DNA of 64,000 nt, from assembly GCF_029910535.1 (NCBI RefSeq), contig NZ_CP069362.1:434001-498000 (forward strand), in the 5' to 3' direction. Origin of the DNA: Marinitoga aeolica (GTDB lineage: Bacteria; Thermotogota; Thermotogae; Petrotogales; Petrotogaceae). Positions 1 through 64,000 of the stretch are shown here, piece after piece; the first letter of the stretch is position 1; each line of letters opens with the position of its first letter. Under the pieces are notes generated by a model. That model had not been told where the DNA came from, did no database searches, and saw only the letters and a program-made list of their open reading frames with translations. Both the position numbers and the translations under genes were made by a program.

Positions 1-26
1 CTTAAGTAACTTTCGGCTTGAATCAT
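1..26 (-). CDS. rplN: 50S ribosomal protein L14, first codons only (cut by window edge)
   Basis: The last base of the rpsQ stop codon TAA is the first base of an ATG (TAATG overlap). The eight full codons before the edge read MIQAESYL, which matches the well known L14 start (MIQ-ESxLxVADNSGA). L14 follows S17 in the standard S10/spc order, which supports the call. Only the N-terminus is visible. The one-base overlap suggests translational coupling to rpsQ and shows that the fused ribosomal operon continues beyond the window. Confidence 0.8.
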
Positions 27-328
27 TATGCGTCACCCCCAACTTCTTCCACTGTTTCGGGTGTTTCATTATTTTTTTCCGCAAAAATATTCTTTTCAAC
101 TATTCTAATGACTTTCCATGTTTTTGTTTTTGAGTATGGTTTTGTTTCTTCGATTTCTACAATATCCCCTACGCCACATTCATTATTTTCATCATGAGCA
201 TGGAATTTTTTTGATTTTTTAACAAATTTCTTATATATAGGATGTTTTATTTTTCTTTCAACTTTGACAACAACAGTTTTATCCATTTTGTCGCTAACAA
301 CTTCGCCTATTAACGTTTTTTTAGGCAT
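26..328 (-). CDS. rpsQ: 30S ribosomal protein S17
   Basis: S17 is a primary 16S rRNA binding protein of the 30S body. The protein is 100 residues, somewhat longer than the roughly 85-residue mesophilic form. The OB-fold core is recognisable from [20 protein letters not shown] at the start through [19 protein letters not shown]. An acidic tail rich in Glu and Thr accounts for the extra length. It lies 6 bases after rpmC and overlaps the rplN start by one base, in the normal rpmC-rpsQ-rplN order of the S10 operon. The ATG is preceded by a GGAGGT-type ribosome binding site. No unusual regulation is visible here. Confidence 0.97.
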
Positions 329-334
329 TACTCA

Positions 335-541
335 TTACCTCCTTATACCCAATTCCCTTTGTCTGAGAATTGTTTTTATTCTTGCTATGTCTCTTCTTAC
401 CATCTTTATGGAAGCAGTGTTTTTTATTTGACCTAATTCATGTTGAAATCTCATTTCAAATAATTTTTTCTTCGATTCTTCTAATTTTGCTTTTAATTCA
501 TCATCTGTTAAGTTAATTAATTCTGCTACTTGTTTTTTCAT
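335..541 (-). CDS. rpmC: 50S ribosomal protein L29
   Basis: L29 is a small two-helix protein near the peptide exit tunnel of the 50S subunit. The 68-residue product has the family pattern: a [23 protein letters not shown] helix followed by an [13 protein letters not shown] helix. Its start codon overlaps the end of rplP by four bases (ATGA), the usual sign of coupled translation between L16 and L29. Length and order (rplP-rpmC-rpsQ) are standard. A plus-strand reading frame crosses this gene, but it has no ribosome binding site and is a mirror of the coding sequence. Confidence 0.97.
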
Positions 542-966
542 TTTGCTTCCCCCCTTATATGGTACCTGGGTACGATTTTTGTTTTAATAGGTAATTTGGT
601 TGCTGCGTATTCTAGTGCTTCTTTTGCTAATTCTTCGGAAGTTCCAGCAATTTCAAATAAAACTTTTCCAGGTTTTACTACTGCTGTCCATCCTTCTACA
701 TCACCTTTACCTTTACCCATTCTTGTTCCGATTCCTTTTGAAGTTATTGGTTTGTCAGGGAATATTTTTATCCAAATTTTTCCATTTCTTTTTAATGTTC
801 TAACCATTGCTAATCTACATGCTTCAATTTGTTGTGAAGTTATTAAAGCTGGTTCTAATGCTTTTAAACCCCATTCGCCAAAGTCAACTAATGTTCCACC
901 TTTGGCATTACCTTTCATTTTACCTCTTTGGATCTTTCTATATTTATATCTTTTTGGCATTAACAT
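538..966 (-). CDS. rplP: 50S ribosomal protein L16
   Basis: L16 binds near the A site and the peptidyl transferase centre and helps tRNA accommodation. The 142-residue protein shows the family signature from [19 protein letters not shown], through the [19 protein letters not shown] segment, to the basic C-terminus with [11 protein letters not shown]. The chosen ATG has AGGAGGG 11 bases upstream. A second ATG two codons later (MPKRY) is also possible and is closer to the length seen in many bacteria. Downstream it overlaps rpmC by four bases. Confidence 0.97.
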
Positions 967-988
967 TTACATCACGCCCTCCTTTAGT

Positions 989-1621
989 TCATAACTGAGT
1001 GTCGCCTTTATAAACCCATACTTTTATTCCAATTGTTCCAGACAATGTTTGTGCTTCAGCTGTTCCATAATCGATGTCTGATCTTAAGGTTTGTAAAGGT
1101 AATCTTCCTTCCATATACCATTCAGTTCTAGCAATTTCAGCACCGTTAAGTCTTCCTGAAACCATAATTTTAATTCCTTTTGCACCCTTCTTCAAAGCAG
1201 CTGATATAGCCCTTTTCATAGCTCTTTTATAAGAAGCTCTTTTTAATATTTGTGCTGAAATATTTTCAGCAATTAACAATGCATTTACTTGAGGGTTTCT
1301 AATTTCATCAATATTGATTCTTACGTTTCTATCGTTAACCATCTTTTCAATTTCTTTCTTTAATCCTTGAATCTCTACACCTTTTCTTCCAATAATTATT
1401 CCAACTCTTACTGCTTTTATTGTAATATTTATTTGTGTTGAGGATGGTCTTTCAATTAATATATCTCCAATTCCTGCTTCATAATATTTATTTTTTATAT
1501 AATCTCTGATTTTTAAATCTTCTTTTAAAAATTCTGCATAATTATCTTCACTAAACCAATTAGCTTTCCATGGTTTTGATATTCCTAACCTAAATCCATA
1601 TGGATGTACTTTTTGACCCAC
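989..1621 (-). CDS. rpsC: 30S ribosomal protein S3
   Basis: S3 sits at the mRNA entry channel of the 30S head and has helicase activity with S4 and S5. The protein has an N-terminal [13 protein letters not shown], a central KH domain with the [10 protein letters not shown] motif, and the C-terminal domain ending in [13 protein letters not shown]. The start chosen is the GTG that gives MGQKVHP. It lies 8 bases after the GAGGTG ribosome binding site, while an ATG two codons upstream is too close to that site. Product length is 210 residues, normal for the family. It lies between rplV and rplP with short spacers. Confidence 0.95.
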
Positions 1622-1633
1622 GGACATTCCACC

Positions 1634-2086
1634 TCACTTCTGAGATTTTAACTCTTTTTCTTTTTCTCTGTCTCTAACTACAACAGTAATATGTGCCAAC
1701 CTTTTTTGTAAAATATCTGCTCTTCCTCTTCCTCTTGGCCATAATCTTTTCATTCTTGGACCATCATTTACATATACTTCAGCAACATATAAATCATCAG
1801 CATTTAAACCAAAGTTATTTTCAGCATTTGCAATTGCAGATACTAATATTTTATATGTTAATCTTGCAGCTTTTTTAGGACTAAACATTAATATCTGTAA
1901 AGCTTCATCTACATTTTTTCCTCTAATTGCATTAACAACTGATCTTGCTTTTTTAGGGGAAATTCTTAAGTATTTTGCTGTAGCTCTTGCTTCAATCTTT
2001 GGCTGTGCTGCTTCAGCTTCTTTTCTTATTTTATGAAAAACTGATCTTTTCAATCTTTTACCATCTTGAACTCTTGATACAGCCAT
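1634..2086 (-). CDS. rplV: 50S ribosomal protein L22
   Basis: L22 contacts all six 23S rRNA domains, and its beta hairpin lines the exit tunnel. The core [20 protein letters not shown] and the hairpin region [17 protein letters not shown] are clear. At 150 residues it is longer than the roughly 110 of E. coli because of a basic N-terminal extension of about 35 residues and a charged tail. Extended L22 proteins are typical of Thermotogales. The start is the ATG giving MAVSRVQDG, 7 bases after a GAGGAGGG site. The frame is open six codons further upstream, but that would place the start inside the ribosome binding site. Confidence 0.95.
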
Positions 2087-2100
2087 AGTTACGTCCCTCC

Positions 2101-2385
2101 TCATTTCACCTTACCTTTTTTAGCCTTCTTGTCAGCATGACCACCAAATCTTCTTGTTGGTGCAAACTCACCTAATCTATGTCCAATCATGTGTTCTGTT
2201 ATATAAACAGGTATATGTTTCATACCGTTATGTACAGCAATTGTATGTCCAATCATTTCAGGTAAAATCATAGAAGCTCTGCTCCAGGTTTTTATTACCT
2301 TTTTTTCGCCTTTTTCATTCAATTCTCTTACCTTTTTCAACAGACTTGGGTGTACATAAGGCCCTTTCTTTAATGATCTACTCAC
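2101..2385 (-). CDS. rpsS: 30S ribosomal protein S19
   Basis: S19 binds the 30S head with S13 and contacts the 50S subunit. The protein begins [16 protein letters not shown] and contains the family block [20 protein letters not shown] and [13 protein letters not shown]. The correct start is GTG at 2385, eight bases after an unusually G-rich ribosome binding site (TAGGGGG). A GTG three codons upstream overlaps that site and is unlikely. The product is 94 residues, standard length. The G-rich site is noteworthy because the small-RNA candidate at 22748-22824 carries a perfect seven-base complement to it. Confidence 0.95.
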
Positions 2386-2402
2386 TAACAGCACCCCCTA
2401 GG

Positions 2403-3227
2403 TTACTTTTTTCTTCTTCTTACTATAAATTTATCTGATTTTCTCTTACCACGTCTTGTTTTAAATCCTTTTGCAGGTGTTCCCCATGGACTTCTTGGAA
2501 TATGACCTTTACTTGCACCTTCACCACCGCCCATTGGGTGATCAACTGGGTTCATAGCCATACCTCTTACATGAGGCTTTTTCCCTAACCATCTTGTTCT
2601 ACCTGCTTTACCAAATACTTCATTTATATGATCTTCATTTCCAACCATTCCTATTGTAGCCATACATTTTACGTGAACTCTTCTTAATTCGCTTGATGGC
2701 ATTCTTAATAATGCATAATTCCCTTCTTTTGCCATTAATTGTGCATATGTTCCAGCTGATCTGGCTATTTTTGCACCTTTTCCAGGTTCAAACTCTATAT
2801 TATGAACAATTGTACCTACTGGAATATTTTCTAATGGCAATGCATTTCCAGGTTTTATTTCTGCATTTGGTCCTGATGTTAATTCTTCTCCAACTTTTAT
2901 TCCTTTTGGAGCTAAAATATATCTTTTTTCACCATCTGCATATACTAATAAAGCAATTCTTGCACTTCTGTTTGGATCATATTCAATAGATACAACTTTT
3001 GCTGGAATTCCAAATTTTTCCCTTTTGAAATCTATAACCCTGTATCTTCTTTTATGTCCACCACCTCTATGTCTCATTGTTACTCTACCATATGAGTTTC
3101 TACCACCTGATTTTTTGAGAGGTTGTATTAAAGATTTTTCCGGGGCGGACTTTGTAATTTCTGAAAAATCAGTGATTATCATAAATCTCCTTGAAGGAGT
3201 TGTTGGTTTAAATTTTTTGAGACCCAT
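2403..3227 (-). CDS. rplB: 50S ribosomal protein L2
   Basis: L2 is a core 50S protein needed for subunit association and peptidyl transferase activity. The 274-residue product has the N-terminal [16 protein letters not shown], the RNA-binding [20 protein letters not shown] block, and the conserved [18 protein letters not shown] segment containing the functionally important His. It ends in a basic tail. Length matches the bacterial family (about 274-278). The ATG follows a GAGAGGTG site. It sits between rplW and rpsS in the normal S10 order. Confidence 0.98.
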
Positions 3228-3243
3228 TCTTACTCACCTCTCC

Positions 3244-3543
3244 TTATAAATTACCTTGAAGCTCTTTTATAACGTATCCTTCAGCTAATTTAACTATTGC
3301 TTTTTTCCATGCTCTTGTTTTTCCTTCAAATCTTCCTAATCTTTTTGGTTTTGGTTTTACATTCATTACATAAACCTTTTCCACTTTTACATTAAATATA
3401 TCCTCAACAGCTTTTTTTATTTCTGGCTTTGTTGCATCTTTTGCTACTTCAAAAGTGTATTTATTCTCACTCATTAACATGTATGTTTTTTCTGTGAGGA
3501 CCGGCCTTATTATTATGTCATAATTAAATTGTTTTCTATCCAT
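3244..3543 (-). CDS. rplW: 50S ribosomal protein L23
   Basis: L23 lies at the polypeptide exit and is the docking site for trigger factor and the signal recognition particle. The 99-residue protein has YDIIIRPVLTEKTYMLMSEN, the KPEIKKAVEDIFNVKVEKV helix-strand region, and the flexible loop with KRLGRFEGKTRAWKKAIV. Its start overlaps the last base of the rplD stop codon (TAATG), suggesting coupled translation. Length and gene order are standard. Confidence 0.97.
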   Translation of the reverse strand: MDRKQFNYDIIIRPVLTEKTYMLMSENKYTFEVAKDATKPEIKKAVEDIFNVKVEKVYVMNVKPKPKRLGRFEGKTRAWKKAIVKLAEGYVIKELQGNL

Positions 3544-4220
3544 TAGCCGAGCACCTCCTCAATCTTTGCTACAGTATCTTTTGTAAGAATTACCTTTTCG
3601 TTGTTTACTATATCGAATACATTTAATCCGTCGACATTAACTTTCTTTCCATCTTTTCCTTGATTTGGATTATCTGCAATAATAACCTTAACTCCCGGAA
3701 TATTTCTTGCTGATAATTTAACATTGATATATTCTTCTTTTTTCCATGGTAATACAATTAAAGTTTTTGTATTTTCGAATCCAAAATTCTTTAAAATTTC
3801 TTTCATCGATTTTGTTCTTGGTTTTTCAAAAGTTAAATCATCTATTACCAATAAGTTATTTTCTTTTACTCTTACACTTAACGCGGATCTTAATGCTAAT
3901 CTTTTCATTTTTTTAGTTAATTTCTTTGACCAATCTCTTGGTTTTGGTCCAAATGTAACTCCACCATGTCTCCATAATGGTGATCTTGTTGAACCTGCTC
4001 TTGCTCTACCTGTGTGTTTTTGAGACCATGGTTTTCTTCCTCCGCCTCTTACTTCAGCTCTTGTCTTTGTTGAAGCAGTTCCTCTTCTTCTGTTTGTTAA
4101 TTGCATATCAACGTATCTGTATAAAAGATCCATATTTGGTTCGATTGAAAAAATAGAGTCTTTAACTTCTATTGTTCCAATCTTTTCACCTTTAACTGAA
4201 TAAAGGTCTAATTGAGCCAT
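3543..4220 (-). CDS. rplD: 50S ribosomal protein L4
   Basis: L4 is an early assembly protein whose extended loop reaches the exit tunnel. In E. coli it also represses its own operon by transcription and translation control. The 225-residue product shows [20 protein letters not shown] and [20 protein letters not shown] of the long loop and the C-terminal [10 protein letters not shown] alpha/beta core. It is located between rplC and rplW, overlapping the latter by one base. Whether L4 autoregulates here is unknown, but the hairpin before rpsJ would be the place to look. Confidence 0.97.
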
Positions 4221-4254
4221 TTCCTTTTACCTCCTCGTTCTTCATTTTCGGGGC

Positions 4255-4878
4255 TTACTTTTTTATTGCTTCTCTGATTATTAATAATCCACCCCTCGCA
4301 CCTGGAACTCCACCTTTAACTGCTATAAGGTTATTTTCTTTATCTATTTTTACAACTTCTGAGTTTAATACTGTTACTTTTTCATTTCCATATTGCCCGA
4401 ACATTTTTTTACCTTTAAATACTTTTGCTGGTTCTGTATGGTTACCAGTTGAACCTAATGCTCTGTGGAATTTTGAACCGTGTGTTTTTCTACCTCCGCC
4501 AAAATTCCATCTTTTCATTGCACCTGTGTAACCTCTACCTTTTGACCAACCTGTTACATCAATTTTTTCTCCTTCTTCAAAAACTGTTACATCAATAACT
4601 TGTCCAATCTCATAAGCATCTACATCTTCGACTTTGAATTCTTTTAAAACTCTCATTGGTTTTACTCCAGCTTTCTTAAAAATTCCAAGTTTTGGTTTAT
4701 TTACTTTATGTTCTTTTAATTCTTCAAAACCAACTTGAATAGCTGTGTAACCATCTTTTTCTTCTGTTTTCTTTTGTACTACAACACATGGTCCAGCTTT
4801 AATAACTGTGACCGGGATGGCTTTCCCATCTTTATAAACTCTTGTCATACCTACTTTTCTTCCTAAAATACCCTTCAT
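4255..4878 (-). CDS. rplC: 50S ribosomal protein L3
   Basis: L3 starts 50S assembly and its central extension reaches the peptidyl transferase centre. The protein begins MKGILGRKVGMTRVYKDGK and contains the conserved extension WNFGGGRKTHGSKFHRALGS with the glutamine/glycine-rich MFGQYGNEKVTV block. Length is 207 residues, normal for bacteria. The ATG is preceded by GGAGGTGAATTAGC. It lies between rpsJ and rplD as expected. Confidence 0.98.
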   Translation of the reverse strand: MKGILGRKVGMTRVYKDGKAIPVTVIKAGPCVVVQKKTEEKDGYTAIQVGFEELKEHKVNKPKLGIFKKAGVKPMRVLKEFKVEDVDAYEIGQVIDVTVFEEGEKIDVTGWSKGRGYTGAMKRWNFGGGRKTHGSKFHRALGSTGNHTEPAKVFKGKKMFGQYGNEKVTVLNSEVVKIDKENNLIAVKGGVPGARGGLLIIREAIKK

Positions 4879-4908
4879 GCTAATTCACCTCCAGAGCCCG
4901 ATCAAAAA

Positions 4909-5217
4909 TTAAGCTTTCATATCTACTGATACACCTGATGGTAATTGTATCTTTAATAGTTGTGTAACTGTTTCTTGAGTTGCATCGTAAATATAAATAA
5001 CTCTTTTATGTACTCTTTTTTCAAATTGTTCTCTTGAATAATTGTATTTATGTGGTGATCTGATTACTGTATAAATTGTTTTTTCTGTTGGTAATGGAAT
5101 AGGTCCAGAAACCTTTGCATTACTTTGTTTTACTGCATCAATAATCTTTTGAGCAGATTCATCTAACAATCTATGATCATAAGATTTTAATCTTATTTTG
5201 ATCAATTTCTTTGCCAT
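4909..5217 (-). CDS. rpsJ: 30S ribosomal protein S10 (NusE)
   Basis: S10 is part of the 30S head and, as NusE, joins NusB in transcription antitermination of rRNA operons. The 102-residue protein has [20 protein letters not shown], the loop [20 protein letters not shown]-like region (here [16 protein letters not shown]), and [15 protein letters not shown]. The start has an AAAGGAGGG site. The gene opens the S10 section of the fused operon and is separated from tuf by 88 bases holding a hairpin and a possible internal promoter. Confidence 0.97.
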
Positions 5218-5237
5218 ATAAACCCTCCTTTAAGCAT

Positions 5238-5295
5238 TTAGCAAAGGGAGCGTGGAAGCTCCCCGATTTTATATTTTATAGTAAAAACTTTGCAA
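5238..5295 (-). promoter_or_regulatory. Structured tuf-rpsJ spacer with hairpin and possible internal promoter
   Basis: On the minus strand, GGGAGC (5263-5258) can pair with GCTCCC (5251-5246) around a six-base loop. An outer arm GCAAA (5293-5289) can pair with TTTGC (5245-5241). The inner hairpin is GC-rich in an AT-rich genome and sits about 25 bases before the rpsJ start. A TTGCAA (5295-5290) and TATAAA (5273-5268) 16 bases apart could be a weak promoter, in which case the transcript would begin at the hairpin. It lacks a U-run, so it is not a simple terminator. A regulatory role is inferred. Confidence 0.4.
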
Positions 5296-5305
5296 AAAGA
5301 TTTTA

Positions 5306-6505
5306 TTATTCTACTATTTCTGTAACAACACCTGCACCAACTGTTCTTCCACCTTCACGAACAGCAAATCTCATGTTCTTTTCTAAAGCTACAGGGTAAA
5401 TTAATTCTACTGTTGTTACAATGTTGTCACCTGGCATTACCATTTCTGCTCCACCATCAAATTCTAATAATGTACCTGTAACATCAGCTGTTCTAATGTA
5501 GAATTGTGGTCTGTAACCTTTTTTGAATGGAGTATGTCTTCCTCCTTCTTCTTTCTTTAATACATAAATTTGTGCTTTGAATTTTTTATGTGGTGTAATT
5601 GATCCTGGTTTTGCTAATACTTGACCTCTCCATACTTCATCTTTGTCAATACCTCTTAATAAACAACCTACGTTGTCACCAGCAATACCTTCATCTAATA
5701 ATTTTCTGAACATTTCTACACCAGTTACAACTGTTTTTCTTATTTCATCTGTCATACCAACGATTTCTACTTCATCACCTGGGTGGATAGCTCCTCTTTC
5801 GATTCTTCCTGTAACAACTGTACCTCTACCTGTGATTGAGAATACATCTTCAACAGGCATTAAGAATGGTTGATCTACTGGTCTTTGTGGTTCTGGGAAG
5901 TAGCTATCTACTGCATCCATTAATTCGTATATTTTTTGTACCCATGGATCGTCTTGAGAATCTGCTTCTAATGCTTTTAATGCAGAACCTTTAATTACAG
6001 GAACTTCATCTCCTGGGAATTCGTATTGACTTAACAATTCTCTTACTTCCATTTCAACTAATTCAATAATTTCTTCGTCGTCAACCATATCTGTTTTATT
6101 TATAAATACAACAATTGCAGGAACGTTAACTTGTCTTGATAACAATACGTGTTCTCTTGTTTGTGGCATAACACCATCTGTTGCTGCAACAACCAAAATA
6201 GCACCGTCCATCTGTGCAGCACCTGTGATCATGTTTTTGATGTAGTCAGCGTGACCTGGACAGTCGATATGTGCGTAGTGTCTGTTATCTGTTTCGTATT
6301 CAACGTGTGCGATATTAATTGTTATACCTCTAGCTTTTTCTTCTGGAGCTTTATCGATTTGTTCAAATGGTGTGAAATCTGCATATCCTTTCATTGCTAA
6401 TGATTTTGTAATAGCTGCTGTTAATGTTGTTTTACCGTGGTCGATATGTCCGATAGTACCAATGTTCATATGTGGTTTACTTCTGACGAACTTTTCTTTT
6501 GCCAT
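5306..6505 (-). CDS. tuf: Translation elongation factor Tu
   Basis: EF-Tu is the GTPase that carries aminoacyl-tRNA to the ribosome. The 399-residue protein has the G1 loop GHIDHGKT at residues 19-26, the DCPGH switch region with the catalytic His, and NKTD for guanine recognition. It is followed by domains 2 and 3 with the [13 protein letters not shown] and [13 protein letters not shown] blocks. All key residues are present and length is normal. It lies directly after fusA (33-base gap) as in the classic str operon, but here the S10 genes continue downstream. Confidence 0.99.
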
Positions 6506-6538
6506 TTTTTTCCCTCCTCTATCTTTTGTGATGCTTTA

Positions 6539-8617
6539 TTATTTATTTATTATTTTCTCTGCTACTGAAGAAGGAACTTCTTCATAATGAGAGAATTGAA
6601 TTGATTGTGTAGCTCTACCTTGAGATAATGATCTTAACACTGTAGCATATCCAAATAATTCTGATAATGGAACCAATGAATGAATTAATCTTGTATTTGT
6701 ATTTCCTACATTTTCAAATCCTTCGATTCTTCCTCTTCTTGAATTTAAATCAGCAATAATATCACCCATGTATTCTTCTGGCGTTGTGATATCAACTTTC
6801 ATTATAGGTTCTAATAATACAGGATTTGCTTTTTTAGCTGCGTCTTTTAATGCCATAGAACCTGCAATTTTAAATGCCATTTCAGAAGAGTCAACTTCGT
6901 GATATGATCCATCGTATAATGTTGCTTTGATTCCAACCATTGGGTACCCTGCGAGAATACCTGATTGCATCGCTTCTCTTATACCAGCTTCAACAGCAGG
7001 GATATATTCCTTAGGAATTATACCACCAACGATCTTATCTTCAAATTCCAATACTTTTGTATTATCAATAGGTTCAATCTTAATCTTAACGTGACCATAT
7101 TGACCTCTACCACCAGATTGTCTAATATATTTTGTTTCTACATCTGCTGTTCCCCTAATTGTTTCTCTATATGCAACTTGTGGCTGTCCTACTTTTACTC
7201 CAACTTTAAATTCTCTCTTTAATCTATCTACGATAATTTCTAAATGTAATTCTCCCATTCCAGAAAGAATTGTTTCTCCTGTTTCATGATCAAGTTTAAC
7301 ATTTAAACTTGGATCTTCTTCAGTTAGTGCTTGCAATGCTTTAGATAATTTAGCTTCATCATTCTTTGTTTCTGGTTCAATAGAAAGTGATATAACTGGT
7401 TCAGGAAATTCTAATTTTTCTAATACAATTTCTTCATTTTCATCCGTTAACGTATCACCTGTAGTTGTGTTTTTCAAACCAATTATAGCTACTATATCTC
7501 CTGCTCTGATATAATCTACTTCTTCTCTTTGATCTGAGTGCATGAATAATAATCTTGAAACTCTTTCTTTTTTGCCTTTTGTGCTATTTTTTACATAACT
7601 TCCTTTTTGTAATTTACCAGAATATACTCTAGCAAATGTTAATTTACCAACAAATGGATCTACCATAATTTTAAATGCCAAGGCGACAAAAGGACCATTT
7701 TCATCTGGATGTAGTTCCTTTACAAATTCACCAGTTCTTTCGTCATAAGCTTTAACAGGAGGTAAATCTAATGGTGATGGTAAATAATCTACTATTGCAT
7801 CTAATACTGGTTGGACACCTTTATTTTTAAAGGATGTTCCACATACAACTGGAACAAATGCACCTTCTATAGTACCTTTCCTAATAGCAGCTTTAATTTT
7901 ATCTTCAGGAATTTCTTCACCTTCAAAGAATAATTCCATAATTTCTTCATCATATTCTGAAATAGCCGTGATTAAATCTTCTCTATATTGCTCTGCTTTT
8001 GCTATTAAATCTTCTGGTATATCCCTATATTCATATTGTGCTCCATCTTCACTAATCCAATAAACTGCTTTCATTTTTACTAAATCAACAACACCTTCAA
8101 AATCTGCTTCAGCCCCAATTGGAATTTGTAGTGGTAATGGATTAGTACCTAATTTATCAATCATTGTTTGAACTGCGTTATAAAAGTCTGCCCCAAGTTT
8201 GTCCATTTTGTTCATATAAGCAACTCTTGGAACATGATATCTGTCTGCTTGTCTCCAAACAGTTTCTGATTGTGGTTCAACACCAACTTGAGCGTCAAAT
8301 ACCGCAACTGCACCATCTAATACTCTTAATGCTCTTTCAACTTCAACTGTAAAATCCACGTGACCGGGTGTATCAATGATATTAATCCTATGATCTCTCC
8401 AGAAACATGTCGTAGCAGCTGAAGTAATTGTAATACCTCTTTCTTTCTCTTGTTCCATCCAGTCCATTGTAGCAGTTCCGTCATCAACAGAACCTAATTT
8501 ATGTTTTTTACCTGTATAGAACAAAATCCTTTCTGTAGTTGTCGTTTTACCCGCATCTATGTGTGCAATAATTCCTATATTTCTTGTTTTATTTAAAGCA
8601 TATAACCGCTCTTTCAA
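6539..8617 (-). CDS. fusA: Translation elongation factor G
   Basis: EF-G is the translocation GTPase. The 692-residue protein has the P loop AHIDAGKT at residues 18-25, the DTPGH motif, NKMDK, and then domains II-V including the domain IV loop region typical of EF-G ([12 protein letters not shown] and [13 protein letters not shown]). The start is TTG, six bases after GGAGGG; no ATG or GTG fits better. It lies in the str order rpsG-fusA-tuf. A second EF-G-like protein is encoded at 41148-43232. This one is the canonical translation factor by context and sequence. Confidence 0.98.
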
Positions 8618-8637
8618 AACAATCCCTCCTCAAAAAA

Positions 8638-9105
8638 TTACCAGCGGTAATGTGCAAAAGCCTTATTGGCTTCAGCCATTTTATGTACATCGTCTCTTTT
8701 CTTAACTGCTGCACCAACACCATTATAAGCATCGATTAATTCTTGAGCTAATTTTTCTTTCATTGGTCTTCCAGATTTATCTCTAGCAGCTTTAACAATC
8801 CATCTCAAAGCCAAAGAAATAGCTCTATCCTCTGGAACTTCAAATGGTACCTGGTAAGTAGCACCACCCACCCTTCTTGGTCTGACTTCTATTAATGGTC
8901 TAACATTTTCAACTGCTTGATGATAAACTTCTAATGGATCTTTTTCTAATTTTTCTTTAATTATGTCAAATGCACCATATACAATTGATTGTGCAACAGT
9001 TTTTTTACCGTCTTTCATAATTCTAACAACTAATTTAGAAACCAAAGTATCATTATATATTGGATCAGGAGTTACTGGTCTCTTTGAAGCCCTTCTTCTT
9101 CTCAT
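8638..9105 (-). CDS. rpsG: 30S ribosomal protein S7
   Basis: S7 nucleates assembly of the 30S head and binds at the E site. The 155-residue product begins [15 protein letters not shown] and shows [19 protein letters not shown], the [20 protein letters not shown] beta-hairpin segment and [17 protein letters not shown]. Length is standard. The ATG follows an AAGGAGG site, 12 bases after rpsL. In E. coli S7 represses the str operon by binding between rpsL and rpsG. The spacer here is too short (12 bases) for the same structure. Confidence 0.98.
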
Positions 9106-9117
9106 TTATTTACCTCC

Positions 9118-9492
9118 TTACTTCTTAGGTCTTTTTGTTCCATATTTACTTCTGCTTTGTTTTCTTCCTTCTACACCAGCTGTATCTAATGTACCTCTAA
9201 TTATTTTATATCTTACACCTGGCAAGTCTTTAACCCTTCCACCTCTTATTAATACGTTTGAGTGTTCTTGTAGGTTGTGGCCTTCACCTGGAATATATGC
9301 TGTAACTTCAATTCCATTTGAAAGTCTTACCCTGGCTATCTTTCTCAAAGCCGAATTAGGTTTTTTAGGTGTCATAGTTGAAACCCTTACACATACTCCT
9401 CTTTTTTGAGGATTGCTTTGCAACGCTGGTGACTTTGATTTTTTCTTGATTTGCTTTCTTCCGTATCTTACAAGTTGATTTATAGTTGGCAT
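9118..9492 (-). CDS. rpsL: 30S ribosomal protein S12
   Basis: S12 lies at the decoding centre and determines streptomycin response. The protein starts [14 protein letters not shown] and contains [15 protein letters not shown] with the conserved Lys and the [25 protein letters not shown] loop. At 124 residues it has normal length. The start is the ATG at 9492 behind AAAGGAGGAATAG. The reading frame runs 25 codons further upstream, but that stretch is the promoter and leader and has no homology to S12. It is the first gene of the fused str-S10 operon. Confidence 0.98.
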
Positions 9493-9538
9493 AGTATTTT
9501 CTATTCCTCCTTTCAATATTTTAAAAAATACCAAGTGT

Positions 9539-9567
9539 ATTTTACCGCAGGTCATTTTAATTTTCAA
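9539..9567 (-). promoter_or_regulatory. Promoter P2 of the str-S10 operon
   Basis: The minus strand reads TTGAAA (9567-9562), a spacer of exactly 17 bases, then TAAAAT (9544-9539). This is a good sigma70-type promoter. Transcription would begin near 9532, about 40 bases upstream of the rpsL start codon, leaving a short leader with the ribosome binding site. The -35 box lies inside an AT-rich palindrome (TTTTAATTGAAAATTAAAA). Confidence 0.65.
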
Positions 9568-9775
9568 TTAAAATGTTGTGATAATTTTGTGAAGTTACAG
9601 GTATGTTAAGTCGTATTTTTCGCATAATATCAATATTTTAAGACAATGCATATTTCCCTATTTTTTCTAAATAGCTTTATTAGACCATTTTAGTTTTTTT
9701 AATATAAAAAATCTTTTCTTATATATTCTATTTTACCCGTTTTATACAAAAATAGCTTTATTATTTTGTTACGAT
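9568..9775 (-). other. Long AT-rich leader between promoters P1 and P2 of the str-S10 operon
   Basis: About 210 bases separate the two promoters. There is no convincing gene. An 18-codon frame on the minus strand (9651-9595, starting MHCLKILILC) has a modest AGGG upstream and could be a leader peptide, but the evidence is weak. No strong terminator or GC-rich fold was seen. It would be transcribed from P1 only. Confidence 0.3.
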
Positions 9776-9804
9776 ATAATACACGGTTTTGGGTGTTCTG
9801 TTAA
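9776..9804 (-). promoter_or_regulatory. Promoter P1 of the str-S10 operon
   Basis: The minus strand reads TTAACA (9804-9799), 17 bases, TATTAT (9781-9776), a near-consensus sigma70 promoter. It begins only five bases past the end of the preceding gene and lies about 285 bases upstream of rpsL. With P2 it would give the operon two start points, one with a long leader. Confidence 0.6.
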
Positions 9805-9808
9805 AAAA

Positions 9809-10987
9809 CTACAAAACTATTGTTGAATTTTTTCCATAAACTTCTTCTGCACTCGTTTTAAATTCATTATTATAATTTTTACTTAAAACAAATAACACCC
9901 TTCTTTTGACCACAGGCAAATCAACATATCCATCAGTAAATATTATTACTCCTTCTGGTCTGATATTTTCTTCTAAATACTCTATGGCTGGTTCCAAATC
10001 TGTATTTCCTTTTCCTTTAATTTCTATATTCTTCCAATCTCCTTGTCCATATCTTAAAATATTTTGAATGCTATTATCTATTTGAACAATATAAATCCTT
10101 GAATCATATATTTTTGCAATTTTTTCAATTTCAGAAAAAAATGCAGAATATTCTTCTTCTATTATCGAACCACTTGTATCAATTATTATTGCAATTTTTG
10201 GTCCAAACAAACTTCTCCATCCAGGTTGATTATCATATCTTCTATTTGGTCTCAACGGTGTCCTATACTTTTCAATAACTATCGAATTACCAAAAAATCT
10301 TCTTACTAGATCCTTCCAATTTTTTTGAGACTTTGATATTAGCAATGAAATCGGAATTTCAAGACCTGATGGAAGATCACCTTTAGACTTTTCATAAGCT
10401 TCACTTATAACCTCACTGACAAGGTCTGTAACTATTTCCTCCATCATTTCAAAATTACCAAAATCATCATGTGAATCAACTCTGTTTTCCTCAATTAATT
10501 CAAGATCTGCTTTATTTGATTTTTCATAAAATTCTAATATCCATTTATAGTATTCTTCAGCTGTTTTATTTATATAATTCATTGGAGGTCCAACAAACAT
10601 ATTTTCATTATCAGTGCCACATCCTTCATCAAGTAGTACATCAAGTGGGACGGAAAATGCATCTAATTCCTTAATTTGCTGATTAATTGCTGCATCCATC
10701 GCAAGATTCCATATTTTTCTATCTTTTTTATCTTTTGCTTTTATAAAAATATGGCCATGAATAATATGAAAAATCTCATGTTTTAATATTGCTTTAGCAA
10801 AAATAACTCCTCGTGCTTTTAATCTTCTCGGATTGTATAATATTTTAAAACGTCCTGATTTTGATATTGTAAGTTTTATAGTTCTTACATTCTCTGTAGG
10901 GATATTATCAAAATACATTTTTAAGTAATTATAAAATATACTTTCTTTACCCAATTCTATCCACGCTTTTTCAATTATATCCTCCAT
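9809..10987 (-). CDS. DUF2201 family VWA-like putative metallopeptidase
   Basis: This 392-residue protein has two recognisable parts. A zinc-peptidase-type HEIFH motif (residues 70-74, inside KHEIFHIIHGH) lies in the N-terminal half. A C-terminal von Willebrand A-like domain has the metal-site motif DTSGS (270-274) after the hydrophobic strand IAIII. This combination matches the DUF2201/COG3864 family of predicted metal-dependent peptidases. The true activity is not established. No signal peptide or membrane segment is seen, so it should be cytoplasmic. It is the last gene of an operon and overlaps the CYTH gene by 13 bases. Relatives often sit next to a MoxR-type AAA+ ATPase, but none is present here. 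Confidence 0.85.
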   Translation of the reverse strand: MEDIIEKAWIELGKESIFYNYLKMYFDNIPTENVRTIKLTISKSGRFKILYNPRRLKARGVIFAKAILKHEIFHIIHGHIFIKAKDKKDRKIWNLAMDAAINQQIKELDAFSVPLDVLLDEGCGTDNENMFVGPPMNYINKTAEEYYKWILEFYEKSNKADLELIEENRVDSHDDFGNFEMMEEIVTDLVSEVISEAYEKSKGDLPSGLEIPISLLISKSQKNWKDLVRRFFGNSIVIEKYRTPLRPNRRYDNQPGWRSLFGPKIAIIIDTSGSIIEEEYSAFFSEIEKIAKIYDSRIYIVQIDNSIQNILRYGQGDWKNIEIKGKGNTDLEPAIEYLEENIRPEGVIIFTDGYVDLPVVKRRVLFVLSKNYNNEFKTSAEEVYGKNSTIVL

Positions 10988-11547
10988 TTTAACACCTCAA
11001 TTATTTCATTCAAATCTATACGCATATCTGGCTTTGAAGCTATGTTATTATTATAATATTTATAATTTTCGGTTACATCTTTTATGATTTTTATATTTTC
11101 TTTTTTTAATTCATTTAAAAAATCTTCAACATTATACTCTTTTATTTCTTTCATTTCTATTTCTAAAAGATTTTTTTCATCTATATTATAATGTAACCCT
11201 TCTATTTTTACAAATTCATCTATCACTATTTCCGGATTTTCTTTAATAACATATCTTATTTTTATTACCATTTTCTTATCAAATAATATATTTATATCTC
11301 TCGGTATATAATTCCTCTCTTTCTCGATTTTTTTATGAGGTATTTTTGTATTAGCTTTATATGCATAATTCCATTTTTTTATTATTTTATTATTTTTCTT
11401 TATTAATTGTAATCTTACTCTTTCTATTTCATTTTCTTCCGATCTTAAATACCATTGTATTATTCCTATTTTTTTTATACTCTTATTTTTTAATTTTTCA
11501 GCTTCTTCAGTATCTATAATATATTTTCTTTCAATTTCTATTGACAT
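10975..11547 (-). CDS. CYTH-domain protein (triphosphate-tunnel enzyme family)
   Basis: The 190-residue protein opens with the CYTH signature ExExK (EIERK, residues 4-8) and continues with alternating charged strands such as IERVRLQLIKK and IVIDEFVKIEG, as expected for the eight-stranded tunnel fold. Known members are class IV adenylate cyclases, thiamine triphosphatases and inorganic triphosphatases that bind polyphosphate through basic residues inside the tunnel. Which substrate is used here cannot be told. It overlaps the MFS gene by 17 bases and the DUF2201 gene by 13 bases, so the three are surely co-translated. Confidence 0.75.
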   Translation of the reverse strand: MSIEIERKYIIDTEEAEKLKNKSIKKIGIIQWYLRSEENEIERVRLQLIKKNNKIIKKWNYAYKANTKIPHKKIEKERNYIPRDINILFDKKMVIKIRYVIKENPEIVIDEFVKIEGLHYNIDEKNLLEIEMKEIKEYNVEDFLNELKKENIKIIKDVTENYKYYNNNIASKPDMRIDLNEIIEVLKWRI

Positions 11548-12883
11548 TTCTTGCCTCCATTTTTCTTCTTCTGGGTTTTAATATTTTCAAATAGACCGGC
11601 AAATGAACTTCCCTTCTTTTAAATAACGATGGATTTGACAATAACCAGCTCTTATATCTAATTGGCTTTTCATATGCTTCAACACTTGTTAAATGCAATA
11701 ATGCATATATTCGTAATAAAAAACCAGCTAATATTAAAAATTGTATTCCATGATATTTATCACCTAATATATAAAATGTTTTATCTTTTAATATATTCCC
11801 AAAAAAACCTCCAATATTTGAAGCTATTATTGCTGTTATTCCTGAAACTAAGGCATATGATCCTATATAATTTTCTGCTGGTTCAGAAACTGTTTCAAGC
11901 AACAAATTAAAAAAAGTGAGATTTATTGCAGACCACGCAAAAGCTGAAAATATACCATCCAATAATATTAAACTTCTAAAATTGGAATCTGTCATTACAA
12001 AATATAGCAATGGAGCTATTGTTGCTAATGAAATTCCTATCATTAGAATATTTTTATTTCCATATTTATCACTTAATCTGCCATAAAATGGGTATAATCC
12101 TAATGTAATTAAACCAGAAACTACACTTATATTACCCAAAAATCTAGTATTCACCCCTAAAATTGCTAATTGAAAATAAGAAAAATATGGTCTTGTCAAT
12201 TCTATAGCAAAGGTCCATATACCAACAAATATTAAAAATGTTTGAAATTTTTCGTCATAAAATGGTTTTTTTAAACTTATTTTAGGTACAAATTCTGTAA
12301 TTTCTGGAATTTTATGAAAAACAAAAAGAATTATTGTAATAACAGAAAACATTGCCGCTAAAGATGAAACTAGCAATATGCCCATTTTTTTATCTGGAAA
12401 ATCCAGAAATTGAGCATATAAAAATGTAGCCAATATCCCAACCGCAGATGCAAATACATTCCTCAAACCAAAATATTTACCTCTTTTTTCAAATGGAACC
12501 AATTCTCTCATGGCTGATGTCCATATATTACTTATAAATGTTCCAAAGAATGCATATACTATCATTATTGATACAAATATCCATGAATTATTTAAATCAA
12601 ATAAAACTGCAAAAGGCAATAAAACTAAAGCTCCTCTTCCAATAATTGCTACAACAATAAGACTATTTTTCCTTCCTTTAAATAATTTATACCAAAAAGG
12701 TGTAAAAATTTGAAACATTTGCGAAAATACAGGAAAAGAAGAAACAATAGATATTTGAAATGGATTTGCATTAAAATACAATGCAATAGAAATTATTATA
12801 AAAGTCTGTGTTGCCACAAAAAAAGCGTTAAAAAACATTCCTTCAAATATTGATAATTTTAATGTTGTACTCAACTTTTCCAC
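11531..12883 (-). CDS. Major facilitator superfamily transporter
   Basis: The 450-residue protein is very hydrophobic, with about 11-12 membrane segments. It has an MFS-like loop after segment 2 (WYKLFKGRKNSLIV) and a second copy of that loop in the C-terminal half (YPFYGRLSDKYGNKNILMIG), the GxLSDKxGxK pattern typical of MFS. The substrate cannot be predicted. The start chosen is a GTG (MEKLSTT) eight bases after AGGTGG; an upstream GTG overlaps the ribosome binding site. It is the first gene of the operon with the CYTH and DUF2201 genes, behind an extended -10 promoter. Confidence 0.85.
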   Translation of the reverse strand: MEKLSTTLKLSIFEGMFFNAFFVATQTFIIISIALYFNANPFQISIVSSFPVFSQMFQIFTPFWYKLFKGRKNSLIVVAIIGRGALVLLPFAVLFDLNNSWIFVSIMIVYAFFGTFISNIWTSAMRELVPFEKRGKYFGLRNVFASAVGILATFLYAQFLDFPDKKMGILLVSSLAAMFSVITIILFVFHKIPEITEFVPKISLKKPFYDEKFQTFLIFVGIWTFAIELTRPYFSYFQLAILGVNTRFLGNISVVSGLITLGLYPFYGRLSDKYGNKNILMIGISLATIAPLLYFVMTDSNFRSLILLDGIFSAFAWSAINLTFFNLLLETVSEPAENYIGSYALVSGITAIIASNIGGFFGNILKDKTFYILGDKYHGIQFLILAGFLLRIYALLHLTSVEAYEKPIRYKSWLLSNPSLFKRREVHLPVYLKILKPRRRKMEARNVNRN

Positions 12884-12911
12884 TGACAACACCACCTTTT
12901 CAGTATACTTG

Positions 12912-12920
12912 ATTATATCA
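12912..12920 (-). promoter_or_regulatory. Extended -10 promoter for the MFS-CYTH-DUF2201 operon
   Basis: The minus strand reads TGATATAAT (12920-12912), a TGn extended -10 element with a consensus hexamer. No clear -35 box is seen, as is common for this promoter type. Transcription would start near 12906, giving a leader of about 20 bases that contains the AGGTGG ribosome binding site. Confidence 0.55.
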
Positions 12921-13154
12921 TATTATTTCTTAAATATATATATACATGATGTTTAAAAAGTTCATATAAAATGAAGAATTATATCTTACTAAATAGTTTT
13001 AATTATTTTATGAAGATTTTGATACTTTAATATATATAATCTTATATATTTAATTTTTATTTGACTTAATAACTATTATTATTATTTTTATTTATTATGT
13101 AAATAGTTATAATAAATATGGTAAAAATTAAAATACAGATGAGGAGGAAATTTT

Positions 13155-15752
13155 ATGAAAAAGAAAAGTTTATTAGTTTTAATTTTATTAATTATTTCCA
13201 CTATTCTTTTGTCCGCTTTTCCATCTTACAGTGTAGGGAAAACAGCTGAGGATTTTGGAGGAAAAACTGTTTTGATTTTACATTATCATAGGTTTGATGG
13301 AAATTATAACGGTTGGAATTTATGGGTTTGGCCACATAAACCACAATCATTAGAAGGACATGCTTATCAATTCACTGGGAAAGATGCATTTGGCCCTTAT
13401 GCCATCATTACTTTTGATGAAAAATATACAGAACTGGGATATATTGTAAGATTAAATGAATGGCAGGCAAAGGATGTATCAAAAGATAGATTTATAAAAA
13501 TTCCAAAAAATGGAATTGCAGAAATTTGGGTAATTACAAGCGTTGAAGAACCATATACAGATCCTAATAATATCGATATAAGTCCAAGAATCCTAAGTGC
13601 TATTATGGATTCTTCTACAGAAATAAAGGTAAGTTTAACCACTCCTTTTGACACTAAAAATTGGAAAGGGAAGGTTGATGTTTTTGCTGATAATAAAAAA
13701 TTAGAAATTAAAAATGTCGAAAAATTAGATCCTACAGACATTTCAAAAACAACTAAAATTAAAATTATTCTTAATTCACCTTTTAAAGATGTTGATAAAA
13801 TCGTAAAAATTAGCATTTCTGGTTATGTAGAAAATACCGCTATTATGAGAAACATTTTAAATGATTTTTATTATAGCGGAGATGACTTAGGAATCACTTA
13901 TAAAAAAGATTCTATCACATTTAAAGTATGGTCTCCTGTTTCAAAAACTGCTGAAGTATTATTGTATAAAAATTATACTTCAACAACTCCAGATAAAATA
14001 TATAAAATGGAAAAATCTAAAGATGGGGTATGGAGTTCAACTATTAAAGGCAATTTTAAAGGCTGGTTTTATAAATACAAATTTTATTCATATGGTAAAT
14101 ATAGAGAAACTGTAGATCCTTATTCTATAGCTGTTTCTGTTAATTCTGAAAAATCTGCTATTATTGATTTAAAAGATACAAATCCAGAAAATTGGAATAA
14201 TGATATAAAACCTCCTTTCATAAATCCAGAAGATGCTATTATTTATGAAATTCATGTAAAAGATTTTACAATTAATAAAAATTCTGGCGTTGAAGATAAA
14301 TATAGAGGAAAATATCTTGGTTTAGTCCAGGAAAATACTACAGGTCCTAATGGAGTAAAAACAGGACTTTCACATTTAAAAGAATTAGGAGTAACTCATG
14401 TTCATATTATGCCTATTCAAGATATTTATTTTATAGATGAAACAAAATTTAAAGAGCAATATGGATGGGGATATGATCCAAAATTATATAATGTACCAGA
14501 TGGTTTTTACTCTATTAATCCTTTTGATCCAAATTCAAGAATTAAAGAAGTAAAGGAAATGATAAAAAAGTTCCACAAAAACGGTATTAGAGTTATTCTT
14601 GATGTTGTATATAATCATACTGCCGTTGTAGGTGAAGGATCTGCTTTTGATCAAACAGTGCCTTATTATTATTATAGAACTGATGATACCGGACATTATA
14701 CAAACGGCTCAGGTGTTGGAAATGAGATTGCTACAGAAAGACCAATGGTTAGAAAATTTATTGTAGATTCAGTAAAATATTGGGTAAAAGAATATCACGT
14801 TGATGGATTTAGATTCGATTTAATGGGATTGATAGATAAAGAAACAATGAATGAAATTACCAAAGAACTTCATAAAATAGACCCATCAATATTATTATAT
14901 GGTGAACCTTGGACTGGTGGAGGAAAATTATTATTTGGTAAAGGTGACCAAAAAAATATGCATATCGCTATGTTTAATGATGATTTCAGAAATGCAATTA
15001 GAGGTAGTGTTTTTAATGCTAAAGTAAAAGGGTTTGGATTGGGTTCTTTAGGTAAGGAAATTAAAATAAAAAGAGGAGTGGTTGGATCTATTGAATATAA
15101 TTCAAGAATAAGACTCTGGGCAAGCGATCCAGAAGAAACTATAAACTATGTTTCAAATCATGATAATCATACTTTATGGGACAAAAATGCTTTAGCTTTA
15201 GGCTATAAGCCATGGGAAGGGAAAATACCTCAAAACATCGAAGAAAAATTGAAGAAAGCTCAGAAATTTTCAAATGCTATTATTTTAACCTCTCAAGGAA
15301 TCGCATTTTTACATGGTGGTGTTGATTTTGCAAGAACAAAAATGGGAAATGATAATCCGTATAACAAAGAAACTCCTAATGTTTTTGACTGGTCTAGAAA
15401 AGAGAAATATTATGATATTTTTGAATATTATAAAGGATTAATTGAATTAAGAAAATCCCATCCTGCATTTAGAATGACAAATGCTGACATGATAAAATCT
15501 CATTTAGAATTTTTAGAAACTCCGAAAAAAAGAATGGTTGCTTTTATTATTAAAGGATATGCAAACAATGATTCATGGAAAAATATTCTCGTTATATATA
15601 ATGCAAATTCTTCAAAAGTTACTTTTAACTTACCTGATGGTACATGGAATATTGTTGTCAATGATAAAAGTGCTGGAACAAAAATAATAAAAACTACTGA
15701 AAATAAAATAATTTTAGAACCATTAAGTGCCTATGTTTTGTATCAACAATAA
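13155..15752 (+). CDS. pulA: Secreted type I pullulanase
   Basis: Type I pullulanases cut alpha-1,6 branch bonds in pullulan and starch. The 865-residue protein has a signal peptide (residues 1-25, basic start then a long hydrophobic run ending near FPSYS). Next is a CBM41-like starch-binding domain (HYHRFDGNYNGWNLWVW), a CBM48-like domain around residues 255-330, and a GH13 barrel. The pullulanase signature appears as YGWGYDP (436-442). The catalytic residues are Asp555 in GFRFD, Glu584 in YGEPW and Asp670 in NHDNH. The start has a GAGGAGG site. Upstream is a TATAAT at 13108-13113 without a good -35. The gene ends in a strong hairpin terminator. It probably degrades external alpha-glucans. 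Confidence 0.96.
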   Translation: MKKKSLLVLILLIISTILLSAFPSYSVGKTAEDFGGKTVLILHYHRFDGNYNGWNLWVWPHKPQSLEGHAYQFTGKDAFGPYAIITFDEKYTELGYIVRLNEWQAKDVSKDRFIKIPKNGIAEIWVITSVEEPYTDPNNIDISPRILSAIMDSSTEIKVSLTTPFDTKNWKGKVDVFADNKKLEIKNVEKLDPTDISKTTKIKIILNSPFKDVDKIVKISISGYVENTAIMRNILNDFYYSGDDLGITYKKDSITFKVWSPVSKTAEVLLYKNYTSTTPDKIYKMEKSKDGVWSSTIKGNFKGWFYKYKFYSYGKYRETVDPYSIAVSVNSEKSAIIDLKDTNPENWNNDIKPPFINPEDAIIYEIHVKDFTINKNSGVEDKYRGKYLGLVQENTTGPNGVKTGLSHLKELGVTHVHIMPIQDIYFIDETKFKEQYGWGYDPKLYNVPDGFYSINPFDPNSRIKEVKEMIKKFHKNGIRVILDVVYNHTAVVGEGSAFDQTVPYYYYRTDDTGHYTNGSGVGNEIATERPMVRKFIVDSVKYWVKEYHVDGFRFDLMGLIDKETMNEITKELHKIDPSILLYGEPWTGGGKLLFGKGDQKNMHIAMFNDDFRNAIRGSVFNAKVKGFGLGSLGKEIKIKRGVVGSIEYNSRIRLWASDPEETINYVSNHDNHTLWDKNALALGYKPWEGKIPQNIEEKLKKAQKFSNAIILTSQGIAFLHGGVDFARTKMGNDNPYNKETPNVFDWSRKEKYYDIFEYYKGLIELRKSHPAFRMTNADMIKSHLEFLETPKKRMVAFIIKGYANNDSWKNILVIYNANSSKVTFNLPDGTWNIVVNDKSAGTKIIKTTENKIILEPLSAYVLYQQ

Positions 15753-15779
15753 ACTTATTCAAATGCTTTATTATTAATC

Positions 15780-15812
15780 AAAAATCCCTCATAGTTTTAT
15801 GAGGGATTTTTG
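15780..15812 (+). terminator. Rho-independent terminator after pulA
   Basis: AAAAATCCCTCAT and ATGAGGGATTTTT form a 13-base stem around AGTTTT, with T-runs on both sides. It can stop transcripts from either strand. It ends pulA and also covers the end of the LysR remnant on the opposite strand. Confidence 0.85.
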
Positions 15813-15934
15813 TTTGTAGTCAATGTATAAAATATTATTCTTGCTGGTTGAGAAATATGTAATTTCTCTGAAACTTCAGTCATATGTCGACAATAGGCTA
15901 ATTCTCTAAAATATTTCAATTGTAAAAGGTCCAT
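15797..15934 (-). pseudogene. N-terminal remnant of a LysR-family regulator
   Basis: A 45-codon minus-strand frame starts MDLLQLKYFRELAYCRHMTE and continues VSEKLHISQPA. This is the first part of the winged helix-turn-helix of LysR regulators, where the family normally reads ISQPALSxxIxxLE. After ISQPA the similarity stops abruptly and the frame runs into the pullulanase terminator, where it ends. An AGGAATGAG element precedes the ATG. A normal family member is about 300 residues, so over 85 percent is missing. It is best read as the stump of a deleted gene. A short expressed DNA-binding peptide is possible but unlikely. Confidence 0.7.
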
Positions 15935-16007
15935 TTTCTCATTCCTATATTAAAAAATAAAATTTTATGATATAATTACACTGCAGCAAATTTCTGTTAA
16001 ACAATAA

Positions 16008-16032
16008 CAAAAAAGCCGGCATTCGCCGGCTC
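16008..16032 (-). terminator. Terminator after tRNA-Gln
   Basis: Right after the tRNA 3' end the minus strand forms AGCCGGC-GAAT-GCCGGCT followed by TTTTTTG. This is a strong, GC-rich Rho-independent terminator for the single tRNA unit. Confidence 0.9.
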
Positions 16033-16107
16033 TGGCTGGGGCGGATGGATTCGAACCACCGAATAACGGAGCCAAAATCCGCCGCCTTACCGCTTGGCCA
16101 CGCCCCA
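16033..16107 (-). tRNA. tRNA-Gln (anticodon TTG)
   Basis: A complete cloverleaf is visible. The acceptor stem TGGGGCG pairs with CGCCCCA, followed by discriminator G and an encoded CCA. The anticodon stem GCGGA/TCCGT holds the loop TTTTGGC with anticodon TTG. The T arm GGTGG-TTCGAAT-CCATC is regular. It is a single-gene transcription unit with a consensus promoter and its own terminator. A reading frame that spans this stretch on the same strand is an artefact. Confidence 0.97.
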
Positions 16108-16119
16108 ATCACAGTAACT

Positions 16120-16147
16120 ATTATATCATATTTTTTACATTTGTCAA
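16120..16147 (-). promoter_or_regulatory. Consensus promoter of tRNA-Gln
   Basis: TTGACA (16147-16142), 16-base spacer, TATAAT (16125-16120), with a TG just before the -10. Both hexamers are perfect consensus. Transcription should start near 16113, a few bases before the mature 5' end. Confidence 0.88.
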
Positions 16148-16215
16148 TACCTTCATTGTTTCTGAAATCAAATAAGATTATTACAAAAAAATAAAATTTA
16201 GAAGGAGGAATCAAT

Positions 16216-17871
16216 ATGAGATACGAATTGAAATTAAATGATGAAATTATATATGTAGAAAAAGGGAAAAGATATATAGACGTTATAAAAGAGATTCAAA
16301 AAACACATTCTCTCCCCATATTAGCAGTTAAGCATAATAATAATATTAAAGAATTAAATAAGTATATTGAAGATTCAGGAAATGTGGAAATAATTGATAC
16401 TTCTACGTTAGATGGATTTAGAATTTATCAAAGAGGTGTATTATATTTATTATATATGGCTTTAAAAGATTTATATCCAGAGGATAAATTATATGTTCAT
16501 CATTCTATAGGAAATGGCCTTTATTGTGAATTAAGAAATGGAAAACCTTCACAAAAAAAACTTGAAAATTTAAAGAAGAAAATGTTAGAATATGTAGAAA
16601 GAGATTTACCTTTTGAAAAATCAACCGTGAGTAAGTTTAGAGCAATAAAAATGTTTGAAAATGTAGATTTACAGGATAAATCTGATTTATTCAAATACAG
16701 AAAAAAAGATAAGGTTAATATATATATATGTGATAAATATTTTAATTACTTTTACGGTTATATGCCTCCGTCCACTGGCTATATATGCAAATTTGATTTA
16801 AAAGATGTAGACGACGGTTTTGTAGTATTGCATCCCACTCCACAGGTCCCTGATAAGGTACCAGAATACAAACATTACCCAAAACTTTCTTTTACTTTTA
16901 ATGAATATAAAGAATGGTTAAAAATATTAGAAGTTAGTACAGTAGGAGAATTGAACGAATTAATTACTAAAGGGCCAAATGAAGTTATAGAATTAATAAG
17001 GGTATCAGAGGCTTTGCATGAAAAGAAATATGCCCAAATTGCTGATGAAATTATCAAAAGAAAAAATGTTAAAATAGTATTGATTGCTGGGCCATCATCT
17101 TCTGGAAAAACAACATCTGCAAAAAGATTAGCTCTTCAATTAAAGGTAAACGGCTTAAAACCTATACCTATTTCTTTAGATGATTATTTTGTTGATAGAG
17201 AAAAAACACCAAAAGACGAAAATGGAAATTATGATTTTGAATCAATATATGCTTTAAATTTAGAACTTTTCAATACTCATTTACAAAAGTTATTAAAAGG
17301 TGAGGAAATTGAACTTCCAAAATTCGATTTTGTACATGGCAAAAGTTTAAAAAGCGGTAAAAAGATAAAAATTGATGATAATCAAATATTAATAATTGAA
17401 GGAATTCATGGCTTAAACGAAATATTAACTGAAAGCATTCCAAAAGAATTTAAATATAAAATCTATGTTAGCGCCTTAACTCAAATGAATCTTGATGCTA
17501 TGAATAGAATTACAACAACCGATACAAGACTAATAAGAAGAATCGTAAGAGATTTCAAATTCAGAGGACATTCTGCACTTGCAACACTAAAAATGTGGCC
17601 TAATGTTCGTAAAGGAGAAGATAGAAATATATTTCCTTATCAGGAAGAAGCAGATGTTATGTTTAACTCAAATTTAATTTATGAACTTTCGGTACTAAAG
17701 ATATTTGCTGAACCATTATTATTATCTGTCACAAATGAAAACAAAGAATATTCTGAAGCAAAAAGATTATTAAAATTTCTTGATTATTTCTTACCAATAA
17801 CAGAATTAGAAGAAATTCCAAGAAAATCAATTATTAGAGAATTTATCGGAAGAAGCACTTTTAAATATTAA
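16216..17871 (+). CDS. TGS-domain uridine kinase-like nucleoside kinase
   Basis: The 551-residue protein starts with a TGS-like domain (about residues 1-60). It has a middle part related to the second additional domain of threonyl-tRNA synthetase, and a C-terminal kinase of the uridine kinase/phosphoribulokinase type. The P loop is GPSSSGKT (292-299), followed by ISLDDYFVDREKTPKDENGN, a typical substrate-binding stretch in this family, and IIEGIHGLNE. Similar proteins are annotated as nucleoside kinases in Firmicutes and Thermotogae; the natural substrate is uncertain. The start has a GAAGGAGG site. A weak promoter (TTGTTT-17-TATTAC, 16156-16184) lies upstream. It is probably the first gene of the 16216-22655 operon. 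Confidence 0.85.
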   Translation: MRYELKLNDEIIYVEKGKRYIDVIKEIQKTHSLPILAVKHNNNIKELNKYIEDSGNVEIIDTSTLDGFRIYQRGVLYLLYMALKDLYPEDKLYVHHSIGNGLYCELRNGKPSQKKLENLKKKMLEYVERDLPFEKSTVSKFRAIKMFENVDLQDKSDLFKYRKKDKVNIYICDKYFNYFYGYMPPSTGYICKFDLKDVDDGFVVLHPTPQVPDKVPEYKHYPKLSFTFNEYKEWLKILEVSTVGELNELITKGPNEVIELIRVSEALHEKKYAQIADEIIKRKNVKIVLIAGPSSSGKTTSAKRLALQLKVNGLKPIPISLDDYFVDREKTPKDENGNYDFESIYALNLELFNTHLQKLLKGEEIELPKFDFVHGKSLKSGKKIKIDDNQILIIEGIHGLNEILTESIPKEFKYKIYVSALTQMNLDAMNRITTTDTRLIRRIVRDFKFRGHSALATLKMWPNVRKGEDRNIFPYQEEADVMFNSNLIYELSVLKIFAEPLLLSVTNENKEYSEAKRLLKFLDYFLPITELEEIPRKSIIREFIGRSTFKY

Positions 17872-17923
17872 GTATTATTAAAAAATAGTATTAAAACTCA
17901 AATATATGAAGGGAGCGATTTTT

Positions 17924-19171
17924 TTGAACAAAAGGCTAAAGAATATCGTTGTAGTATTACTCATTATTTTTTCATTTGTATTATTGTGGGCAAATACTAA
18001 TAATCAAAAAGACGTTGAAAAACTATATTTAGAAAAATTTCAAAACCCTATTTACACACTTCTTTATTATATCAATAATATTTATTACGAAAAAGATAAA
18101 GTCGATTATGATAAAGTCCTTGACTCTACTTTAAACGGTTTAGTTGAGGGATTAAATGATCCGTTTGCATGGTATTTAGACTCTCAACAGGTAACTGAAA
18201 GTAAAATAGAAGAATCAGGTGAATATGGAGGTTTAGGAATATTAGTAAGTTATGATTCAAAACTTAAAGCTGTCAGAATAATTAGTCCTATGATTGGAAC
18301 TCCTGCATATGAAGCTGGTCTGCAAGCTGATGATTTAATCATAAGTGTTGATGGATCTCCTGTATCAGAAATTGGTTATATTGGAGCGGTAAATAAGATG
18401 CGCGGGAAACCTGGTTCAACTGTACAAATTGAAGTTTTTAGAGATGGTTGGGATGAACCTAAGAAAATAACGCTTGTAAGGGAAAAAATAGAAACTGTTA
18501 CTGCAAAATATAAAGTTTTTAATAGTGATAATTATAAGATAGGATATATAAAACTTACAAATTTCGGAGAAAAAAGCGCTTCTGAAATGCAAAAAGCATT
18601 AAAGGCTATTGAAAAAGAAAATGTTAATGGAATTATTCTGGACCTTAGAAATAACCCTGGTGGATTTTTAAACGTTGCTATTGATATCGCAAGTATGTTT
18701 ATAAAAGATAAAACAATAGTTACTGTAAGATATTTTGATGGATCCCAAGAAGTTATAAAACCTAAAACATATGAACATTTTGATTTTTTAGATAAATTAC
18801 CAATTGTACTTTTAGTAAATAAATCTTCAGCTTCAGCATCTGAAATTTTAACTGGTGCATTAAAGGATAATAAGATAGCTACTGTAATAGGAAAAACCAC
18901 ATATGGTAAAGCTGCAGTTCAAAGACCTATTCCTTTGGATAATGGTGGAGAGGTTTGGTTACCTATAGGACACTATTTTACACCTGCTGGCCATGATATC
19001 CACTTGAAAGGAATAAAACCTGATATTGTTGTAGAAAATCCAAAAAAAGAAATTAAGAATGTTGAACAAATGGAAGCTAAAAACACGACAACTTTTGAAG
19101 CAGTTATTGATTTAGAAAATGATTTACAATTATTAAAAGCTATTGAAGTTTTGAAGATGGGAGGAAAATAA
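17924..19171 (+). CDS. ctpA: Carboxyl-terminal processing serine protease (S41)
   Basis: CtpA/Prc-type proteases cut exported proteins from their C-terminal end. The protein (about 415 residues) has an N-terminal hydrophobic anchor or signal peptide (VVVLLIIFSFVLLWA), a PDZ domain from about residue 85 (EYGGLGILVSYDSKLK onwards) and the protease core. The Ser/Lys dyad is present as the middle Ser of SASASE and the Lys of TYGKA, 25 residues apart as in known members. The start chosen is TTG at 17924, eight bases after GAAGGGAG; an ATG six codons upstream overlaps that site. The product should act outside the cytoplasmic membrane. It is followed by two orphan membrane genes and an exporter. Confidence 0.93.
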   Translation: MNKRLKNIVVVLLIIFSFVLLWANTNNQKDVEKLYLEKFQNPIYTLLYYINNIYYEKDKVDYDKVLDSTLNGLVEGLNDPFAWYLDSQQVTESKIEESGEYGGLGILVSYDSKLKAVRIISPMIGTPAYEAGLQADDLIISVDGSPVSEIGYIGAVNKMRGKPGSTVQIEVFRDGWDEPKKITLVREKIETVTAKYKVFNSDNYKIGYIKLTNFGEKSASEMQKALKAIEKENVNGIILDLRNNPGGFLNVAIDIASMFIKDKTIVTVRYFDGSQEVIKPKTYEHFDFLDKLPIVLLVNKSSASASEILTGALKDNKIATVIGKTTYGKAAVQRPIPLDNGGEVWLPIGHYFTPAGHDIHLKGIKPDIVVENPKKEIKNVEQMEAKNTTTFEAVIDLENDLQLLKAIEVLKMGGK

Positions 19172-19172
19172 A

Positions 19173-19868
19173 TTGAGAATATATGGAATGGTAATAGTAT
19201 TTTCTATTACCATTCTTTTATTAAGTATTATTATATATTATTTATTTGGAACAAATGATATAAAAACTGTTATCAGAGAGCCAATTCCTTCATACTCTAT
19301 AAAAAACTATCATAATGACATAAAAAATGATATAATCTCAATGATTAATGAATCCAAAAATTTATCGAGGATATTTTTTGTTATTAAAGACCTTGGAGTT
19401 TTTATTGGGAAAATACATATAAATTATTCCAATAATCATATTTCTATTGCTGTAGTTAATAATGAAATATATGATGAATTAAAAACTACATTAAAATCGT
19501 TTGATTCAACATTAAAAGAATATAAGGAAAAACTAACTTTTTATGGTCTTCAATTAAATAAAAATATTGCTTATTCAAAAAATTTTACATTGATAAATTA
19601 TCCAACAATTGCCGTAACTAATTTATCGAAGTTAACTTTAAAGGAATTGAGCTTTTTAAAACTAAAATATTTTGTTATGGATAAAGAAAATTATAAGCCG
19701 TATTCTTTTAAAACCGAAATTCTTGAAAAATTAAAAAAAGAAAACGGTATTATTCTGGATTCTAATATTCTGAATAATCCTGGCGTTCGTCCACTTTTAA
19801 ATGTGTTTGTGGAATTGGGAATAAATGTAATTTATGATATGAAAGTTTATACTGGAGGAATACATTAA
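19173..19868 (+). CDS. Membrane-anchored protein of unknown function next to CtpA
   Basis: I do not recognise a family with confidence. The 231-residue protein has one N-terminal membrane segment (VIVFSITILLLSIIIYYLF) and a soluble domain that should face outwards. Alternating hydrophobic strands and a final segment NNPGVRPLLNVFVELGINV suggest an alpha/beta fold. In many genomes a divergent polysaccharide deacetylase (YibQ type) sits right after ctpA. The position and last block recall it, but the usual catalytic residues are not visible. The start is TTG behind GGGAGG, one base after the ctpA stop, and its last base is shared with the next start codon. Confidence 0.6.
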   Translation: MRIYGMVIVFSITILLLSIIIYYLFGTNDIKTVIREPIPSYSIKNYHNDIKNDIISMINESKNLSRIFFVIKDLGVFIGKIHINYSNNHISIAVVNNEIYDELKTTLKSFDSTLKEYKEKLTFYGLQLNKNIAYSKNFTLINYPTIAVTNLSKLTLKELSFLKLKYFVMDKENYKPYSFKTEILEKLKKENGIILDSNILNNPGVRPLLNVFVELGINVIYDMKVYTGGIH

Positions 19869-20293
19869 TGTTTAATAATATATTCAAAATTCTTTTTTTA
19901 CCCCATAAAATTAAAAATATCAAGTATGATACAATCTTTATTGGTTTTATTATATTATTTTATTTTTGGTTTTCACCATTTTTCAAATATATTTCTTTAT
20001 ATGCTTTTATTTTAAAAAGCATTGTTTTGATATTTTTCATATTCATTAATAATGTTTTAAGATCATTTTTTTACTCCATAAATGATTTTAGAATAATTTT
20101 CCCATATTATATGCTTTCTCTCTCACCTATTTTATTATTAGGTTTTTTTTCATTTTTTAATTATTATTTAGTAATTCCACTTATATGGATAGAATTATTA
20201 AAGGGATATAAAGATTTTAAAAATAAAAATTTTTATGCTTTAGTTATAGGAACTTTTATAGATATATTAATATACATTATATTGTGGAGATGA
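19868..20293 (+). CDS. Small multi-spanning membrane protein, unknown
   Basis: This 141-residue protein is highly hydrophobic with about four to five membrane helices (for example TIFIGFIILFYFWF, LYAFILKSIVLIFFIFI and YYLVIPLIWIELL). The amphipathic start MFNNIFKILFLPHKIKN recalls Yip1-domain membrane proteins, but this is only a loose resemblance. Its ATG overlaps the stop codon of the preceding gene by one base, so it is translated with it. It lies four bases before the RND exporter gene, which suggests it is an accessory part of that exporter or of the CtpA pathway. Confidence 0.6.
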   Translation: MFNNIFKILFLPHKIKNIKYDTIFIGFIILFYFWFSPFFKYISLYAFILKSIVLIFFIFINNVLRSFFYSINDFRIIFPYYMLSLSPILLLGFFSFFNYYLVIPLIWIELLKGYKDFKNKNFYALVIGTFIDILIYIILWR

Positions 20294-20297
20294 AATC

Positions 20298-22655
20298 ATG
20301 AAAAAAAGATATTTAATAATCTCTGAATTTCTTACAAAAAATTATAAATGGTTATTAATATTATTCTTTATATTATCTTTTGGTATTATATATAATTTAA
20401 AAAACTTAAAAATAAATTCTGATCTTTTGGAATTACTTCCAAAAGATGATCCTATTGCTATTTCATATAAAAAGGAATTAGCCCAACAATCAGAATCTGA
20501 AGTAATGATTGTTGCTTTTTATATAAACAATAACATTGATCATAAAAAATTAGCTTTGGACTTTTATACCAGAATGAAAGCTTTGCCAGAATTTAAAGAT
20601 TTAGCAAAAACAGATGTTTCTTTATTATTGTCCTATGGATTTTTAAATGTTTCTAATTCAAGATTAATTGACGAATTAATGAATAATATAAAAGATACAT
20701 TTAATGCTTTTTCAGATATTAATCCTTATGATTTTAAATCATTTGAATATATTAATGATACTATATATTTATTAGATAAATTAAACAAAAATTTTGAAAG
20801 TTCTAAAGAAACTGATCCTATGTTGGGTTACTACACTTTATCACCAGATAAAAAAATTATGGTAATGGGGGTTACATTTAAAGAGCCTACTTCAAATCTT
20901 GCTTTTGTAAATAAAATTATACCTAAAGTAAAAAGAGTCTTAGCCTCTATAAATCAAGACTATTCTATAAAAACAGGGCTAACTGGAGCTTACATATATT
21001 CATATGAAGCTAATAAAACTGTTTCTTTTGATTTTTCCATTACCACATATTTATCTATTATATTGATTATTATTATTTTCTACATCACATTTGGAAATAT
21101 AATTACTACAATTTTGGTTTTTGTTAGTTTATTAATTTCTGTAGGGGTTACTTTAGGATTATCTACCATCGTATTTAAAGAATTTAACATATTAACTTCT
21201 TTTGTTGCAGCTATAACATTAGGTTTGGGTATAGATTATGGAATTCACATTACAAGTCGTTTGATCACGGAATTTAAAGAAAGAAAAAATTACATTGAAG
21301 CATTAGCTATAACCTATGAAACAGTATTGATACCCGTTATTTTCGGTGTACTAACAACAATATTTGTATTTTTATCTTTAATATTCATGAAATTACCTGC
21401 ATTTACACAAATGGCTTTAATTAGTAGTATTGGATTATTTGTTTTTGCAATAATAATGATATTTATTACGCCTATTACATTTTATCCATTTAGAAATATT
21501 ATTCTTAAAACATATAGGGAAAATAAAATTAATATCTGGTTTCAAAAACTCGGGAGATGGATTCCTAAACGTAGAAAATTTATTTTAACCTTTCTTTCAT
21601 TTTTTGTTATCGTTTTTTCTATATTTGGTATAATTAATTTTTCTAATTTTTCATATACTCCTCCCGGACTTGCTCCAACAAATGCGGAAAGTACAAAAGT
21701 TTTCAAAGATATTGCAAACCATTTTGGTACATCTTTATTCAATGAGATGCAATTTATTGTTAGAATAGATGAAGATTCAAAAAAAATAATCGAGGATTTA
21801 AAAAAATCTCCATATGTCTCTAAAGTGGAAAGTTATTTGGATATATTGAAAAAGCAATTAGGGGATTTCGAAAAACTAAAGATTAAAACTAAGGAAATAT
21901 CTGAATTAGTAAATGACCCGTTTGCTGTTGCAGTTTTAAAAAAGTATGGAATTTATTCAGAAACTTTGAAAATTATAGACTTAGCTACCAAATCAAAAAA
22001 CGAAAAAGATTTTATAGTAGGAATAACCGAATTAATACCTGAAAATTTAAGAAAAAACATTTTAATTAATAAAGATGGTAAGGATTATTTTATTGTATAT
22101 GTCACCCCTTCTATTGATTTAAATTCAAATAATGGTATGAAATATTTTTTTGACTCTTTGAATAAATATTTGAATCGTTTTTTAGGTAATAAAAAAGCAT
22201 TATATAAATTGATGTATATTATTGAAAGCAGATTTTATTATGTAATATTATTTTCAGTATTTATGATAGGTATACTCACATTTTTTTCAAGAAAGTCGCT
22301 TAAAGAAACTATAATATCTATATTTGGATTAATATTCACAAATTTATCAGCTTTTGGAGTTATTTACTTTCTTGACATTAAAGCAACATTTTTAACGATA
22401 ATTTCACTCCCCTTAATATTTGGAATAGGGGTTGATGGTTATATACATATTTTCCATGCTATTGACGAAGATAAGGTTCATTACTGGCATACATTAAAAG
22501 CCACTACATTATCTTTTTTAACCACAATATCATCTTTCATTACTTTTCAGTTATCGCGTGGAGAATTACTCAAACAGTTCAGTTTAACTATGGTTCTGGG
22601 AATTTCTATAGTATGGGCTATGACAGTTTTACTTATTCCATCATTGAAAAAATGA
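20298..22655 (+). CDS. RND superfamily (MMPL/HAE3-type) exporter
   Basis: The 785-residue protein has the RND layout: one N-terminal membrane helix (WLLILFFILSFGIIY), a large external domain, five helices, a second external domain and five more helices. The HAE3/MMPL hallmark GxDYxxH is present in the first half as LGLGIDYGIHI. The second half carries the related GIGVDGYIHIFHAI. Family members export lipids, hopanoids or hydrophobic compounds using the proton gradient. The substrate is unknown here. No adaptor or outer membrane channel gene is adjacent. It ends the udk-like/ctpA operon. No separate terminator is evident before the small-RNA promoter at 22713. Confidence 0.85.
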   Translation: MKKRYLIISEFLTKNYKWLLILFFILSFGIIYNLKNLKINSDLLELLPKDDPIAISYKKELAQQSESEVMIVAFYINNNIDHKKLALDFYTRMKALPEFKDLAKTDVSLLLSYGFLNVSNSRLIDELMNNIKDTFNAFSDINPYDFKSFEYINDTIYLLDKLNKNFESSKETDPMLGYYTLSPDKKIMVMGVTFKEPTSNLAFVNKIIPKVKRVLASINQDYSIKTGLTGAYIYSYEANKTVSFDFSITTYLSIILIIIIFYITFGNIITTILVFVSLLISVGVTLGLSTIVFKEFNILTSFVAAITLGLGIDYGIHITSRLITEFKERKNYIEALAITYETVLIPVIFGVLTTIFVFLSLIFMKLPAFTQMALISSIGLFVFAIIMIFITPITFYPFRNIILKTYRENKINIWFQKLGRWIPKRRKFILTFLSFFVIVFSIFGIINFSNFSYTPPGLAPTNAESTKVFKDIANHFGTSLFNEMQFIVRIDEDSKKIIEDLKKSPYVSKVESYLDILKKQLGDFEKLKIKTKEISELVNDPFAVAVLKKYGIYSETLKIIDLATKSKNEKDFIVGITELIPENLRKNILINKDGKDYFIVYVTPSIDLNSNNGMKYFFDSLNKYLNRFLGNKKALYKLMYIIESRFYYVILFSVFMIGILTFFSRKSLKETIISIFGLIFTNLSAFGVIYFLDIKATFLTIISLPLIFGIGVDGYIHIFHAIDEDKVHYWHTLKATTLSFLTTISSFITFQLSRGELLKQFSLTMVLGISIVWAMTVLLIPSLKK

Positions 22656-22712
22656 AATTTACATAACTACCTTTTTTGTTACGTTTGAAAATTCACAATT
22701 AATATTCAAGTA

Positions 22713-22741
22713 TTGAAAAGTAACATTTATTTTTGTATACT
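22713..22741 (+). promoter_or_regulatory. Promoter of the C-rich small RNA
   Basis: TTGAAA (22713-22718), spacer of exactly 17 bases, TATACT (22736-22741). Each hexamer has five of six consensus bases. A start near 22748 gives a transcript of about 77 bases ending at the terminator at 22824. No ribosome binding site or frame follows. Confidence 0.7.
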
Positions 22742-22747
22742 ATTGTT

Positions 22748-22824
22748 GTAAAAAGAAAATCCCCCTATCCCCCCCTGAAATAGATGGATAGACATTTAGC
22801 GGATCCGTTGGATCCGTTTTTTTT
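22748..22824 (+). ncRNA. Candidate C-rich trans-acting small RNA
   Basis: A promoter and a strong terminator about 80 bases apart enclose a non-coding stretch. It has two C-runs (22761-22765 and 22769-22775). The first is predicted single stranded. The second begins in the stem CTATCC/GGATAG (22765-22770 with 22786-22791) and leads into its loop. A second hairpin with a U8 tail is the terminator. C-rich single-stranded segments are the known hallmark of small RNAs that block Shine-Dalgarno sequences in Gram-positive bacteria. Perfect matches exist to ribosome binding sites in this window (glgD nine bases, glgC eight, ndk and rpsS seven). The next gene has its own promoter, which argues against a plain leader attenuator. 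Confidence 0.6.
22800..22824 (+). terminator. Terminator of the small RNA
   Basis: CGGATCC-GTT-GGATCCG is a perfect seven-base-pair stem with a three-base loop, followed directly by eight T. This is a textbook Rho-independent terminator and would also stop read-through from the RND operon. Confidence 0.88.
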
Positions 22825-22829
22825 ATTTG

Positions 22830-22838
22830 TGTTATAAT
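22830..22838 (+). promoter_or_regulatory. Extended -10 promoter of the histidine-kinase look-alike
   Basis: TGTTATAAT (22830-22838) is a TGn-TATAAT element six bases after the small-RNA terminator. Transcription would begin near 22845 and the GAGGTGA ribosome binding site follows. There is no good -35 box, because that place is taken by the terminator stem. Confidence 0.5.
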
Positions 22839-22876
22839 TTAAATATATATATTAGTTTAGTCTTTGAGGTGAAAAT

Positions 22877-24598
22877 ATGAAAAATTCATTCAAACAACTT
22901 ATGCTTATTTATTTATTCATTGTATTGTCTTTCATTTCATTAATCTTCCTGATAAAAATAGACATTGATAATTATGAACAAAAAAATTTGAAAAATTATC
23001 TAAAAAATACAATATTTCAATTGGATGAAAAAGTAAAGAAAAATATCGAGCATTATATAAATTATCAGAAGTTTACATTTAAGCCATTTAAGTTAGCCAT
23101 ATATCAAAACGATAAGATTATATATTCTGATTTTAAGAATATTAATGATAATAATTTCTTCTATAGTGAAATTGAAATAAAAAATAAGAAATATATTTAT
23201 ACCTATAGTCTACTTGAATATATTGATTATCTTAATTTAATTTCAAATAGTAATATAATTTTAAAATACAATAATAAATTATTTTTTAAAAACAATTTTT
23301 ATACAAATTCCTCTGATTCTATTAAATCAGCAATTCAAATCTTTATCCCCTATAAAAAAATGTTGTTTTATATTGTTCCAGATAAAAATTTAAATATATT
23401 ATTTATGGATAAATTATCTTTATATATTATTGTTAATTCTATACTATTTTTTATTCTATTTCTGATTTTGAAAAAAAATTATTTTTATTCTATAAAAGAT
23501 CTTAATTTAATATTAAATTCTATTAATGGAAATAATAAAAAGAATATTAAATTAAATACAGATATTGGTATTTCTTTAAAAGAAAAAATAGACAATATAA
23601 TTAACACCTTAAAAAACAAAGAAAATAAAATTTCCGAATTAAAAATTCATATTAAACAAATAGAAAATAAGAATAATTCTTTGATAAATGATCTTATTTT
23701 TTCCATTAATACCCCTATTCAAAATCTTATTAATTCTTTAAATATAAAGCTATCAAAGGATATAGAAAAAAGCTTAATAATAAAAAATATTTCTGAGATT
23801 AATTATTTAATGGAAGAATTTAAAAATGCTTTTTTCTTCAGCTCAGATAAATTTGTGCAAAATTGTTTTGAGTTTTTTGATATAAATAAATTTCATAGTG
23901 AACTTGTTTACTTTTTATCTTTTTATCTTAGTAAAAAAACAGTTAATATAAAGAAGCATATGAATATAAAAAACTCTATTGTTTTTTCGAATAAAGATAA
24001 ACTATATAAAGTATTATATAAAATACTAACGCTTATTCTTAAAGAAAAAGAAAGCGGAAATATTATTATCTCTTACTCTTTAATAAAAAGCGGCGTATTA
24101 GAAGTTAAGATAATTGACAAAGATAATATTTTTAATGATTATATCTTATTATTAAACAAACAAATTCCCCTGGACAAAACAGATATAAAATTATATGATA
24201 TTATGTTAATTAAGAAATATATAAAAGATTTAAAAGGAATTATATTTTTGAACCAAAATGATTCTGATTTAATCATTAAAATTGAAATTTCCGTGGATTA
24301 TATAGACTTTATAAAGAATTATGATCTTAATAATCTTAAAAATTTATACTTAACAAAATTAATTGAAAGCGAATATACAGTAAGTCAAGCAAATAAATAT
24401 ATTAAAGAAATAATTGCTTTATCTATTGACGTATTAAATAATTTTAACCCTGATAAAATAAATATATTAAAGAATTATCTGATTAAAAATGATTTCCATA
24501 TATTTTATAATTGGATAAATTTTATAATAGAATATAAAGATGATTCAAATGTTGCTGTTTTCAAAAATCTATTAATAGAAAAATTAAGGAGCTTATAA
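22877..24598 (+). CDS. Membrane histidine-kinase look-alike lacking catalytic residues
   Basis: The 573-residue protein has the layout of a sensor kinase: membrane helix 1 (about 8-27), an external domain of about 150 residues, helix 2 (about 180-199), a coiled coil (about 235-275), a DHp-like helix pair and an ATPase-like fold (about 330-472). Aligning FSINTP (275-280) with the usual HELRTP puts Phe275 at the phosphorylated His. The N box is replaced by YKILTLILK, and the G1 DxGxG by DKDNIF. The place of GLGLxIVK reads IKLYDIMLIKK. It cannot be a normal kinase if this alignment holds. A C-terminal helical domain (473-573) is unrecognised. No response regulator is adjacent. It could be a sensor scaffold or partner for another kinase. 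Confidence 0.65.
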   Translation: MKNSFKQLMLIYLFIVLSFISLIFLIKIDIDNYEQKNLKNYLKNTIFQLDEKVKKNIEHYINYQKFTFKPFKLAIYQNDKIIYSDFKNINDNNFFYSEIEIKNKKYIYTYSLLEYIDYLNLISNSNIILKYNNKLFFKNNFYTNSSDSIKSAIQIFIPYKKMLFYIVPDKNLNILFMDKLSLYIIVNSILFFILFLILKKNYFYSIKDLNLILNSINGNNKKNIKLNTDIGISLKEKIDNIINTLKNKENKISELKIHIKQIENKNNSLINDLIFSINTPIQNLINSLNIKLSKDIEKSLIIKNISEINYLMEEFKNAFFFSSDKFVQNCFEFFDINKFHSELVYFLSFYLSKKTVNIKKHMNIKNSIVFSNKDKLYKVLYKILTLILKEKESGNIIISYSLIKSGVLEVKIIDKDNIFNDYILLLNKQIPLDKTDIKLYDIMLIKKYIKDLKGIIFLNQNDSDLIIKIEISVDYIDFIKNYDLNNLKNLYLTKLIESEYTVSQANKYIKEIIALSIDVLNNFNPDKINILKNYLIKNDFHIFYNWINFIIEYKDDSNVAVFKNLLIEKLRSL

Positions 24599-24613
24599 GC
24601 TCCTTAATTTTTT
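24584..24613. terminator. Perfect palindromic bidirectional terminator between convergent genes
   Basis: A 24-base perfect palindrome (TTAAGGAGCTTA and its mirror, 24584-24607) is followed by TTTTTT on the plus strand. A shorter AT-rich tail lies on the minus side. It includes the last codons and stop of the kinase look-alike and lies just past the rnfB stop, so it can end both the plus-strand unit and the 20-gene minus-strand run. Confidence 0.75.
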
Positions 24614-24959
24614 AAAATTTCTCTTTTATTTTATCTGGATCTTCTCCAATTTCTTCCCAGATTTTATTTAATTCATCATCTGACATTTTTGATAACTTTG
24701 TCAATTTTTCAGGTACTCCTTGCCTTTTTCCAGGTAAACATCCATCTGCTTTTACTTCCCCATTAACAAAACCTTTTGCAAATCCTGAACATCCAGGATA
24801 TCCACAAGCTCCACAATTTATCCCAGGTAGCAAGTTTTCTGCAAAAACTACTCTAACATCTTCTTTTACTTCAAATTTCTTTTCCGCAAAAGCTAAAAAA
24901 GCTCCAGCTGAAAAACCTAATATTGCAAGTAATATTACTGCATTTATAACTATAGACAT
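24612..24959 (-). CDS. rnfB: Rnf complex subunit B, short form
   Basis: RnfB receives electrons from ferredoxin in the Rnf complex. The 115-residue protein has the N-terminal membrane helix (INAVILLAILGFSAGAFLAF) and the four-cysteine iron-sulphur domain CGACGYPGC plus a later Cys (C49, C52, C57, C74). It then ends in a short acidic tail. Most RnfB proteins continue with at least two [4Fe-4S] ferredoxin domains, giving 180-330 residues; these are absent. The stop is followed at once by a terminator and there is no downstream frame on this strand with more cysteines, so this is not a simple frameshift. It is the last gene of the rnf operon, 13 bases after rnfA. Confidence 0.85.
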   Translation of the reverse strand: MSIVINAVILLAILGFSAGAFLAFAEKKFEVKEDVRVVFAENLLPGINCGACGYPGCSGFAKGFVNGEVKADGCLPGKRQGVPEKLTKLSKMSDDELNKIWEEIGEDPDKIKEKF

Positions 24960-24972
24960 AAAAACTCCTCCC

Positions 24973-25548
24973 TTATATTTTTATGAGACCAGAGAATCCC
25001 ATAAAAGCCATTGATAGCAATCCAGCAGTAATCAAAGCAATAGCTGTACCTTTAAATGGCTCAGGAACATCATAATAATCCATTCTCTCTCTAATAGCAG
25101 AAAAAATTATTAAAGCCATACCAAAACCAAATCCTGCACCTAATGAATTTATAATAGTTTCCATTAATGTATATTTATTCATTACATTAATTAAAGCTAA
25201 ACCTAAAATAGCACAATTGGTCGTGATTAATGGTAGATAAATCCCTAAAGCTTCATATAAGTTTGGTGAAACCTTTTTAATATAGAATTCTATAAATTGA
25301 ACTAACGTTGCTATAACCAATATAAATACTATTGTTGTTAAAAATTCTAACCCCATTTTCACTAATAATAAGTTTAAAAACCAGGTTATGATACTGGATA
25401 AAACCATAACAAATATAACAGCCATTGACATTCCTGAAGCAGAACTTATCTTTTTTGAAACACCTAAAAACGGACATATACCCAAAAATTTTGATAAAAC
25501 AAAATTATTTACTAGAATTGCTGAAAGAAATATGAAAAATAGCTTCAT
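24973..25548 (-). CDS. rnfA: Rnf complex subunit A
   Basis: RnfA is one of two homologous six-helix membrane subunits of the ion-pumping Rnf ferredoxin:NAD+ oxidoreductase. The 191-residue protein begins MKLFFIFLSAILVNNFVLSKFLGICPFLGVSKK, with the conserved Cys and NN-V motif of the RnfA/NqrE family. A second Cys lies in the related TTNCAILGLAL block. Those cysteines hold the [2Fe-2S] centre within the membrane in recent structures. It overlaps rnfE by four bases. Standard length and topology; no anomalies. Confidence 0.95.
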   Translation of the reverse strand: MKLFFIFLSAILVNNFVLSKFLGICPFLGVSKKISSASGMSMAVIFVMVLSSIITWFLNLLLVKMGLEFLTTIVFILVIATLVQFIEFYIKKVSPNLYEALGIYLPLITTNCAILGLALINVMNKYTLMETIINSLGAGFGFGMALIIFSAIRERMDYYDVPEPFKGTAIALITAGLLSMAFMGFSGLIKI

Positions 25549-26162
25549 TTCTTCTCACCAGCCTTTGCCTTATTTCTATTATGTATTCCAATCGTATTAA
25601 ACATTGCTAGTAACATACCTAATACTAAAAATGCTCCTGGTGGAAGTATCATAACATATAATTTCATTGCGTCTCCCCAGATAGGTAATCCAAAGATTGT
25701 ACCATTTCCTAATAATTCCCTAACTGATCCCAATAATATTAATGAACCTGTAAAACCTAATCCCATACCTAAAGCATCATATATAGAATCTAATACACTA
25801 TTTTTTGAAGCAAACGATTCAGCTCTTCCCAAAATTATACAGTTAACAACTATCAATGGAATAAATAGTCCTAAAGTCTTCCATAAATCATATGTATATC
25901 CGTGCATTAACAAATCAACCATTGTAACAAATGAAGCAATAACTACTATGTAAATAGGAATTCTTATATTTTTAGGTACCAATTTTTTTATTAATGATAC
26001 TACTATATTAGATAAAATCAAAACAGCTAATGTTGCTAACCCCATCCCTAAAGCATTTTCTGCATTTGTTGTTGTAGCAAGTGTTGGACACATACCCAAA
26101 ACCTGTATGAAAGTAGGATTTTGCTGGAACAATCCTGCTTTTAAATTTTTTATATCAGCCAT
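25545..26162 (-). CDS. rnfE: Rnf complex subunit E
   Basis: RnfE pairs with RnfA in inverted orientation in the membrane. The 205-residue protein shows the family pattern: QQNPTFIQVLGMCPTLATTTNAENALGMG at the start, the VVNCIILGRAESFASKN block with its Cys, and LPPGAFLVLGMLLAMFN near the end. About six membrane helices. Its start overlaps the rnfG stop by one base and its end overlaps rnfA by four bases. This tight packing fits a complex made in fixed ratio. Confidence 0.95.
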   Translation of the reverse strand: MADIKNLKAGLFQQNPTFIQVLGMCPTLATTTNAENALGMGLATLAVLILSNIVVSLIKKLVPKNIRIPIYIVVIASFVTMVDLLMHGYTYDLWKTLGLFIPLIVVNCIILGRAESFASKNSVLDSIYDALGMGLGFTGSLILLGSVRELLGNGTIFGLPIWGDAMKLYVMILPPGAFLVLGMLLAMFNTIGIHNRNKAKAGEKK

Positions 26163-26866
26163 TATTGAATCACCCCTTTGGATTTGAGGTATTCAAACCC
26201 TACATTTATTGAATTTGCAACAGCTCTTGGCGTAATTGTTGCACCTGTCATTATATCACTTGTTTGAACTATACCTTTTTCTTTTCCTTCTTTTATTTGT
26301 TCTGGTGTACTTAAAATAACTCCTGCATCTTTATTTACTTTTACACCATTAATTAATCCTTTATAAGAAATTGGATAGAATCTTTCTTTCACCTTTTCTT
26401 CAGCAATATTAGCCCCTAAACCTGGTGTCTCTTGAGAATATGAGATTACTTCCAAATTATTAAAATATAATTCTTTATCTTTCACAAAAGATACTACAGA
26501 AATAACTTCTCCACCAAAACCTATACTTGATACTGTTAAAATATATATTTCCTGACCTTTTGAATTTACATATTTATATACTGGAGAATAAACCTTCGAT
26601 TTCCCATTGGAATAAACCACACCATTTTCATTAGAGTCCCAAATAGCTGAACTTAATTCTTTTGATGATGTTGGAATATCTTTTTGATCTATTAATAACC
26701 CTTCACCTCTAGAATCTTGTAAAACTTTTTTAATAGCCTTTAATTTAGCCTGTAATTCAGCATTATCAATAGCTGGTTTAGTTGATACATATACTAAAGA
26801 GACAATAAACCCTGAAATTACAATAAATAACATCAATATAAATCCTGTTTTCATGTATTCTTTCAT
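26162..26866 (-). CDS. rnfG: Rnf complex subunit G (FMN-binding)
   Basis: RnfG is anchored by one N-terminal helix (TGFILMLFIVISGFIVSLVYV) and carries an external domain with covalently bound FMN. The flavin attachment motif S/TGATxT is present as TGATIT, with the last Thr as expected acceptor, near residue 210. The protein is 234 residues, slightly longer than the common 190-210. The flavin transferase ApbE needed for attachment is not encoded in this window. Overlaps rnfD by four bases and rnfE by one. Confidence 0.94.
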   Translation of the reverse strand: MKEYMKTGFILMLFIVISGFIVSLVYVSTKPAIDNAELQAKLKAIKKVLQDSRGEGLLIDQKDIPTSSKELSSAIWDSNENGVVYSNGKSKVYSPVYKYVNSKGQEIYILTVSSIGFGGEVISVVSFVKDKELYFNNLEVISYSQETPGLGANIAEEKVKERFYPISYKGLINGVKVNKDAGVILSTPEQIKEGKEKGIVQTSDIMTGATITPRAVANSINVGFEYLKSKGVIQ

Positions 26867-27846
26867 TTTTTACCACCTCTTGTTGTACCAAAAATACGTG
26901 GTTTTGCGTATATATCAATCAATGGGACAAATGCGTTCATAATTAAGATTGAGAAAGATACACCTTCTGGATATCCTCCAAAAAGTCTGATTGTCATTGT
27001 AATTAATCCCAAACCTAACCCGAATATAATTTGACCTTTAACAGTCATAGGACTGGTTACCATATCTGTAGCCATGAATAAAGCACCTAACATTAATCCA
27101 CCTGCAAATAAGTGGAATAATGGTGATGCATATTTTGTTGGATCAGCTAAATAAAAAATTGATGAAATTACAAATACTGTTGAAATATAAGTTATAGGAA
27201 TCCAGATTTTTATTCTTCCCCTAAGAACTAAATATATAAAACCTATTATTAATGCCAATGCACTCACTTCACCTATAGAACCTGGTACTGTTCCTATAAA
27301 TAAAGTTTTTAAATTAATAGGATAATCTGGCCAATTAGCCAAAGTTGAAACACCTTTTTCCTTCAAAATAGCTAAAGGTGTAGCTGTTGTAATAGTATCA
27401 TATTTAAAATAAAATGGCCTATACCAAGTTGTCATAGCAACAGGGAAGGATATTAACATAAAAACCCTTCCAACTAATGCGGGATTAAATACATTTTTAC
27501 CTAAACCACCGTATACATGTTTTCCCAATACAATAGCAGCAAATGTTCCTATAAGAATTTGCCACCAATTTACTGCTAAACTCAGATTCATAGCCAATAA
27601 CAATCCTGTAACTGATGCACTAAAATCTGGTTTAAAATTCTTTTGCTTTCTTAAAACTTTCATTATGAATAATTCCATACCTTCTGCTAAAAGCATGGTG
27701 TAGAGCATGATCCAGAAAGCTCTCCATCCAAATACCCATGTAGAAACTATAAACGATGGTATGAGGGCGATTAATACATCTACCATCACAGCTCTTACGC
27801 TATCTTTAGATCTCAAATGTGGTGCAGCTGCAACATTCAACTTCAT
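26863..27846 (-). CDS. rnfD: Rnf complex subunit D
   Basis: RnfD is the large membrane subunit related to NqrB, and probably forms part of the ion channel. The 327-residue protein has about nine to ten membrane helices and begins with the family N-terminus LNVAAAPHLRSKDSVRAVM. The motif ATDMVTSPMT corresponds to the region where the second covalent FMN is bound through Thr. GKHVYGGLGKNVFNPALVGR is another conserved stretch. It overlaps rnfC and rnfG by four bases each. Confidence 0.95.
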   Translation of the reverse strand: MKLNVAAAPHLRSKDSVRAVMVDVLIALIPSFIVSTWVFGWRAFWIMLYTMLLAEGMELFIMKVLRKQKNFKPDFSASVTGLLLAMNLSLAVNWWQILIGTFAAIVLGKHVYGGLGKNVFNPALVGRVFMLISFPVAMTTWYRPFYFKYDTITTATPLAILKEKGVSTLANWPDYPINLKTLFIGTVPGSIGEVSALALIIGFIYLVLRGRIKIWIPITYISTVFVISSIFYLADPTKYASPLFHLFAGGLMLGALFMATDMVTSPMTVKGQIIFGLGLGLITMTIRLFGGYPEGVSFSILIMNAFVPLIDIYAKPRIFGTTRGGKK

Positions 27847-29171
27847 TTTTTTGCCCTCCCTTTTAAAGCTCTTGCTACCTTTTTGCCAGTTTTAAATGTT
27901 TTTACTAATTCAATCCCTGCAGGACATGCATAAGAACATGATCCACATTCTATACAATCCATTAATCCATATTCTAAAGCTTTGTCATATTCTCTCTTTT
28001 CTACTTGCATTTTTAATAAATATGGCATTAAATTTATTGGACATACCTGAACACATTTAGAACATCTAATACATGGATATAACTCTTTTTTAGGTGCTAC
28101 TTCCTTTGTCATTACAGTTAAAGCGTTATTCCCTTTAAATGTTGGCAATTCAATATTAGGTAGTGGTATTCCCATCATTGGACCACCATATAAAATTCTA
28201 TCTATTTTTTCTTCTTCAACTAATCCAACATGTTCTAACAAATCTTTCGCTAAAGTACCTATTCTGTATATAAAATTACCAGGATTTTTTACGCCTTCGC
28301 CTGTTAATGTAATACCTCTTTCTACTAAAGGTTTCCCTTTTTCAACAGCCTCATATATTGCATATGTTGTTGAAACATTAAAAACTATTGCTCCAACATC
28401 TAATGGTAATCCTCCAGATGGAACTTCTTTTTTTGTAACTGCATATATTAATTGCTTTTCTGCTCCTTGTGGATACTTTGTCTTTAACACTTTAACTTCT
28501 ATTGGTTCTCCAGATACAGCTTCTTTCATTTTTTCTATTGCATCTGGCTTGTTACTCTCAATACCAATATAAGCTTTTTTAACTCCTGTTGCATGCATAA
28601 TAATTTTTATACCTTTAACGATTTCTTTAGACCTTTCCAACATCATTCTATGGTCTATTGTGATATATGGTTCACATTCGGCAGCATTTATTATTAAATA
28701 TTCTGCTTTTTTACCCTCTGGAATTGACATTTTTACATGTGATGGAAACATAGCTCCACCCAAACCAACTATTCCAGCTTCTTTTACAATTTCAACTATT
28801 TCTTTTGGCGATTTTTTTGTATAATCACCATGATTTTGAATTAACTCCCATTCATCTTCTCCTGTTCTTTGAATAACGATTACATCATTTTTCATTCCTG
28901 TTGCTGCATTAGTCATCTTAGTGATTTCTACTACCTCACCAGTCACAGAAGAATGAATATTTGCGGAAATAAAACCATTTGCTTCTCCTATTTTTTGCCC
29001 GGTTTTTACCTTCTGACCAGGCTCTACTAAAATTTTTGCTGGTGCTCCTATGTGGTTTGTAGTATAAATATATACTTTTTCTGGCAATGGCAAAACCTTA
29101 ATTTCTTTATGTTCTGCCAATTCCTTCTTTTCAGGCGGATGAACTCCTCCCTTAAAAGTTAATAGAGCCAT
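27843..29171 (-). CDS. rnfC: Rnf complex subunit C (NADH-binding)
   Basis: RnfC holds the NAD(H) site with FMN and two [4Fe-4S] clusters and faces the cytoplasm. The protein (442 residues) begins MALLTFKGGVHPPEKKE, has the GLGGAMFPSHVKM nucleotide-binding stretch, and two cluster motifs: CIRCSKCVQVCP and CIECGSCSYACP. The start is the ATG at 29171 right behind GGAGGAAGGAA. The frame remains open 33 codons upstream, but that part overlaps the radical SAM gene and has no family similarity. It is the first rnf gene, 13 bases after the radical SAM gene. Confidence 0.96.
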   Translation of the reverse strand: MALLTFKGGVHPPEKKELAEHKEIKVLPLPEKVYIYTTNHIGAPAKILVEPGQKVKTGQKIGEANGFISANIHSSVTGEVVEITKMTNAATGMKNDVIVIQRTGEDEWELIQNHGDYTKKSPKEIVEIVKEAGIVGLGGAMFPSHVKMSIPEGKKAEYLIINAAECEPYITIDHRMMLERSKEIVKGIKIIMHATGVKKAYIGIESNKPDAIEKMKEAVSGEPIEVKVLKTKYPQGAEKQLIYAVTKKEVPSGGLPLDVGAIVFNVSTTYAIYEAVEKGKPLVERGITLTGEGVKNPGNFIYRIGTLAKDLLEHVGLVEEEKIDRILYGGPMMGIPLPNIELPTFKGNNALTVMTKEVAPKKELYPCIRCSKCVQVCPINLMPYLLKMQVEKREYDKALEYGLMDCIECGSCSYACPAGIELVKTFKTGKKVARALKGRAKK

Positions 29172-29184
29172 TTCCTTCCTCCTT

Positions 29185-30069
29185 TCAATATTTCCTCTTT
29201 TGTGGTACATTATATAATACTTTATTTGGTTTTTCATTATAATATGGTCTGGTGCAATAACTACATCCACTTGTTTTAATTGCTTCTTCCACCGATATTT
29301 CTACATCTGGTAATTTTATCAAAACACCATTAATAAAACCAAAATCATTTTTACTTACATCATATTTTTCTATTATTTCTCTTGCAAATTGTATCTTTCT
29401 GTACCTTTCCAATGAAGGAGGCTTCACATTTTCAAATTCCGTTCCTTTGATTGGTGTGAACGAAAATAAAGAAACTAAAATATTATACTTTTTCATTTCA
29501 AGCATTAAGTTTACCAATTCTTCATCAGTTTCACCCAAACCAACTATTATATGTGTTGTTATTTTACCTGGATATTTTTTTGAAGATTCTATTAAAATGC
29601 TAAAGAGAGAGTCAAAACTCCCCCCTCTTATTTTAGAAAATAATTCTTTACTTGCAGAATCTATTGATATCCCCAGATTATCTATATCATATTTAAATAT
29701 CTCATCTACTTCTTCCATATTTTTTGGTCGTAAGGATACCGCTTTTAAAACATTTAATCCTTTTATTTCACACAAAAAATTCTTTAAATTTTCAAAATAA
29801 TTTTCAGAGTTTACCACTTGAATGCAGAATCTCTTAAACGGGTTATTTTCTTTTACTTTTGACATAAATTCAATTAATGAATATTCTGGCCATTTAATTC
29901 TCGACAAGTAGTCCTTATCCGATTTAGCTTCTCTAGCTTGAGCACAAAAACTACAATTATATATGCACTTTTCTCCTAACATTAAATAAGCTGTTGGCAT
30001 TTCAAATTGAATTTTTCCCTTTTTAAGACCTAACAAAACAGCTGTCGCGTATGATAATTTAACTTTCAT
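29185..30069 (-). CDS. Radical SAM enzyme related to biotin/lipoate-type sulphur insertion enzymes
   Basis: The 294-residue protein carries the radical SAM cluster motif CxxxCxxC as CIYNCSFC (C35, C39, C42), followed by AQ as in BioB-like enzymes. A C-terminal pair GCSYCTRPYYNE (C269, C272) may bind a second metal centre. The general type matches COG2516-like biotin-synthase-related proteins; archaeal-type lipoyl synthases LipS1/LipS2 also belong to this broad group. The substrate cannot be assigned here. It lies directly before rnfC with a 13-base gap, so it is co-transcribed with the Rnf complex. That may or may not reflect function. Confidence 0.75.
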   Translation of the reverse strand: MKVKLSYATAVLLGLKKGKIQFEMPTAYLMLGEKCIYNCSFCAQAREAKSDKDYLSRIKWPEYSLIEFMSKVKENNPFKRFCIQVVNSENYFENLKNFLCEIKGLNVLKAVSLRPKNMEEVDEIFKYDIDNLGISIDSASKELFSKIRGGSFDSLFSILIESSKKYPGKITTHIIVGLGETDEELVNLMLEMKKYNILVSLFSFTPIKGTEFENVKPPSLERYRKIQFAREIIEKYDVSKNDFGFINGVLIKLPDVEISVEEAIKTSGCSYCTRPYYNEKPNKVLYNVPQKRKY

Positions 30070-30070
30070 T

Positions 30071-30334
30071 TTATTCCTCCTGAATAATAACCCCTTCTAT
30101 ATTATCATCAAAGGTAATTTTTATCAATGTTGCTGAATTAGTATTATAAATAATCTCCTCACTATAATTTTTATTATACAAACTATTTTCTATTTTATTT
30201 ATTTCTTCCAGATCTTTCTTAAATACATTTTTTCTATATATTGCATTTATATATAGATAATTTATCATAACTAAGTTAAATACAATACCTATAATTATTA
30301 AAGAAATTATTAAAATTAGGGAATGTATATTCAT
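30071..30334 (-). CDS. Small single-span membrane protein, unknown
   Basis: Unrecognised 87-residue protein with one N-terminal membrane helix (LILIISLIIIGIVFNLVMINY) and a charged tail of about 55 residues. The start is the ATG at 30334, seven bases after AGGAG, overlapping the previous stop as TAATG. A TTG six codons upstream is less likely. The exact overlap with the tail-anchored protein suggests that the two are made together and may interact in the membrane. Confidence 0.6.
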   Translation of the reverse strand: MNIHSLILIISLIIIGIVFNLVMINYLYINAIYRKNVFKKDLEEINKIENSLYNKNYSEEIIYNTNSATLIKITFDDNIEGVIIQEE

Positions 30335-31362
30335 TAAAATACTCCTAACCAAATTCCCAATAAGATTGCTCCTATTATTAATCCTATAGATAATCCAAAA
30401 ATAATTAATATATCACTACTTTTTACTTTATTTTCTGGAAGATTTGCCTCTCTTTTTAATCCTGCAATAGAATCTTTTAATATATCCCCTATTATTTTAT
30501 CTTCCGGAGGATTAAAATATTCTTCTCTTTTCCTATGCATTTCTTCTATTTTATTGGAATCTACCATCATTTTTAAATTTTTTGATATAACAGCTTTGCC
30601 TATAATACCACTTCCAAGATCCATTTTTATAAAATAATAATCAGTTCCAGGAATTAACTCTTTAGCTATTAATTTAGATTCTATTGGTAAAAGATTTTTC
30701 CCACTTTCATCAAATTTATCTGGATAAAGTTCTTTTAATCTATTTAAATTTGCGGGCTCTACTGGATCTATAATCAATGAATAAACCGGATCTCCAACAT
30801 CAAGATTATTTATAGTCATACCATTTAATGGATCTGAAAGGGGTAATACTTCAGGAGAGGATAATACGTCAACCCTATTTAGATAAGATTTTTCTTTTTC
30901 ACTAAAACTTCTATTTTGCGTCATCAACCATACTAAATCCTGATAAGTTAATTTTTCCGCAACTATTCTTAAATTAACTTCTCCTTCCCATTCCTCAAAG
31001 ATTTCAGATAATATAGCTTTTATTATAGCCACATCTGAGTCCCTTACGCCTAAAAACATTTTTGCATTTATTATTTCAGCACCATAACGTTTTATAGTAG
31101 ATTGAACAAAAGCTAAAAATTGTTTATTTAAATCTAATACAGTCGAATCTTTTATAGCTGTATAATATAATTCTTCTAATTTAGATTTATATTCAATATA
31201 AGACAAATTTATATCTGGTAATTCAAATTTTGGGAGTTTTGATTTAGGTATAGATAAAACTTTATATTCAGGAGTTCCTTTTTGTTTTCCAAACATGTAA
31301 CCTACTATTACTTCAGCTGTTAATGAAGATGTTGCAAAAAACTTCACAGCATAAAAATCCAT
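30334..31362 (-). CDS. Tail-anchored protein of unknown function
   Basis: I do not recognise a known domain in this 342-residue protein. It is mainly soluble and rich in charged residues, with a single C-terminal membrane helix (about residues 320-341: ILIIFGLSIGLIIGAILLGI). It has no signal peptide, so the bulk should lie in the cytoplasm, fixed to the membrane by its end. The middle contains SDPLNGMTINNLDVGDPVYS and GTDYYFIKMDLGSG, which look like beta-rich modules. It may be a lineage-specific family. Gene position is between glgC and the radical SAM/rnf genes, coupled to a small membrane protein. Confidence 0.6.
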   Translation of the reverse strand: MDFYAVKFFATSSLTAEVIVGYMFGKQKGTPEYKVLSIPKSKLPKFELPDINLSYIEYKSKLEELYYTAIKDSTVLDLNKQFLAFVQSTIKRYGAEIINAKMFLGVRDSDVAIIKAILSEIFEEWEGEVNLRIVAEKLTYQDLVWLMTQNRSFSEKEKSYLNRVDVLSSPEVLPLSDPLNGMTINNLDVGDPVYSLIIDPVEPANLNRLKELYPDKFDESGKNLLPIESKLIAKELIPGTDYYFIKMDLGSGIIGKAVISKNLKMMVDSNKIEEMHRKREEYFNPPEDKIIGDILKDSIAGLKREANLPENKVKSSDILIIFGLSIGLIIGAILLGIWLGVF

Positions 31363-31374
31363 TGTTCCGCCTCC

Positions 31375-32619
31375 CTAAATTATATACCCTCCAGAAGGTA
31401 TATCACCTGTAAACTCTCTTATATAATTTCCTATAATGACATTTTTCCCAATATTTATATTTGACGGAATTTTCACATTAAATCCTATTAAAGTTATCTC
31501 AGTATTATAAACCTTTTTATTAAACTCGTTTTCTTTAAATTCCCCTACTCCTATTTTTACATTTTCACCAATTTCAGTATTTTCACAAATTATAGCTTTA
31601 TCAATATATGTTCCTTTTCTTATTACTGCCTTATTCATTATTACTGAATCTTTAATAATCGCTCCTTCTTCCACAACTACGCCCTGAAACAATACAGAGT
31701 TATAGACTTCCCCATATATTTCACAACCTTCACTAATTAAAGACCCGGATAAATTTGCTTCTTTTGATATAAAGGCTGGCGGTAATTCTTCTGATTGGGT
31801 ATATATTTTCCAATTTACATCATGTATATTTAACATAGGCATTGGACCTAATAACTCAAGATTAGACTCCCAATAAGATTGTAATGTCCCAACATCTCTC
31901 CAATATCCTTCATAATTAAATGCATATAATTTATTTTTATTCTCTAACATTTTTGGAATAATATTCTTTCCAAAATCATGTTCAGAATTAGGATCTCTCG
32001 AATCTTCAATCAATAATTTTTTTAAAATTGGCCATGTGTATACATAAATACCCAAAGAAGCCAGGTTCCCTCTCGGTTCTGAAGGTTTTTCCTGAAATTC
32101 CATTATTTCACCAAAAGAATCTGTAACCATAATACCAAACCTATATGCTTCGCTTATTGGCACTTCCATACAGGCTATAGTAGCGTCTGCACCTTTTTCT
32201 ATATGATAATCTATCATTTCATTATAATCCATTTTATATATATGATCACCAGACAATATTACAACAAAATCCGGATCATAACTATCAATATATTCTATAT
32301 TTTGATAAATAGCATCTGCTGTTCCTTTATACCACGATTGATCGGTATTGCTTACATATGGAGGTAGAATAGTTAATCCTCCAGATTTTATATCAAGATC
32401 CCATGGTTTACCTATACCAAGATGTTTATTTAATACATGTGGTCTATACTGAGTTAAGACTCCTACATTATATATTCCTGAATTAACACAATTACTCAAA
32501 GCAAAATCTATTATTCTGTACTTACCGCCATACGGAACTGCCGGTTTTGCAAGATATTCAGTAATAGCTCCAAGTCTGGTTCCCTGACCGCCTGCTAATA
32601 TTAAAGCTACAACATTCAT
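31375..32619 (-). CDS. glgC: Glucose-1-phosphate adenylyltransferase, catalytic subunit
   Basis: GlgC makes ADP-glucose from glucose-1-phosphate and ATP, the committed step of glycogen synthesis. The 414-residue protein has the nucleotide loop GGQGTRL (10-16), the conserved [19 protein letters not shown] and [11 protein letters not shown] blocks, and a C-terminal left-handed beta-helix with hexapeptide repeats. The start is the second ATG (MNVVAL), six bases after a GGGGGG site; the first ATG touches that site. Upstream glgD ends 11 bases away. Its very G-rich ribosome binding site is a candidate target of the C-rich small RNA. Confidence 0.95.
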
Positions 32620-32630
32620 TTTCATCCCCC

Positions 32631-33743
32631 CTATATAATCGTGCCTTTTTCTACTACTAATATTTTATCTTCACCTATAACTTTTTTCCCTTCTCTAATT
32701 TTACAATCTTTATCTATAACAGCATTTTTTATAACACTTCCTTCAGATATAATAGTATCCTGTAATATTATCGAATTTTCAACAATAGCCCCTGCTTTTA
32801 TTCTTACACCTCTGGAAACTATAGAATTTTTTACAGTTCCATTTATTATCGTACCATCAGCAACAAATGCATTTTGAATATTCGCATTAATATTAATTTT
32901 AGGTGGCGCATAATCTTTTAATTTAGTATATATTTTGTTTGAATAAAATAATTCTTTTCTTACTTCATCTTTAAGAATATCCATATTTGTATTGTAATAT
33001 GCTTTTATTGATTTTTTTATGTTTGACCAATACCCATCAAAATTATATGAAAAAACTCTTAATTTTTTCAAATTAGGCTGTATAATATCACTTACAATGT
33101 CTTTGCCACCATTAGGTATTGATGTATATAGTAATTCTATTAATAATGCTTTGTTTATAAAATATACTCCCAATGATATCCTATTAGATATTGTTTCCGT
33201 TGGTTTTTCATGAAATTCTAAAATTCTTCCATTTTCATCTGTCACTACCTGACCATATGTATTAATAAGTTCGTCATTAGTACACTCTTTGGTTAAAATA
33301 GTAATATCTGCAGCATTTAACAAATGATAATGATATAATTTTGTAAAATCAAAATTATATATATGATCTCCTGATCCAATTAAAACAAAATCTTCATCGC
33401 CTCTTCTTAACAATGTCATATTTTGAAATATTGCATCAGCAGTTCCTTTATAAACAGGTATTTCTTCTTTATTTTTAAAATATGGCTGCAATATAAATAA
33501 TCCACCTGTTTTTCTGTCCAGATCCCATTCTTTACCACTTCCAAGATGATCCATTAAACTTCTTGGATAATACTGAGTTAGTACTCCTACTTTTTTTATT
33601 TTAGAATTCACAAAATTACTCAATGTAAAATCTATAGCCCTGTATTTACCAAAAATAGGTACTGCTGCACTTGCTCTTTTCTTGGTTAACTCTTTAATAC
33701 CGCTTGTAGATGAACCAGCTAAAATTAAACCTAAAACTTTCAT
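32631..33743 (-). CDS. glgD: Glucose-1-phosphate adenylyltransferase, GlgD regulatory subunit
   Basis: The 370-residue protein is a GlgC homologue in which the catalytic loop GGxGTRL is replaced by [11 protein letters not shown], as is typical for GlgD, the non-catalytic partner known from Firmicutes and Thermotogae. [22 protein letters not shown] and [10 protein letters not shown] keep the fold. The C-terminal beta-helix is shorter than in GlgC. In known systems GlgC/GlgD heterotetramers have altered control and higher activity. The ATG lies behind AAGGGGGATTGATAA, which lies within the end of the preceding gene. Confidence 0.92.
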
Positions 33744-33747
33744 TTTA

Positions 33748-34398
33748 TCAATCCCCCTTAAGAGTCAAAAGAAATTCTTTTTCAAGTTGAAACAATTTAT
33801 CCTTATCTTTATCAGATATTTCAGGATACAAATAAGTATAATCTTTTCCAAAAATTTTTAAAAATTTAGCTAAAATATTTTTTTTAAATTTCGGATATTC
33901 GAATAATATTCTTATATTTTTCAACATTTTTTCATATGCATATTTATAACTAATTCCTTTCACACCAAATTCCTTCTCCAACATCAAATCAAAGTTTTTT
34001 GATATCTTTTCTATATTATTTACTTTTAATATTTTCCACCATTTATTTTCAATAAAATGTGTCCCTAAAAAGCGTAAGGACAAAATCTCATCAAAATTAT
34101 ATTCAAATTTGGTGTGTAATATAGACTCAGAATAATAAGAATTAATTATATGATGTAATTTTTCATCTAATTCCATGTGAGAAATAAACCCATAATAAAA
34201 ATTCTCAGGAAAATTTTTCATTAATTCCCTATAATCATCTGAATTTAATTTATGCAGTTCATCACCTATTCTCTTATATTTCCCTTCATTTGCATAAAAA
34301 AATACATCTGGCCCCTGTGCCCCTAAATATAATTCAGGACCCCATATTTTTTGTGAATATTTCATAGAATATAGTATATGAGCCAATATACTGGGCAT
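33748..34398 (-). CDS. Zinc-dependent phospholipase C-like protein
   Basis: The 216-residue protein begins MPSILAHILYSM and has LGAQGPDVFFYA, then GDELHK and ISHMELDEKLHHII. This set of His and Asp residues in this order matches the zinc-dependent phospholipase C family (Zn_dep_PLPC-like domain) found in many bacteria. No signal peptide is visible, unlike secreted clostridial enzymes, so it probably acts inside the cell and its substrate is unknown. It lies between the RNA methyltransferase and glgD; its end contains the ribosome binding site of glgD. Confidence 0.65.
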   Translation of the reverse strand: MPSILAHILYSMKYSQKIWGPELYLGAQGPDVFFYANEGKYKRIGDELHKLNSDDYRELMKNFPENFYYGFISHMELDEKLHHIINSYYSESILHTKFEYNFDEILSLRFLGTHFIENKWWKILKVNNIEKISKNFDLMLEKEFGVKGISYKYAYEKMLKNIRILFEYPKFKKNILAKFLKIFGKDYTYLYPEISDKDKDKLFQLEKEFLLTLKGD

Positions 34399-34402
34399 CT
34401 TC

Positions 34403-35569
34403 TCACCTCAGAACTCTTATCCATAAACATTTTAAATACAAACTTTCTGGTATTTGAATTATCCAGGGGTGGTCGTTTGATTGAGTAATAATATCAATAT
34501 TTTGTAACCTGATACCTTGATTTTCAACGCTCCTTCTTAATGATTCAATTAATAATGATATATCTGCTTGATAGGCGCAACTACATAAACTTAAAATTCC
34601 ATAATCTTTTAATCTTTTTATTCCCAGTTCTGATATTTTTTTAAAAATTTGAACACCTTTAAATCTCTCTGTTTTCTTTTTTATTAATGATGGAGGATCT
34701 AACATCATCAAATTAAAAGTTTCTTTTGTTTCTAAAAGAAAATGTTCGACATCATCAAATATTATTTCTATTTTATCTTCTATATGATTTATTTTTGCGT
34801 TTTCTTTCAATAACTCAAGGGCATACTCATCTTTATCTACCGCAATGACTTTTTTTGCACCATATTTTGCCATATTTAATGCAAATCCACCAGTATATGA
34901 ATAAGCATCTAAACCTATTGAATCTTTAGAAAACTGCCTTATATAAACTCTATTTTTCCTTTGATCAAAGAAAAAACCCGTTTTTTGACCATTTTTTATA
35001 TCAACTACATATTTTATTCCTTCCTCTTCAATAATAAAATTATCAGGTGGATTTTCTCCCCATAGCAATCCAACATTTCTCTCAAGATTTTCTTTTGATG
35101 TAGTTTCAAAATCACTTCTTTCATAAATACCTTTTATTTCTTTATTAAATACTTTCAATAATGCACTTATTATTTCATTTTTCTTATTTTCTACTCCTTT
35201 ATTTCGAAATTGAATAACCAAAAAATTTTCATATTTATCTATAATTAATCCCGGGACACCATCAGCTTCTGCGTGAAAAAAACGATATGAATTTCCAAAT
35301 CCCTTTCTTAAATTCAAAGATTTTATAAATTTTTTATAAAAAAATCCTTCATTTATTTCTTCATCACTCAAAGATAGAACTTTTACAGAAATATTTGATG
35401 ATTTTGAAAATATGCCTTTACCTAGAAATTCAAAATTATAGGAAAATACATTACAAATTTCACCATCTTTTTTTTCTCCGGTGATTTCTGCAATTTCATC
35501 TTTAAATATCCATAAATATCCATTTTTTATTTTTTTTTCCTTACCTTTTTTTAATTTTATAATTATCAT
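34403..35569 (-). CDS. Class I SAM-dependent rRNA methyltransferase (RlmI-like)
   Basis: The 388-residue protein has an N-terminal PUA-like domain (KLKKGKEKKIKNGYLWIFKDEI), a middle domain and a C-terminal Rossmann methyltransferase. Motifs include NGQKTGFFFDQRKNR, GLDAYSYTGGFALNMAKYGA for SAM binding, LMMLDPPSL and LCSCAYQ. This pattern is that of RlmI, which makes 5-methylcytosine at position 1962 of 23S rRNA in E. coli. The substrate position in this organism is inferred from family only. It overlaps the end of ndk by four bases. Confidence 0.88.
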   Translation of the reverse strand: MIIIKLKKGKEKKIKNGYLWIFKDEIAEITGEKKDGEICNVFSYNFEFLGKGIFSKSSNISVKVLSLSDEEINEGFFYKKFIKSLNLRKGFGNSYRFFHAEADGVPGLIIDKYENFLVIQFRNKGVENKKNEIISALLKVFNKEIKGIYERSDFETTSKENLERNVGLLWGENPPDNFIIEEEGIKYVVDIKNGQKTGFFFDQRKNRVYIRQFSKDSIGLDAYSYTGGFALNMAKYGAKKVIAVDKDEYALELLKENAKINHIEDKIEIIFDDVEHFLLETKETFNLMMLDPPSLIKKKTERFKGVQIFKKISELGIKRLKDYGILSLCSCAYQADISLLIESLRRSVENQGIRLQNIDIITQSNDHPWIIQIPESLYLKCLWIRVLR

Positions 35570-36009
35570 AAGTCGTGTTGCACATCCAATTTATAATTTA
35601 ATATTTCATCTTCACTAAAGAATATTTTCATCTCTTTTTCGGCATTTTCATGAGAATCTGAAGCATGCACTATATTTTTTGTTACACTCATTCCAAATTC
35701 ACCACGTATACTACCCGGAGAAGCTTTTAAAGGATCTGTATTGCCTATAATATGTCTTACCATTTCGACTACTCTTGGCCCTTCCAAAACCATCACAACT
35801 ACAGGACCTGATAACACAAATTCTATTAATTCATTATAAAATGGTTTTCCTTCGTGTTCTTTATATAGCCTTTCTGCCTGTTCTTTTGTAGCGTTTATCA
35901 TTTTCATTGCAATAATTTTTATACCTCTTCTTTCCAATCTACTTATTACTTCCCCTACTAATCCTCTTCTTACAGTATTTGGTTTTAAAAACAAAAATTC
36001 TCTTTCCAT
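35566..36009 (-). CDS. ndk: Nucleoside diphosphate kinase
   Basis: Ndk balances nucleoside triphosphate pools by phosphate transfer through a His intermediate. The 147-residue protein has the active-site block NIVHASDS with His115, the N-terminal EREFLFLKPNTVRRGLVGE with a substrate-binding Lys, and RGEFG. Length is normal. It overlaps the ABC ATPase stop by one base and the methyltransferase start by four bases. Its ribosome binding site (AAAGGGGGAA) is one of the G-rich sites in the window. Confidence 0.97.
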   Translation of the reverse strand: MEREFLFLKPNTVRRGLVGEVISRLERRGIKIIAMKMINATKEQAERLYKEHEGKPFYNELIEFVLSGPVVVMVLEGPRVVEMVRHIIGNTDPLKASPGSIRGEFGMSVTKNIVHASDSHENAEKEMKIFFSEDEILNYKLDVQHDL

Positions 36010-36638
36010 TAGAATTCCCCCTTTACTAATCCGTCTTCTAATAAGATTTTTTTATCACAAAAATCTATTAATTCTTTTTCATGTGAAACCACAACTATTG
36101 TTTTATTATATTGAATAAGATCCTTAAATAACTTAAATACAATTATTTTGTTTTCCATATCAAGGCTGCCTGTCGGCTCATCTGCAAGAATAAGTTTTAT
36201 ATTTCCAACTACTGCTCTTAATATACTCGCACGCTGCTTTTCTCCTCCAGATAACTCTCCAGGATATTTATCCATTATTTTACTTATTCCTAATATTTCT
36301 GCAAACTCTCTTATTTCTTTTAAATTTTCTTCTCCTTCTCTAATATATTGAGCTAATTTTGCATTTTCTAAAATTGTTAGTTCATTTATTAAATTAAAAA
36401 ACTGAAATACAAAGCCTATATGTTTTTTTATATCTTTATTAAAAGCATACATGATCTTTCCCGACGATGGTTTTAATATTTTTCCCATTAAAAAAAGCAA
36501 TGTGCTTTTCCCACTTCCAGAATGGCCATATATCCCATAATATTTATTTCTTTCTATTTTTAAATTTATGTTTTTTAAAACATTTGTTTTTCTATCGTAA
36601 GAAAAATATAAATTTTCTATTTCAATTAAACTATTCAT
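36009..36638 (-). CDS. ABC transporter ATP-binding protein (LolD/MacB type)
   Basis: The 209-residue protein has Walker A GHSGSGKST, the Q-loop FVFQFF, signature LSGGEKQR, Walker B LILADEPTGSLD and a switch His in VVVSHE. This is the short ATPase type that works with FtsX-domain permeases such as LolCDE or MacB. Here the preceding gene encodes exactly such a permease, overlapping by eight bases. Together they are expected to move lipoproteins, peptides or other envelope substrates rather than import solutes. Confidence 0.92.
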   Translation of the reverse strand: MNSLIEIENLYFSYDRKTNVLKNINLKIERNKYYGIYGHSGSGKSTLLFLMGKILKPSSGKIMYAFNKDIKKHIGFVFQFFNLINELTILENAKLAQYIREGEENLKEIREFAEILGISKIMDKYPGELSGGEKQRASILRAVVGNIKLILADEPTGSLDMENKIIVFKLFKDLIQYNKTIVVVSHEKELIDFCDKKILLEDGLVKGEF

Positions 36639-37704
36639 TATGAAGCACCTCTATGGGATCAAAAGATAACAATTTTTTTGAGGATATACATGAAAAAAGG
36701 TAAGAAAGAGTTATAATGAATAAAAAACCTAAAACTATATCATTAAATGAAATATAAAAAGGTATTTTATCTATATAAAATACACCAGAAGGTAGTTTTA
36801 TGTTTATTTTTTCTAATATTGTAATTGTTATTAAAGCAGAAAAAAGTCCAGAAATAAAACCAGTTACAGCTACTATTAAACTTTCAAAAATAAATATCAT
36901 TGATATTTTTCTTTTTTCCATACCCATTGAAAATAATATTCCTATTTCTTTTTTTCTTGTAAAAATTGAATACATTACTGAATTAGAAATACTAAAACCA
37001 CTCATTAATACCACAAAAAAAGTGATTATTAAAGCAAAGTATGAGTCCACTTCAACCGCCTTAGCAAAATTTTCATTTTGTTCTTCCCATGTTGTTGCAA
37101 GATAATCATTAAAATACTGTTTTTTAATTTTTCCTGCTTTTTTTGGATTTTTTAGATATATACCTGTATAATTTAAATATTCGACTTTTTCTTTTTTTAC
37201 AATAAAAGAAGAATCTATAATATATATTCCTGAATGAAAAATACCTGTGATTTTTATATTTTTTAATCTGATTTTATTTTCTCCATCTGTATAAAATATA
37301 TTTAGTGTATCTCCAGGTTTTAAGTTCATATTTTCTGCCATTACATTTCCTATAATACATCCAGAAGTATTTCCCTTAACTAACAATTCTTTATAATAAT
37401 CAATATCATTTATTTCCCAATATGTAACTCCTATTCTTTTTTTATCTTTATTAAAAAAACCCTGATACGATGAAAAATATATCTTAAATTTTTCATCTTT
37501 TATATCTTTATCAATTTTCTCATATGCTATTATATGCGGATAAAAGGCGGTTAACGAATTTATAAGAGTTTTATCAAAACCTTTTATTACAGATAAAACA
37601 ACAATCATTCCCCATACTCCAATGAATATAGAAAGAAAGGGAAATAAAAAATGTTTTTTATTTTTTTTTAAGAATCCATTTATTAATAAAAATACCTCTT
37701 TCAT
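36631..37704 (-). CDS. FtsX-domain ABC permease (LolCE/MacB type)
   Basis: The 357-residue protein has one N-terminal membrane helix (FLFPFLSIFIGVWGMIVVLS), a large external domain of about 190 residues, and three C-terminal helices. It ends in a tail SFDPIEVLHNE that fits the FtsX/MacB permease class (xxPxExL). KEIGILFSMGMEKRKISMIFI is the typical cytoplasmic coupling loop. It overlaps the LCP gene by four bases and the ATPase gene by eight bases. In Thermotogota, with an outer toga envelope, a role in lipoprotein or polymer release is plausible but not shown. Confidence 0.88.
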   Translation of the reverse strand: MKEVFLLINGFLKKNKKHFLFPFLSIFIGVWGMIVVLSVIKGFDKTLINSLTAFYPHIIAYEKIDKDIKDEKFKIYFSSYQGFFNKDKKRIGVTYWEINDIDYYKELLVKGNTSGCIIGNVMAENMNLKPGDTLNIFYTDGENKIRLKNIKITGIFHSGIYIIDSSFIVKKEKVEYLNYTGIYLKNPKKAGKIKKQYFNDYLATTWEEQNENFAKAVEVDSYFALIITFFVVLMSGFSISNSVMYSIFTRKKEIGILFSMGMEKRKISMIFIFESLIVAVTGFISGLFSALITITILEKINIKLPSGVFYIDKIPFYISFNDIVLGFLFIITLSYLFSCISSKKLLSFDPIEVLHNE

Positions 37705-38885
37705 GAATTTTTCCCCACTAATATAATAATATCTGAATTTAATGTATTATAAAAATTATCACTTAAAAACTTGATAATCGAAAAATATAAATCAGGTTTT
37801 TGCTTAGCATCAATTATCTCAAAAGCTATATTGCCATACCTATTTTTTATCTCTTTCAGTATTCTTTCTTCATATTTTTTATTTTTTATTATCAAATAAG
37901 ATTTATTATGCTGAATCCCGTTTATATCTGGCAATTTATCTACTATTTCAATTAAATAACCATTTGAATTCTTCCACTTATTTCTCATAACTGTATAAAA
38001 ACTTAAATTAAAATTCTTCATATTATTAATTAATGTAATCCAAACCTTTTTATTATCTGAAGGTTTTTCAAAATAGGTTAAATATTTATTCATATATTTA
38101 ATCTGGCTATTATCTAATTTGACATAATCGCCAACTACTTCTATTGGTAAAGAAAGAAAGTTTATATTAGATTTTTTAGAAACTATAAATAAAGAAAATA
38201 ACTTTTCAAAATCAAAAGAATTTACTGTTCTATCTAAAACTTTATTTATAGAATACAATATCTTTGATAATCCTGAACTTCTTGCAGCATTCATTAGAGC
38301 AAACAAAACATCTTTTTGCCTCTTTATTCTTCCCAAATCACCTAATGCATCGTGCCTAAATCTCGCATAGTATAGTAATTCTTCACCATTTAGATAATTA
38401 TATCCTTGTTTAAAATTAATATGTAAATTTTGATGATAATCTTCATAATACATATCTTTTGGTACATAAATCTTAACTGGTGCATATATATTGCCAATTT
38501 CCTTGAAAAGTCCATAATCAAAAATTAAATAATCTGATATTTTCACACTAAACATTTTTTGAATAATTTCCTGTAATTTTTTTATTCCATATTTAACATA
38601 TACAGCATTTATCCTAATTGTTGAATTGTCAATGGTTACTAATAAATCCCTTGGAATGGGCAAAACAAGAATTTTTTCTTTCTTTTCACTGACGCCAACT
38701 AACAATATTGAATCAGTTCGAGAAACTTTTTCATTTACATCTGTAGTGTCCATTCCTAAAACTAAAAAATAATATGGATCCGGTAATTTCTCCATTTTTG
38801 CATATGTGTCTATAAAAGGGAAAAACATAGACATTATTACTATTATAGAAAAAATAATGCCCAATATATACATTAAAAATTTCAT
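37701..38885 (-). CDS. LCP (LytR-CpsA-Psr) family protein
   Basis: LCP proteins attach polymers from a lipid carrier to the cell wall. The 394-residue protein has an N-terminal membrane helix (MYILGIIFSIIVIMSMFFPF) and an external LCP domain. Motifs include RTDSILLVG, IPRDL, the INFKQGYNYLNGEELLYYARFR-like stretch (here NGEELLYYARFRHD) and DLGRIKRQKDVL, whose Arg residues bind the pyrophosphate. A C-terminal LytR_C-like domain follows. LCP genes next to yqeK are common in Clostridia, and here yqeK is two genes upstream. The polymer in Thermotogota is unknown. Confidence 0.88.
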   Translation of the reverse strand: MKFLMYILGIIFSIIVIMSMFFPFIDTYAKMEKLPDPYYFLVLGMDTTDVNEKVSRTDSILLVGVSEKKEKILVLPIPRDLLVTIDNSTIRINAVYVKYGIKKLQEIIQKMFSVKISDYLIFDYGLFKEIGNIYAPVKIYVPKDMYYEDYHQNLHINFKQGYNYLNGEELLYYARFRHDALGDLGRIKRQKDVLFALMNAARSSGLSKILYSINKVLDRTVNSFDFEKLFSLFIVSKKSNINFLSLPIEVVGDYVKLDNSQIKYMNKYLTYFEKPSDNKKVWITLINNMKNFNLSFYTVMRNKWKNSNGYLIEIVDKLPDINGIQHNKSYLIIKNKKYEERILKEIKNRYGNIAFEIIDAKQKPDLYFSIIKFLSDNFYNTLNSDIIILVGKNS

Positions 38886-38889
38886 TTGA

Positions 38890-39612
38890 TCACTCCAAAA
38901 TTGTTTTTAACGATTCTAATGCTGTTTTATCTATATAATTCCTTTCTAATTGTTTTTTTAAGTCTGGCAAATTGATTAAAACAGGTTTTGACAATAATGT
39001 TTTTATTTCCAATTTATCATAACTTGTTATAGAATATTTTGAAAATGCTTGTAATAAAGCAAAAGCTCCATTATAAGATAAGTTAGTGTTACCATATTTT
39101 CTTATTTCATTTACGAGATTATTAGATACCAACATATCCATAATTCCAGATTTCCTGGTTTTTAATGTTTCAAATACATCATCAATTGAATTTCCATTAC
39201 CTTTTAATATCGATAAAAAGCTTGTAATACTATCACTTTTTAAAATAAAATGGTATTTTATAGTAGATGGACTAATATCAAACATTTGTTCAAAGTTTGT
39301 TAAAGCTTCCTCTGGTTTTAACGAATCAATATATAATCCTTTTTCTGAATAAAAAATATTATCTGGACTCTTTACAACAAAAATCTTTCTTGACTGATTT
39401 TTTATTCTAATAAAATATAACTCTGTTTTTTTAGGTGTTTCATAAGTAATTAAATAACTTACCGCTTCAGCTTTCATTTCAGTAGTATTTTTTAAATTAT
39501 TATAAAAATAAAAAATACCACCTATAATAACAATAATTATTAATAATAATATCACCCATATCCATTTTCCACTTGCTCTTCTGCTACCACCAACCTGAAT
39601 TCTTGCTGCCAA
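38890..39612 (-). CDS. Membrane-anchored protein of unknown function paired with LCP
   Basis: The 240-residue protein has a short basic start, one membrane helix (WIWVILLLIIIVIIGGIFYFY) and an external domain of about 200 residues that I do not recognise. It starts with TTG seven bases after GGAGGTG. The gene is four bases before the LCP gene. Position and topology match the LCP protein, so it may be its partner on the outside of the membrane. The external part has the pattern of an LCP-like or LytR_C-like fold without the Arg motif, but this is only an impression. Confidence 0.6.
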   Translation of the reverse strand: MAARIQVGGSRRASGKWIWVILLLIIIVIIGGIFYFYNNLKNTTEMKAEAVSYLITYETPKKTELYFIRIKNQSRKIFVVKSPDNIFYSEKGLYIDSLKPEEALTNFEQMFDISPSTIKYHFILKSDSITSFLSILKGNGNSIDDVFETLKTRKSGIMDMLVSNNLVNEIRKYGNTNLSYNGAFALLQAFSKYSITSYDKLEIKTLLSKPVLINLPDLKKQLERNYIDKTALESLKTILE

Positions 39613-39651
39613 TTTATTCCACCTCCGTAAATTTTTATATCTAATTTATAT

Positions 39652-40218
39652 TTATATATTATAATTCCACGCTTCAACTGTATCTGGCAATAAAAAATGA
39701 TTCTTTTTAAGAGCATAAATAACTTTATTTTTTAAAATCTCTTTATATGCTTTTTCCAAATTATAAAAGGCCAATTCCCTATAATATTCAACATTTTCAT
39801 ATTCTCTGGTAGGTTCTATTGAATCAGATATAAATATTATTTTCCCAACAGTACCAAAAAATTTATATCCACTGGTATGATAATAAATAGCCTCATATAC
39901 ATCTTCAGGAATATTATATTCTCTTTTTAAATATTCTGCAGCTATCTTTCCATGTAATAATATAGGATGTTTCTTTTCTACATAAGATATATCTATCCCA
40001 TATACCCTGGCAATTTTCAAAAACTTATATGGCTTTACATCTCTAAATAAATCATGCCCTAATGCTGCTATTTCAACACGCTCTTCCTCTATATTATATT
40101 TATCTGCCAACATTTTAGCAGTATATGCCACTCCCATAATATGTTTTAATCTACTTTCAGAAAGCATCTTTTTCAAGATTTTTTTTATTTCTTTTATTTT
40201 TTCTTCCAAAATTTTCAC
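39652..40218 (-). CDS. yqeK: HD-domain hydrolase YqeK
   Basis: The 188-residue protein has the HD-type metal motif: SRLKHIMGVAYTAKMLADKY, AALGHDLFRD, LLHGKIAAEY and FISDSIEPTREY. This order of His/Asp residues is that of YqeK, shown in Firmicutes to be a symmetrical diadenosine tetraphosphate hydrolase. It would lower alarmone Ap4A. In Clostridia it clusters with nadD, LCP and rsfS. Here LCP is close by but rsfS is 15 kb away. Confidence 0.88.
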   Translation of the reverse strand: MKILEEKIKEIKKILKKMLSESRLKHIMGVAYTAKMLADKYNIEEERVEIAALGHDLFRDVKPYKFLKIARVYGIDISYVEKKHPILLHGKIAAEYLKREYNIPEDVYEAIYYHTSGYKFFGTVGKIIFISDSIEPTREYENVEYYRELAFYNLEKAYKEILKNKVIYALKKNHFLLPDTVEAWNYNI

Positions 40219-40220
40219 CT

Positions 40221-40502
40221 CTATATTATCTCATAATTAGAAATTACGAGATTTAATCCATATTTATATTCTATTTCATCTTCTAATTTCTCAAAAAAAT
40301 TTAATAAAAAATCTCTATTTTGTGATAATGTAACTACTGTAATCTCAAAAAATTTTTTACTGTCATTAAAGTCACTTTCTACAATTGCTATATTATATTT
40401 CTTTCTAAAATCGTTAATAATTTTCTTTATTATACTTCTTTTTTCTTTTAGAGAATTTATATTAACTAATTCTACCTGATATGTTGCTACTAAAATCCTC
40501 AT
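40221..40502 (-). CDS. DUF503 (YlxP-like) protein
   Basis: The 93-residue protein shows the DUF503 pattern: a first strand MRILVATYQVELVNINSLKEKRSIIK followed by a ferredoxin-like alpha/beta arrangement ending in LEDEIEYKYGLNL. YlxP-like proteins are usually found beside rbfA and infB and are suspected to act in ribosome maturation, but their role is not proven. Here it lies four bases after the adenosyltransferase and two before yqeK, outside the usual context. Confidence 0.85.
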   Translation of the reverse strand: MRILVATYQVELVNINSLKEKRSIIKKIINDFRKKYNIAIVESDFNDSKKFFEITVVTLSQNRDFLLNFFEKLEDEIEYKYGLNLVISNYEII

Positions 40503-40506
40503 TAAA

Positions 40507-41034
40507 TCACCATTTCTTATATTCTATTTTATTTATCAAGTATTCTTCATATCTTGCCATAACAAATAACAAATCCGACAATCTGTTTATATATTTTAAA
40601 AGGGGTTCAGAAATATCAGCATTTTTTGAAAGACTTACTATCCTTCTTTCTGCTCTTCTGACAATAGTTCGACATACATCCAATTTAGCTGATTCAATTG
40701 TATTACCTGTTAATACAAACCCTTTTAAATTTATTCTTTTTTCAAAAAACTTCACAAATTGAGTTATTTGCTCAACATCTTCATCATTTATTCGATATAA
40801 AAAATCTTTGTTTTTTGAAGCCAATTCTCCTGCAACTTTAAACAGATCATTTTGTATCATATTTATGATATTCTTTACTTTATATGATTTAACATAATGT
40901 TTTGCTTCTCCTAAAAAAGAAGATAATTCATCTATTGTTCCATAGGCTTCTACTCTTAAATCATCTTTGGAAACCCTTTCTCCTGACCACAAACTTGTTT
41001 TACCTTTATCTCCTCCGCCAGTACTTATGGACAT
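40507..41034 (-). CDS. PduO-type corrinoid adenosyltransferase
   Basis: This enzyme adds the adenosyl group of ATP to cob(I)alamin to make coenzyme B12. The 175-residue product has the ATP-binding N-terminus STGGGDKGKTSLWSGERV, the GTIDELSSFLGEAK block, and CRTIVRRAERRI in the helix bundle. Length is normal for PduO-type proteins without extra domains. It is the first gene of the 20-gene minus-strand run and has a good ribosome binding site (AAGGAGG) and an extended -10 promoter. No other cobalamin gene is in the window. Confidence 0.93.
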   Translation of the reverse strand: MSISTGGGDKGKTSLWSGERVSKDDLRVEAYGTIDELSSFLGEAKHYVKSYKVKNIINMIQNDLFKVAGELASKNKDFLYRINDEDVEQITQFVKFFEKRINLKGFVLTGNTIESAKLDVCRTIVRRAERRIVSLSKNADISEPLLKYINRLSDLLFVMARYEEYLINKIEYKKW

Positions 41035-41066
41035 CGATCTTCCTCCTTATTATTCTTTCTTACTTT

Positions 41067-41095
41067 ATTATACCATTTTATATGTGAAAAATTAA
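41067..41095 (-). promoter_or_regulatory. Promoter for the adenosyltransferase-to-rnf gene run
   Basis: The minus strand has TGGTATAAT (41075-41067), an extended -10, with TTAATT 17 bases upstream (41095-41090). Transcription would start near 41060, giving a leader of about 26 bases before the ATG at 41034. It may serve all 20 genes down to 24612, although internal promoters are likely. Confidence 0.55.
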
Positions 41096-41110
41096 GAACT
41101 TTTTTATTTT

Positions 41111-41145
41111 AAAAAACAAAAAAGCGGTTGCCTCGCAACCGCTTT
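41111..41145 (-). terminator. Terminator after the EF-G-like gene
   Basis: AAAGCGGTTGC-CTC-GCAACCGCTTT is an 11-base-pair stem. On the minus strand it is followed by TTTTTTGTTTTTT. It lies just past the stop codon of the EF-G-like gene and ends the tilS-to-EF-G unit. Confidence 0.88.
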
Positions 41146-41147
41146 TA

Positions 41148-43232
41148 TTATTCTTGTTCTGCTTTCTCTCTTTCTCTTTCTTGAATAATTTTCTGTTGAA
41201 TATCTGGAGTTACTTCTTGATATGTTGAAAATTTCATTGTAAAATACCCTTTACCACTTGTTATAGAACTCAACCTTGGAGAAAAATCTAACATTTCAGC
41301 AAGAGGTATTTCAGCATCTATCCTATCCATTCCTCTACCCATTGATTGCATACCCATAGGTCTACCTCTTTTTGAAGATATTTCTCCCATTACATCTCCT
41401 GTATATTCTGTAGGAGTAAAAACTTCAACTTTCATAATTGGTTCAAGAATTACAGGATTAGCATTTTTCATTCCATCTTTAAATGCTTGTCTTGCAGCAA
41501 TCTGGAAAGCTATATCTGATGAATCAACATCATGATAAGAACCATCAAACAATGTAACTTTTATATCTACAACTGGATATTCTGCAACTACACCTTTTTT
41601 CATTGCTTCTTTTATCCCTTTATCAACTGATGGAATAAAGTTCTTTGGTATAACACCACCAACAATTTTATCAACAAACTCGTATCCTTCTCCCCTTGGT
41701 AATGGCTCAATCTCTATTTTAACATGACCATATTGGCCATGACCACCTGTTTGTTTTTTGTGCTTGTATTCCGCAACAACTTTTCTCCTTATTGTTTCTC
41801 TATAAGCTATTTTTGGTTTTCCTACTTCTACATTTACTTTAAATGTTTTTTTCAATCTCTCAATCATAATTTCAAGATGTGTAGTTCCCAAGCCTGATAC
41901 AATTGTTTCTCCCGTTTCTGGATCAAATTCCCAGGAGAATGTAGGATCAGATTCTTGTAACTTTGATAACGCGTTATTAACTTTATCAATTTCATTTTTC
42001 GATGTTGGTTTCACTGACTTTGAAATCATTGGTTCCGGAAATTCAGGAACATCTACTTTAATCAGTCTTGAAGAATGAGCTACTGTATCATTTATTCTAC
42101 TTTTCTTAAGCTTTGGAACAACTATAATATCCCCAACACCAGCTTCTGATACTTCTTCATTCTTATCAAATTTTGGAATATATATATGAGATACCTTTTC
42201 ATTTGAATCTTCCTGAACTTCTACAAATGAATCTCCTGATTTTACTGTTCCTGATAAAACCCTAATATAAGTTAATTTTCCAACAAATGGATCAACTGCA
42301 TTTTTCACAACAAGACCAACAAATGGTTCTTCTTCTTTTCCTTCTATTTTAAATTCTTTATCTTCTATTTTCCCATTAAAAATTCTTTCTGATGGACGCA
42401 TTCCAACTAATCTAATCATTTCCATAAATCTATCCAAACCAATATTTTTCTCTGCGGAACCAACTACAATAGGGACAATCTCATCATCTTCAAAAGCCTG
42501 ATGCAATGCCTTAAAGACATTTTCTGGGTTTAAAGCCTCTTCGCCTTCTTCTAAATATTTTTCCATCATTGCTTCATTTGTCTCTACCACATCTTCAATT
42601 AATTCTTGATGATAATCTTCATAATAGGTTTTTGATATTTCTGGAATATCATTTAACTTTTTGTCATTCCCACTTTGATTCATTTCATATTCGAAAGCTT
42701 CATGGGTAATTAAATTTACTATGCCTTTAAATTCTGGTCCTTCTCCAACTGGAACCTGTAATGGTACTACCTTAACTCCATCTTCAAATGCTTCTTTTAT
42801 TGAGGAGACTAATTCTCCAAAATTTACTCCTTCTTTATCCATTTGATTTATAAATAGAAAGATAGGTTTTTTATTCGCTCTTGCTATTTTCCATATTCTT
42901 TCAGTTGTAACTTCAATTCCAGAATTTGCATTTACAACTAACACTACATTGTCAACTGCATTAATTGCTACATCTATATCTCCGAGAAAATCTGACATAC
43001 CTGGTGTATCAAAAAAATAGAATCTTGTGTCATTATAATCAACAGATACTACATGATTTGAAAATGTTGCCCCTTTATCTTTTTCTACCTCTTCGGAATC
43101 CAAATATCTTTGACCTATTCTATCTGCTCCACTATAATTTTTTAATATAGCATCCATTAACGTGGTTTTCCCACATCCATGATGCCCAAAGAGCCCCACT
43201 ATCCTTTTTTTATCTGGTTTAATATTAGCCAT
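41148..43232 (-). CDS. EF-G-like GTPase (second EF-G paralogue)
   Basis: The 694-residue protein has the EF-G domain order. Its G domain is divergent: the P loop reads GHHGCGKT (16-23) in place of AHIDAGKT, and DTPGMSDF in place of DTPGHVDF. It therefore lacks the catalytic His of translation GTPases at that place. NQMDK and the domain IV block [12 protein letters not shown] are kept. This is the type annotated as elongation factor G-like protein in many Firmicutes and Thermotogae. Its role (translocation, ribosome recycling or stress) is not settled. The ATG at 43232 lies six bases after GGGGGTG. It follows the NAGPA-type gene. Confidence 0.88.
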   Translation of the reverse strand: MANIKPDKKRIVGLFGHHGCGKTTLMDAILKNYSGADRIGQRYLDSEEVEKDKGATFSNHVVSVDYNDTRFYFFDTPGMSDFLGDIDVAINAVDNVVLVVNANSGIEVTTERIWKIARANKKPIFLFINQMDKEGVNFGELVSSIKEAFEDGVKVVPLQVPVGEGPEFKGIVNLITHEAFEYEMNQSGNDKKLNDIPEISKTYYEDYHQELIEDVVETNEAMMEKYLEEGEEALNPENVFKALHQAFEDDEIVPIVVGSAEKNIGLDRFMEMIRLVGMRPSERIFNGKIEDKEFKIEGKEEEPFVGLVVKNAVDPFVGKLTYIRVLSGTVKSGDSFVEVQEDSNEKVSHIYIPKFDKNEEVSEAGVGDIIVVPKLKKSRINDTVAHSSRLIKVDVPEFPEPMISKSVKPTSKNEIDKVNNALSKLQESDPTFSWEFDPETGETIVSGLGTTHLEIMIERLKKTFKVNVEVGKPKIAYRETIRRKVVAEYKHKKQTGGHGQYGHVKIEIEPLPRGEGYEFVDKIVGGVIPKNFIPSVDKGIKEAMKKGVVAEYPVVDIKVTLFDGSYHDVDSSDIAFQIAARQAFKDGMKNANPVILEPIMKVEVFTPTEYTGDVMGEISSKRGRPMGMQSMGRGMDRIDAEIPLAEMLDFSPRLSSITSGKGYFTMKFSTYQEVTPDIQQKIIQEREREKAEQE

Positions 43233-43258
43233 ATAATACACCCCCACTGTTAGAATAT

Positions 43259-45100
43259 CTATTTTTTCTTAAACACCCCCAAGAAGGCGGGAATTTTATT
43301 TCTCCAATTTTCAGATCTATAATTTAAGACCTTACCATTATAATAAAATATAGATGAACTTCCCCCATCAAGCATCATCGCCTGTTTTATATTTCCTATC
43401 TTCTCCAACAATAATTGAGCCTCATCATAATTTATACCTGGGTTAGATTCCATATACCCATCAACTACTATAAATAATACCATATTATCGTTATCAATTG
43501 CAACTATCGTTCTAGGTGTTTTTCGATTAATAATGCTTGATGAGTAAGCGAGTTTCTCTTCTTTTAGCGCTTCTTGCATTAAATCGTCAGTTATTACCAA
43601 AGGTCCACCTTCAACCATTTCTTTTATCGATATTTTTTGGTTAATATCAATATTAAAAATAACCTCATCACCTTCATTAATATCAGAGATATATTTTTTA
43701 TATTTTTTATCAATCAGCAATAATCTCTGATCTTTAATAGGTCTTTCTTTACCAATATGAACAATATAACCATTTTCTATAAGTAAAAAGATATAATCAT
43801 CTTCACTTTCATTAATTTTACCTTTATATTCGCTTGTATATAGTTTAACATCACCTTTCCATGCAGTATTTATTGCCTTTATCCAGAACGGAACATCTTT
43901 CACATATATTTTATACTCCATAACAATATCTTTTATTACAGGATTACCATAATTATCAAGGATGAAACAGGGTCTTAGGTATGATGAAATATGCTGAATT
44001 TTACCTTCAGTTATGATTTTTCCAATTGGTTCCAATGTTGAAACATCAAAATATCCTGCATTTATTGCAATCAAAGGTTTTGTCTTATTTAAAAACTTCT
44101 CTGCATCTTCTGGAGAACCCAAATTATTAAATAAAACCTTTATCTCAAGTTCCTTTGGATTTATTCTTGCGATATGAACAGGAATGATCCTTCCATTTAA
44201 ATCTATCATTTTATTTTCCACTTTTAATAATTCGGTATCAAGTGTTATTCTTTCTTGATTATTATTGATTTTTTGTGATTTAACATATGTATTTTGCTGA
44301 TTTTTTATCTCATTTAACTTTTGTTCTAAAGGAGATGCCTGAACACTTTCTTCGCTTTTTTTAGTATTACTTTTATAAACTGTTTTACTAGATTTTGTTT
44401 TATCATTTGCCTTATTATCGGTGGAGTTATTTTCATCTGGATTTATTTTAGATTCATTTAAAGTAAATATAACACTTCTCTTGGATATAGTCATATCATA
44501 ACTTTCAAAATTCTTTATCGTATATTTTATTATATTGTCTGATACTACTTTATAATCAATATCTGCCGGCACTGGAAACTCATTTATTGCTGGAAAGATT
44601 AGAAATCCATCCTTTTCTATTTTAAGCATTTTTTCATTAATTAAATGACTTAATGTAAAAATAATTTTATTAAAAGAATATTCTATTTTTATTACTCTTG
44701 GAATGCTTTTATATATGAATATATCATCATTTAATCTAAATGACTTAAGAGAAAAAAAATCTTTAATTGCATCTAACCATACATATAATTTTTCATCCTT
44801 TGATATTACGGCAGATGAATATGCTCTATTAATATTAAAATTAACTCTTGCTGTTCCCTTTATTAAGTCTAATTCTAATATATCATTATTTTCTGGATTC
44901 GAAAGATATACAATGTTTTTGGATGGGAATTGCTGAAGTTTAAAAAACTTCACAAATTCTTCAACATCAATATATATTTTATTTGAAAACAACATATTGT
45001 TAAATTCTGTAGATTCCTTTGTTATGCCGATATAATAAATATTTGAAAAAGATAATATAGAAAACAACACAGTTAATATAAGAAATAATTTCTTATACAT
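43259..45100 (-). CDS. Exported protein with C-terminal phosphodiester glycosidase (NAGPA) domain
   Basis: The 613-residue protein starts with a signal peptide (LFLILTVLFSILSFSN). Next is a beta-rich N-terminal half of two repeats that recall copper-amine-oxidase-like N domains, and a low-complexity Asn/Lys/Ser linker (about 225-290). The C-terminal domain has AGYFDVSTLEPIG, EGGPLVI, RTIVAIDNDNMVLFIVVDG and MMLDGGSSS. These are landmarks of the phosphodiester glycosidase family, which includes the enzyme that uncovers mannose-6-phosphate in animals; bacterial substrates are mostly unknown, perhaps envelope sugars. It overlaps deoA by one base. Confidence 0.82.
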   Translation of the reverse strand: MYKKLFLILTVLFSILSFSNIYYIGITKESTEFNNMLFSNKIYIDVEEFVKFFKLQQFPSKNIVYLSNPENNDILELDLIKGTARVNFNINRAYSSAVISKDEKLYVWLDAIKDFFSLKSFRLNDDIFIYKSIPRVIKIEYSFNKIIFTLSHLINEKMLKIEKDGFLIFPAINEFPVPADIDYKVVSDNIIKYTIKNFESYDMTISKRSVIFTLNESKINPDENNSTDNKANDKTKSSKTVYKSNTKKSEESVQASPLEQKLNEIKNQQNTYVKSQKINNNQERITLDTELLKVENKMIDLNGRIIPVHIARINPKELEIKVLFNNLGSPEDAEKFLNKTKPLIAINAGYFDVSTLEPIGKIITEGKIQHISSYLRPCFILDNYGNPVIKDIVMEYKIYVKDVPFWIKAINTAWKGDVKLYTSEYKGKINESEDDYIFLLIENGYIVHIGKERPIKDQRLLLIDKKYKKYISDINEGDEVIFNIDINQKISIKEMVEGGPLVITDDLMQEALKEEKLAYSSSIINRKTPRTIVAIDNDNMVLFIVVDGYMESNPGINYDEAQLLLEKIGNIKQAMMLDGGSSSIFYYNGKVLNYRSENWRNKIPAFLGVFKKK

Positions 45101-46419
45101 TATTTACCTCCTACTATTTTCTCATATATCAATTTCATTTTTTCTTCTTTGGGAGGATTACTTGTTATTTTGTATGCTGCTTTTAATAAATCCAATGCTT
45201 CTTTCACATTACTTTTATCGGAAACATACAATTTTGCAATTATATCTCCTTTTGATACTTTAACTCCCAATTTTTTCAAAATCTTAATTCCAACAGAATA
45301 ATCAATTTCGTCTTCTTTTTTCTTTCTTCCAGCACCGAGAACCATTGAAGCTATTCCTACTTTTTCTGTATCTATATGAGAAATAAATCCATCTTCTTCA
45401 GCCCTGAACTCCACTATTTCTTTTGAAATAGGTAAAATTTCTTCTGGATTATCAACAACTTTCTCATTACCGCCTTGAGATTTAATCCAATTTCTCATAA
45501 CTTCTAACGCTTTACCATTTTCAATATTTTCTTTTAATATTTTTTTAGCATTTTCGTAGGTATATAAACCTGATAAATCTAACATATTTGCACCTAGTTC
45601 TATACATAATTCAGTAAAGTCTTCTGGTCCTTTCCCTTTCAATGTTTCGATTGCTTCAAGTACTTCCAATGAATTACCTACATTATCTCCTAATGGTTGA
45701 TCCATGTTTGTAACTAAAGCTACAATTTTTCTGTTATTTAATTCTGCTATTTCAACCATAGATTTTGCTAATTCTATTGCATCATTTATATTTTTCATAA
45801 ATGCACCGCTACCAGTTTTTACATCTAAAACAATCCCATCCGAACCTACAGCCAACTTTTTACTCATAATACTTGCTGAGATCAATGAAATTTCATCAAC
45901 TGTTGCTGTAACATCTCTTAATGCATATATTTTTTTATCCGCTGGAGCAATGTTACCAGTTTGACCTGCAACTACCATTCCTACTTCATTTGCAATCTTA
46001 AAAAATTCATCTTTAGATATTGCTGTTTGAAATCCTGGAATTGCTTCTAATTTATCTATAGTTCCACCTGTATGTCCTAAACCTCTACCTGATAATTTTG
46101 ATACTTTTAATCCCGCAGAGGCAACTAATGGTCCTACTGCAAGTGTCGTTTTATCTCCAACACCTCCTGTTGAATGCTTATCAATTTTAATTCCTTTTAT
46201 ACCAGATAAATCAATTATATCTCCACTATCTCTCATCACCATCGTTAAATGATATCTTTCTTCCTTTGTCATACCATTAAAATATATAGCCATTAACCAT
46301 GCTGAAACTTGATAATCTGGTATTTGACCATTTACATATCCATTTATCATAAATTCTATTTCTTCTTTTGTGTTAATTTCACCATTTCTTTTTTTATAAA
46401 TTATATCTACCGGTCTCAC
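45100..46419 (-). CDS. Pyrimidine-nucleoside (thymidine) phosphorylase
   Basis: The 439-residue protein splits thymidine or uridine with phosphate to base and sugar phosphate. It shows the family landmarks IDKHSTGGVGDKTTLAVGPL with the phosphate-binding KHSTGG, SGRGLGHTGGTIDKLEAIPG, and KLAVGSDGIVLDVKTGSGAF. Whether it is DeoA (thymidine) or Pdp (both) cannot be decided. The start is GTG behind GGGAGGAATAATA and overlaps the sensor kinase by 26 bases, an odd coupling of a salvage enzyme with a two-component gene. No other nucleoside genes adjoin. Confidence 0.93.
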   Translation of the reverse strand: MRPVDIIYKKRNGEINTKEEIEFMINGYVNGQIPDYQVSAWLMAIYFNGMTKEERYHLTMVMRDSGDIIDLSGIKGIKIDKHSTGGVGDKTTLAVGPLVASAGLKVSKLSGRGLGHTGGTIDKLEAIPGFQTAISKDEFFKIANEVGMVVAGQTGNIAPADKKIYALRDVTATVDEISLISASIMSKKLAVGSDGIVLDVKTGSGAFMKNINDAIELAKSMVEIAELNNRKIVALVTNMDQPLGDNVGNSLEVLEAIETLKGKGPEDFTELCIELGANMLDLSGLYTYENAKKILKENIENGKALEVMRNWIKSQGGNEKVVDNPEEILPISKEIVEFRAEEDGFISHIDTEKVGIASMVLGAGRKKKEDEIDYSVGIKILKKLGVKVSKGDIIAKLYVSDKSNVKEALDLLKAAYKITSNPPKEEKMKLIYEKIVGGK

Positions 46420-47686
46420 TATTATTCCTCCCTTTAAACATAATTTTTACCAATGTTCCTTGATTTTCTTCACTATCAACTTCAATATATGCTCTATGCT
46501 TTTCCAGTATTTGTTTTACTATATATAACCCAAGTCCTGTACCAGGAACCTGTCTTGTCCTTGATTTATCTACTCTATAAAAGAGATTAAATATTTTATT
46601 TCTCTCACGTTCAGGAATTCCTATTCCTGTATCTTCAACTTCTAAAATAACCTCATCATTTTCACCATACAATCTGATATGTATCTCTTTTTTATCTGAA
46701 TCTTTTATATGTGTAAATTTCACAGCGTTGTCTAATATATTATATATTGCCTGCATTAATCTATCTTCATCACCAATTATTGTTAAATCTTCCTCAATTT
46801 CTAAACTGATGTTTATATCCATTTCTTTCGTTAAGGAATTAAAAATCAAATGCATTTTCTTTAATAAATTTGAGAGATTTACTTCTTTAAATTGATACTC
46901 ATAATCTTTTCTTTCCAAACGACTAATATCTAATAAATCATTTATTAATCTCGTCAGTCTTGAAGATTCATCTTCTATAATATTTAAAAATCTTAAAGCT
47001 TGTGGAGATAATTTTTCATTACTCATTAATAATGTTTCTGAATATCCATGAATTACAGTTAGAGGTGTTTTTAATTCATGAGACATTATAGTTAGAAATT
47101 CTCTCCTCATCAAATCCAATTCTTTTTCTTTAGTAATATCTCTCAATACTACAATTCTATAATTTTGATTTTTTTCTGATTCTAAAAAAATCTTTTTTAT
47201 TTCGCAATGAATAAATGATTTTTTGGGACTATATACTATAATTTCATCACTAATATTTTCATCCAATCTATAACTCCTTAATATCATATCTATTAAATTA
47301 TGATCTTCTAATATTTCTGATAATGTTTTTCCTAAGAAATCTGAAGTTATGAAAAGATTTTGAGCACTTTTGTTGGCATAATCCAAAATCAGTGTATCAG
47401 AACTTTCAGAATAAAAAACAAGCATAATAGCTTCAGATATATTATTTAAAACAGAATATATATTTTTTCTTTTCATCTTTTCAAAAAGAACTTTTTTATT
47501 CAAATTATTAATTTTTTCTTCTAAAGAATGTATCAAGTATTCAACTGCAGGATCATTAGCACTAATAGACAATACTTTGGATATAGAAACTTTTAATTTG
47601 TGATTTTCTTTTTTTATTTCCAGGTAATTTGAGAAAAAAATATAAAAAACTATTAAGAATAATAATATTATTAATGCATAAAACAT
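46394..47686 (-). CDS. PhoR-like sensor histidine kinase with PAS domain
   Basis: The 430-residue protein has one N-terminal membrane helix (FYALIILLFLIVFYIFF), a short coiled coil and a PAS domain (about 75-190). It then has a DHp domain with phosphorylated His203 in SHELKTPL and an ATPase domain with N box NILDNAVKF, DTGIGIP and GTGLGLYIVK. All catalytic residues are present. With little external part, it likely senses an internal or membrane signal through the PAS domain. It lies after the response regulator gene, but a strong terminator stands between them. Confidence 0.93.
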   Translation of the reverse strand: MFYALIILLFLIVFYIFFSNYLEIKKENHKLKVSISKVLSISANDPAVEYLIHSLEEKINNLNKKVLFEKMKRKNIYSVLNNISEAIMLVFYSESSDTLILDYANKSAQNLFITSDFLGKTLSEILEDHNLIDMILRSYRLDENISDEIIVYSPKKSFIHCEIKKIFLESEKNQNYRIVVLRDITKEKELDLMRREFLTIMSHELKTPLTVIHGYSETLLMSNEKLSPQALRFLNIIEDESSRLTRLINDLLDISRLERKDYEYQFKEVNLSNLLKKMHLIFNSLTKEMDINISLEIEEDLTIIGDEDRLMQAIYNILDNAVKFTHIKDSDKKEIHIRLYGENDEVILEVEDTGIGIPERERNKIFNLFYRVDKSRTRQVPGTGLGLYIVKQILEKHRAYIEVDSEENQGTLVKIMFKGRNNSETGRYNL

Positions 47687-47701
47687 TCTATCACCTATTT
47701 C

Positions 47702-47733
47702 AAAAAAGCGACAGACTCATCTGTCGCTTTTTG
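47702..47733 (-). terminator. Terminator between response regulator and sensor kinase genes
   Basis: AAAAAGCGACAGA and TCTGTCGCTTTTT form a 13-base stem with loop CTCA, flanked by T-runs on both strands. It sits between the regulator stop (47737) and the kinase ribosome binding site; the kinase ATG is only 16 bases away. Kinase and downstream gene expression must depend on read-through or a promoter inside the regulator gene. Confidence 0.88.
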
Positions 47734-47736
47734 TTT

Positions 47737-48468
47737 TTAGTAGTCCAATTTTTCTTTTCCAGGATCTCTAAATTTATATCCTTTTCCTCTTACTGTAATA
47801 ATATATTTTGGATTTGATGGATCCTCTTCTATTTTAGTTCTTAATCTTCTTATATGAACATCAACAGTTCTTGTATCTCCAAAATAGTCATAACCCCATA
47901 ATTTATCTAATAAAACATCTCTGCTAAATACTTTTCCTTCATTTTTAGCTAAGAAAGTTAATAATTCAAATTCTAATGGAGTTAATTCTACAGGATTACC
48001 TCTGATTAAAACTTCATATCTTTCTGTATCAATTTCTAAATCCTTAGCAATAATCTTTTTTGGTCCTTCTTCTTTTATTTGCATTGCTTGTTGTTGTCTT
48101 CTAAATATTGATTTTATTCTGGCAATTAATTCTCTTACATTGAATGGTTTTGTTACATAATCATCACTACCTAATTCTAATCCTGCTACTTTATCTGCTG
48201 GATCATCTTTAGCACTAAGAATCAAAACAGGAGCATTTTTAAACTTTTCATTACTTTTTACTGTTCTAATAAAATCAAAACCATCCATAGAACCTGGTAG
48301 CATGATATCTACGATGAAGAAATCTACCTCTTTTTCCTCAATCATCTTAACTGCTTCATCAGCATCTGAAGCTAAAACTACATCATAACCTTCTTTTGTA
48401 AGATTGAAGTTTAGCATTTCGGAAATAGCTGGATCATCTTCAATAATCATAATAACTTTTTTGCCCAT
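47737..48468 (-). CDS. OmpR/PhoB-family response regulator
   Basis: The 243-residue protein has a receiver domain with acidic pair EDD (10-12), phospho-acceptor Asp54 in FIVDIMLPG and Lys in VTKPFN. It is followed by a winged helix of the OmpR type (LTPLEFELLTFLAKN and VDVHIRRLRTKIE, ending RGKGYKF). It should bind DNA as a dimer when phosphorylated by the kinase encoded next to it. The start is the ATG at 48468 behind AAGGGAGGA; an upstream frame extension overlaps that site. Confidence 0.95.
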   Translation of the reverse strand: MGKKVIMIIEDDPAISEMLNFNLTKEGYDVVLASDADEAVKMIEEKEVDFFIVDIMLPGSMDGFDFIRTVKSNEKFKNAPVLILSAKDDPADKVAGLELGSDDYVTKPFNVRELIARIKSIFRRQQQAMQIKEEGPKKIIAKDLEIDTERYEVLIRGNPVELTPLEFELLTFLAKNEGKVFSRDVLLDKLWGYDYFGDTRTVDVHIRRLRTKIEEDPSNPKYIITVRGKGYKFRDPGKEKLDY

Positions 48469-48495
48469 TTTTGTTCCTCCCTTCAAAATATACAT

Positions 48496-48921
48496 TTAAA
48501 TTAATTTTGATGATTTTTCATTAGTTCTTCTTTTTAAAGCTTTTTTATTTACTATAACCCTTTTGAATTCAGCTTCGGCAATTTTTTCCATTTCATCATA
48601 AACCTCAGCTAAAAACTTTATTCTATTTTCTTTTACATAAACAATTTTTAATTTTATAAATACCTTAAACCCATATGGTGTAGGTGCAATATGATTGATC
48701 TTTGCAGAAGAAACTACTGCAACATGTTCTGGAATTAACGGTTCTAATATCTCTGTTGAAGCTCTAAATATCTCTTCTAATAAAGCTGTTGTGGATAATA
48801 AATGAAAGTCTTTATATTCCTCTTTCTCTGACCACAAAAAACTTTCATCATTAACACTAAACGAAAAGTTATATTCTTTCCCCTCCAGGTCCTCAATTTC
48901 TTTCCAAATCACCTCCATCAT
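48496..48921 (-). CDS. Hotdog-fold thioesterase-like protein (FlK-like)
   Basis: The protein of about 141 residues has a predicted hotdog fold: a helix around STTALLEEIFRASTEIL followed by strands HVAVVSSAKINHIAPTPYG and VFIKLKIVYVKENRIKFLAEVYDE. This resembles fluoroacetyl-CoA thioesterase-like proteins found widely in Firmicutes and Thermotogae. The acyl substrate is unknown. The start is one of two adjacent ATG codons (48921 or 48918) behind GAGGAGGTGG. It overlaps the end of ftsH by 29 bases. Confidence 0.75.
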   Translation of the reverse strand: MMEVIWKEIEDLEGKEYNFSFSVNDESFLWSEKEEYKDFHLLSTTALLEEIFRASTEILEPLIPEHVAVVSSAKINHIAPTPYGFKVFIKLKIVYVKENRIKFLAEVYDEMEKIAEAEFKRVIVNKKALKRRTNEKSSKLI

Positions 48922-50782
48922 CTTCCACCTCCTCATCTGAGGATTTAGCTTTTTTTACACCCAACAATTCATTTAATTCATCTCCACTTAATGTTTCTTT
49001 TTCAAGTAAAACATTAGCTATTTCATGCAATTTATCTATATTTTCCTCTAAAATCCCTTTGGCTTTTTCATATGATTCAATTATGATTCTTTTTATCTCA
49101 TTATCTATTTCATTAGCTGTTTCTTCACTATAATTTTTCATTTTTGCGAGTTCTTTTCCAAGAAATACTTCTTCTTCTTCTGCTCCCCAGGCTATTGGGC
49201 CCAACCTTTCGCTCATCCCAAACTTCAATATCATAATTCTTGCATATTCTGTAGCTTTTTGTAAATCATTTGCTGCTCCACTGGTTATTTGATTAAACAC
49301 AAGTTCCTCTGCAGCTCTACCTCCCAATATTCCTGTTATTCTATCCAGTATTTCTTCTTTGGTCATCAAATATTTGTCTTCTAAAGGCAATTGCAATGTG
49401 AATCCTAAAGCCTGATGCCCTCTTGGTACAATAGTAACCTTATGAACTGGATCTGCATTAGGCAATAATGACCCAACAATTGCATGACCTAATTCATGAT
49501 AAGCAATAATCTTTCTTGTTTTTTCTGAAATTATTCTGCTTTTTCTTGCAGGTCCTGCTATAACCCTATCTATCGCTTCCTCTAATTCATTCATTTCAAT
49601 GATTTTTTTGCCTTTTCTTGCTGAAAGTAACGCAGCTTCATTTATTAAATTCTCAAGATCTGCACCGGAAAAACCTGGTGTTCTTCGAGCTAAAACTTCT
49701 ACATCTATATTTGGTGATATTGGTTTTCCCCTCATATGTATTTTCAATATTTGCTCTCTACCCTTTACATCTGGCATATCAAGAATAACCTTTTTATCAA
49801 ATCTACCTGGTCTTAATAAAGCTTTATCAAGTATATCCGGTCTGTTAGTTGCAGCCATTACTATAATACCAACCCTTGGGTCAAAACCATCCATTTCAAC
49901 AAGTAATTGGTTTAATGTTTGTTCTCTCTCATCATGACCACCACCTAATCCAGCGCCTCTTTGCCTTCCAACCGCATCAATTTCATCAATAAATATTATC
50001 GCAGGAGCATTTGCCTTGGCTTGTGCAAATAAATCCCTCACTCTTGCCGCTCCAACACCAACAAATAGCTCAACAAAATCAGATCCACTTATATAAAAGA
50101 AAGGTACTTTAGCTTCTCCAGCTACAGCTCTAGCGATTAATGTTTTACCTGTACCTGGAGGGCCAACCAACAAAATACCTTTTGGCATTCTAGCTCCCAT
50201 TTTATTAAATGCTTGTGGATTTTTTAAGAATCTTACTATATCTTCTAATTCTTCTTTAGCTTCATCAACCCCAGCAACATCATTAAAGGTTACTCTCTCT
50301 TTTTCGGGATCATATTTCCTTGCAGGACTTTTCGTGAAGTTCATCCCCTGCGGCCCTCTACCCGTTAATGGCCTTAACATCATCATCCATAAGAATATTA
50401 AAATAATGAAAGGAATTATATAACTTAAAATACCATATAACCAACCCGATGTAACATCTTGTTTAAAATCTACCTCTATATTTTTTTCTATTAATTTATC
50501 AACAAAATTAGCATCTCTTAATATTACAGGTGCAAATAACTCATATGTTTGTCCATCTATAGTCTTCACATTAATATTACCGGTATCTTTTACTAAAACC
50601 CTTGAAACTTTCCCACGATCAACTAAATCAACAAATTCTGTGTAACTGATAGTCAAACTTGATGTGTCCACCGTCATTCCTCTTATAATAAAAAATATTA
50701 TAAGACCTATAACAAAATAAACAGCAATGACTCCAAGTAATTTTTTCCTATTATTGCTATTTGGTCCTTTATTTTCCGCCAA
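48893..50782 (-). CDS. ftsH: ATP-dependent zinc metalloprotease FtsH
   Basis: FtsH degrades damaged membrane proteins and some cytoplasmic regulators. The 629-residue protein has two membrane helices (about 16-34 and 118-136), an AAA+ domain with Walker A GPPGTGKT (207-214), Walker [10 protein letters not shown] and the substrate pore motif in the FVG region (ELFVGVGA). The zinc protease domain has HELGH (429-433). Length and residues are standard. It overlaps tilS by 14 bases, an order (tilS-ftsH) also common in Gram-positive bacteria. Confidence 0.97.
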
Positions 50783-51719
50783 GAGATTTTACCTCCTTTG
50801 ATATATAAAGCATATTTTTTTCTTTTTCCAACAATATATTATTAATTTTTCTTTTGCCTTTTGATTTCATACTTAATATCTTTTCAACTTCTTTTTTTGA
50901 TGGTGGTAATTCGTTTAAATTTAAAAAAATCATTCTTAGTATTTCTTTATCCAAAAAATCATTATTTAACTTTAATTTATGTACATTATTTTCTATCTGA
51001 ACACGTTCTTTATATATGATGTTGAGGAAATTTCTATATTCCCAGGTTATCTCTGCAAATCTTAAAATAGCATTTTCATATTTTTCATTTATTTCATATA
51101 ACTTAGGTAATATTTCATGCCTTATTTTATTCCTTGCATATTTTGTATCATAATTAGACTCATCAATAACATATTTAACATTGTTAATTGTAACATATTT
51201 TTCCAGATTTTCAAAATTTAAACTTAATATCGGTCTTGTAACATTTTTGTATATTGGTAACACACCAGCAATTCCAAAAATACCCGTTCCTTTTGTTAAT
51301 CTATATATTACAGTTTCAGATAAATCTTTCGAATAATGAGCTATAGCTATTTTATTATATTTTTTTGCTTCTAAAATTTCATTAAAAAATTCATATCTCA
51401 GCTTTCTTGCTGCTTCTTCAATTCCTAATTTATTTGTCATTGCATAAGTTTTTACATCCATTTTTTTTGAATAAAATGGAAGGCTCCTTTTTCTACACTC
51501 TTTTTCTACAAATCTTTCTTCTTCATCTGCAGTATTCCTTAAAGAGTGATTAAAATGCGCTACTCCCAAGGAAATATTTAAATTATCTTTTAGTTTAAAT
51601 AATATATCCATCATAGCCATTGAATCTCTTCCACCAGAAACTCCTAATAATACTCTATCTCCTTCTTCATACATATTATATTTTCTTATAAATTTTAATA
51701 CTTCATATTCTAACTTCAT
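50769..51719 (-). CDS. tilS: tRNA(Ile)-lysidine synthetase
   Basis: TilS changes C34 of the tRNA-Ile CAT anticodon to lysidine so that it reads ATA. The 316-residue protein has the PP-loop SGGRDS (28-33) and the family block VAHFNHSLRNTADEEERFV, plus NKIRHEILP. It is of the short type, lacking most of the C-terminal domains of the 430-residue E. coli enzyme, as in Aquifex and other thermophiles. ATA codons are frequent in these AT-rich genes, so the enzyme should be essential. It heads the operon with ftsH. Confidence 0.94.
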   Translation of the reverse strand: MKLEYEVLKFIRKYNMYEEGDRVLLGVSGGRDSMAMMDILFKLKDNLNISLGVAHFNHSLRNTADEEERFVEKECRKRSLPFYSKKMDVKTYAMTNKLGIEEAARKLRYEFFNEILEAKKYNKIAIAHYSKDLSETVIYRLTKGTGIFGIAGVLPIYKNVTRPILSLNFENLEKYVTINNVKYVIDESNYDTKYARNKIRHEILPKLYEINEKYENAILRFAEITWEYRNFLNIIYKERVQIENNVHKLKLNNDFLDKEILRMIFLNLNELPPSKKEVEKILSMKSKGKRKINNILLEKEKNMLYISKEVKSLGGK

Positions 51720-51748
51720 TTTTACATCTCCAATCTCTTTCTTAAATA

Positions 51749-51778
51749 ATTATAACATATTTTTTTTATTTATTTTAA
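51749..51778 (-). promoter_or_regulatory. Promoter for the tilS-ftsH operon
   Basis: The minus strand has TGTTATAAT (51757-51749), an extended -10. A TTAAAA at 51778-51773 lies 18 bases upstream as a fair -35. Transcription would start near 51742, about 24 bases before the tilS ATG, with GGAG as ribosome binding site. Confidence 0.55.
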
Positions 51779-51795
51779 AAAAAAAGATTTCAACT

Positions 51796-51809
51796 ACATC
51801 ATATGATGT
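51796..51809. promoter_or_regulatory. Palindromic operator-like site upstream of the tilS promoter
   Basis: ACATCATATGATGT is a perfect 14-base palindrome. It lies about 20 bases upstream of the -35 region of the tilS promoter, a usual place for an activator dimer. No regulator can be named. Confidence 0.3.
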
Positions 51810-51891
51810 CTAAAAAGTTAAGTCATTAGTTATTTGCGAAGCAAAAGCTTAAGAAATTTTCGAGCCTTCATTTCTTTTTAAACTTTTTTGA
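51809..51891. repeat. Imperfect inverted-repeat element between tilS and tRNA-Thr
   Basis: TCTAAAAAGTT (51809-51819) and AACTTTTTTGA (51881-51891) are inverted with one mismatch and bound an 83-base stretch. Inside, AAGAAAT and ATTTCTT form a second stem. There is no coding frame. It has the look of a small dispersed palindromic element or of a folded RNA. Confidence 0.35.
51833..51849. repeat. 17-base direct repeat, copy 1
   Basis: TTTGCGAAGCAAAAGCT occurs here and again at 51970-51986, just past the tRNA-Thr 3' end. The unit itself forms a small hairpin (TTTGC-GAA-GCAAA). Confidence 0.6.
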
Positions 51892-51907
51892 TACTCCAAT
51901 AATAAAT

Positions 51908-51935
51908 AAAAAAATTCTCCCGAAAGGAGAATTTT
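51908..51935 (-). terminator. Terminator downstream of tRNA-Thr
   Basis: AAAATTCTCC and GGAGAATTTT form a 10-base-pair stem around CGAAA. On the minus strand a run of T follows. It lies about 50 bases past the tRNA 3' end and would end that transcript before the tilS promoter. Confidence 0.75.
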
Positions 51936-51969
51936 AGTTTAAGGTTTTTACTAAAAATATCTTAAAATT

Positions 51970-51986
51970 TTTGCGAAGCAAAAGCT
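51970..51986. repeat. 17-base direct repeat, copy 2
   Basis: Second exact copy of TTTGCGAAGCAAAAGCT, one base away from the CCA end of tRNA-Thr. The two copies flank the terminator at 51908-51935. Confidence 0.6.
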
Positions 51987-51987
51987 C

Positions 51988-52062
51988 TGGAGCCGGTGAA
52001 GGGAATCGAACCCCCAACCTACTCATTACGAATGAGCCGCTCTACCGTTGAGCTACACCGGC
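51988..52062 (-). tRNA. tRNA-Thr (anticodon CGT)
   Basis: The cloverleaf is complete. The acceptor stem GCCGGTG/CACCGGC has discriminator T and encoded CCA. The anticodon stem GCTCA/TGAGT holds the loop TTCGTAA with anticodon CGT. The T loop TTCGATT is normal. It reads ACG codons. It is a single-gene unit with a consensus promoter. Confidence 0.96.
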
Positions 52063-52079
52063 ACAACACACCACAGGAT

Positions 52080-52108
52080 ATTATATATTTTTAATTTAAA
52101 ATTGTCAA
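52080..52108 (-). promoter_or_regulatory. Consensus promoter of tRNA-Thr
   Basis: TTGACA (52108-52103), exactly 17 bases, TATAAT (52085-52080). Both hexamers are perfect. It is divergent from, and close to, the promoter of the HD-GYP gene on the other strand. Confidence 0.9.
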
Positions 52109-52125
52109 GACTTTTTTTAATTTTA

Positions 52126-52134
52126 TGGTATAAT
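52126..52134 (+). promoter_or_regulatory. Extended -10 promoter of the HD-GYP gene
   Basis: TGGTATAAT (52126-52134) is a TGn extended -10 element. Its -35 area would fall on the -35 box of the divergent tRNA-Thr promoter. The start would be near 52141, leaving only about 16 bases with the AAAGGAGGG ribosome binding site. Confidence 0.5.
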
Positions 52135-52156
52135 TTTAAAAAAGGAGGGATTTTTT

Positions 52157-53047
52157 ATGTCATTTAAAAAAATTAAAATTTATGACTCTACTAATTTGTC
52201 TAAAGGCTTATTAAACATTTTCTTATTCGAATATACACTTAATATGGATGATGCTGAAATAGTAATCTCAAATAAACAGGAAAACATCAATAAAACTTAT
52301 ATTTTATTAAAAAATGAACAATTGAATTTAATAGAAAATAATCATAATCTTTTTATATCCGATTTTTCTATTGAAAATTTTCAGGTCATATTATTAAAGT
52401 TATTATCCAACATTTTTAATGAAAAACCTTTTGAATTATTATATTTATTGGAAGACAAAAGAAAAGAAGTGGCTGAATTTATAAAAAACCTTATAGTTTT
52501 ATTTGAAGTGGAAGATAAAAAAAGCAGTATGAGTCATACACAAAGAGTCGCATTTTATTCAAAAAAATTTGCTGAATATTTAAAATGGCCAGAAGACAAA
52601 ATAGAACTTGTTTATGATTTAGCTATGTTACATGATGTTGGAAGGATAGGTATAGAACAGTTAATGCTTTTTTCAAAAACTCGTGTTTATGATTTGGAAG
52701 AATGGGACTTAGAACATACGGTAGCTGGATCAATTTTTCTAGCAAACAGAAAAGAATTATGGTATGCTATGGACGTAGTTAGATCACATCACGAATATTG
52801 GGACGGAACAGGTTATCCAGATCATTTAAAAGGTGAAAAAATACCTTATATGGCTAGATTTATAGGTATTATAGATTGGTTTGACTGGGCTACGCACACC
52901 GCCACATCAGAACATTTCGGCATATTAACTCCTGAAGAATCCATAGAATATGTAGAATTTAATTTAGGTAAGAAATTTGATCCAATTTTAGGAGAAAAAT
53001 TTATTAATTTTATTAAAGAATACCTTTCAAAGGAACAATTCATATAA
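52157..53047 (+). CDS. HD-GYP domain protein, probable cyclic di-GMP phosphodiesterase
   Basis: The 296-residue protein has an HD-GYP domain from about residue 120: HD at 159-160 in LHDVGRIGI, and HHEYWDGTGYP at 211-221 followed by LKGEKIPYMARFIGIIDWFD. These residues bind the metal pair and define cyclic di-GMP hydrolysing enzymes. The first 115 residues form a small alpha/beta-like domain without recognised motifs. It has no receiver Asp and no membrane helix. The gene is a stand-alone unit between a divergent tRNA and a shared terminator. Confidence 0.87.
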   Translation: MSFKKIKIYDSTNLSKGLLNIFLFEYTLNMDDAEIVISNKQENINKTYILLKNEQLNLIENNHNLFISDFSIENFQVILLKLLSNIFNEKPFELLYLLEDKRKEVAEFIKNLIVLFEVEDKKSSMSHTQRVAFYSKKFAEYLKWPEDKIELVYDLAMLHDVGRIGIEQLMLFSKTRVYDLEEWDLEHTVAGSIFLANRKELWYAMDVVRSHHEYWDGTGYPDHLKGEKIPYMARFIGIIDWFDWATHTATSEHFGILTPEESIEYVEFNLGKKFDPILGEKFINFIKEYLSKEQFI

Positions 53048-53120
53048 TATATAGTATAAAAATCTGGAATTTTCTATATTAATTAATAATATTATTTTGA
53101 AAATATTATATTATATAAAT

Positions 53121-53147
53121 AAACTACAGCCGATCAGGCTGTAGTTT
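53121..53147. terminator. Bidirectional terminator between the HD-GYP gene and miaB
   Basis: AAACTACAGCC and GGCTGTAGTTT form an 11-base-pair stem around GATCA, followed by AT-rich tails. It serves the convergent plus-strand HD-GYP gene and minus-strand miaB, whose stop codon is three bases away. Confidence 0.8.
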
Positions 53148-53149
53148 AT

Positions 53150-54499
53150 TTATATATATGACTCTATTTTATTAAAAGTTTTATCATTTTCTTTAGCTAT
53201 AATTTCACCATATAAAGGTCCAGCTGAAATTTTATTAATCTTAATTTTAACAAATTTTCCTATCAAGTCTTCTGTACTTTCAAATATTATTACTTTATTA
53301 TTTATAGTTCTACCGATATATGCTCCAGATTTGGTTTTATTTTCCTGTATTACGGTTACTACTTTATCTAAATATTTTTCATTTTCTTCATGATTAATTT
53401 GCTTTTGAATGTTCATAAGATATTGAAATCTTTTATTTTTTATTCTTTTAGGAACATCGTCTTCATAATATTTTGCAGAAATTGTTCCTTCTCTTGGAGA
53501 ATACTCTGCTAAATTTAATCTTTCATACCTAATTTTTTTCACCAGATCTACTGTATCCATAAAATCTTCATCTGTCTCTCCAGGGAATCCTACAATAATA
53601 TCTCCAGATATTGTAACTTTAGGAACTGTATTTTTTATTTTCTCAATTAAATTAATATAAAATTCTTTTGTATATCTTCTATTCATCTTTCTTAAAATAT
53701 TATTGCTTCCCGCCTGAACAGGCAAATGAAAATTCTTTGCTGCTTTAAAATTATTTGCAACTTCTTCAATTAATTTATCCGTTATATCAGTTGGATATGA
53801 AGTTAAAAACCATATTCTTTTTATCGAATCAAATTTTGCTGCTTCTCTTATTAATATATCTAATTTTGGTTTTTTATCTCCAAAATCTTTACCATATGAA
53901 TCTACATTCTGTCCTAAAAAAGTTATTTCTCTATATTTATTATCATTATAGTATTTTACTTCTTTTAGAATATCTGCAATAGGTCTACTTTTTTCAAAAT
54001 GTCTTGTGTACGGAACTATACAATATGTACAATATTTATTACATCCATAAATAATATTAATCCATCCATGATGCTTACTATATGGATGTTTTGGCAATTC
54101 AGCTGTTATTTTATCAAAATTATCTGAAAAATCCGCAAATCTTTTACCTTTTTTGGCTTTATCATATAATTCTTTTATATTCATATAATTTCGCGTTCCA
54201 AAGACAAAATCCACACCATGAAATCTGGTTAATATATTTTTCTTTTCTTTTTCCGCCACACATCCTCCTACAGCAATAACCAAATTTTCGCGCTTTTTCT
54301 TCAACTTTTCATATTGACCAATTGCACCATATAGTTTATGTTCTGCTTTTTCCCTTACCGCACAACTGTTCAAAATAATAAAATCAGCTTCTTGTGGATT
54401 TTCTGTCCATTCGAAGCCCTCTTTTTCCAATACTCCAGTCATAATTTCAGACTCATTCACATTCATCTGACATCCAAATGTTTTGATATAAAACTTCAC
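53150..54499 (-). CDS. miaB: tRNA methylthiotransferase MiaB
   Basis: MiaB adds the methylthio group at A37 of tRNAs that read U-starting codons. The 449-residue protein has the N-terminal cluster cysteines (C10 in FGCQMN, one in NSCAVRE, one in GGCVAE). The radical SAM motif is CNKYCTYC, followed by VPYTRHFE. A C-terminal TRAM domain is shortened but visible. All conserved cysteines are present. The gene lies behind the rpsB terminator with its own GGAGGTGA site, so it depends on read-through or a nearby promoter. Confidence 0.95.
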   Translation of the reverse strand: MKFYIKTFGCQMNVNESEIMTGVLEKEGFEWTENPQEADFIILNSCAVREKAEHKLYGAIGQYEKLKKKRENLVIAVGGCVAEKEKKNILTRFHGVDFVFGTRNYMNIKELYDKAKKGKRFADFSDNFDKITAELPKHPYSKHHGWINIIYGCNKYCTYCIVPYTRHFEKSRPIADILKEVKYYNDNKYREITFLGQNVDSYGKDFGDKKPKLDILIREAAKFDSIKRIWFLTSYPTDITDKLIEEVANNFKAAKNFHLPVQAGSNNILRKMNRRYTKEFYINLIEKIKNTVPKVTISGDIIVGFPGETDEDFMDTVDLVKKIRYERLNLAEYSPREGTISAKYYEDDVPKRIKNKRFQYLMNIQKQINHEENEKYLDKVVTVIQENKTKSGAYIGRTINNKVIIFESTEDLIGKFVKIKINKISAGPLYGEIIAKENDKTFNKIESYI

Positions 54500-54524
54500 A
54501 TTTTCACCTCCAAATTTTATAAAT

Positions 54525-54546
54525 AAAAAAGGGGGATATCCCCCTT
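54525..54546 (-). terminator. Terminator after rpsB
   Basis: AAGGGGGATATCCCCCTT is a perfect 18-base palindrome; on the minus strand it is followed by a run of T. It lies directly after the rpsB stop and before the miaB ribosome binding site. Confidence 0.8.
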
Positions 54547-54559
54547 ATTATTTTAATTA

Positions 54560-55366
54560 TTATTCTTCTTCCTCAACAACTTCTCCGTATTTTTCTTCTG
54601 CTTCTACTTTTGCTTTTGTTACTTCTTCAACAGCATCAATAACTTCTTCTTCAGATTCTGCTGAAATTGATTCTTCTCCCATTCTTCCTTCTCTACCTTC
54701 AATGTATGCATCTGCAATTTTTGAAGTAATTAATTTTATTGCTCTAATTGCATCATCATTTCCAGGAATTACAATATCTATTGGATCAGGATCACAATTT
54801 GTATCAACCAAAGCAATTACAGGAAGACCTAACATATTTGCTTCTGCAACAGCTATTTGTTCTTTTCTTGGATCAATTAAGAATAATAAGTCAGGGATTT
54901 TTTTCATTCCTCTTAAACCACCAAGGTTTTTATCTAGTTTTTCATACATTTTTTTAATTTTACTCTGTTCTTTTTTAGGTAATTTTTCAAATTCTTCTGA
55001 ATTAACGAATTCATCTAATTCTTCTAACTTTTTAATTCTCTTTTTAATTGTTGGGAAATTAGTTAATAAACCACCTAACCATCTGTTATTTACATAATAT
55101 GCTCCTGCTCTTTTTGCTTCATCAGCAATGATTTGCTGTGCTTGCTTCTTAGTACCAACAAATAAAATAACTTTTCCTTCTGCAGCCTGATCTCTAACAA
55201 ATTCATATGCTTCTTCTACTGCTTTTAATGATTTTTGTAAGTCAATAATGTAAATACCTTTTCTTTCTGTAAAAATGTAAGGTTTCATTTTAGGGTTCCA
55301 TCTTCTAGTTCTATGTCCGAAATGTACCCCTGCTTCTAAAAGTTGTTTCATGCTAATAACTGCCAT
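54560..55366 (-). CDS. rpsB: 30S ribosomal protein S2
   Basis: S2 joins the 30S subunit late and anchors S1-type contacts. The 268-residue protein begins [27 protein letters not shown] and has [21 protein letters not shown] and the [13 protein letters not shown] block. A Glu-rich tail of about 40 residues extends the usual length. Downstream is a terminator and miaB rather than the usual tsf. Upstream lies a GC-rich folded leader that may control it. The ATG follows CCGGAGGTGTTAGT. Confidence 0.97.
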
Positions 55367-55392
55367 ACTAACACCTCCGGATTTTGGTTTTT

Positions 55393-55460
55393 ACCTCCAC
55401 CGCCCTACGTTTCCGACCTGATTACAGGCACCGGGGAAACTGCATAACGGTGTGTGAGGT
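55393..55460 (-). promoter_or_regulatory. Structured GC-rich leader of rpsB
   Basis: Reading 5' to 3' on the minus strand, four arms nest: ACCTC (55460-55456) with GAGGT (55397-55393), CACCG (55452-55448) with CGGTG (55402-55398), GTTTCC (55440-55435) with GGAAAC (55414-55409), and CCTG (55428-55425) with CAGG (55420-55417) around TAAT. The stretch is much richer in G and C than its surroundings and ends about 25 bases before the rpsB start. S2 is known to control its own mRNA in E. coli. A similar leader role is inferred here. I know of no named motif that it matches. Confidence 0.5.
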
Positions 55461-55468
55461 TATATTAA

Positions 55469-55825
55469 CTAAATATTAATCCTTTTTGCTTCACTCCATA
55501 ATCCTTCTAAATCATAAAATTCTCTTGCACTTTCTGTGAACAAATGAACAACCACACTTCCACCATCAACTATTAGCCATTCATATCCTTTATCTTTATC
55601 GTAGTATAATAAATTATGATTTTCTTCTTTGAATTTTTCAACAACAGCATCTCTCAATGCATTTAAATGAGTTTCAGAATTACCTGTTGCTATAACAAAA
55701 TAGTCTACTAATAAAGGGGATTCTTTCATATCTAATATTTTTATATCAATTCCATCTTTCTCATATAACACTTTTACAATTTTTTTTGTTAATTCAAGAA
55801 TTTCCCCTTCTGATTTTATATTCAC
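55469..55825 (-). CDS. rsfS: Ribosomal silencing factor RsfS
   Basis: RsfS binds L14 and blocks joining of the ribosomal subunits when nutrients are short. The 118-residue protein shows DGIDIKILDMKESPLLVDYFVIATGNSETHL in essence (LLVDYFVIATGNSETH) and the later YEWLIVDGGSVVVHLFTESAREFYDLEGLW, with WLxxDxGxxxxH conserved. The start is GTG behind GGAGGTGA. It stands between glmS and rpsB, away from its common partners nadD, yqeK and LCP. Confidence 0.94.
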   Translation of the reverse strand: MNIKSEGEILELTKKIVKVLYEKDGIDIKILDMKESPLLVDYFVIATGNSETHLNALRDAVVEKFKEENHNLLYYDKDKGYEWLIVDGGSVVVHLFTESAREFYDLEGLWSEAKRINI

Positions 55826-55840
55826 TAATTTTCACCTCCA

Positions 55841-57667
55841 TTACTCTACTGTAACACTTTTCGCCAAATTCCTTGGTTTATCCGGATCAAGTTTTCTCAA
55901 TACTGCTACATTATAAGAAAACAATTGGATAACTGGCGCCATTACTAATGGATATAATGCTTCATGCGTCTCCGGAACCATTATATATTCATTTGCTAAT
56001 TGTTTTATTTCTTCATTTCCTTTTGTTGTTATTGCTATTATATTCGCATTTCTTGCTCTTGATTCCATTAAATTTGACTTCATCTTTTCATATAATGAAT
56101 CTTTTGGTATTATTGCAAATACAGGGAATTGTTCATCTAATAATGCTATTGGACCATGTTTTAATTCTCCTGCTTGATATCCTGCTGCATGTATATAACT
56201 GATTTCTTTTAGTTTTAACGCTCCTTCTAATGCCGTAGGGTACCCAAATCCTCTTCCTATATACATCATATGCTGATATTTTACATATTCTCTTGCTAAT
56301 TCTTTTATTTTTTCGTTTAATTTTAATACTTCTTTATATATTTCTGGCATCTTTTCTATACCTTTTAATATGCCTCTTATTTCTTCATTTAATCCTTCTG
56401 TTAACTCTATTATTTTGGCACCTAATGCGTATAATATAGCTATTTGAGCTGTATATGTTTTCGTCGCTGCCACTCCTATTTCTGGACCTGTGTTCATATA
56501 TATTGCTCCATGTGATTCTCTTGGAATTGTTGAACCATATACATTGCTTATTGTTATTACTTTTGCTCCCTTTTCTTTTGCTATTCTTATTCCTTCTAAT
56601 GTATCTATTGTCTCACCTGATTGAGATATCGCAACTACTAAGGTGTTTTCATCCACATGCGGATTCATATATCTAAATTCTGAAGCTACTTCTATATCCA
56701 CATCTATTTTCGAATATCTGTTCATAAAATATTTAAAAGTTAATCCTGCATGATAACTGGTTCCACATGCTACTATAAATATTTTCTTTAAATTATTTTT
56801 TATAAATTCTTCTATATTATTTATTTCCGATATTACCGGTTCTCCATTTTTTATTCTTCCTGTTATTGCTGCTTTTAATGCCTCAGGTTGTTCATTTATT
56901 TCTTTTAACATAAAGTGATCATATCCGCCTTTTTCTGCTGCTTGTTCATCCCAATCTATGTGCACTGATTTTTTTTCTATTTTTTCTCCATTTATATTAT
57001 AAAATTCTATTTTTCCTGGTTCTAATACCGCCATTTCATTATCGTTCATAAAATATACATCTTTTGTATATTTTATTATTGGGGTTATGTCTGATGCCAA
57101 TACTGCATAATCCTCATTATATGCTACTACTAAAGGACTCCCTTTTCTTACTGAAACTATCCTTTTTTCATCTGTATGTATTACTCCTATTGCATATGCA
57201 CCCTCTAACCTTTTTATTGTTTTTAATACCGCTTCAAACAAATTTCCTTCATAATATTCTTCTACTAAATGCGCTATTACTTCTGTATCTGTTTCTGATT
57301 TAAATTTATGCCCTTTCTCTATTAATTCTTTTCTTAATTCCTGAAAATTTTCTATTATTCCATTATGTACTAATGCTATTTTACCTGTACAATCCGTATG
57401 TGGATGAGCATTTAAATCTGTTACTCCTCCATGAGTTGCCCATCTAGTATGGGCTATTCCTATACTTATATCGTTTTCAATTTCTCTATTCAATTCTTTT
57501 CTTAAATTTGCTATTTTTCCTGTTGTTTTTATCAACTCTATATGATTATTTTGTGAAAACGCTATCCCCGCTGAATCATACCCCCTATATTCTAACTTTT
57601 GTAATCCATTTACTATGTCTTTTACCTTTACTTCTTTTTTCCCTACCAATCCCACAATTCCACACAT
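55841..57667 (-). CDS. glmS: Glutamine-fructose-6-phosphate aminotransferase
   Basis: GlmS makes glucosamine-6-phosphate, the entry to peptidoglycan and other amino sugars. The 608-residue protein begins MCGIVGLVG with the catalytic Cys2 of the glutaminase domain, followed by GYDSAGIA and HTRWATHG. The C-terminal half has two SIS domains with SQSGETIDT and the final KPRNLAKSVTVE motif. Length is standard. The upstream gap is only 12 bases after plsX, leaving no room for a glmS ribozyme. Confidence 0.97.
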   Translation of the reverse strand: MCGIVGLVGKKEVKVKDIVNGLQKLEYRGYDSAGIAFSQNNHIELIKTTGKIANLRKELNREIENDISIGIAHTRWATHGGVTDLNAHPHTDCTGKIALVHNGIIENFQELRKELIEKGHKFKSETDTEVIAHLVEEYYEGNLFEAVLKTIKRLEGAYAIGVIHTDEKRIVSVRKGSPLVVAYNEDYAVLASDITPIIKYTKDVYFMNDNEMAVLEPGKIEFYNINGEKIEKKSVHIDWDEQAAEKGGYDHFMLKEINEQPEALKAAITGRIKNGEPVISEINNIEEFIKNNLKKIFIVACGTSYHAGLTFKYFMNRYSKIDVDIEVASEFRYMNPHVDENTLVVAISQSGETIDTLEGIRIAKEKGAKVITISNVYGSTIPRESHGAIYMNTGPEIGVAATKTYTAQIAILYALGAKIIELTEGLNEEIRGILKGIEKMPEIYKEVLKLNEKIKELAREYVKYQHMMYIGRGFGYPTALEGALKLKEISYIHAAGYQAGELKHGPIALLDEQFPVFAIIPKDSLYEKMKSNLMESRARNANIIAITTKGNEEIKQLANEYIMVPETHEALYPLVMAPVIQLFSYNVAVLRKLDPDKPRNLAKSVTVE

Positions 57668-57679
57668 TTTACTTACCTC

Positions 57680-58672
57680 CTACAATATATCCTTTATCTT
57701 TTCTACTATATTTTCTTTTACAGCTCTATTTGCAACAGCAAGAGCATTGGCAATAGCCTCACTATCAGATGAACCGTGAGCCTTTATAAGTATTCCATTA
57801 ATCCCAAGAAAAAATGTTCCACCATATTGCCTATAATCAAGGCTTGCTTTTAACCCTTTTAATGCTTTTTTTAATAATAAAGCTCCCAATTTGGCAAATA
57901 TTCCACCATTTACTATTTTTTCTTTTAATTCAGACATTATATAGTAAGCAGTTCCTTCAATTGTTTTTAAAGTGTTATTACCGGTAAATCCGTCAGTTAC
58001 TATTACATCTATTTCTTTTTCAAAAATATCTCTTCCTTCAACAAATCCAATATAATTTATTTTTGGGTCATTAGTTAAGTACTCTGCCGCTTCTTTAACC
58101 AATTTAGTTCCTTTACTTTCCTCGGTTCCTATATTTAATATATGAACCTTTGGATTTTTTATACCAAGAAATTTCGCAAAAGCAATTCCTTCTTTTGCAA
58201 GAGAAATAAAATGAGCTGGTTTTAGCTCTGCATTAGCACCACCATCAACTAAAACTCTTGGTTTACCACCTTTTCCCGGTAATGGTATAACTAAAGCAGG
58301 TCTATCTATACCTTTAATCCTACCTGTAACAAACGTCCCAGCGGCCAAAAGTGCTCCTGTACTTCCAGCGCTTACAAAAGCATCCAATTCCCCATTTTTC
58401 ATCATTTCTGTTCCGATATAAATAGAACTATTTTTTAATTTCAAAACTTCTGTAGGTTTTGTATGATTATCAACTGAATTTTCAGCTTTAATAAACTTAA
58501 TTTTACTCCATAATTCTTGTGGTATATCATTTTTTAAAGTTTCTTCTCCCCCAATTAAATACAATTCATCAATAAAATTGTTTTTTAAAGCAAAAATCGC
58601 GCCCTTTAAAGTAGAATTGGGCGCGTTATCTCCACCAAATAAATCTAAGCCGATTCTGGCTTTTTCAGGCAT
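57680..58672 (-). CDS. plsX: Phosphate acyltransferase PlsX
   Basis: PlsX makes acyl-phosphate from acyl-ACP for phospholipid synthesis. The 330-residue protein shows RIGLDLFGGDNAPNSTLKGA at the start, AFVSAGSTGALLAAG, VDGGANAELKP and VTDGFTGNNTLKTIEG, the typical blocks. It follows rpmF by two bases, the common yceD-rpmF-plsX order. The usual next genes fabH/fabD are replaced here by glmS. Confidence 0.96.
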   Translation of the reverse strand: MPEKARIGLDLFGGDNAPNSTLKGAIFALKNNFIDELYLIGGEETLKNDIPQELWSKIKFIKAENSVDNHTKPTEVLKLKNSSIYIGTEMMKNGELDAFVSAGSTGALLAAGTFVTGRIKGIDRPALVIPLPGKGGKPRVLVDGGANAELKPAHFISLAKEGIAFAKFLGIKNPKVHILNIGTEESKGTKLVKEAAEYLTNDPKINYIGFVEGRDIFEKEIDVIVTDGFTGNNTLKTIEGTAYYIMSELKEKIVNGGIFAKLGALLLKKALKGLKASLDYRQYGGTFFLGINGILIKAHGSSDSEAIANALAVANRAVKENIVEKIKDIL

Positions 58673-58674
58673 TA

Positions 58675-58860
58675 TTATTCACCTATTTCTAAGATTTGTT
58701 TTCCATTATAGTATCCACAATTTAAACATACTCTATGGGGGAGTTTTGGTTCTCCACAATTTGGACATTTTGTAACATTAACTTTAATTGCTTTGTATAA
58801 ATTTGCAGCTCTCCTTCTATGTGTCCTTGCTCTTGATGTTTTTTGCTTAGGTACAGCCAT
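58675..58860 (-). CDS. rpmF: 50S ribosomal protein L32
   Basis: L32 is a small zinc-ribbon protein of the 50S subunit. The 61-residue product has AVPKQKTSRARTHRRRA and two cysteine pairs, CPNCGEPKLPHRVCLNCGYY, so this is the zinc-binding form. Length is normal. The gene lies between DUF177 and plsX, as in most bacteria. Confidence 0.97.
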   Translation of the reverse strand: MAVPKQKTSRARTHRRRAANLYKAIKVNVTKCPNCGEPKLPHRVCLNCGYYNGKQILEIGE

Positions 58861-58882
58861 TTATAATCCCTCCTAAAATTTA

Positions 58883-59437
58883 TTATTTTTCATCATTAAA
58901 TATATCCAATAATTTTTCAAACCTTGGATCTATATATTCTTCTTCATGCTTATGATTTGGATTTTCATTCAAATCTACTCCACAAATTGGACATAATCCT
59001 TTACAATCTTCTTTACATAATGGTTTATCTGGAATTTCCATTAATATTGATTCAATAATTCTATCTGTAATATCTACTTTATTTTCTGAAAAGAAAATTA
59101 TATTATCCAGGGATTCTAATTTTTCACTTTTTGTGTATAACCCAGAAAATTTTTCATTTATATAATAAGCCTCAATCTCACCCTTTATTCTTTCATTGTA
59201 TTTTTTTAAACATCTTGAGCAAACTAATTCAATAACAGTTTCAACTTTACCTTTCAAAATAAAACCATCGGAATTTTTTTCTATTTCAAATTCTATTTCT
59301 ACTGGAGAAAGTATATTAAATACCCCTTCAGGTGTATCTATCTGTTGCCATTCTAATTTAAAAGTAAAAAATTCCTTCTCTTCGATTCTATCTAAATCAT
59401 ATATAAGTTTAGCATCTCTTAATTTATCGTTTAACAT
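58883..59437 (-). CDS. DUF177 (YceD-type) protein
   Basis: The 184-residue protein belongs to the DUF177/YceD family, whose role in 23S rRNA or lipid-linked control is not settled. It has the mid motif VCSRCLKKYNERIKGEIEAY and a C-terminal part CKEDCKGLCPICGVDLNENP-like (here CKGLCPICG and NPNHKH) that could bind zinc. The start is the ATG at 59437 behind GAGGTGTTTTAT; an upstream ATG 17 codons away lacks a ribosome binding site. It precedes rpmF by 22 bases. Confidence 0.88.
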   Translation of the reverse strand: MLNDKLRDAKLIYDLDRIEEKEFFTFKLEWQQIDTPEGVFNILSPVEIEFEIEKNSDGFILKGKVETVIELVCSRCLKKYNERIKGEIEAYYINEKFSGLYTKSEKLESLDNIIFFSENKVDITDRIIESILMEIPDKPLCKEDCKGLCPICGVDLNENPNHKHEEEYIDPRFEKLLDIFNDEK

Positions 59438-59517
59438 ATAAAACACCTCGCGCTTTATTTTACGACAATATTTTTTAATAAATAACAAGACTATGTTAAT
59501 TTTCTGTTATTTTTTTT

Positions 59518-60441
59518 TCATTCTTTTTCTAAGTTAATCATTGCTTTTTTAAAATCATCGGGTATTGGAGCTACAAATTCCATCCATTTATTTGTTCTTG
59601 GATGGAACAAACCCAATTTTAGAGCATGCAACATTTGTCTTTCAATACCATATTTATAATCTTCAGCTGGTTTTCCGTAAACATCATCGCCAAGTAATGG
59701 ATGTCCTATATATTTAAAATGGACTCTTATTTGATGTGTTCTTCCAGTTTTTAGATTTATCCAAGCTAAAGATGCTTTATTTTTAAATTCCTTTATTATT
59801 TTATAAATAGTAACGGATTCTTTTCCACCTGGAACAACTGCCATTTTTATTTTAATTTGCGGATGTCTCGCCAATGGTGCATTTATTTCACCACTTTTTT
59901 TCTTCAAAAGTCCTTTCACCAAAGCTATATATGTTTTTTTTGTTTTTCTATCTTTAAATTGTTTACTTAAAGATTGATGTGCTAAATCATTTTTAGCTAC
60001 CACTATTGCACCTGAGGTATTTTTATCTAATCTATGCACAATTCCAGGTCTTAATTCTCCGCCTATCCCCTGCAAATCTGTACAATGATATAACAATGCA
60101 TTTACCAAAGTTCCTGTTACTTTATTTACAACAGGATGAACTATCATAAAAGGAGGTTTATTTACTACTATTATGTCTTTATCTTCATAAATTATATTTA
60201 GTGATATATTTTCCGGCAAAACTTCTATAGATGGTGGCTTATCTGGCACTTCAATTGTTATTATTTCTCCATTTTTTATTTTGTACGATGGTTTTTTTAA
60301 ATCTCCATTGACTATTATTTGTCCCTGTTTTATAGCTTTTTGCACATATGTTCTTGATATCCATTCAGGAACCTTTTCTACTACAAATTTATCTAATCGC
60401 CAGCCATTTTCTCTATTCGTAACTAAAAAGTTTTCTTCCAC
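59518..60441 (-). CDS. RluD-family 23S rRNA pseudouridine synthase
   Basis: The 307-residue protein has an N-terminal S4 RNA-binding domain (WRLDKFVVEKVPEWISRTYV) and a RluA/RluD catalytic domain with the HRLDKNTSG motif carrying the catalytic Asp. LKTGRTHQIRVH and HPLLGDDVYG follow. It converts uridines in 23S rRNA; the exact positions (1911/1915/1917 for RluD) are inferred. The start is GTG and overlaps lspA by 19 bases, an order (lspA-rluD) widely kept in bacteria. Confidence 0.94.
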   Translation of the reverse strand: MEENFLVTNRENGWRLDKFVVEKVPEWISRTYVQKAIKQGQIIVNGDLKKPSYKIKNGEIITIEVPDKPPSIEVLPENISLNIIYEDKDIIVVNKPPFMIVHPVVNKVTGTLVNALLYHCTDLQGIGGELRPGIVHRLDKNTSGAIVVAKNDLAHQSLSKQFKDRKTKKTYIALVKGLLKKKSGEINAPLARHPQIKIKMAVVPGGKESVTIYKIIKEFKNKASLAWINLKTGRTHQIRVHFKYIGHPLLGDDVYGKPAEDYKYGIERQMLHALKLGLFHPRTNKWMEFVAPIPDDFKKAMINLEKE

Positions 60442-60884
60442 GGATCATTACTCCTTTTTAAATAATAAACAGCCAAAAGAATTCCTCCTATAGTTACAAA
60501 AGAATCTGCAACATTAAAAACAGAAAAATATTTAACGCTAAACATATCTACAACATATTCAATTCTTATTCTATCATATATATTTCCAAGAGCACCACCT
60601 ATTATAAAAACAGTAGATAGATCAAACAAAAAAGACTTATGTTGTTTAAGATGTATTTTTCTATATACATATATTATTGTAACTACAAATGTTGCAATAA
60701 TTCCCATAAGAAACGGATGCCCTTGAAGCATCCCAAAAGCTATACCTGTATTTGTAACATAAGATAAGGTTAAAAAATCTCCTATAATATGTATAGTTTT
60801 TCCAGCTAAATATTCTTGAGCTAATTTTTTTGATATTTGATCAAATACCAGTATAAATGGAATTAACCAATCCAAATTAATCAC
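60423..60884 (-). CDS. lspA: Lipoprotein signal peptidase
   Basis: LspA cleaves the signal peptide of lipoproteins after lipid addition. The 153-residue membrane protein has four helices and the two catalytic Asp blocks: GNIYDRIRIEYVVDMF and FNVADSFVTIGG. TNTGIAFGMLQG is the conserved third block. The start is GTG and overlaps the cheR stop by eight bases. Its presence supports lipoprotein sorting in this organism, consistent with the LolCDE-like ABC exporter at 36-37.7 kb. Confidence 0.95.
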   Translation of the reverse strand: MINLDWLIPFILVFDQISKKLAQEYLAGKTIHIIGDFLTLSYVTNTGIAFGMLQGHPFLMGIIATFVVTIIYVYRKIHLKQHKSFLFDLSTVFIIGGALGNIYDRIRIEYVVDMFSVKYFSVFNVADSFVTIGGILLAVYYLKRSNDPWKKTF

Positions 60885-61695
60885 TCACTTTTTGGTAAAA
60901 GAAAGGTTCTATTACTTCCAATCCCAAACTCTTATAATTAAATATTCTTTCTGTTGAGCCCACAAAAAGCACTCCACCGCTTCTTAAAGAATTGGCAAAG
61001 TTTTTGTATAATTTATTTTTAGCATCCATATCAAAATAAATAACTACATTTCTACATGAAATTAAATCTATATCACTTTCAAATTTATCCATTAAAAGAT
61101 TATGTTGTTTAAATACTACTCTATTCTTCACATGAGACAAAACCTCATAAGTTTCATTATCCACTTTTCTAAAATATTTTTTTCTTATATCTTCCGGAAC
61201 ATTAATCATAGATCTTTCCGAATAAATTCCTCTTTTTGCCTTTTGTAATACAAATTTATCCAAATCAGTTGCCAATACTTTTATATTTTTAGGTGCATTT
61301 AATTCTTCAAGTATTATTGCATGAGTATACGGTTCTTCTCCAGTAGAGCAACCTGCACTCCATATTTTTGTTTTTGTACTTCTTTCTTTTAGTATTTTGG
61401 GTAAAATGTGTTTCTTTAAATAATCCCACTTTTCTGGATTTCTAAAAAATTCCGTAACATTAATAGTTAGTTTATCTAAAAATTCATCCCATAGTTTACC
61501 ATCTTTTCTTAAATCTTCAAAATAAGTTTTATAATCTTTATAAGAATACTTTCTCATTAACATATCAATTCTTCTTCTAACCCTATGTTGTTTGTAACCT
61601 CTTAAATCAAGTTGAAAATGCCTGGCAATATTATCTAATAACCATACATATTCCTTATCATCATAAGGTGAAGAATATAAACTTTTTTCATTCAT
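60877..61695 (-). CDS. cheR: Chemotaxis protein methyltransferase CheR
   Basis: CheR methylates Glu residues of chemoreceptors using SAM. The 272-residue protein has the N-terminal helical domain, TINVTEFFRNPEKW, the SAM motif IWSAGCSTGEEPYT, LATDLDKFVLQKAKRG, the block DLISCRNVVIYFD and GGVLFVGSTERI. All conserved residues are present. No other che genes adjoin; it sits among lspA and a beta-rich exported protein, so it is an isolated chemotaxis gene here. Confidence 0.96.
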   Translation of the reverse strand: MNEKSLYSSPYDDKEYVWLLDNIARHFQLDLRGYKQHRVRRRIDMLMRKYSYKDYKTYFEDLRKDGKLWDEFLDKLTINVTEFFRNPEKWDYLKKHILPKILKERSTKTKIWSAGCSTGEEPYTHAIILEELNAPKNIKVLATDLDKFVLQKAKRGIYSERSMINVPEDIRKKYFRKVDNETYEVLSHVKNRVVFKQHNLLMDKFESDIDLISCRNVVIYFDMDAKNKLYKNFANSLRSGGVLFVGSTERIFNYKSLGLEVIEPFFYQKVSD

Positions 61696-61706
61696 ATTTG
61701 TTCCTC

Positions 61707-62489
61707 CTAAAAATTAATATCAAACCTTATTCCATACTTTTTATTTGAATTGATAACAAAATATATATCATTTCGTATTATTGGCAAAGTTATTTCGAAT
61801 TCATTCTTTATTTTTTTTAAAAAATCACTTCTTATTATATCTCCTTCGGCTTTAAAATCAAAATATAAATTAATATCTTTACTCAACATTTCTACAAAAA
61901 CCTTATTTTTTGATATTGTAATTATACCAATATTTCCAAAAGTTAAAAACCCCCCATAATCGCTCTTTTTATTTAACGTATCTACGAAAAAACCTATTTT
62001 TATTTTATCTCCAAAATAATAACCAAATGACGTTTCAGAAAAATCATATAAATTAATCCAATAAAAATAATTATTAAAACCTTTTTTAAGATTTATTCCT
62101 ACCATACCATTTGAAACAATATAAGACGCTGGATATTCAAAAAATATATTTTCGAAAGAAATCAAAAATGATTTATTTGACCAGATAAAATAATTCGGAT
62201 CATTAAAATTATTTTCTTTATATTTATAATTTATGCTAAATCCTGGTTGATAAAATTTTAAATAATTTAAAATTTCATCTATACTAGAAACTTCTATGTA
62301 ATCTTTATTTTCTGGCTTCATCACAATATAAAAAGAAACATTGGCAACATATAAATTTGTTGCTTCAAAATTAAAATTATAATCTATTTTCAGATTACCA
62401 TTATCTAAATAAGTAAAAAAAAGGTTATTTGAAAAACTTATAAATGCCAAAACAAAAAACAGAGTTATAAACAATAGTTTTTTTTTCAT
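61707..62489 (-). CDS. Exported beta-rich protein, possibly outer membrane barrel
   Basis: Unrecognised 260-residue protein with a clear signal peptide (LLFITLFFVLAFISFSN, cleavage near residue 20). The mature part has repeated short alternating strands rich in Phe, Tyr, Asn and Asp, such as FSINYKYKENN, IKIGFFVDTLN, GGFLTFGNIGIITI and YGIRFDINF. It ends in Phe, which is the usual last residue of outer membrane beta barrels. This fits a small toga barrel protein, but no family could be named. It lies between the yebC terminator and cheR. Confidence 0.6.
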   Translation of the reverse strand: MKKKLLFITLFFVLAFISFSNNLFFTYLDNGNLKIDYNFNFEATNLYVANVSFYIVMKPENKDYIEVSSIDEILNYLKFYQPGFSINYKYKENNFNDPNYFIWSNKSFLISFENIFFEYPASYIVSNGMVGINLKKGFNNYFYWINLYDFSETSFGYYFGDKIKIGFFVDTLNKKSDYGGFLTFGNIGIITISKNKVFVEMLSKDINLYFDFKAEGDIIRSDFLKKIKNEFEITLPIIRNDIYFVINSNKKYGIRFDINF

Positions 62490-62500
62490 TCAATCACCTT

Positions 62501-62525
62501 AAAAACAAGGGGCAAATAGCCCCTT
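62501..62525 (-). terminator. Terminator after yebC
   Basis: AAGGGGC-AAATA-GCCCCTT is a seven-base-pair stem; on the minus strand GTTTTT follows. It lies directly past the yebC stop and only about 12 bases before the next gene start. Confidence 0.75.
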
Positions 62526-62528
62526 AAA

Positions 62529-63281
62529 TTACATATTTTGTGCCAATCTTTCCATTTCTTCATCATCTATTTCAAAATTAGCAAATACTTCTTGAATATC
62601 ATCACTATCTTCTAATGCATCAAGTAATTTCAATAATTTTTCTGCATCTGAACCCGCAATTTTAACTGTTGTTTTTGGTATGTAGGTTAAAGTTGCCTTT
62701 ACAGAGTATCCCATATCTTTCAATGTGTCTCGAACTTGAGCCATATCATCTGGAGAAGCTATTACCTGTATTTCTTCATCTTCAATTACATCTTCAGCTC
62801 CGGCATCTAAAGCAACCATCATAAATTCGTCTAAATCTGCTATTTCTGATTTTGGAACAATTATCATAGCTTTTCTTTCAAAATTCCATGCAACTGCTCC
62901 ACTTTCAGCTAAACTACCACCATGCTTTGAAAGAATATGCCTTACCTCTTGAGCAGCTCTATTTTTATTATCTGTTAAAGCCCTCATTATTATTGCAACC
63001 CCAGCTGGACCATAGCCTTCATACATTATTTCTACATATGAATCTGCATCTGTTCCTCCTGCACCTTTTTTTATAGCAGCTTCAATCTTGTCTTTTGGCA
63101 TATTTGCTTCTTTTGCTTTTTCAATAGCAGTTCTTAATCTTGGATTTGATTCAGGATCTGCCCCACCTTCTTTAGCAGCAACAGTCAATTCCCTAATAAG
63201 TTTAGTGAATATTTTGGATCTTTTGGCATCCTGTGCTGCTTTTCTGTGCTTTATATTTGCCCACTTGTTATGACCTGACAT
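62529..63281 (-). CDS. YebC/PmpR family protein
   Basis: The 250-residue protein starts MSGHNKWANIKHRKAAQDAKR, the classic YebC/TACO1 start, and has NPRLRTAIEKAKEANMPKD, YEGYGPAGVAIIMRALTDN and GAVAWNFERKA. Family members have been described as DNA-binding regulators and, more recently, as factors that help ribosomes through proline stretches. It lies between the SpoIIE-type phosphatase and the exported barrel-like protein. Confidence 0.95.
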   Translation of the reverse strand: MSGHNKWANIKHRKAAQDAKRSKIFTKLIRELTVAAKEGGADPESNPRLRTAIEKAKEANMPKDKIEAAIKKGAGGTDADSYVEIMYEGYGPAGVAIIMRALTDNKNRAAQEVRHILSKHGGSLAESGAVAWNFERKAMIIVPKSEIADLDEFMMVALDAGAEDVIEDEEIQVIASPDDMAQVRDTLKDMGYSVKATLTYIPKTTVKIAGSDAEKLLKLLDALEDSDDIQEVFANFEIDDEEMERLAQNM

Positions 63282-63302
63282 AATAAAATACCTCCTTTAA
63301 AA

Positions 63303-64000
63303 TCATTTTGATTTTATTATCATTATTGTTGTATCATCATGTTGAGACGCTTTCCCCACAAATTTATCTAATTCATTTATTATTGTTCTTATAGTTTCTT
63401 TTGAAGTCGTATCTTTTGTTTCTTTAAATATTTTTATTAATCTTTCTAATTCAAACTCATCACCATTTTCATTTCTCGCTTCTGTTACTCCATCTGTATA
63501 CAAAGCTACATTTATATTATTTTCATAATATAATTTTTGACTCTCAAATATAAATCCTTCCATGATTCCAATAGGCATATATTCTGCGTCAAATGTTAGT
63601 AACTCTCCATCTTTTAGAATCAGTGTTGGATTATGACCACAATTTATCATCTCGATAGTTTTATTTTTATAATCCAGCATCATAAAAATAGAAGTAACGA
63701 ATCTATCTTGCGGGATTTCCTTAGATATATAATCATTTAAATTAGAAACTATTGTTGTTAAATTATGATCTTTTTCCAATTCATGCCTTAATATTGATCT
63801 GAATGATGTCATTATTAAAGCAGCTGGAACACTTTTACCAGAAACATCTGCTAAAACAAGAAAAACTTTATCTCCCAAATTTACTACATCATAATAATCT
63901 CCACCAATATCATATGCTGGTCTATAAAACGCTTCTATATCAATATTTTCGAATTGTGGTATTTCTTTTGGCAACAATGACTTTTGTATTTCAGAAGCTA
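63303..64000 (-). CDS. SpoIIE/RsbU-type PP2C phosphatase domain protein (5' end cut)
   Basis: The frame is open to the window edge, so only the C-terminal 232 residues are seen. They form a SpoIIE-type serine phosphatase domain: ASEIQKSLLPKEIPQ linker, then PAYDIGGDYYDV with a metal Asp, VLADVSGKSVPAALIM, NCGHNPTLIL, LYTDGVTEARN and SQHDDTTIMIIK. Such proteins dephosphorylate anti-sigma-factor antagonists or act in signalling. The missing N-terminus may hold a sensor domain (GAF, PAS or HAMP). It precedes yebC by 21 bases. Confidence 0.9.
   Translation of the reverse strand, partial: ASEIQKSLLPKEIPQFENIDIEAFYRPAYDIGGDYYDVVNLGDKVFLVLADVSGKSVPAALIMTSFRSILRHELEKDHNLTTIVSNLNDYISKEIPQDRFVTSIFMMLDYKNKTIEMINCGHNPTLILKDGELLTFDAEYMPIGIMEGFIFESQKLYYENNINVALYTDGVTEARNENGDEFELERLIKIFKETKDTTSKETIRTIINELDKFVGKASQHDDTTIMIIKSK

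Follow-up and report, generated by a model that had tools for sequence, protein, structure and literature searches.

A probable trans-acting, C-rich small RNA conserved across Thermotogota, with hfq as candidate target

The RNA gene in Marinitoga

The window that was analyzed, a stretch of 64,000 nucleotides of the Marinitoga aeolica genome, contains a putative small-RNA gene on its forward strand, located between two co-oriented genes. A promoter sequence (22713-22741; TTGAAA at 22713-22718, a 17-bp spacer, and TATACT at 22736-22741) precedes a predicted transcript of about 77 nt (22748-22824) with putative ends. This segment comprises a first run of five C residues (seed 1, 22761-22765) that is kept across most of the phylum, a conserved core (22766-22782) in which UAU and AUA enclose a second run of seven C residues (seed 2, 22769-22775), a Marinitoga-specific hairpin (22765-22791; CTATCC at 22765-22770, GGATAG at 22786-22791), and an intrinsic terminator (22800-22824) that consists of CGGATCC-GTT-GGATCCG (22800-22816) and eight T residues (22817-22824). 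The TGTGTTATAAT of the next gene ends at 22838. An earlier note, made from this sequence alone, had listed the promoter, both C-runs, the hairpin, the terminator, and this TGTGTTATAAT, and all of them were found where it had placed them. The downstream gene itself (22877-24598) evolves fast within the genus and is without a Pfam match; a TATAAT promoter element directly 3' of the RNA terminator is kept in most species of the genus.

Taken by itself, the sequence of the locus provided modest evidence for an RNA gene. The terminator was the sole one detected in the 6 kb around the gene, and the RNA segment folded better than shuffled sequences (z = -3.0). Promoter hexamers were rejected as stand-alone evidence, since their matches in 6 kb were not above chance (46 found versus 52 expected). 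No conserved open reading frame was found in the RNA segment, where an ATG at 22784 is due solely to Marinitoga-specific sequence. What raises the RNA gene far above chance, as judged from sequence comparison, is its conservation.

All seven Marinitoga genomes contained the gene, with 90-98% identity to a 141-base query. In their alignment the promoter, the C-rich body of ~77 nt, and the terminator were near-invariant; differences within the body were a C6 instead of C7 (one genome), an A before the terminator stem (one genome), and the terminator loop. By comparison, the RND protein encoded upstream had 70-87% identity in those five other species whose gene is intact. In one genome (G002), the RNA segment was 98% identical although the upstream RND gene was broken by stops; the stops and frame changes in that gene (G002:C17:95115-97464) are perhaps sequencing errors. 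A second, diverged copy of the RNA, with core ACCCCUAUCCUCCUUAAAAUA, was present on the reverse strand of the M. aeolica genome (G000:C1:2189808-2189890) and likewise in all seven genomes of the genus. An OmpH/Skp-like gene and an ABC ATPase gene lie divergent to this copy, which contains the exact anti-Shine-Dalgarno sequence CCUCCUU.

Distribution, genomic independence, and conserved elements

A covariance model of the seven Marinitoga sequences yielded matches in other Petrotogaceae genera as well as the second Marinitoga copy, and a combined model was then run on 103 Thermotogota genomes from 38 genera. The combined model, which includes some of the matched sequences, found the RNA in 100 of the 103 genomes and all 38 genera at E ≤ 0.5, and in 95 of the 103 at E ≤ 1e-4. 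The latter value was adopted as cut-off because a laxer genus-level search showed that matches above about 1e-3 were mostly noise. Upon inspection, the same core was seen in the matches from families f2, f4, f5, f6, f7, and f11, which are absent from the model. Many genomes contained at least two copies. One homologue, in G090, was located at C1:934662-934748 on the reverse strand. When the exact core pattern was searched over 84,980 species, 14 contigs were retrieved, from Marinitoga, Thermosipho, Fervidobacterium, Thermotoga, Pseudothermotoga, and other Thermotogota, the one exception being a metagenome-assembled genome labelled Bacillota (Bin_63). As the RNA sequence of the latter equals a Petrotogaceae form, contamination or misnaming is the most likely explanation. 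By these comparisons, the RNA is a real, independent sRNA family that spans the phylum, with one to several copies per genome.

Neighboring genes were surveyed by reading of translations (INDEPENDENCE). They varied by genus, while the RNA with its promoter and terminator stayed. Its neighbors are an MMPL/RND gene (Pfam) and the gene that the earlier note had called kinase-like in Marinitoga, a PHP-type hydrolase gene in Petrotoga and relatives, genes for a chemoreceptor and a radical-SAM protein in g4 and g7, a convergent mnmE-like gene in f9, a divergent PiT transporter gene in f10, and other genes again at further RNA loci. This exchange of flanking genes between genera, with the RNA kept, indicates that the RNA is an independent gene. 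The position between two co-oriented genes in Marinitoga would suit either alternative raised in the earlier note, a fragment of the RND operon's 3' UTR or an attenuator for the gene downstream, but with promoter, core, and terminator persisting beside other flanks, some of them convergent or divergent, both are ruled out as general explanations and their probability is negligible. Its main claim, a free-standing RNA with its own promoter and terminator, was borne out in that both elements are kept independently of the neighbors.

Across the phylum, the core can be written as (A)CCCC(C)-UAU-CCCCC(C)-U(U)-[GA]A[GA]-AUA and is, in Thermotogales, often followed by a third C-run, ACCCCCCAC. The earlier note had made its reading depend on conservation of the C-runs in close relatives; they proved to be the most conserved part of the RNA throughout the phylum. 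The compensating stem changes that it had proposed to look for were seen in the terminator, in which 5 of 7 stem pairs were changed on both sides across families. Its CTATCC/GGATAG hairpin is present as described, but limited to Marinitoga, the 3' arm being missing in other Petrotogaceae. Families f2 and f11 have analogous CUAUCC-CCCCUU-GGAUAG hairpins in their second RNA copies, and f8 has a near-variant. All 19 aligned sequences were identical in the UAU and AUA columns, which argues neither for nor against a small hairpin. Such a hairpin was rejected as a conserved structure: its UAU/AUA pairs never vary, which makes covariation untestable, and the flanking pair is mostly broken.

In the promoter, the TTG of the -35 and the TA..T of the -10 element were conserved in 19 aligned homologues. 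Most main copies have TTAAC-like boxes upstream of the -10 element, usually about 10-11 nt away, and in Petrotogaceae these boxes repeat at exactly 21 bp. At the M. aeolica locus, the probable activator site (22678-22724, forward strand) consists of GTTAC (22678), TTAAT (22699), and GTAAC (22720), with the same exact period. In the 21 family genomes searched, the strict triple array was found repeatedly, and mostly, at the RNA gene. A wider regulon defined by the 21-bp KTWAC array was considered and rejected, as the matches other than those at the RNA gene look scattered. The spacing of the boxes suggests the site of a dedicated activator, for which an OmpR/PhoB-type response regulator would be a suitable candidate.

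Predicted pairing with G-run ribosome-binding sites and candidate targets

Duplex energies were predicted at 37°C with an assumed 16S 3' end. For the Marinitoga RNA, the predicted duplex with a GGGGG site reached -16.7 kcal/mol, as opposed to -6.6 kcal/mol with a canonical AAGGAGG site. At GGGGG sites, binding by the main RNAs was predicted to be roughly equal or slightly superior to that by the 16S anti-Shine-Dalgarno, whereas their binding to AAGGAGG sites was far worse. For the Marinitoga paralogue with CCUCCUU, binding of AAGGAGGAU was predicted to be about as good as by the anti-Shine-Dalgarno. The mechanism that fits best is one in which the C-runs would pair with G-run Shine-Dalgarno sequences, with GGGGG favored over GGAGG. 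A point against this reading is that ribosomes, by way of a G-U pair, can also bind G-run sites.

The gene hfq was noticed from one appearance in a target list and then traced into other genomes, as the sole gene family so traced. Hfq is encoded in 98 of the 103 Thermotogota genomes. Forty hfq start regions from ten families, all Thermotogota, were surveyed, of which 39 could be parsed automatically. Comparison of these 39 demonstrated that G-runs are the rule at hfq: 35 had a ribosome-binding site with at least five consecutive G residues (G5-G7) and four had G4; the fortieth (G024, family f5) reads GGAGGAG, without a G-run. In a Thermotogota background set of 479 genes, 24 had runs of at least five G residues, and the corresponding Fisher value (5e-34) ignores relatedness and overstates independence, as hfq genes are homologous. 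For the same reason, the G-run at hfq is evidence for selection, and not 39 independent events. In each of the 28 genomes tested, the duplex between the sRNA and its cognate hfq had a better energy than composition-preserving shuffles had on average (mean z = -2.4), with about a quarter individually not below the 5% level. Two genomes (G097 and G098) without a detected sRNA nevertheless have G5 at hfq; with these and G024, the correlation between sRNA presence and G-run is imperfect. Among the genes examined, hfq is the best-supported candidate for a conserved target; since it is the only gene family that was surveyed phylum-wide, it may not be unique.

Several other genes have G-run sites. 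In the window, glgC and glgD (31375-33743, reverse strand), with the Shine-Dalgarno sequences AGGGGGG (G6) and AAGGGGGAT (G5), respectively, are possible additional targets. They lie in a reverse-strand region (30334-36638) in which several genes have a G5-G6 Shine-Dalgarno, including glgC, glgD, and the nucleoside-diphosphate kinase gene ndk. A site of the glgC/glgD type, AAGGGGGATTGATAAAATG, is the same in G002 and G005, and a GlgC/GlgD-like gene in family f6 is preceded by AAGGGGGAT. The latter site was also found at rubrerythrin genes in G000 and G004 and at stomatin-like genes in G004 and G045; among genes named from their translations, those for rubrerythrin, a stomatin-like protein, and folate cyclodeaminase came up again in two or three genomes. 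The divergent PiT gene of a Thermotoga-like genome has a G6 site. In g8 and G011 (loci L194, L220, and L204), a DUF4912/Rho_N-domain gene directly follows a further RNA copy. The ribosome-binding site of this gene has a G6-G7 run that is, in g8 (L194, L220), close to complementary to the sRNA core. The narrow pattern AAGGGGGAT-N1-8-ATG, with 1 to 24 matches per genome in the family, did not yield a target common to all.

These observations can be read as a broad regulon, in which the sRNA would block many G-run sites (rubrerythrin, glgCD, nucleoside-diphosphate kinase, and others) and hfq would be one target among many, a proposition on which we consider the evidence evenly divided. It differs from the explanation favored here solely in the place given to hfq. 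Many targets are typical of known C-rich sRNAs, and the G5-G6 sites of glgC, glgD, and ndk as well as the recurrence of AAGGGGGAT at rubrerythrin and stomatin-like genes are consistent with such a regulon. AGGGGG before a start codon occurs 202 times in the M. aeolica genome versus 61 times in the reversed control, an excess that is expected anyway for Shine-Dalgarno sequences. Against the broad reading, hfq was the most consistent G-run gene within the part of each genome that was examined.

A less probable alternative, which we regard as unlikely, is that the RNA acts as a protein-binding sponge and does not pair with mRNA; a C-binding KH or cold-shock protein, Hfq, or a factor that recognizes the 16S 3' end would be candidates. 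Conservation of UAU...AUA and of the C-runs as sequence would suit a protein site, and the core resembles the anti-Shine-Dalgarno region, of which the Marinitoga paralogue has an exact copy. However, a sponge leaves unexplained why matching G-runs occur at hfq ribosome-binding sites across the phylum.

The explanation that we favor, and consider fairly probable as a whole, is an independent trans-acting sRNA of ~77 nt that pairs with G-runs and has hfq as main candidate target. The RNA would be transcribed from its own promoter, probably with an activator bound at the TTAAC-like boxes, and would end at its own terminator. The single-stranded C-runs of the RNA may then pair, in the cell, with mRNAs that have GGGGG instead of GGAGG as Shine-Dalgarno sequence, which would block ribosome binding at these sites. 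With hfq as the most conserved target candidate, the sRNA would set the level of Hfq, the RNA chaperone of the phylum. Hfq may in turn bind the sRNA, since it occurs in nearly all genomes with the RNA, and a feedback loop would thereby be closed. The more specific proposal, that one ancestral trans-encoded sRNA controls Hfq synthesis by G-run pairing in a phylum-wide sRNA-Hfq loop, has in our view an even chance of being correct. Of the trans-acting repressor proposed in the earlier note, a free-standing, C-rich, and probably trans-acting sRNA thus stands as the best reading; its transcription and repressive action we infer.

Relation to known small RNAs

None of the families in Rfam 15 matched the window at the gathering threshold or eight of the RNA loci at E-values up to 1. 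No existing name or description of the RNA was found in Rfam or in the literature consulted. For a member of the phylum, Thermotoga maritima, an experimental list of 13 putative ncRNAs exists (PMC3636130), which may include the RNA. In a 2022 survey, Thermotogae were credited with a single distinct annotated sRNA (PMC9029176).

Because trans-encoded sRNAs tend to turn over fast, it is unusual to see one conserved in nearly all genomes of a phylum that branches deeply and is mostly thermophilic. The match between its C-runs and the G-runs at hfq suggests an old control loop of which no description was found. The link to hfq provides a testable hypothesis for how the Hfq level is set in Thermotogota, and a code of G-run versus GGAGG sites would offer a simple rule for target prediction.

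The closest parallels are the csRNAs of the CiaRH system and RsaE/RoxS of Firmicutes. Like the Thermotogota RNA, csRNAs are short, end in a terminator, are present within a genome in several related copies whose locations vary, and have an anti-Shine-Dalgarno stretch in an unpaired region (predicted in the present case). Their promoters have a direct-repeat CiaR box that precedes the -10 element by 10 nt (PMC3091779), a distance that is comparable to TTAACA-N10-TATAAT at the Thermotogota RNA. The csRNA box itself (TTTAAG-N5-TTTAAG) differs from the TTAAC-like boxes at 21-bp spacing. In addition, csRNAs usually contain an anti-AUG CAU and are known from streptococci, whereas the Thermotogota RNA has hfq as candidate target, and Rfam recognized no sequence relation between them. 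RsaE/RoxS acts on G-rich ribosome-binding sites through several C-rich motifs that are unpaired, the mode of action that predicted energies and hfq conservation favor for the Thermotogota RNA. A preference for GGGG over GGAGG, as predicted for the latter, has been reported for RsaE at lrgA, an AGGGGA site being bound and an AGGAGG site not (PMC6435200). RsaE/RoxS differs in structure, phylum, and candidate target, and no sRNA model of Rfam 15 matched the Thermotogota RNA. The latter most likely acts like csRNAs and RsaE, yet is a member of neither family. Small RNAs that lower Hfq synthesis have been described as Anti-hfq in Legionella (PMC5225317) and h2cR in Burkholderia (PMC3474761). Both are encoded in cis to their own hfq, whereas the Thermotogota RNA is encoded elsewhere and would act in trans.
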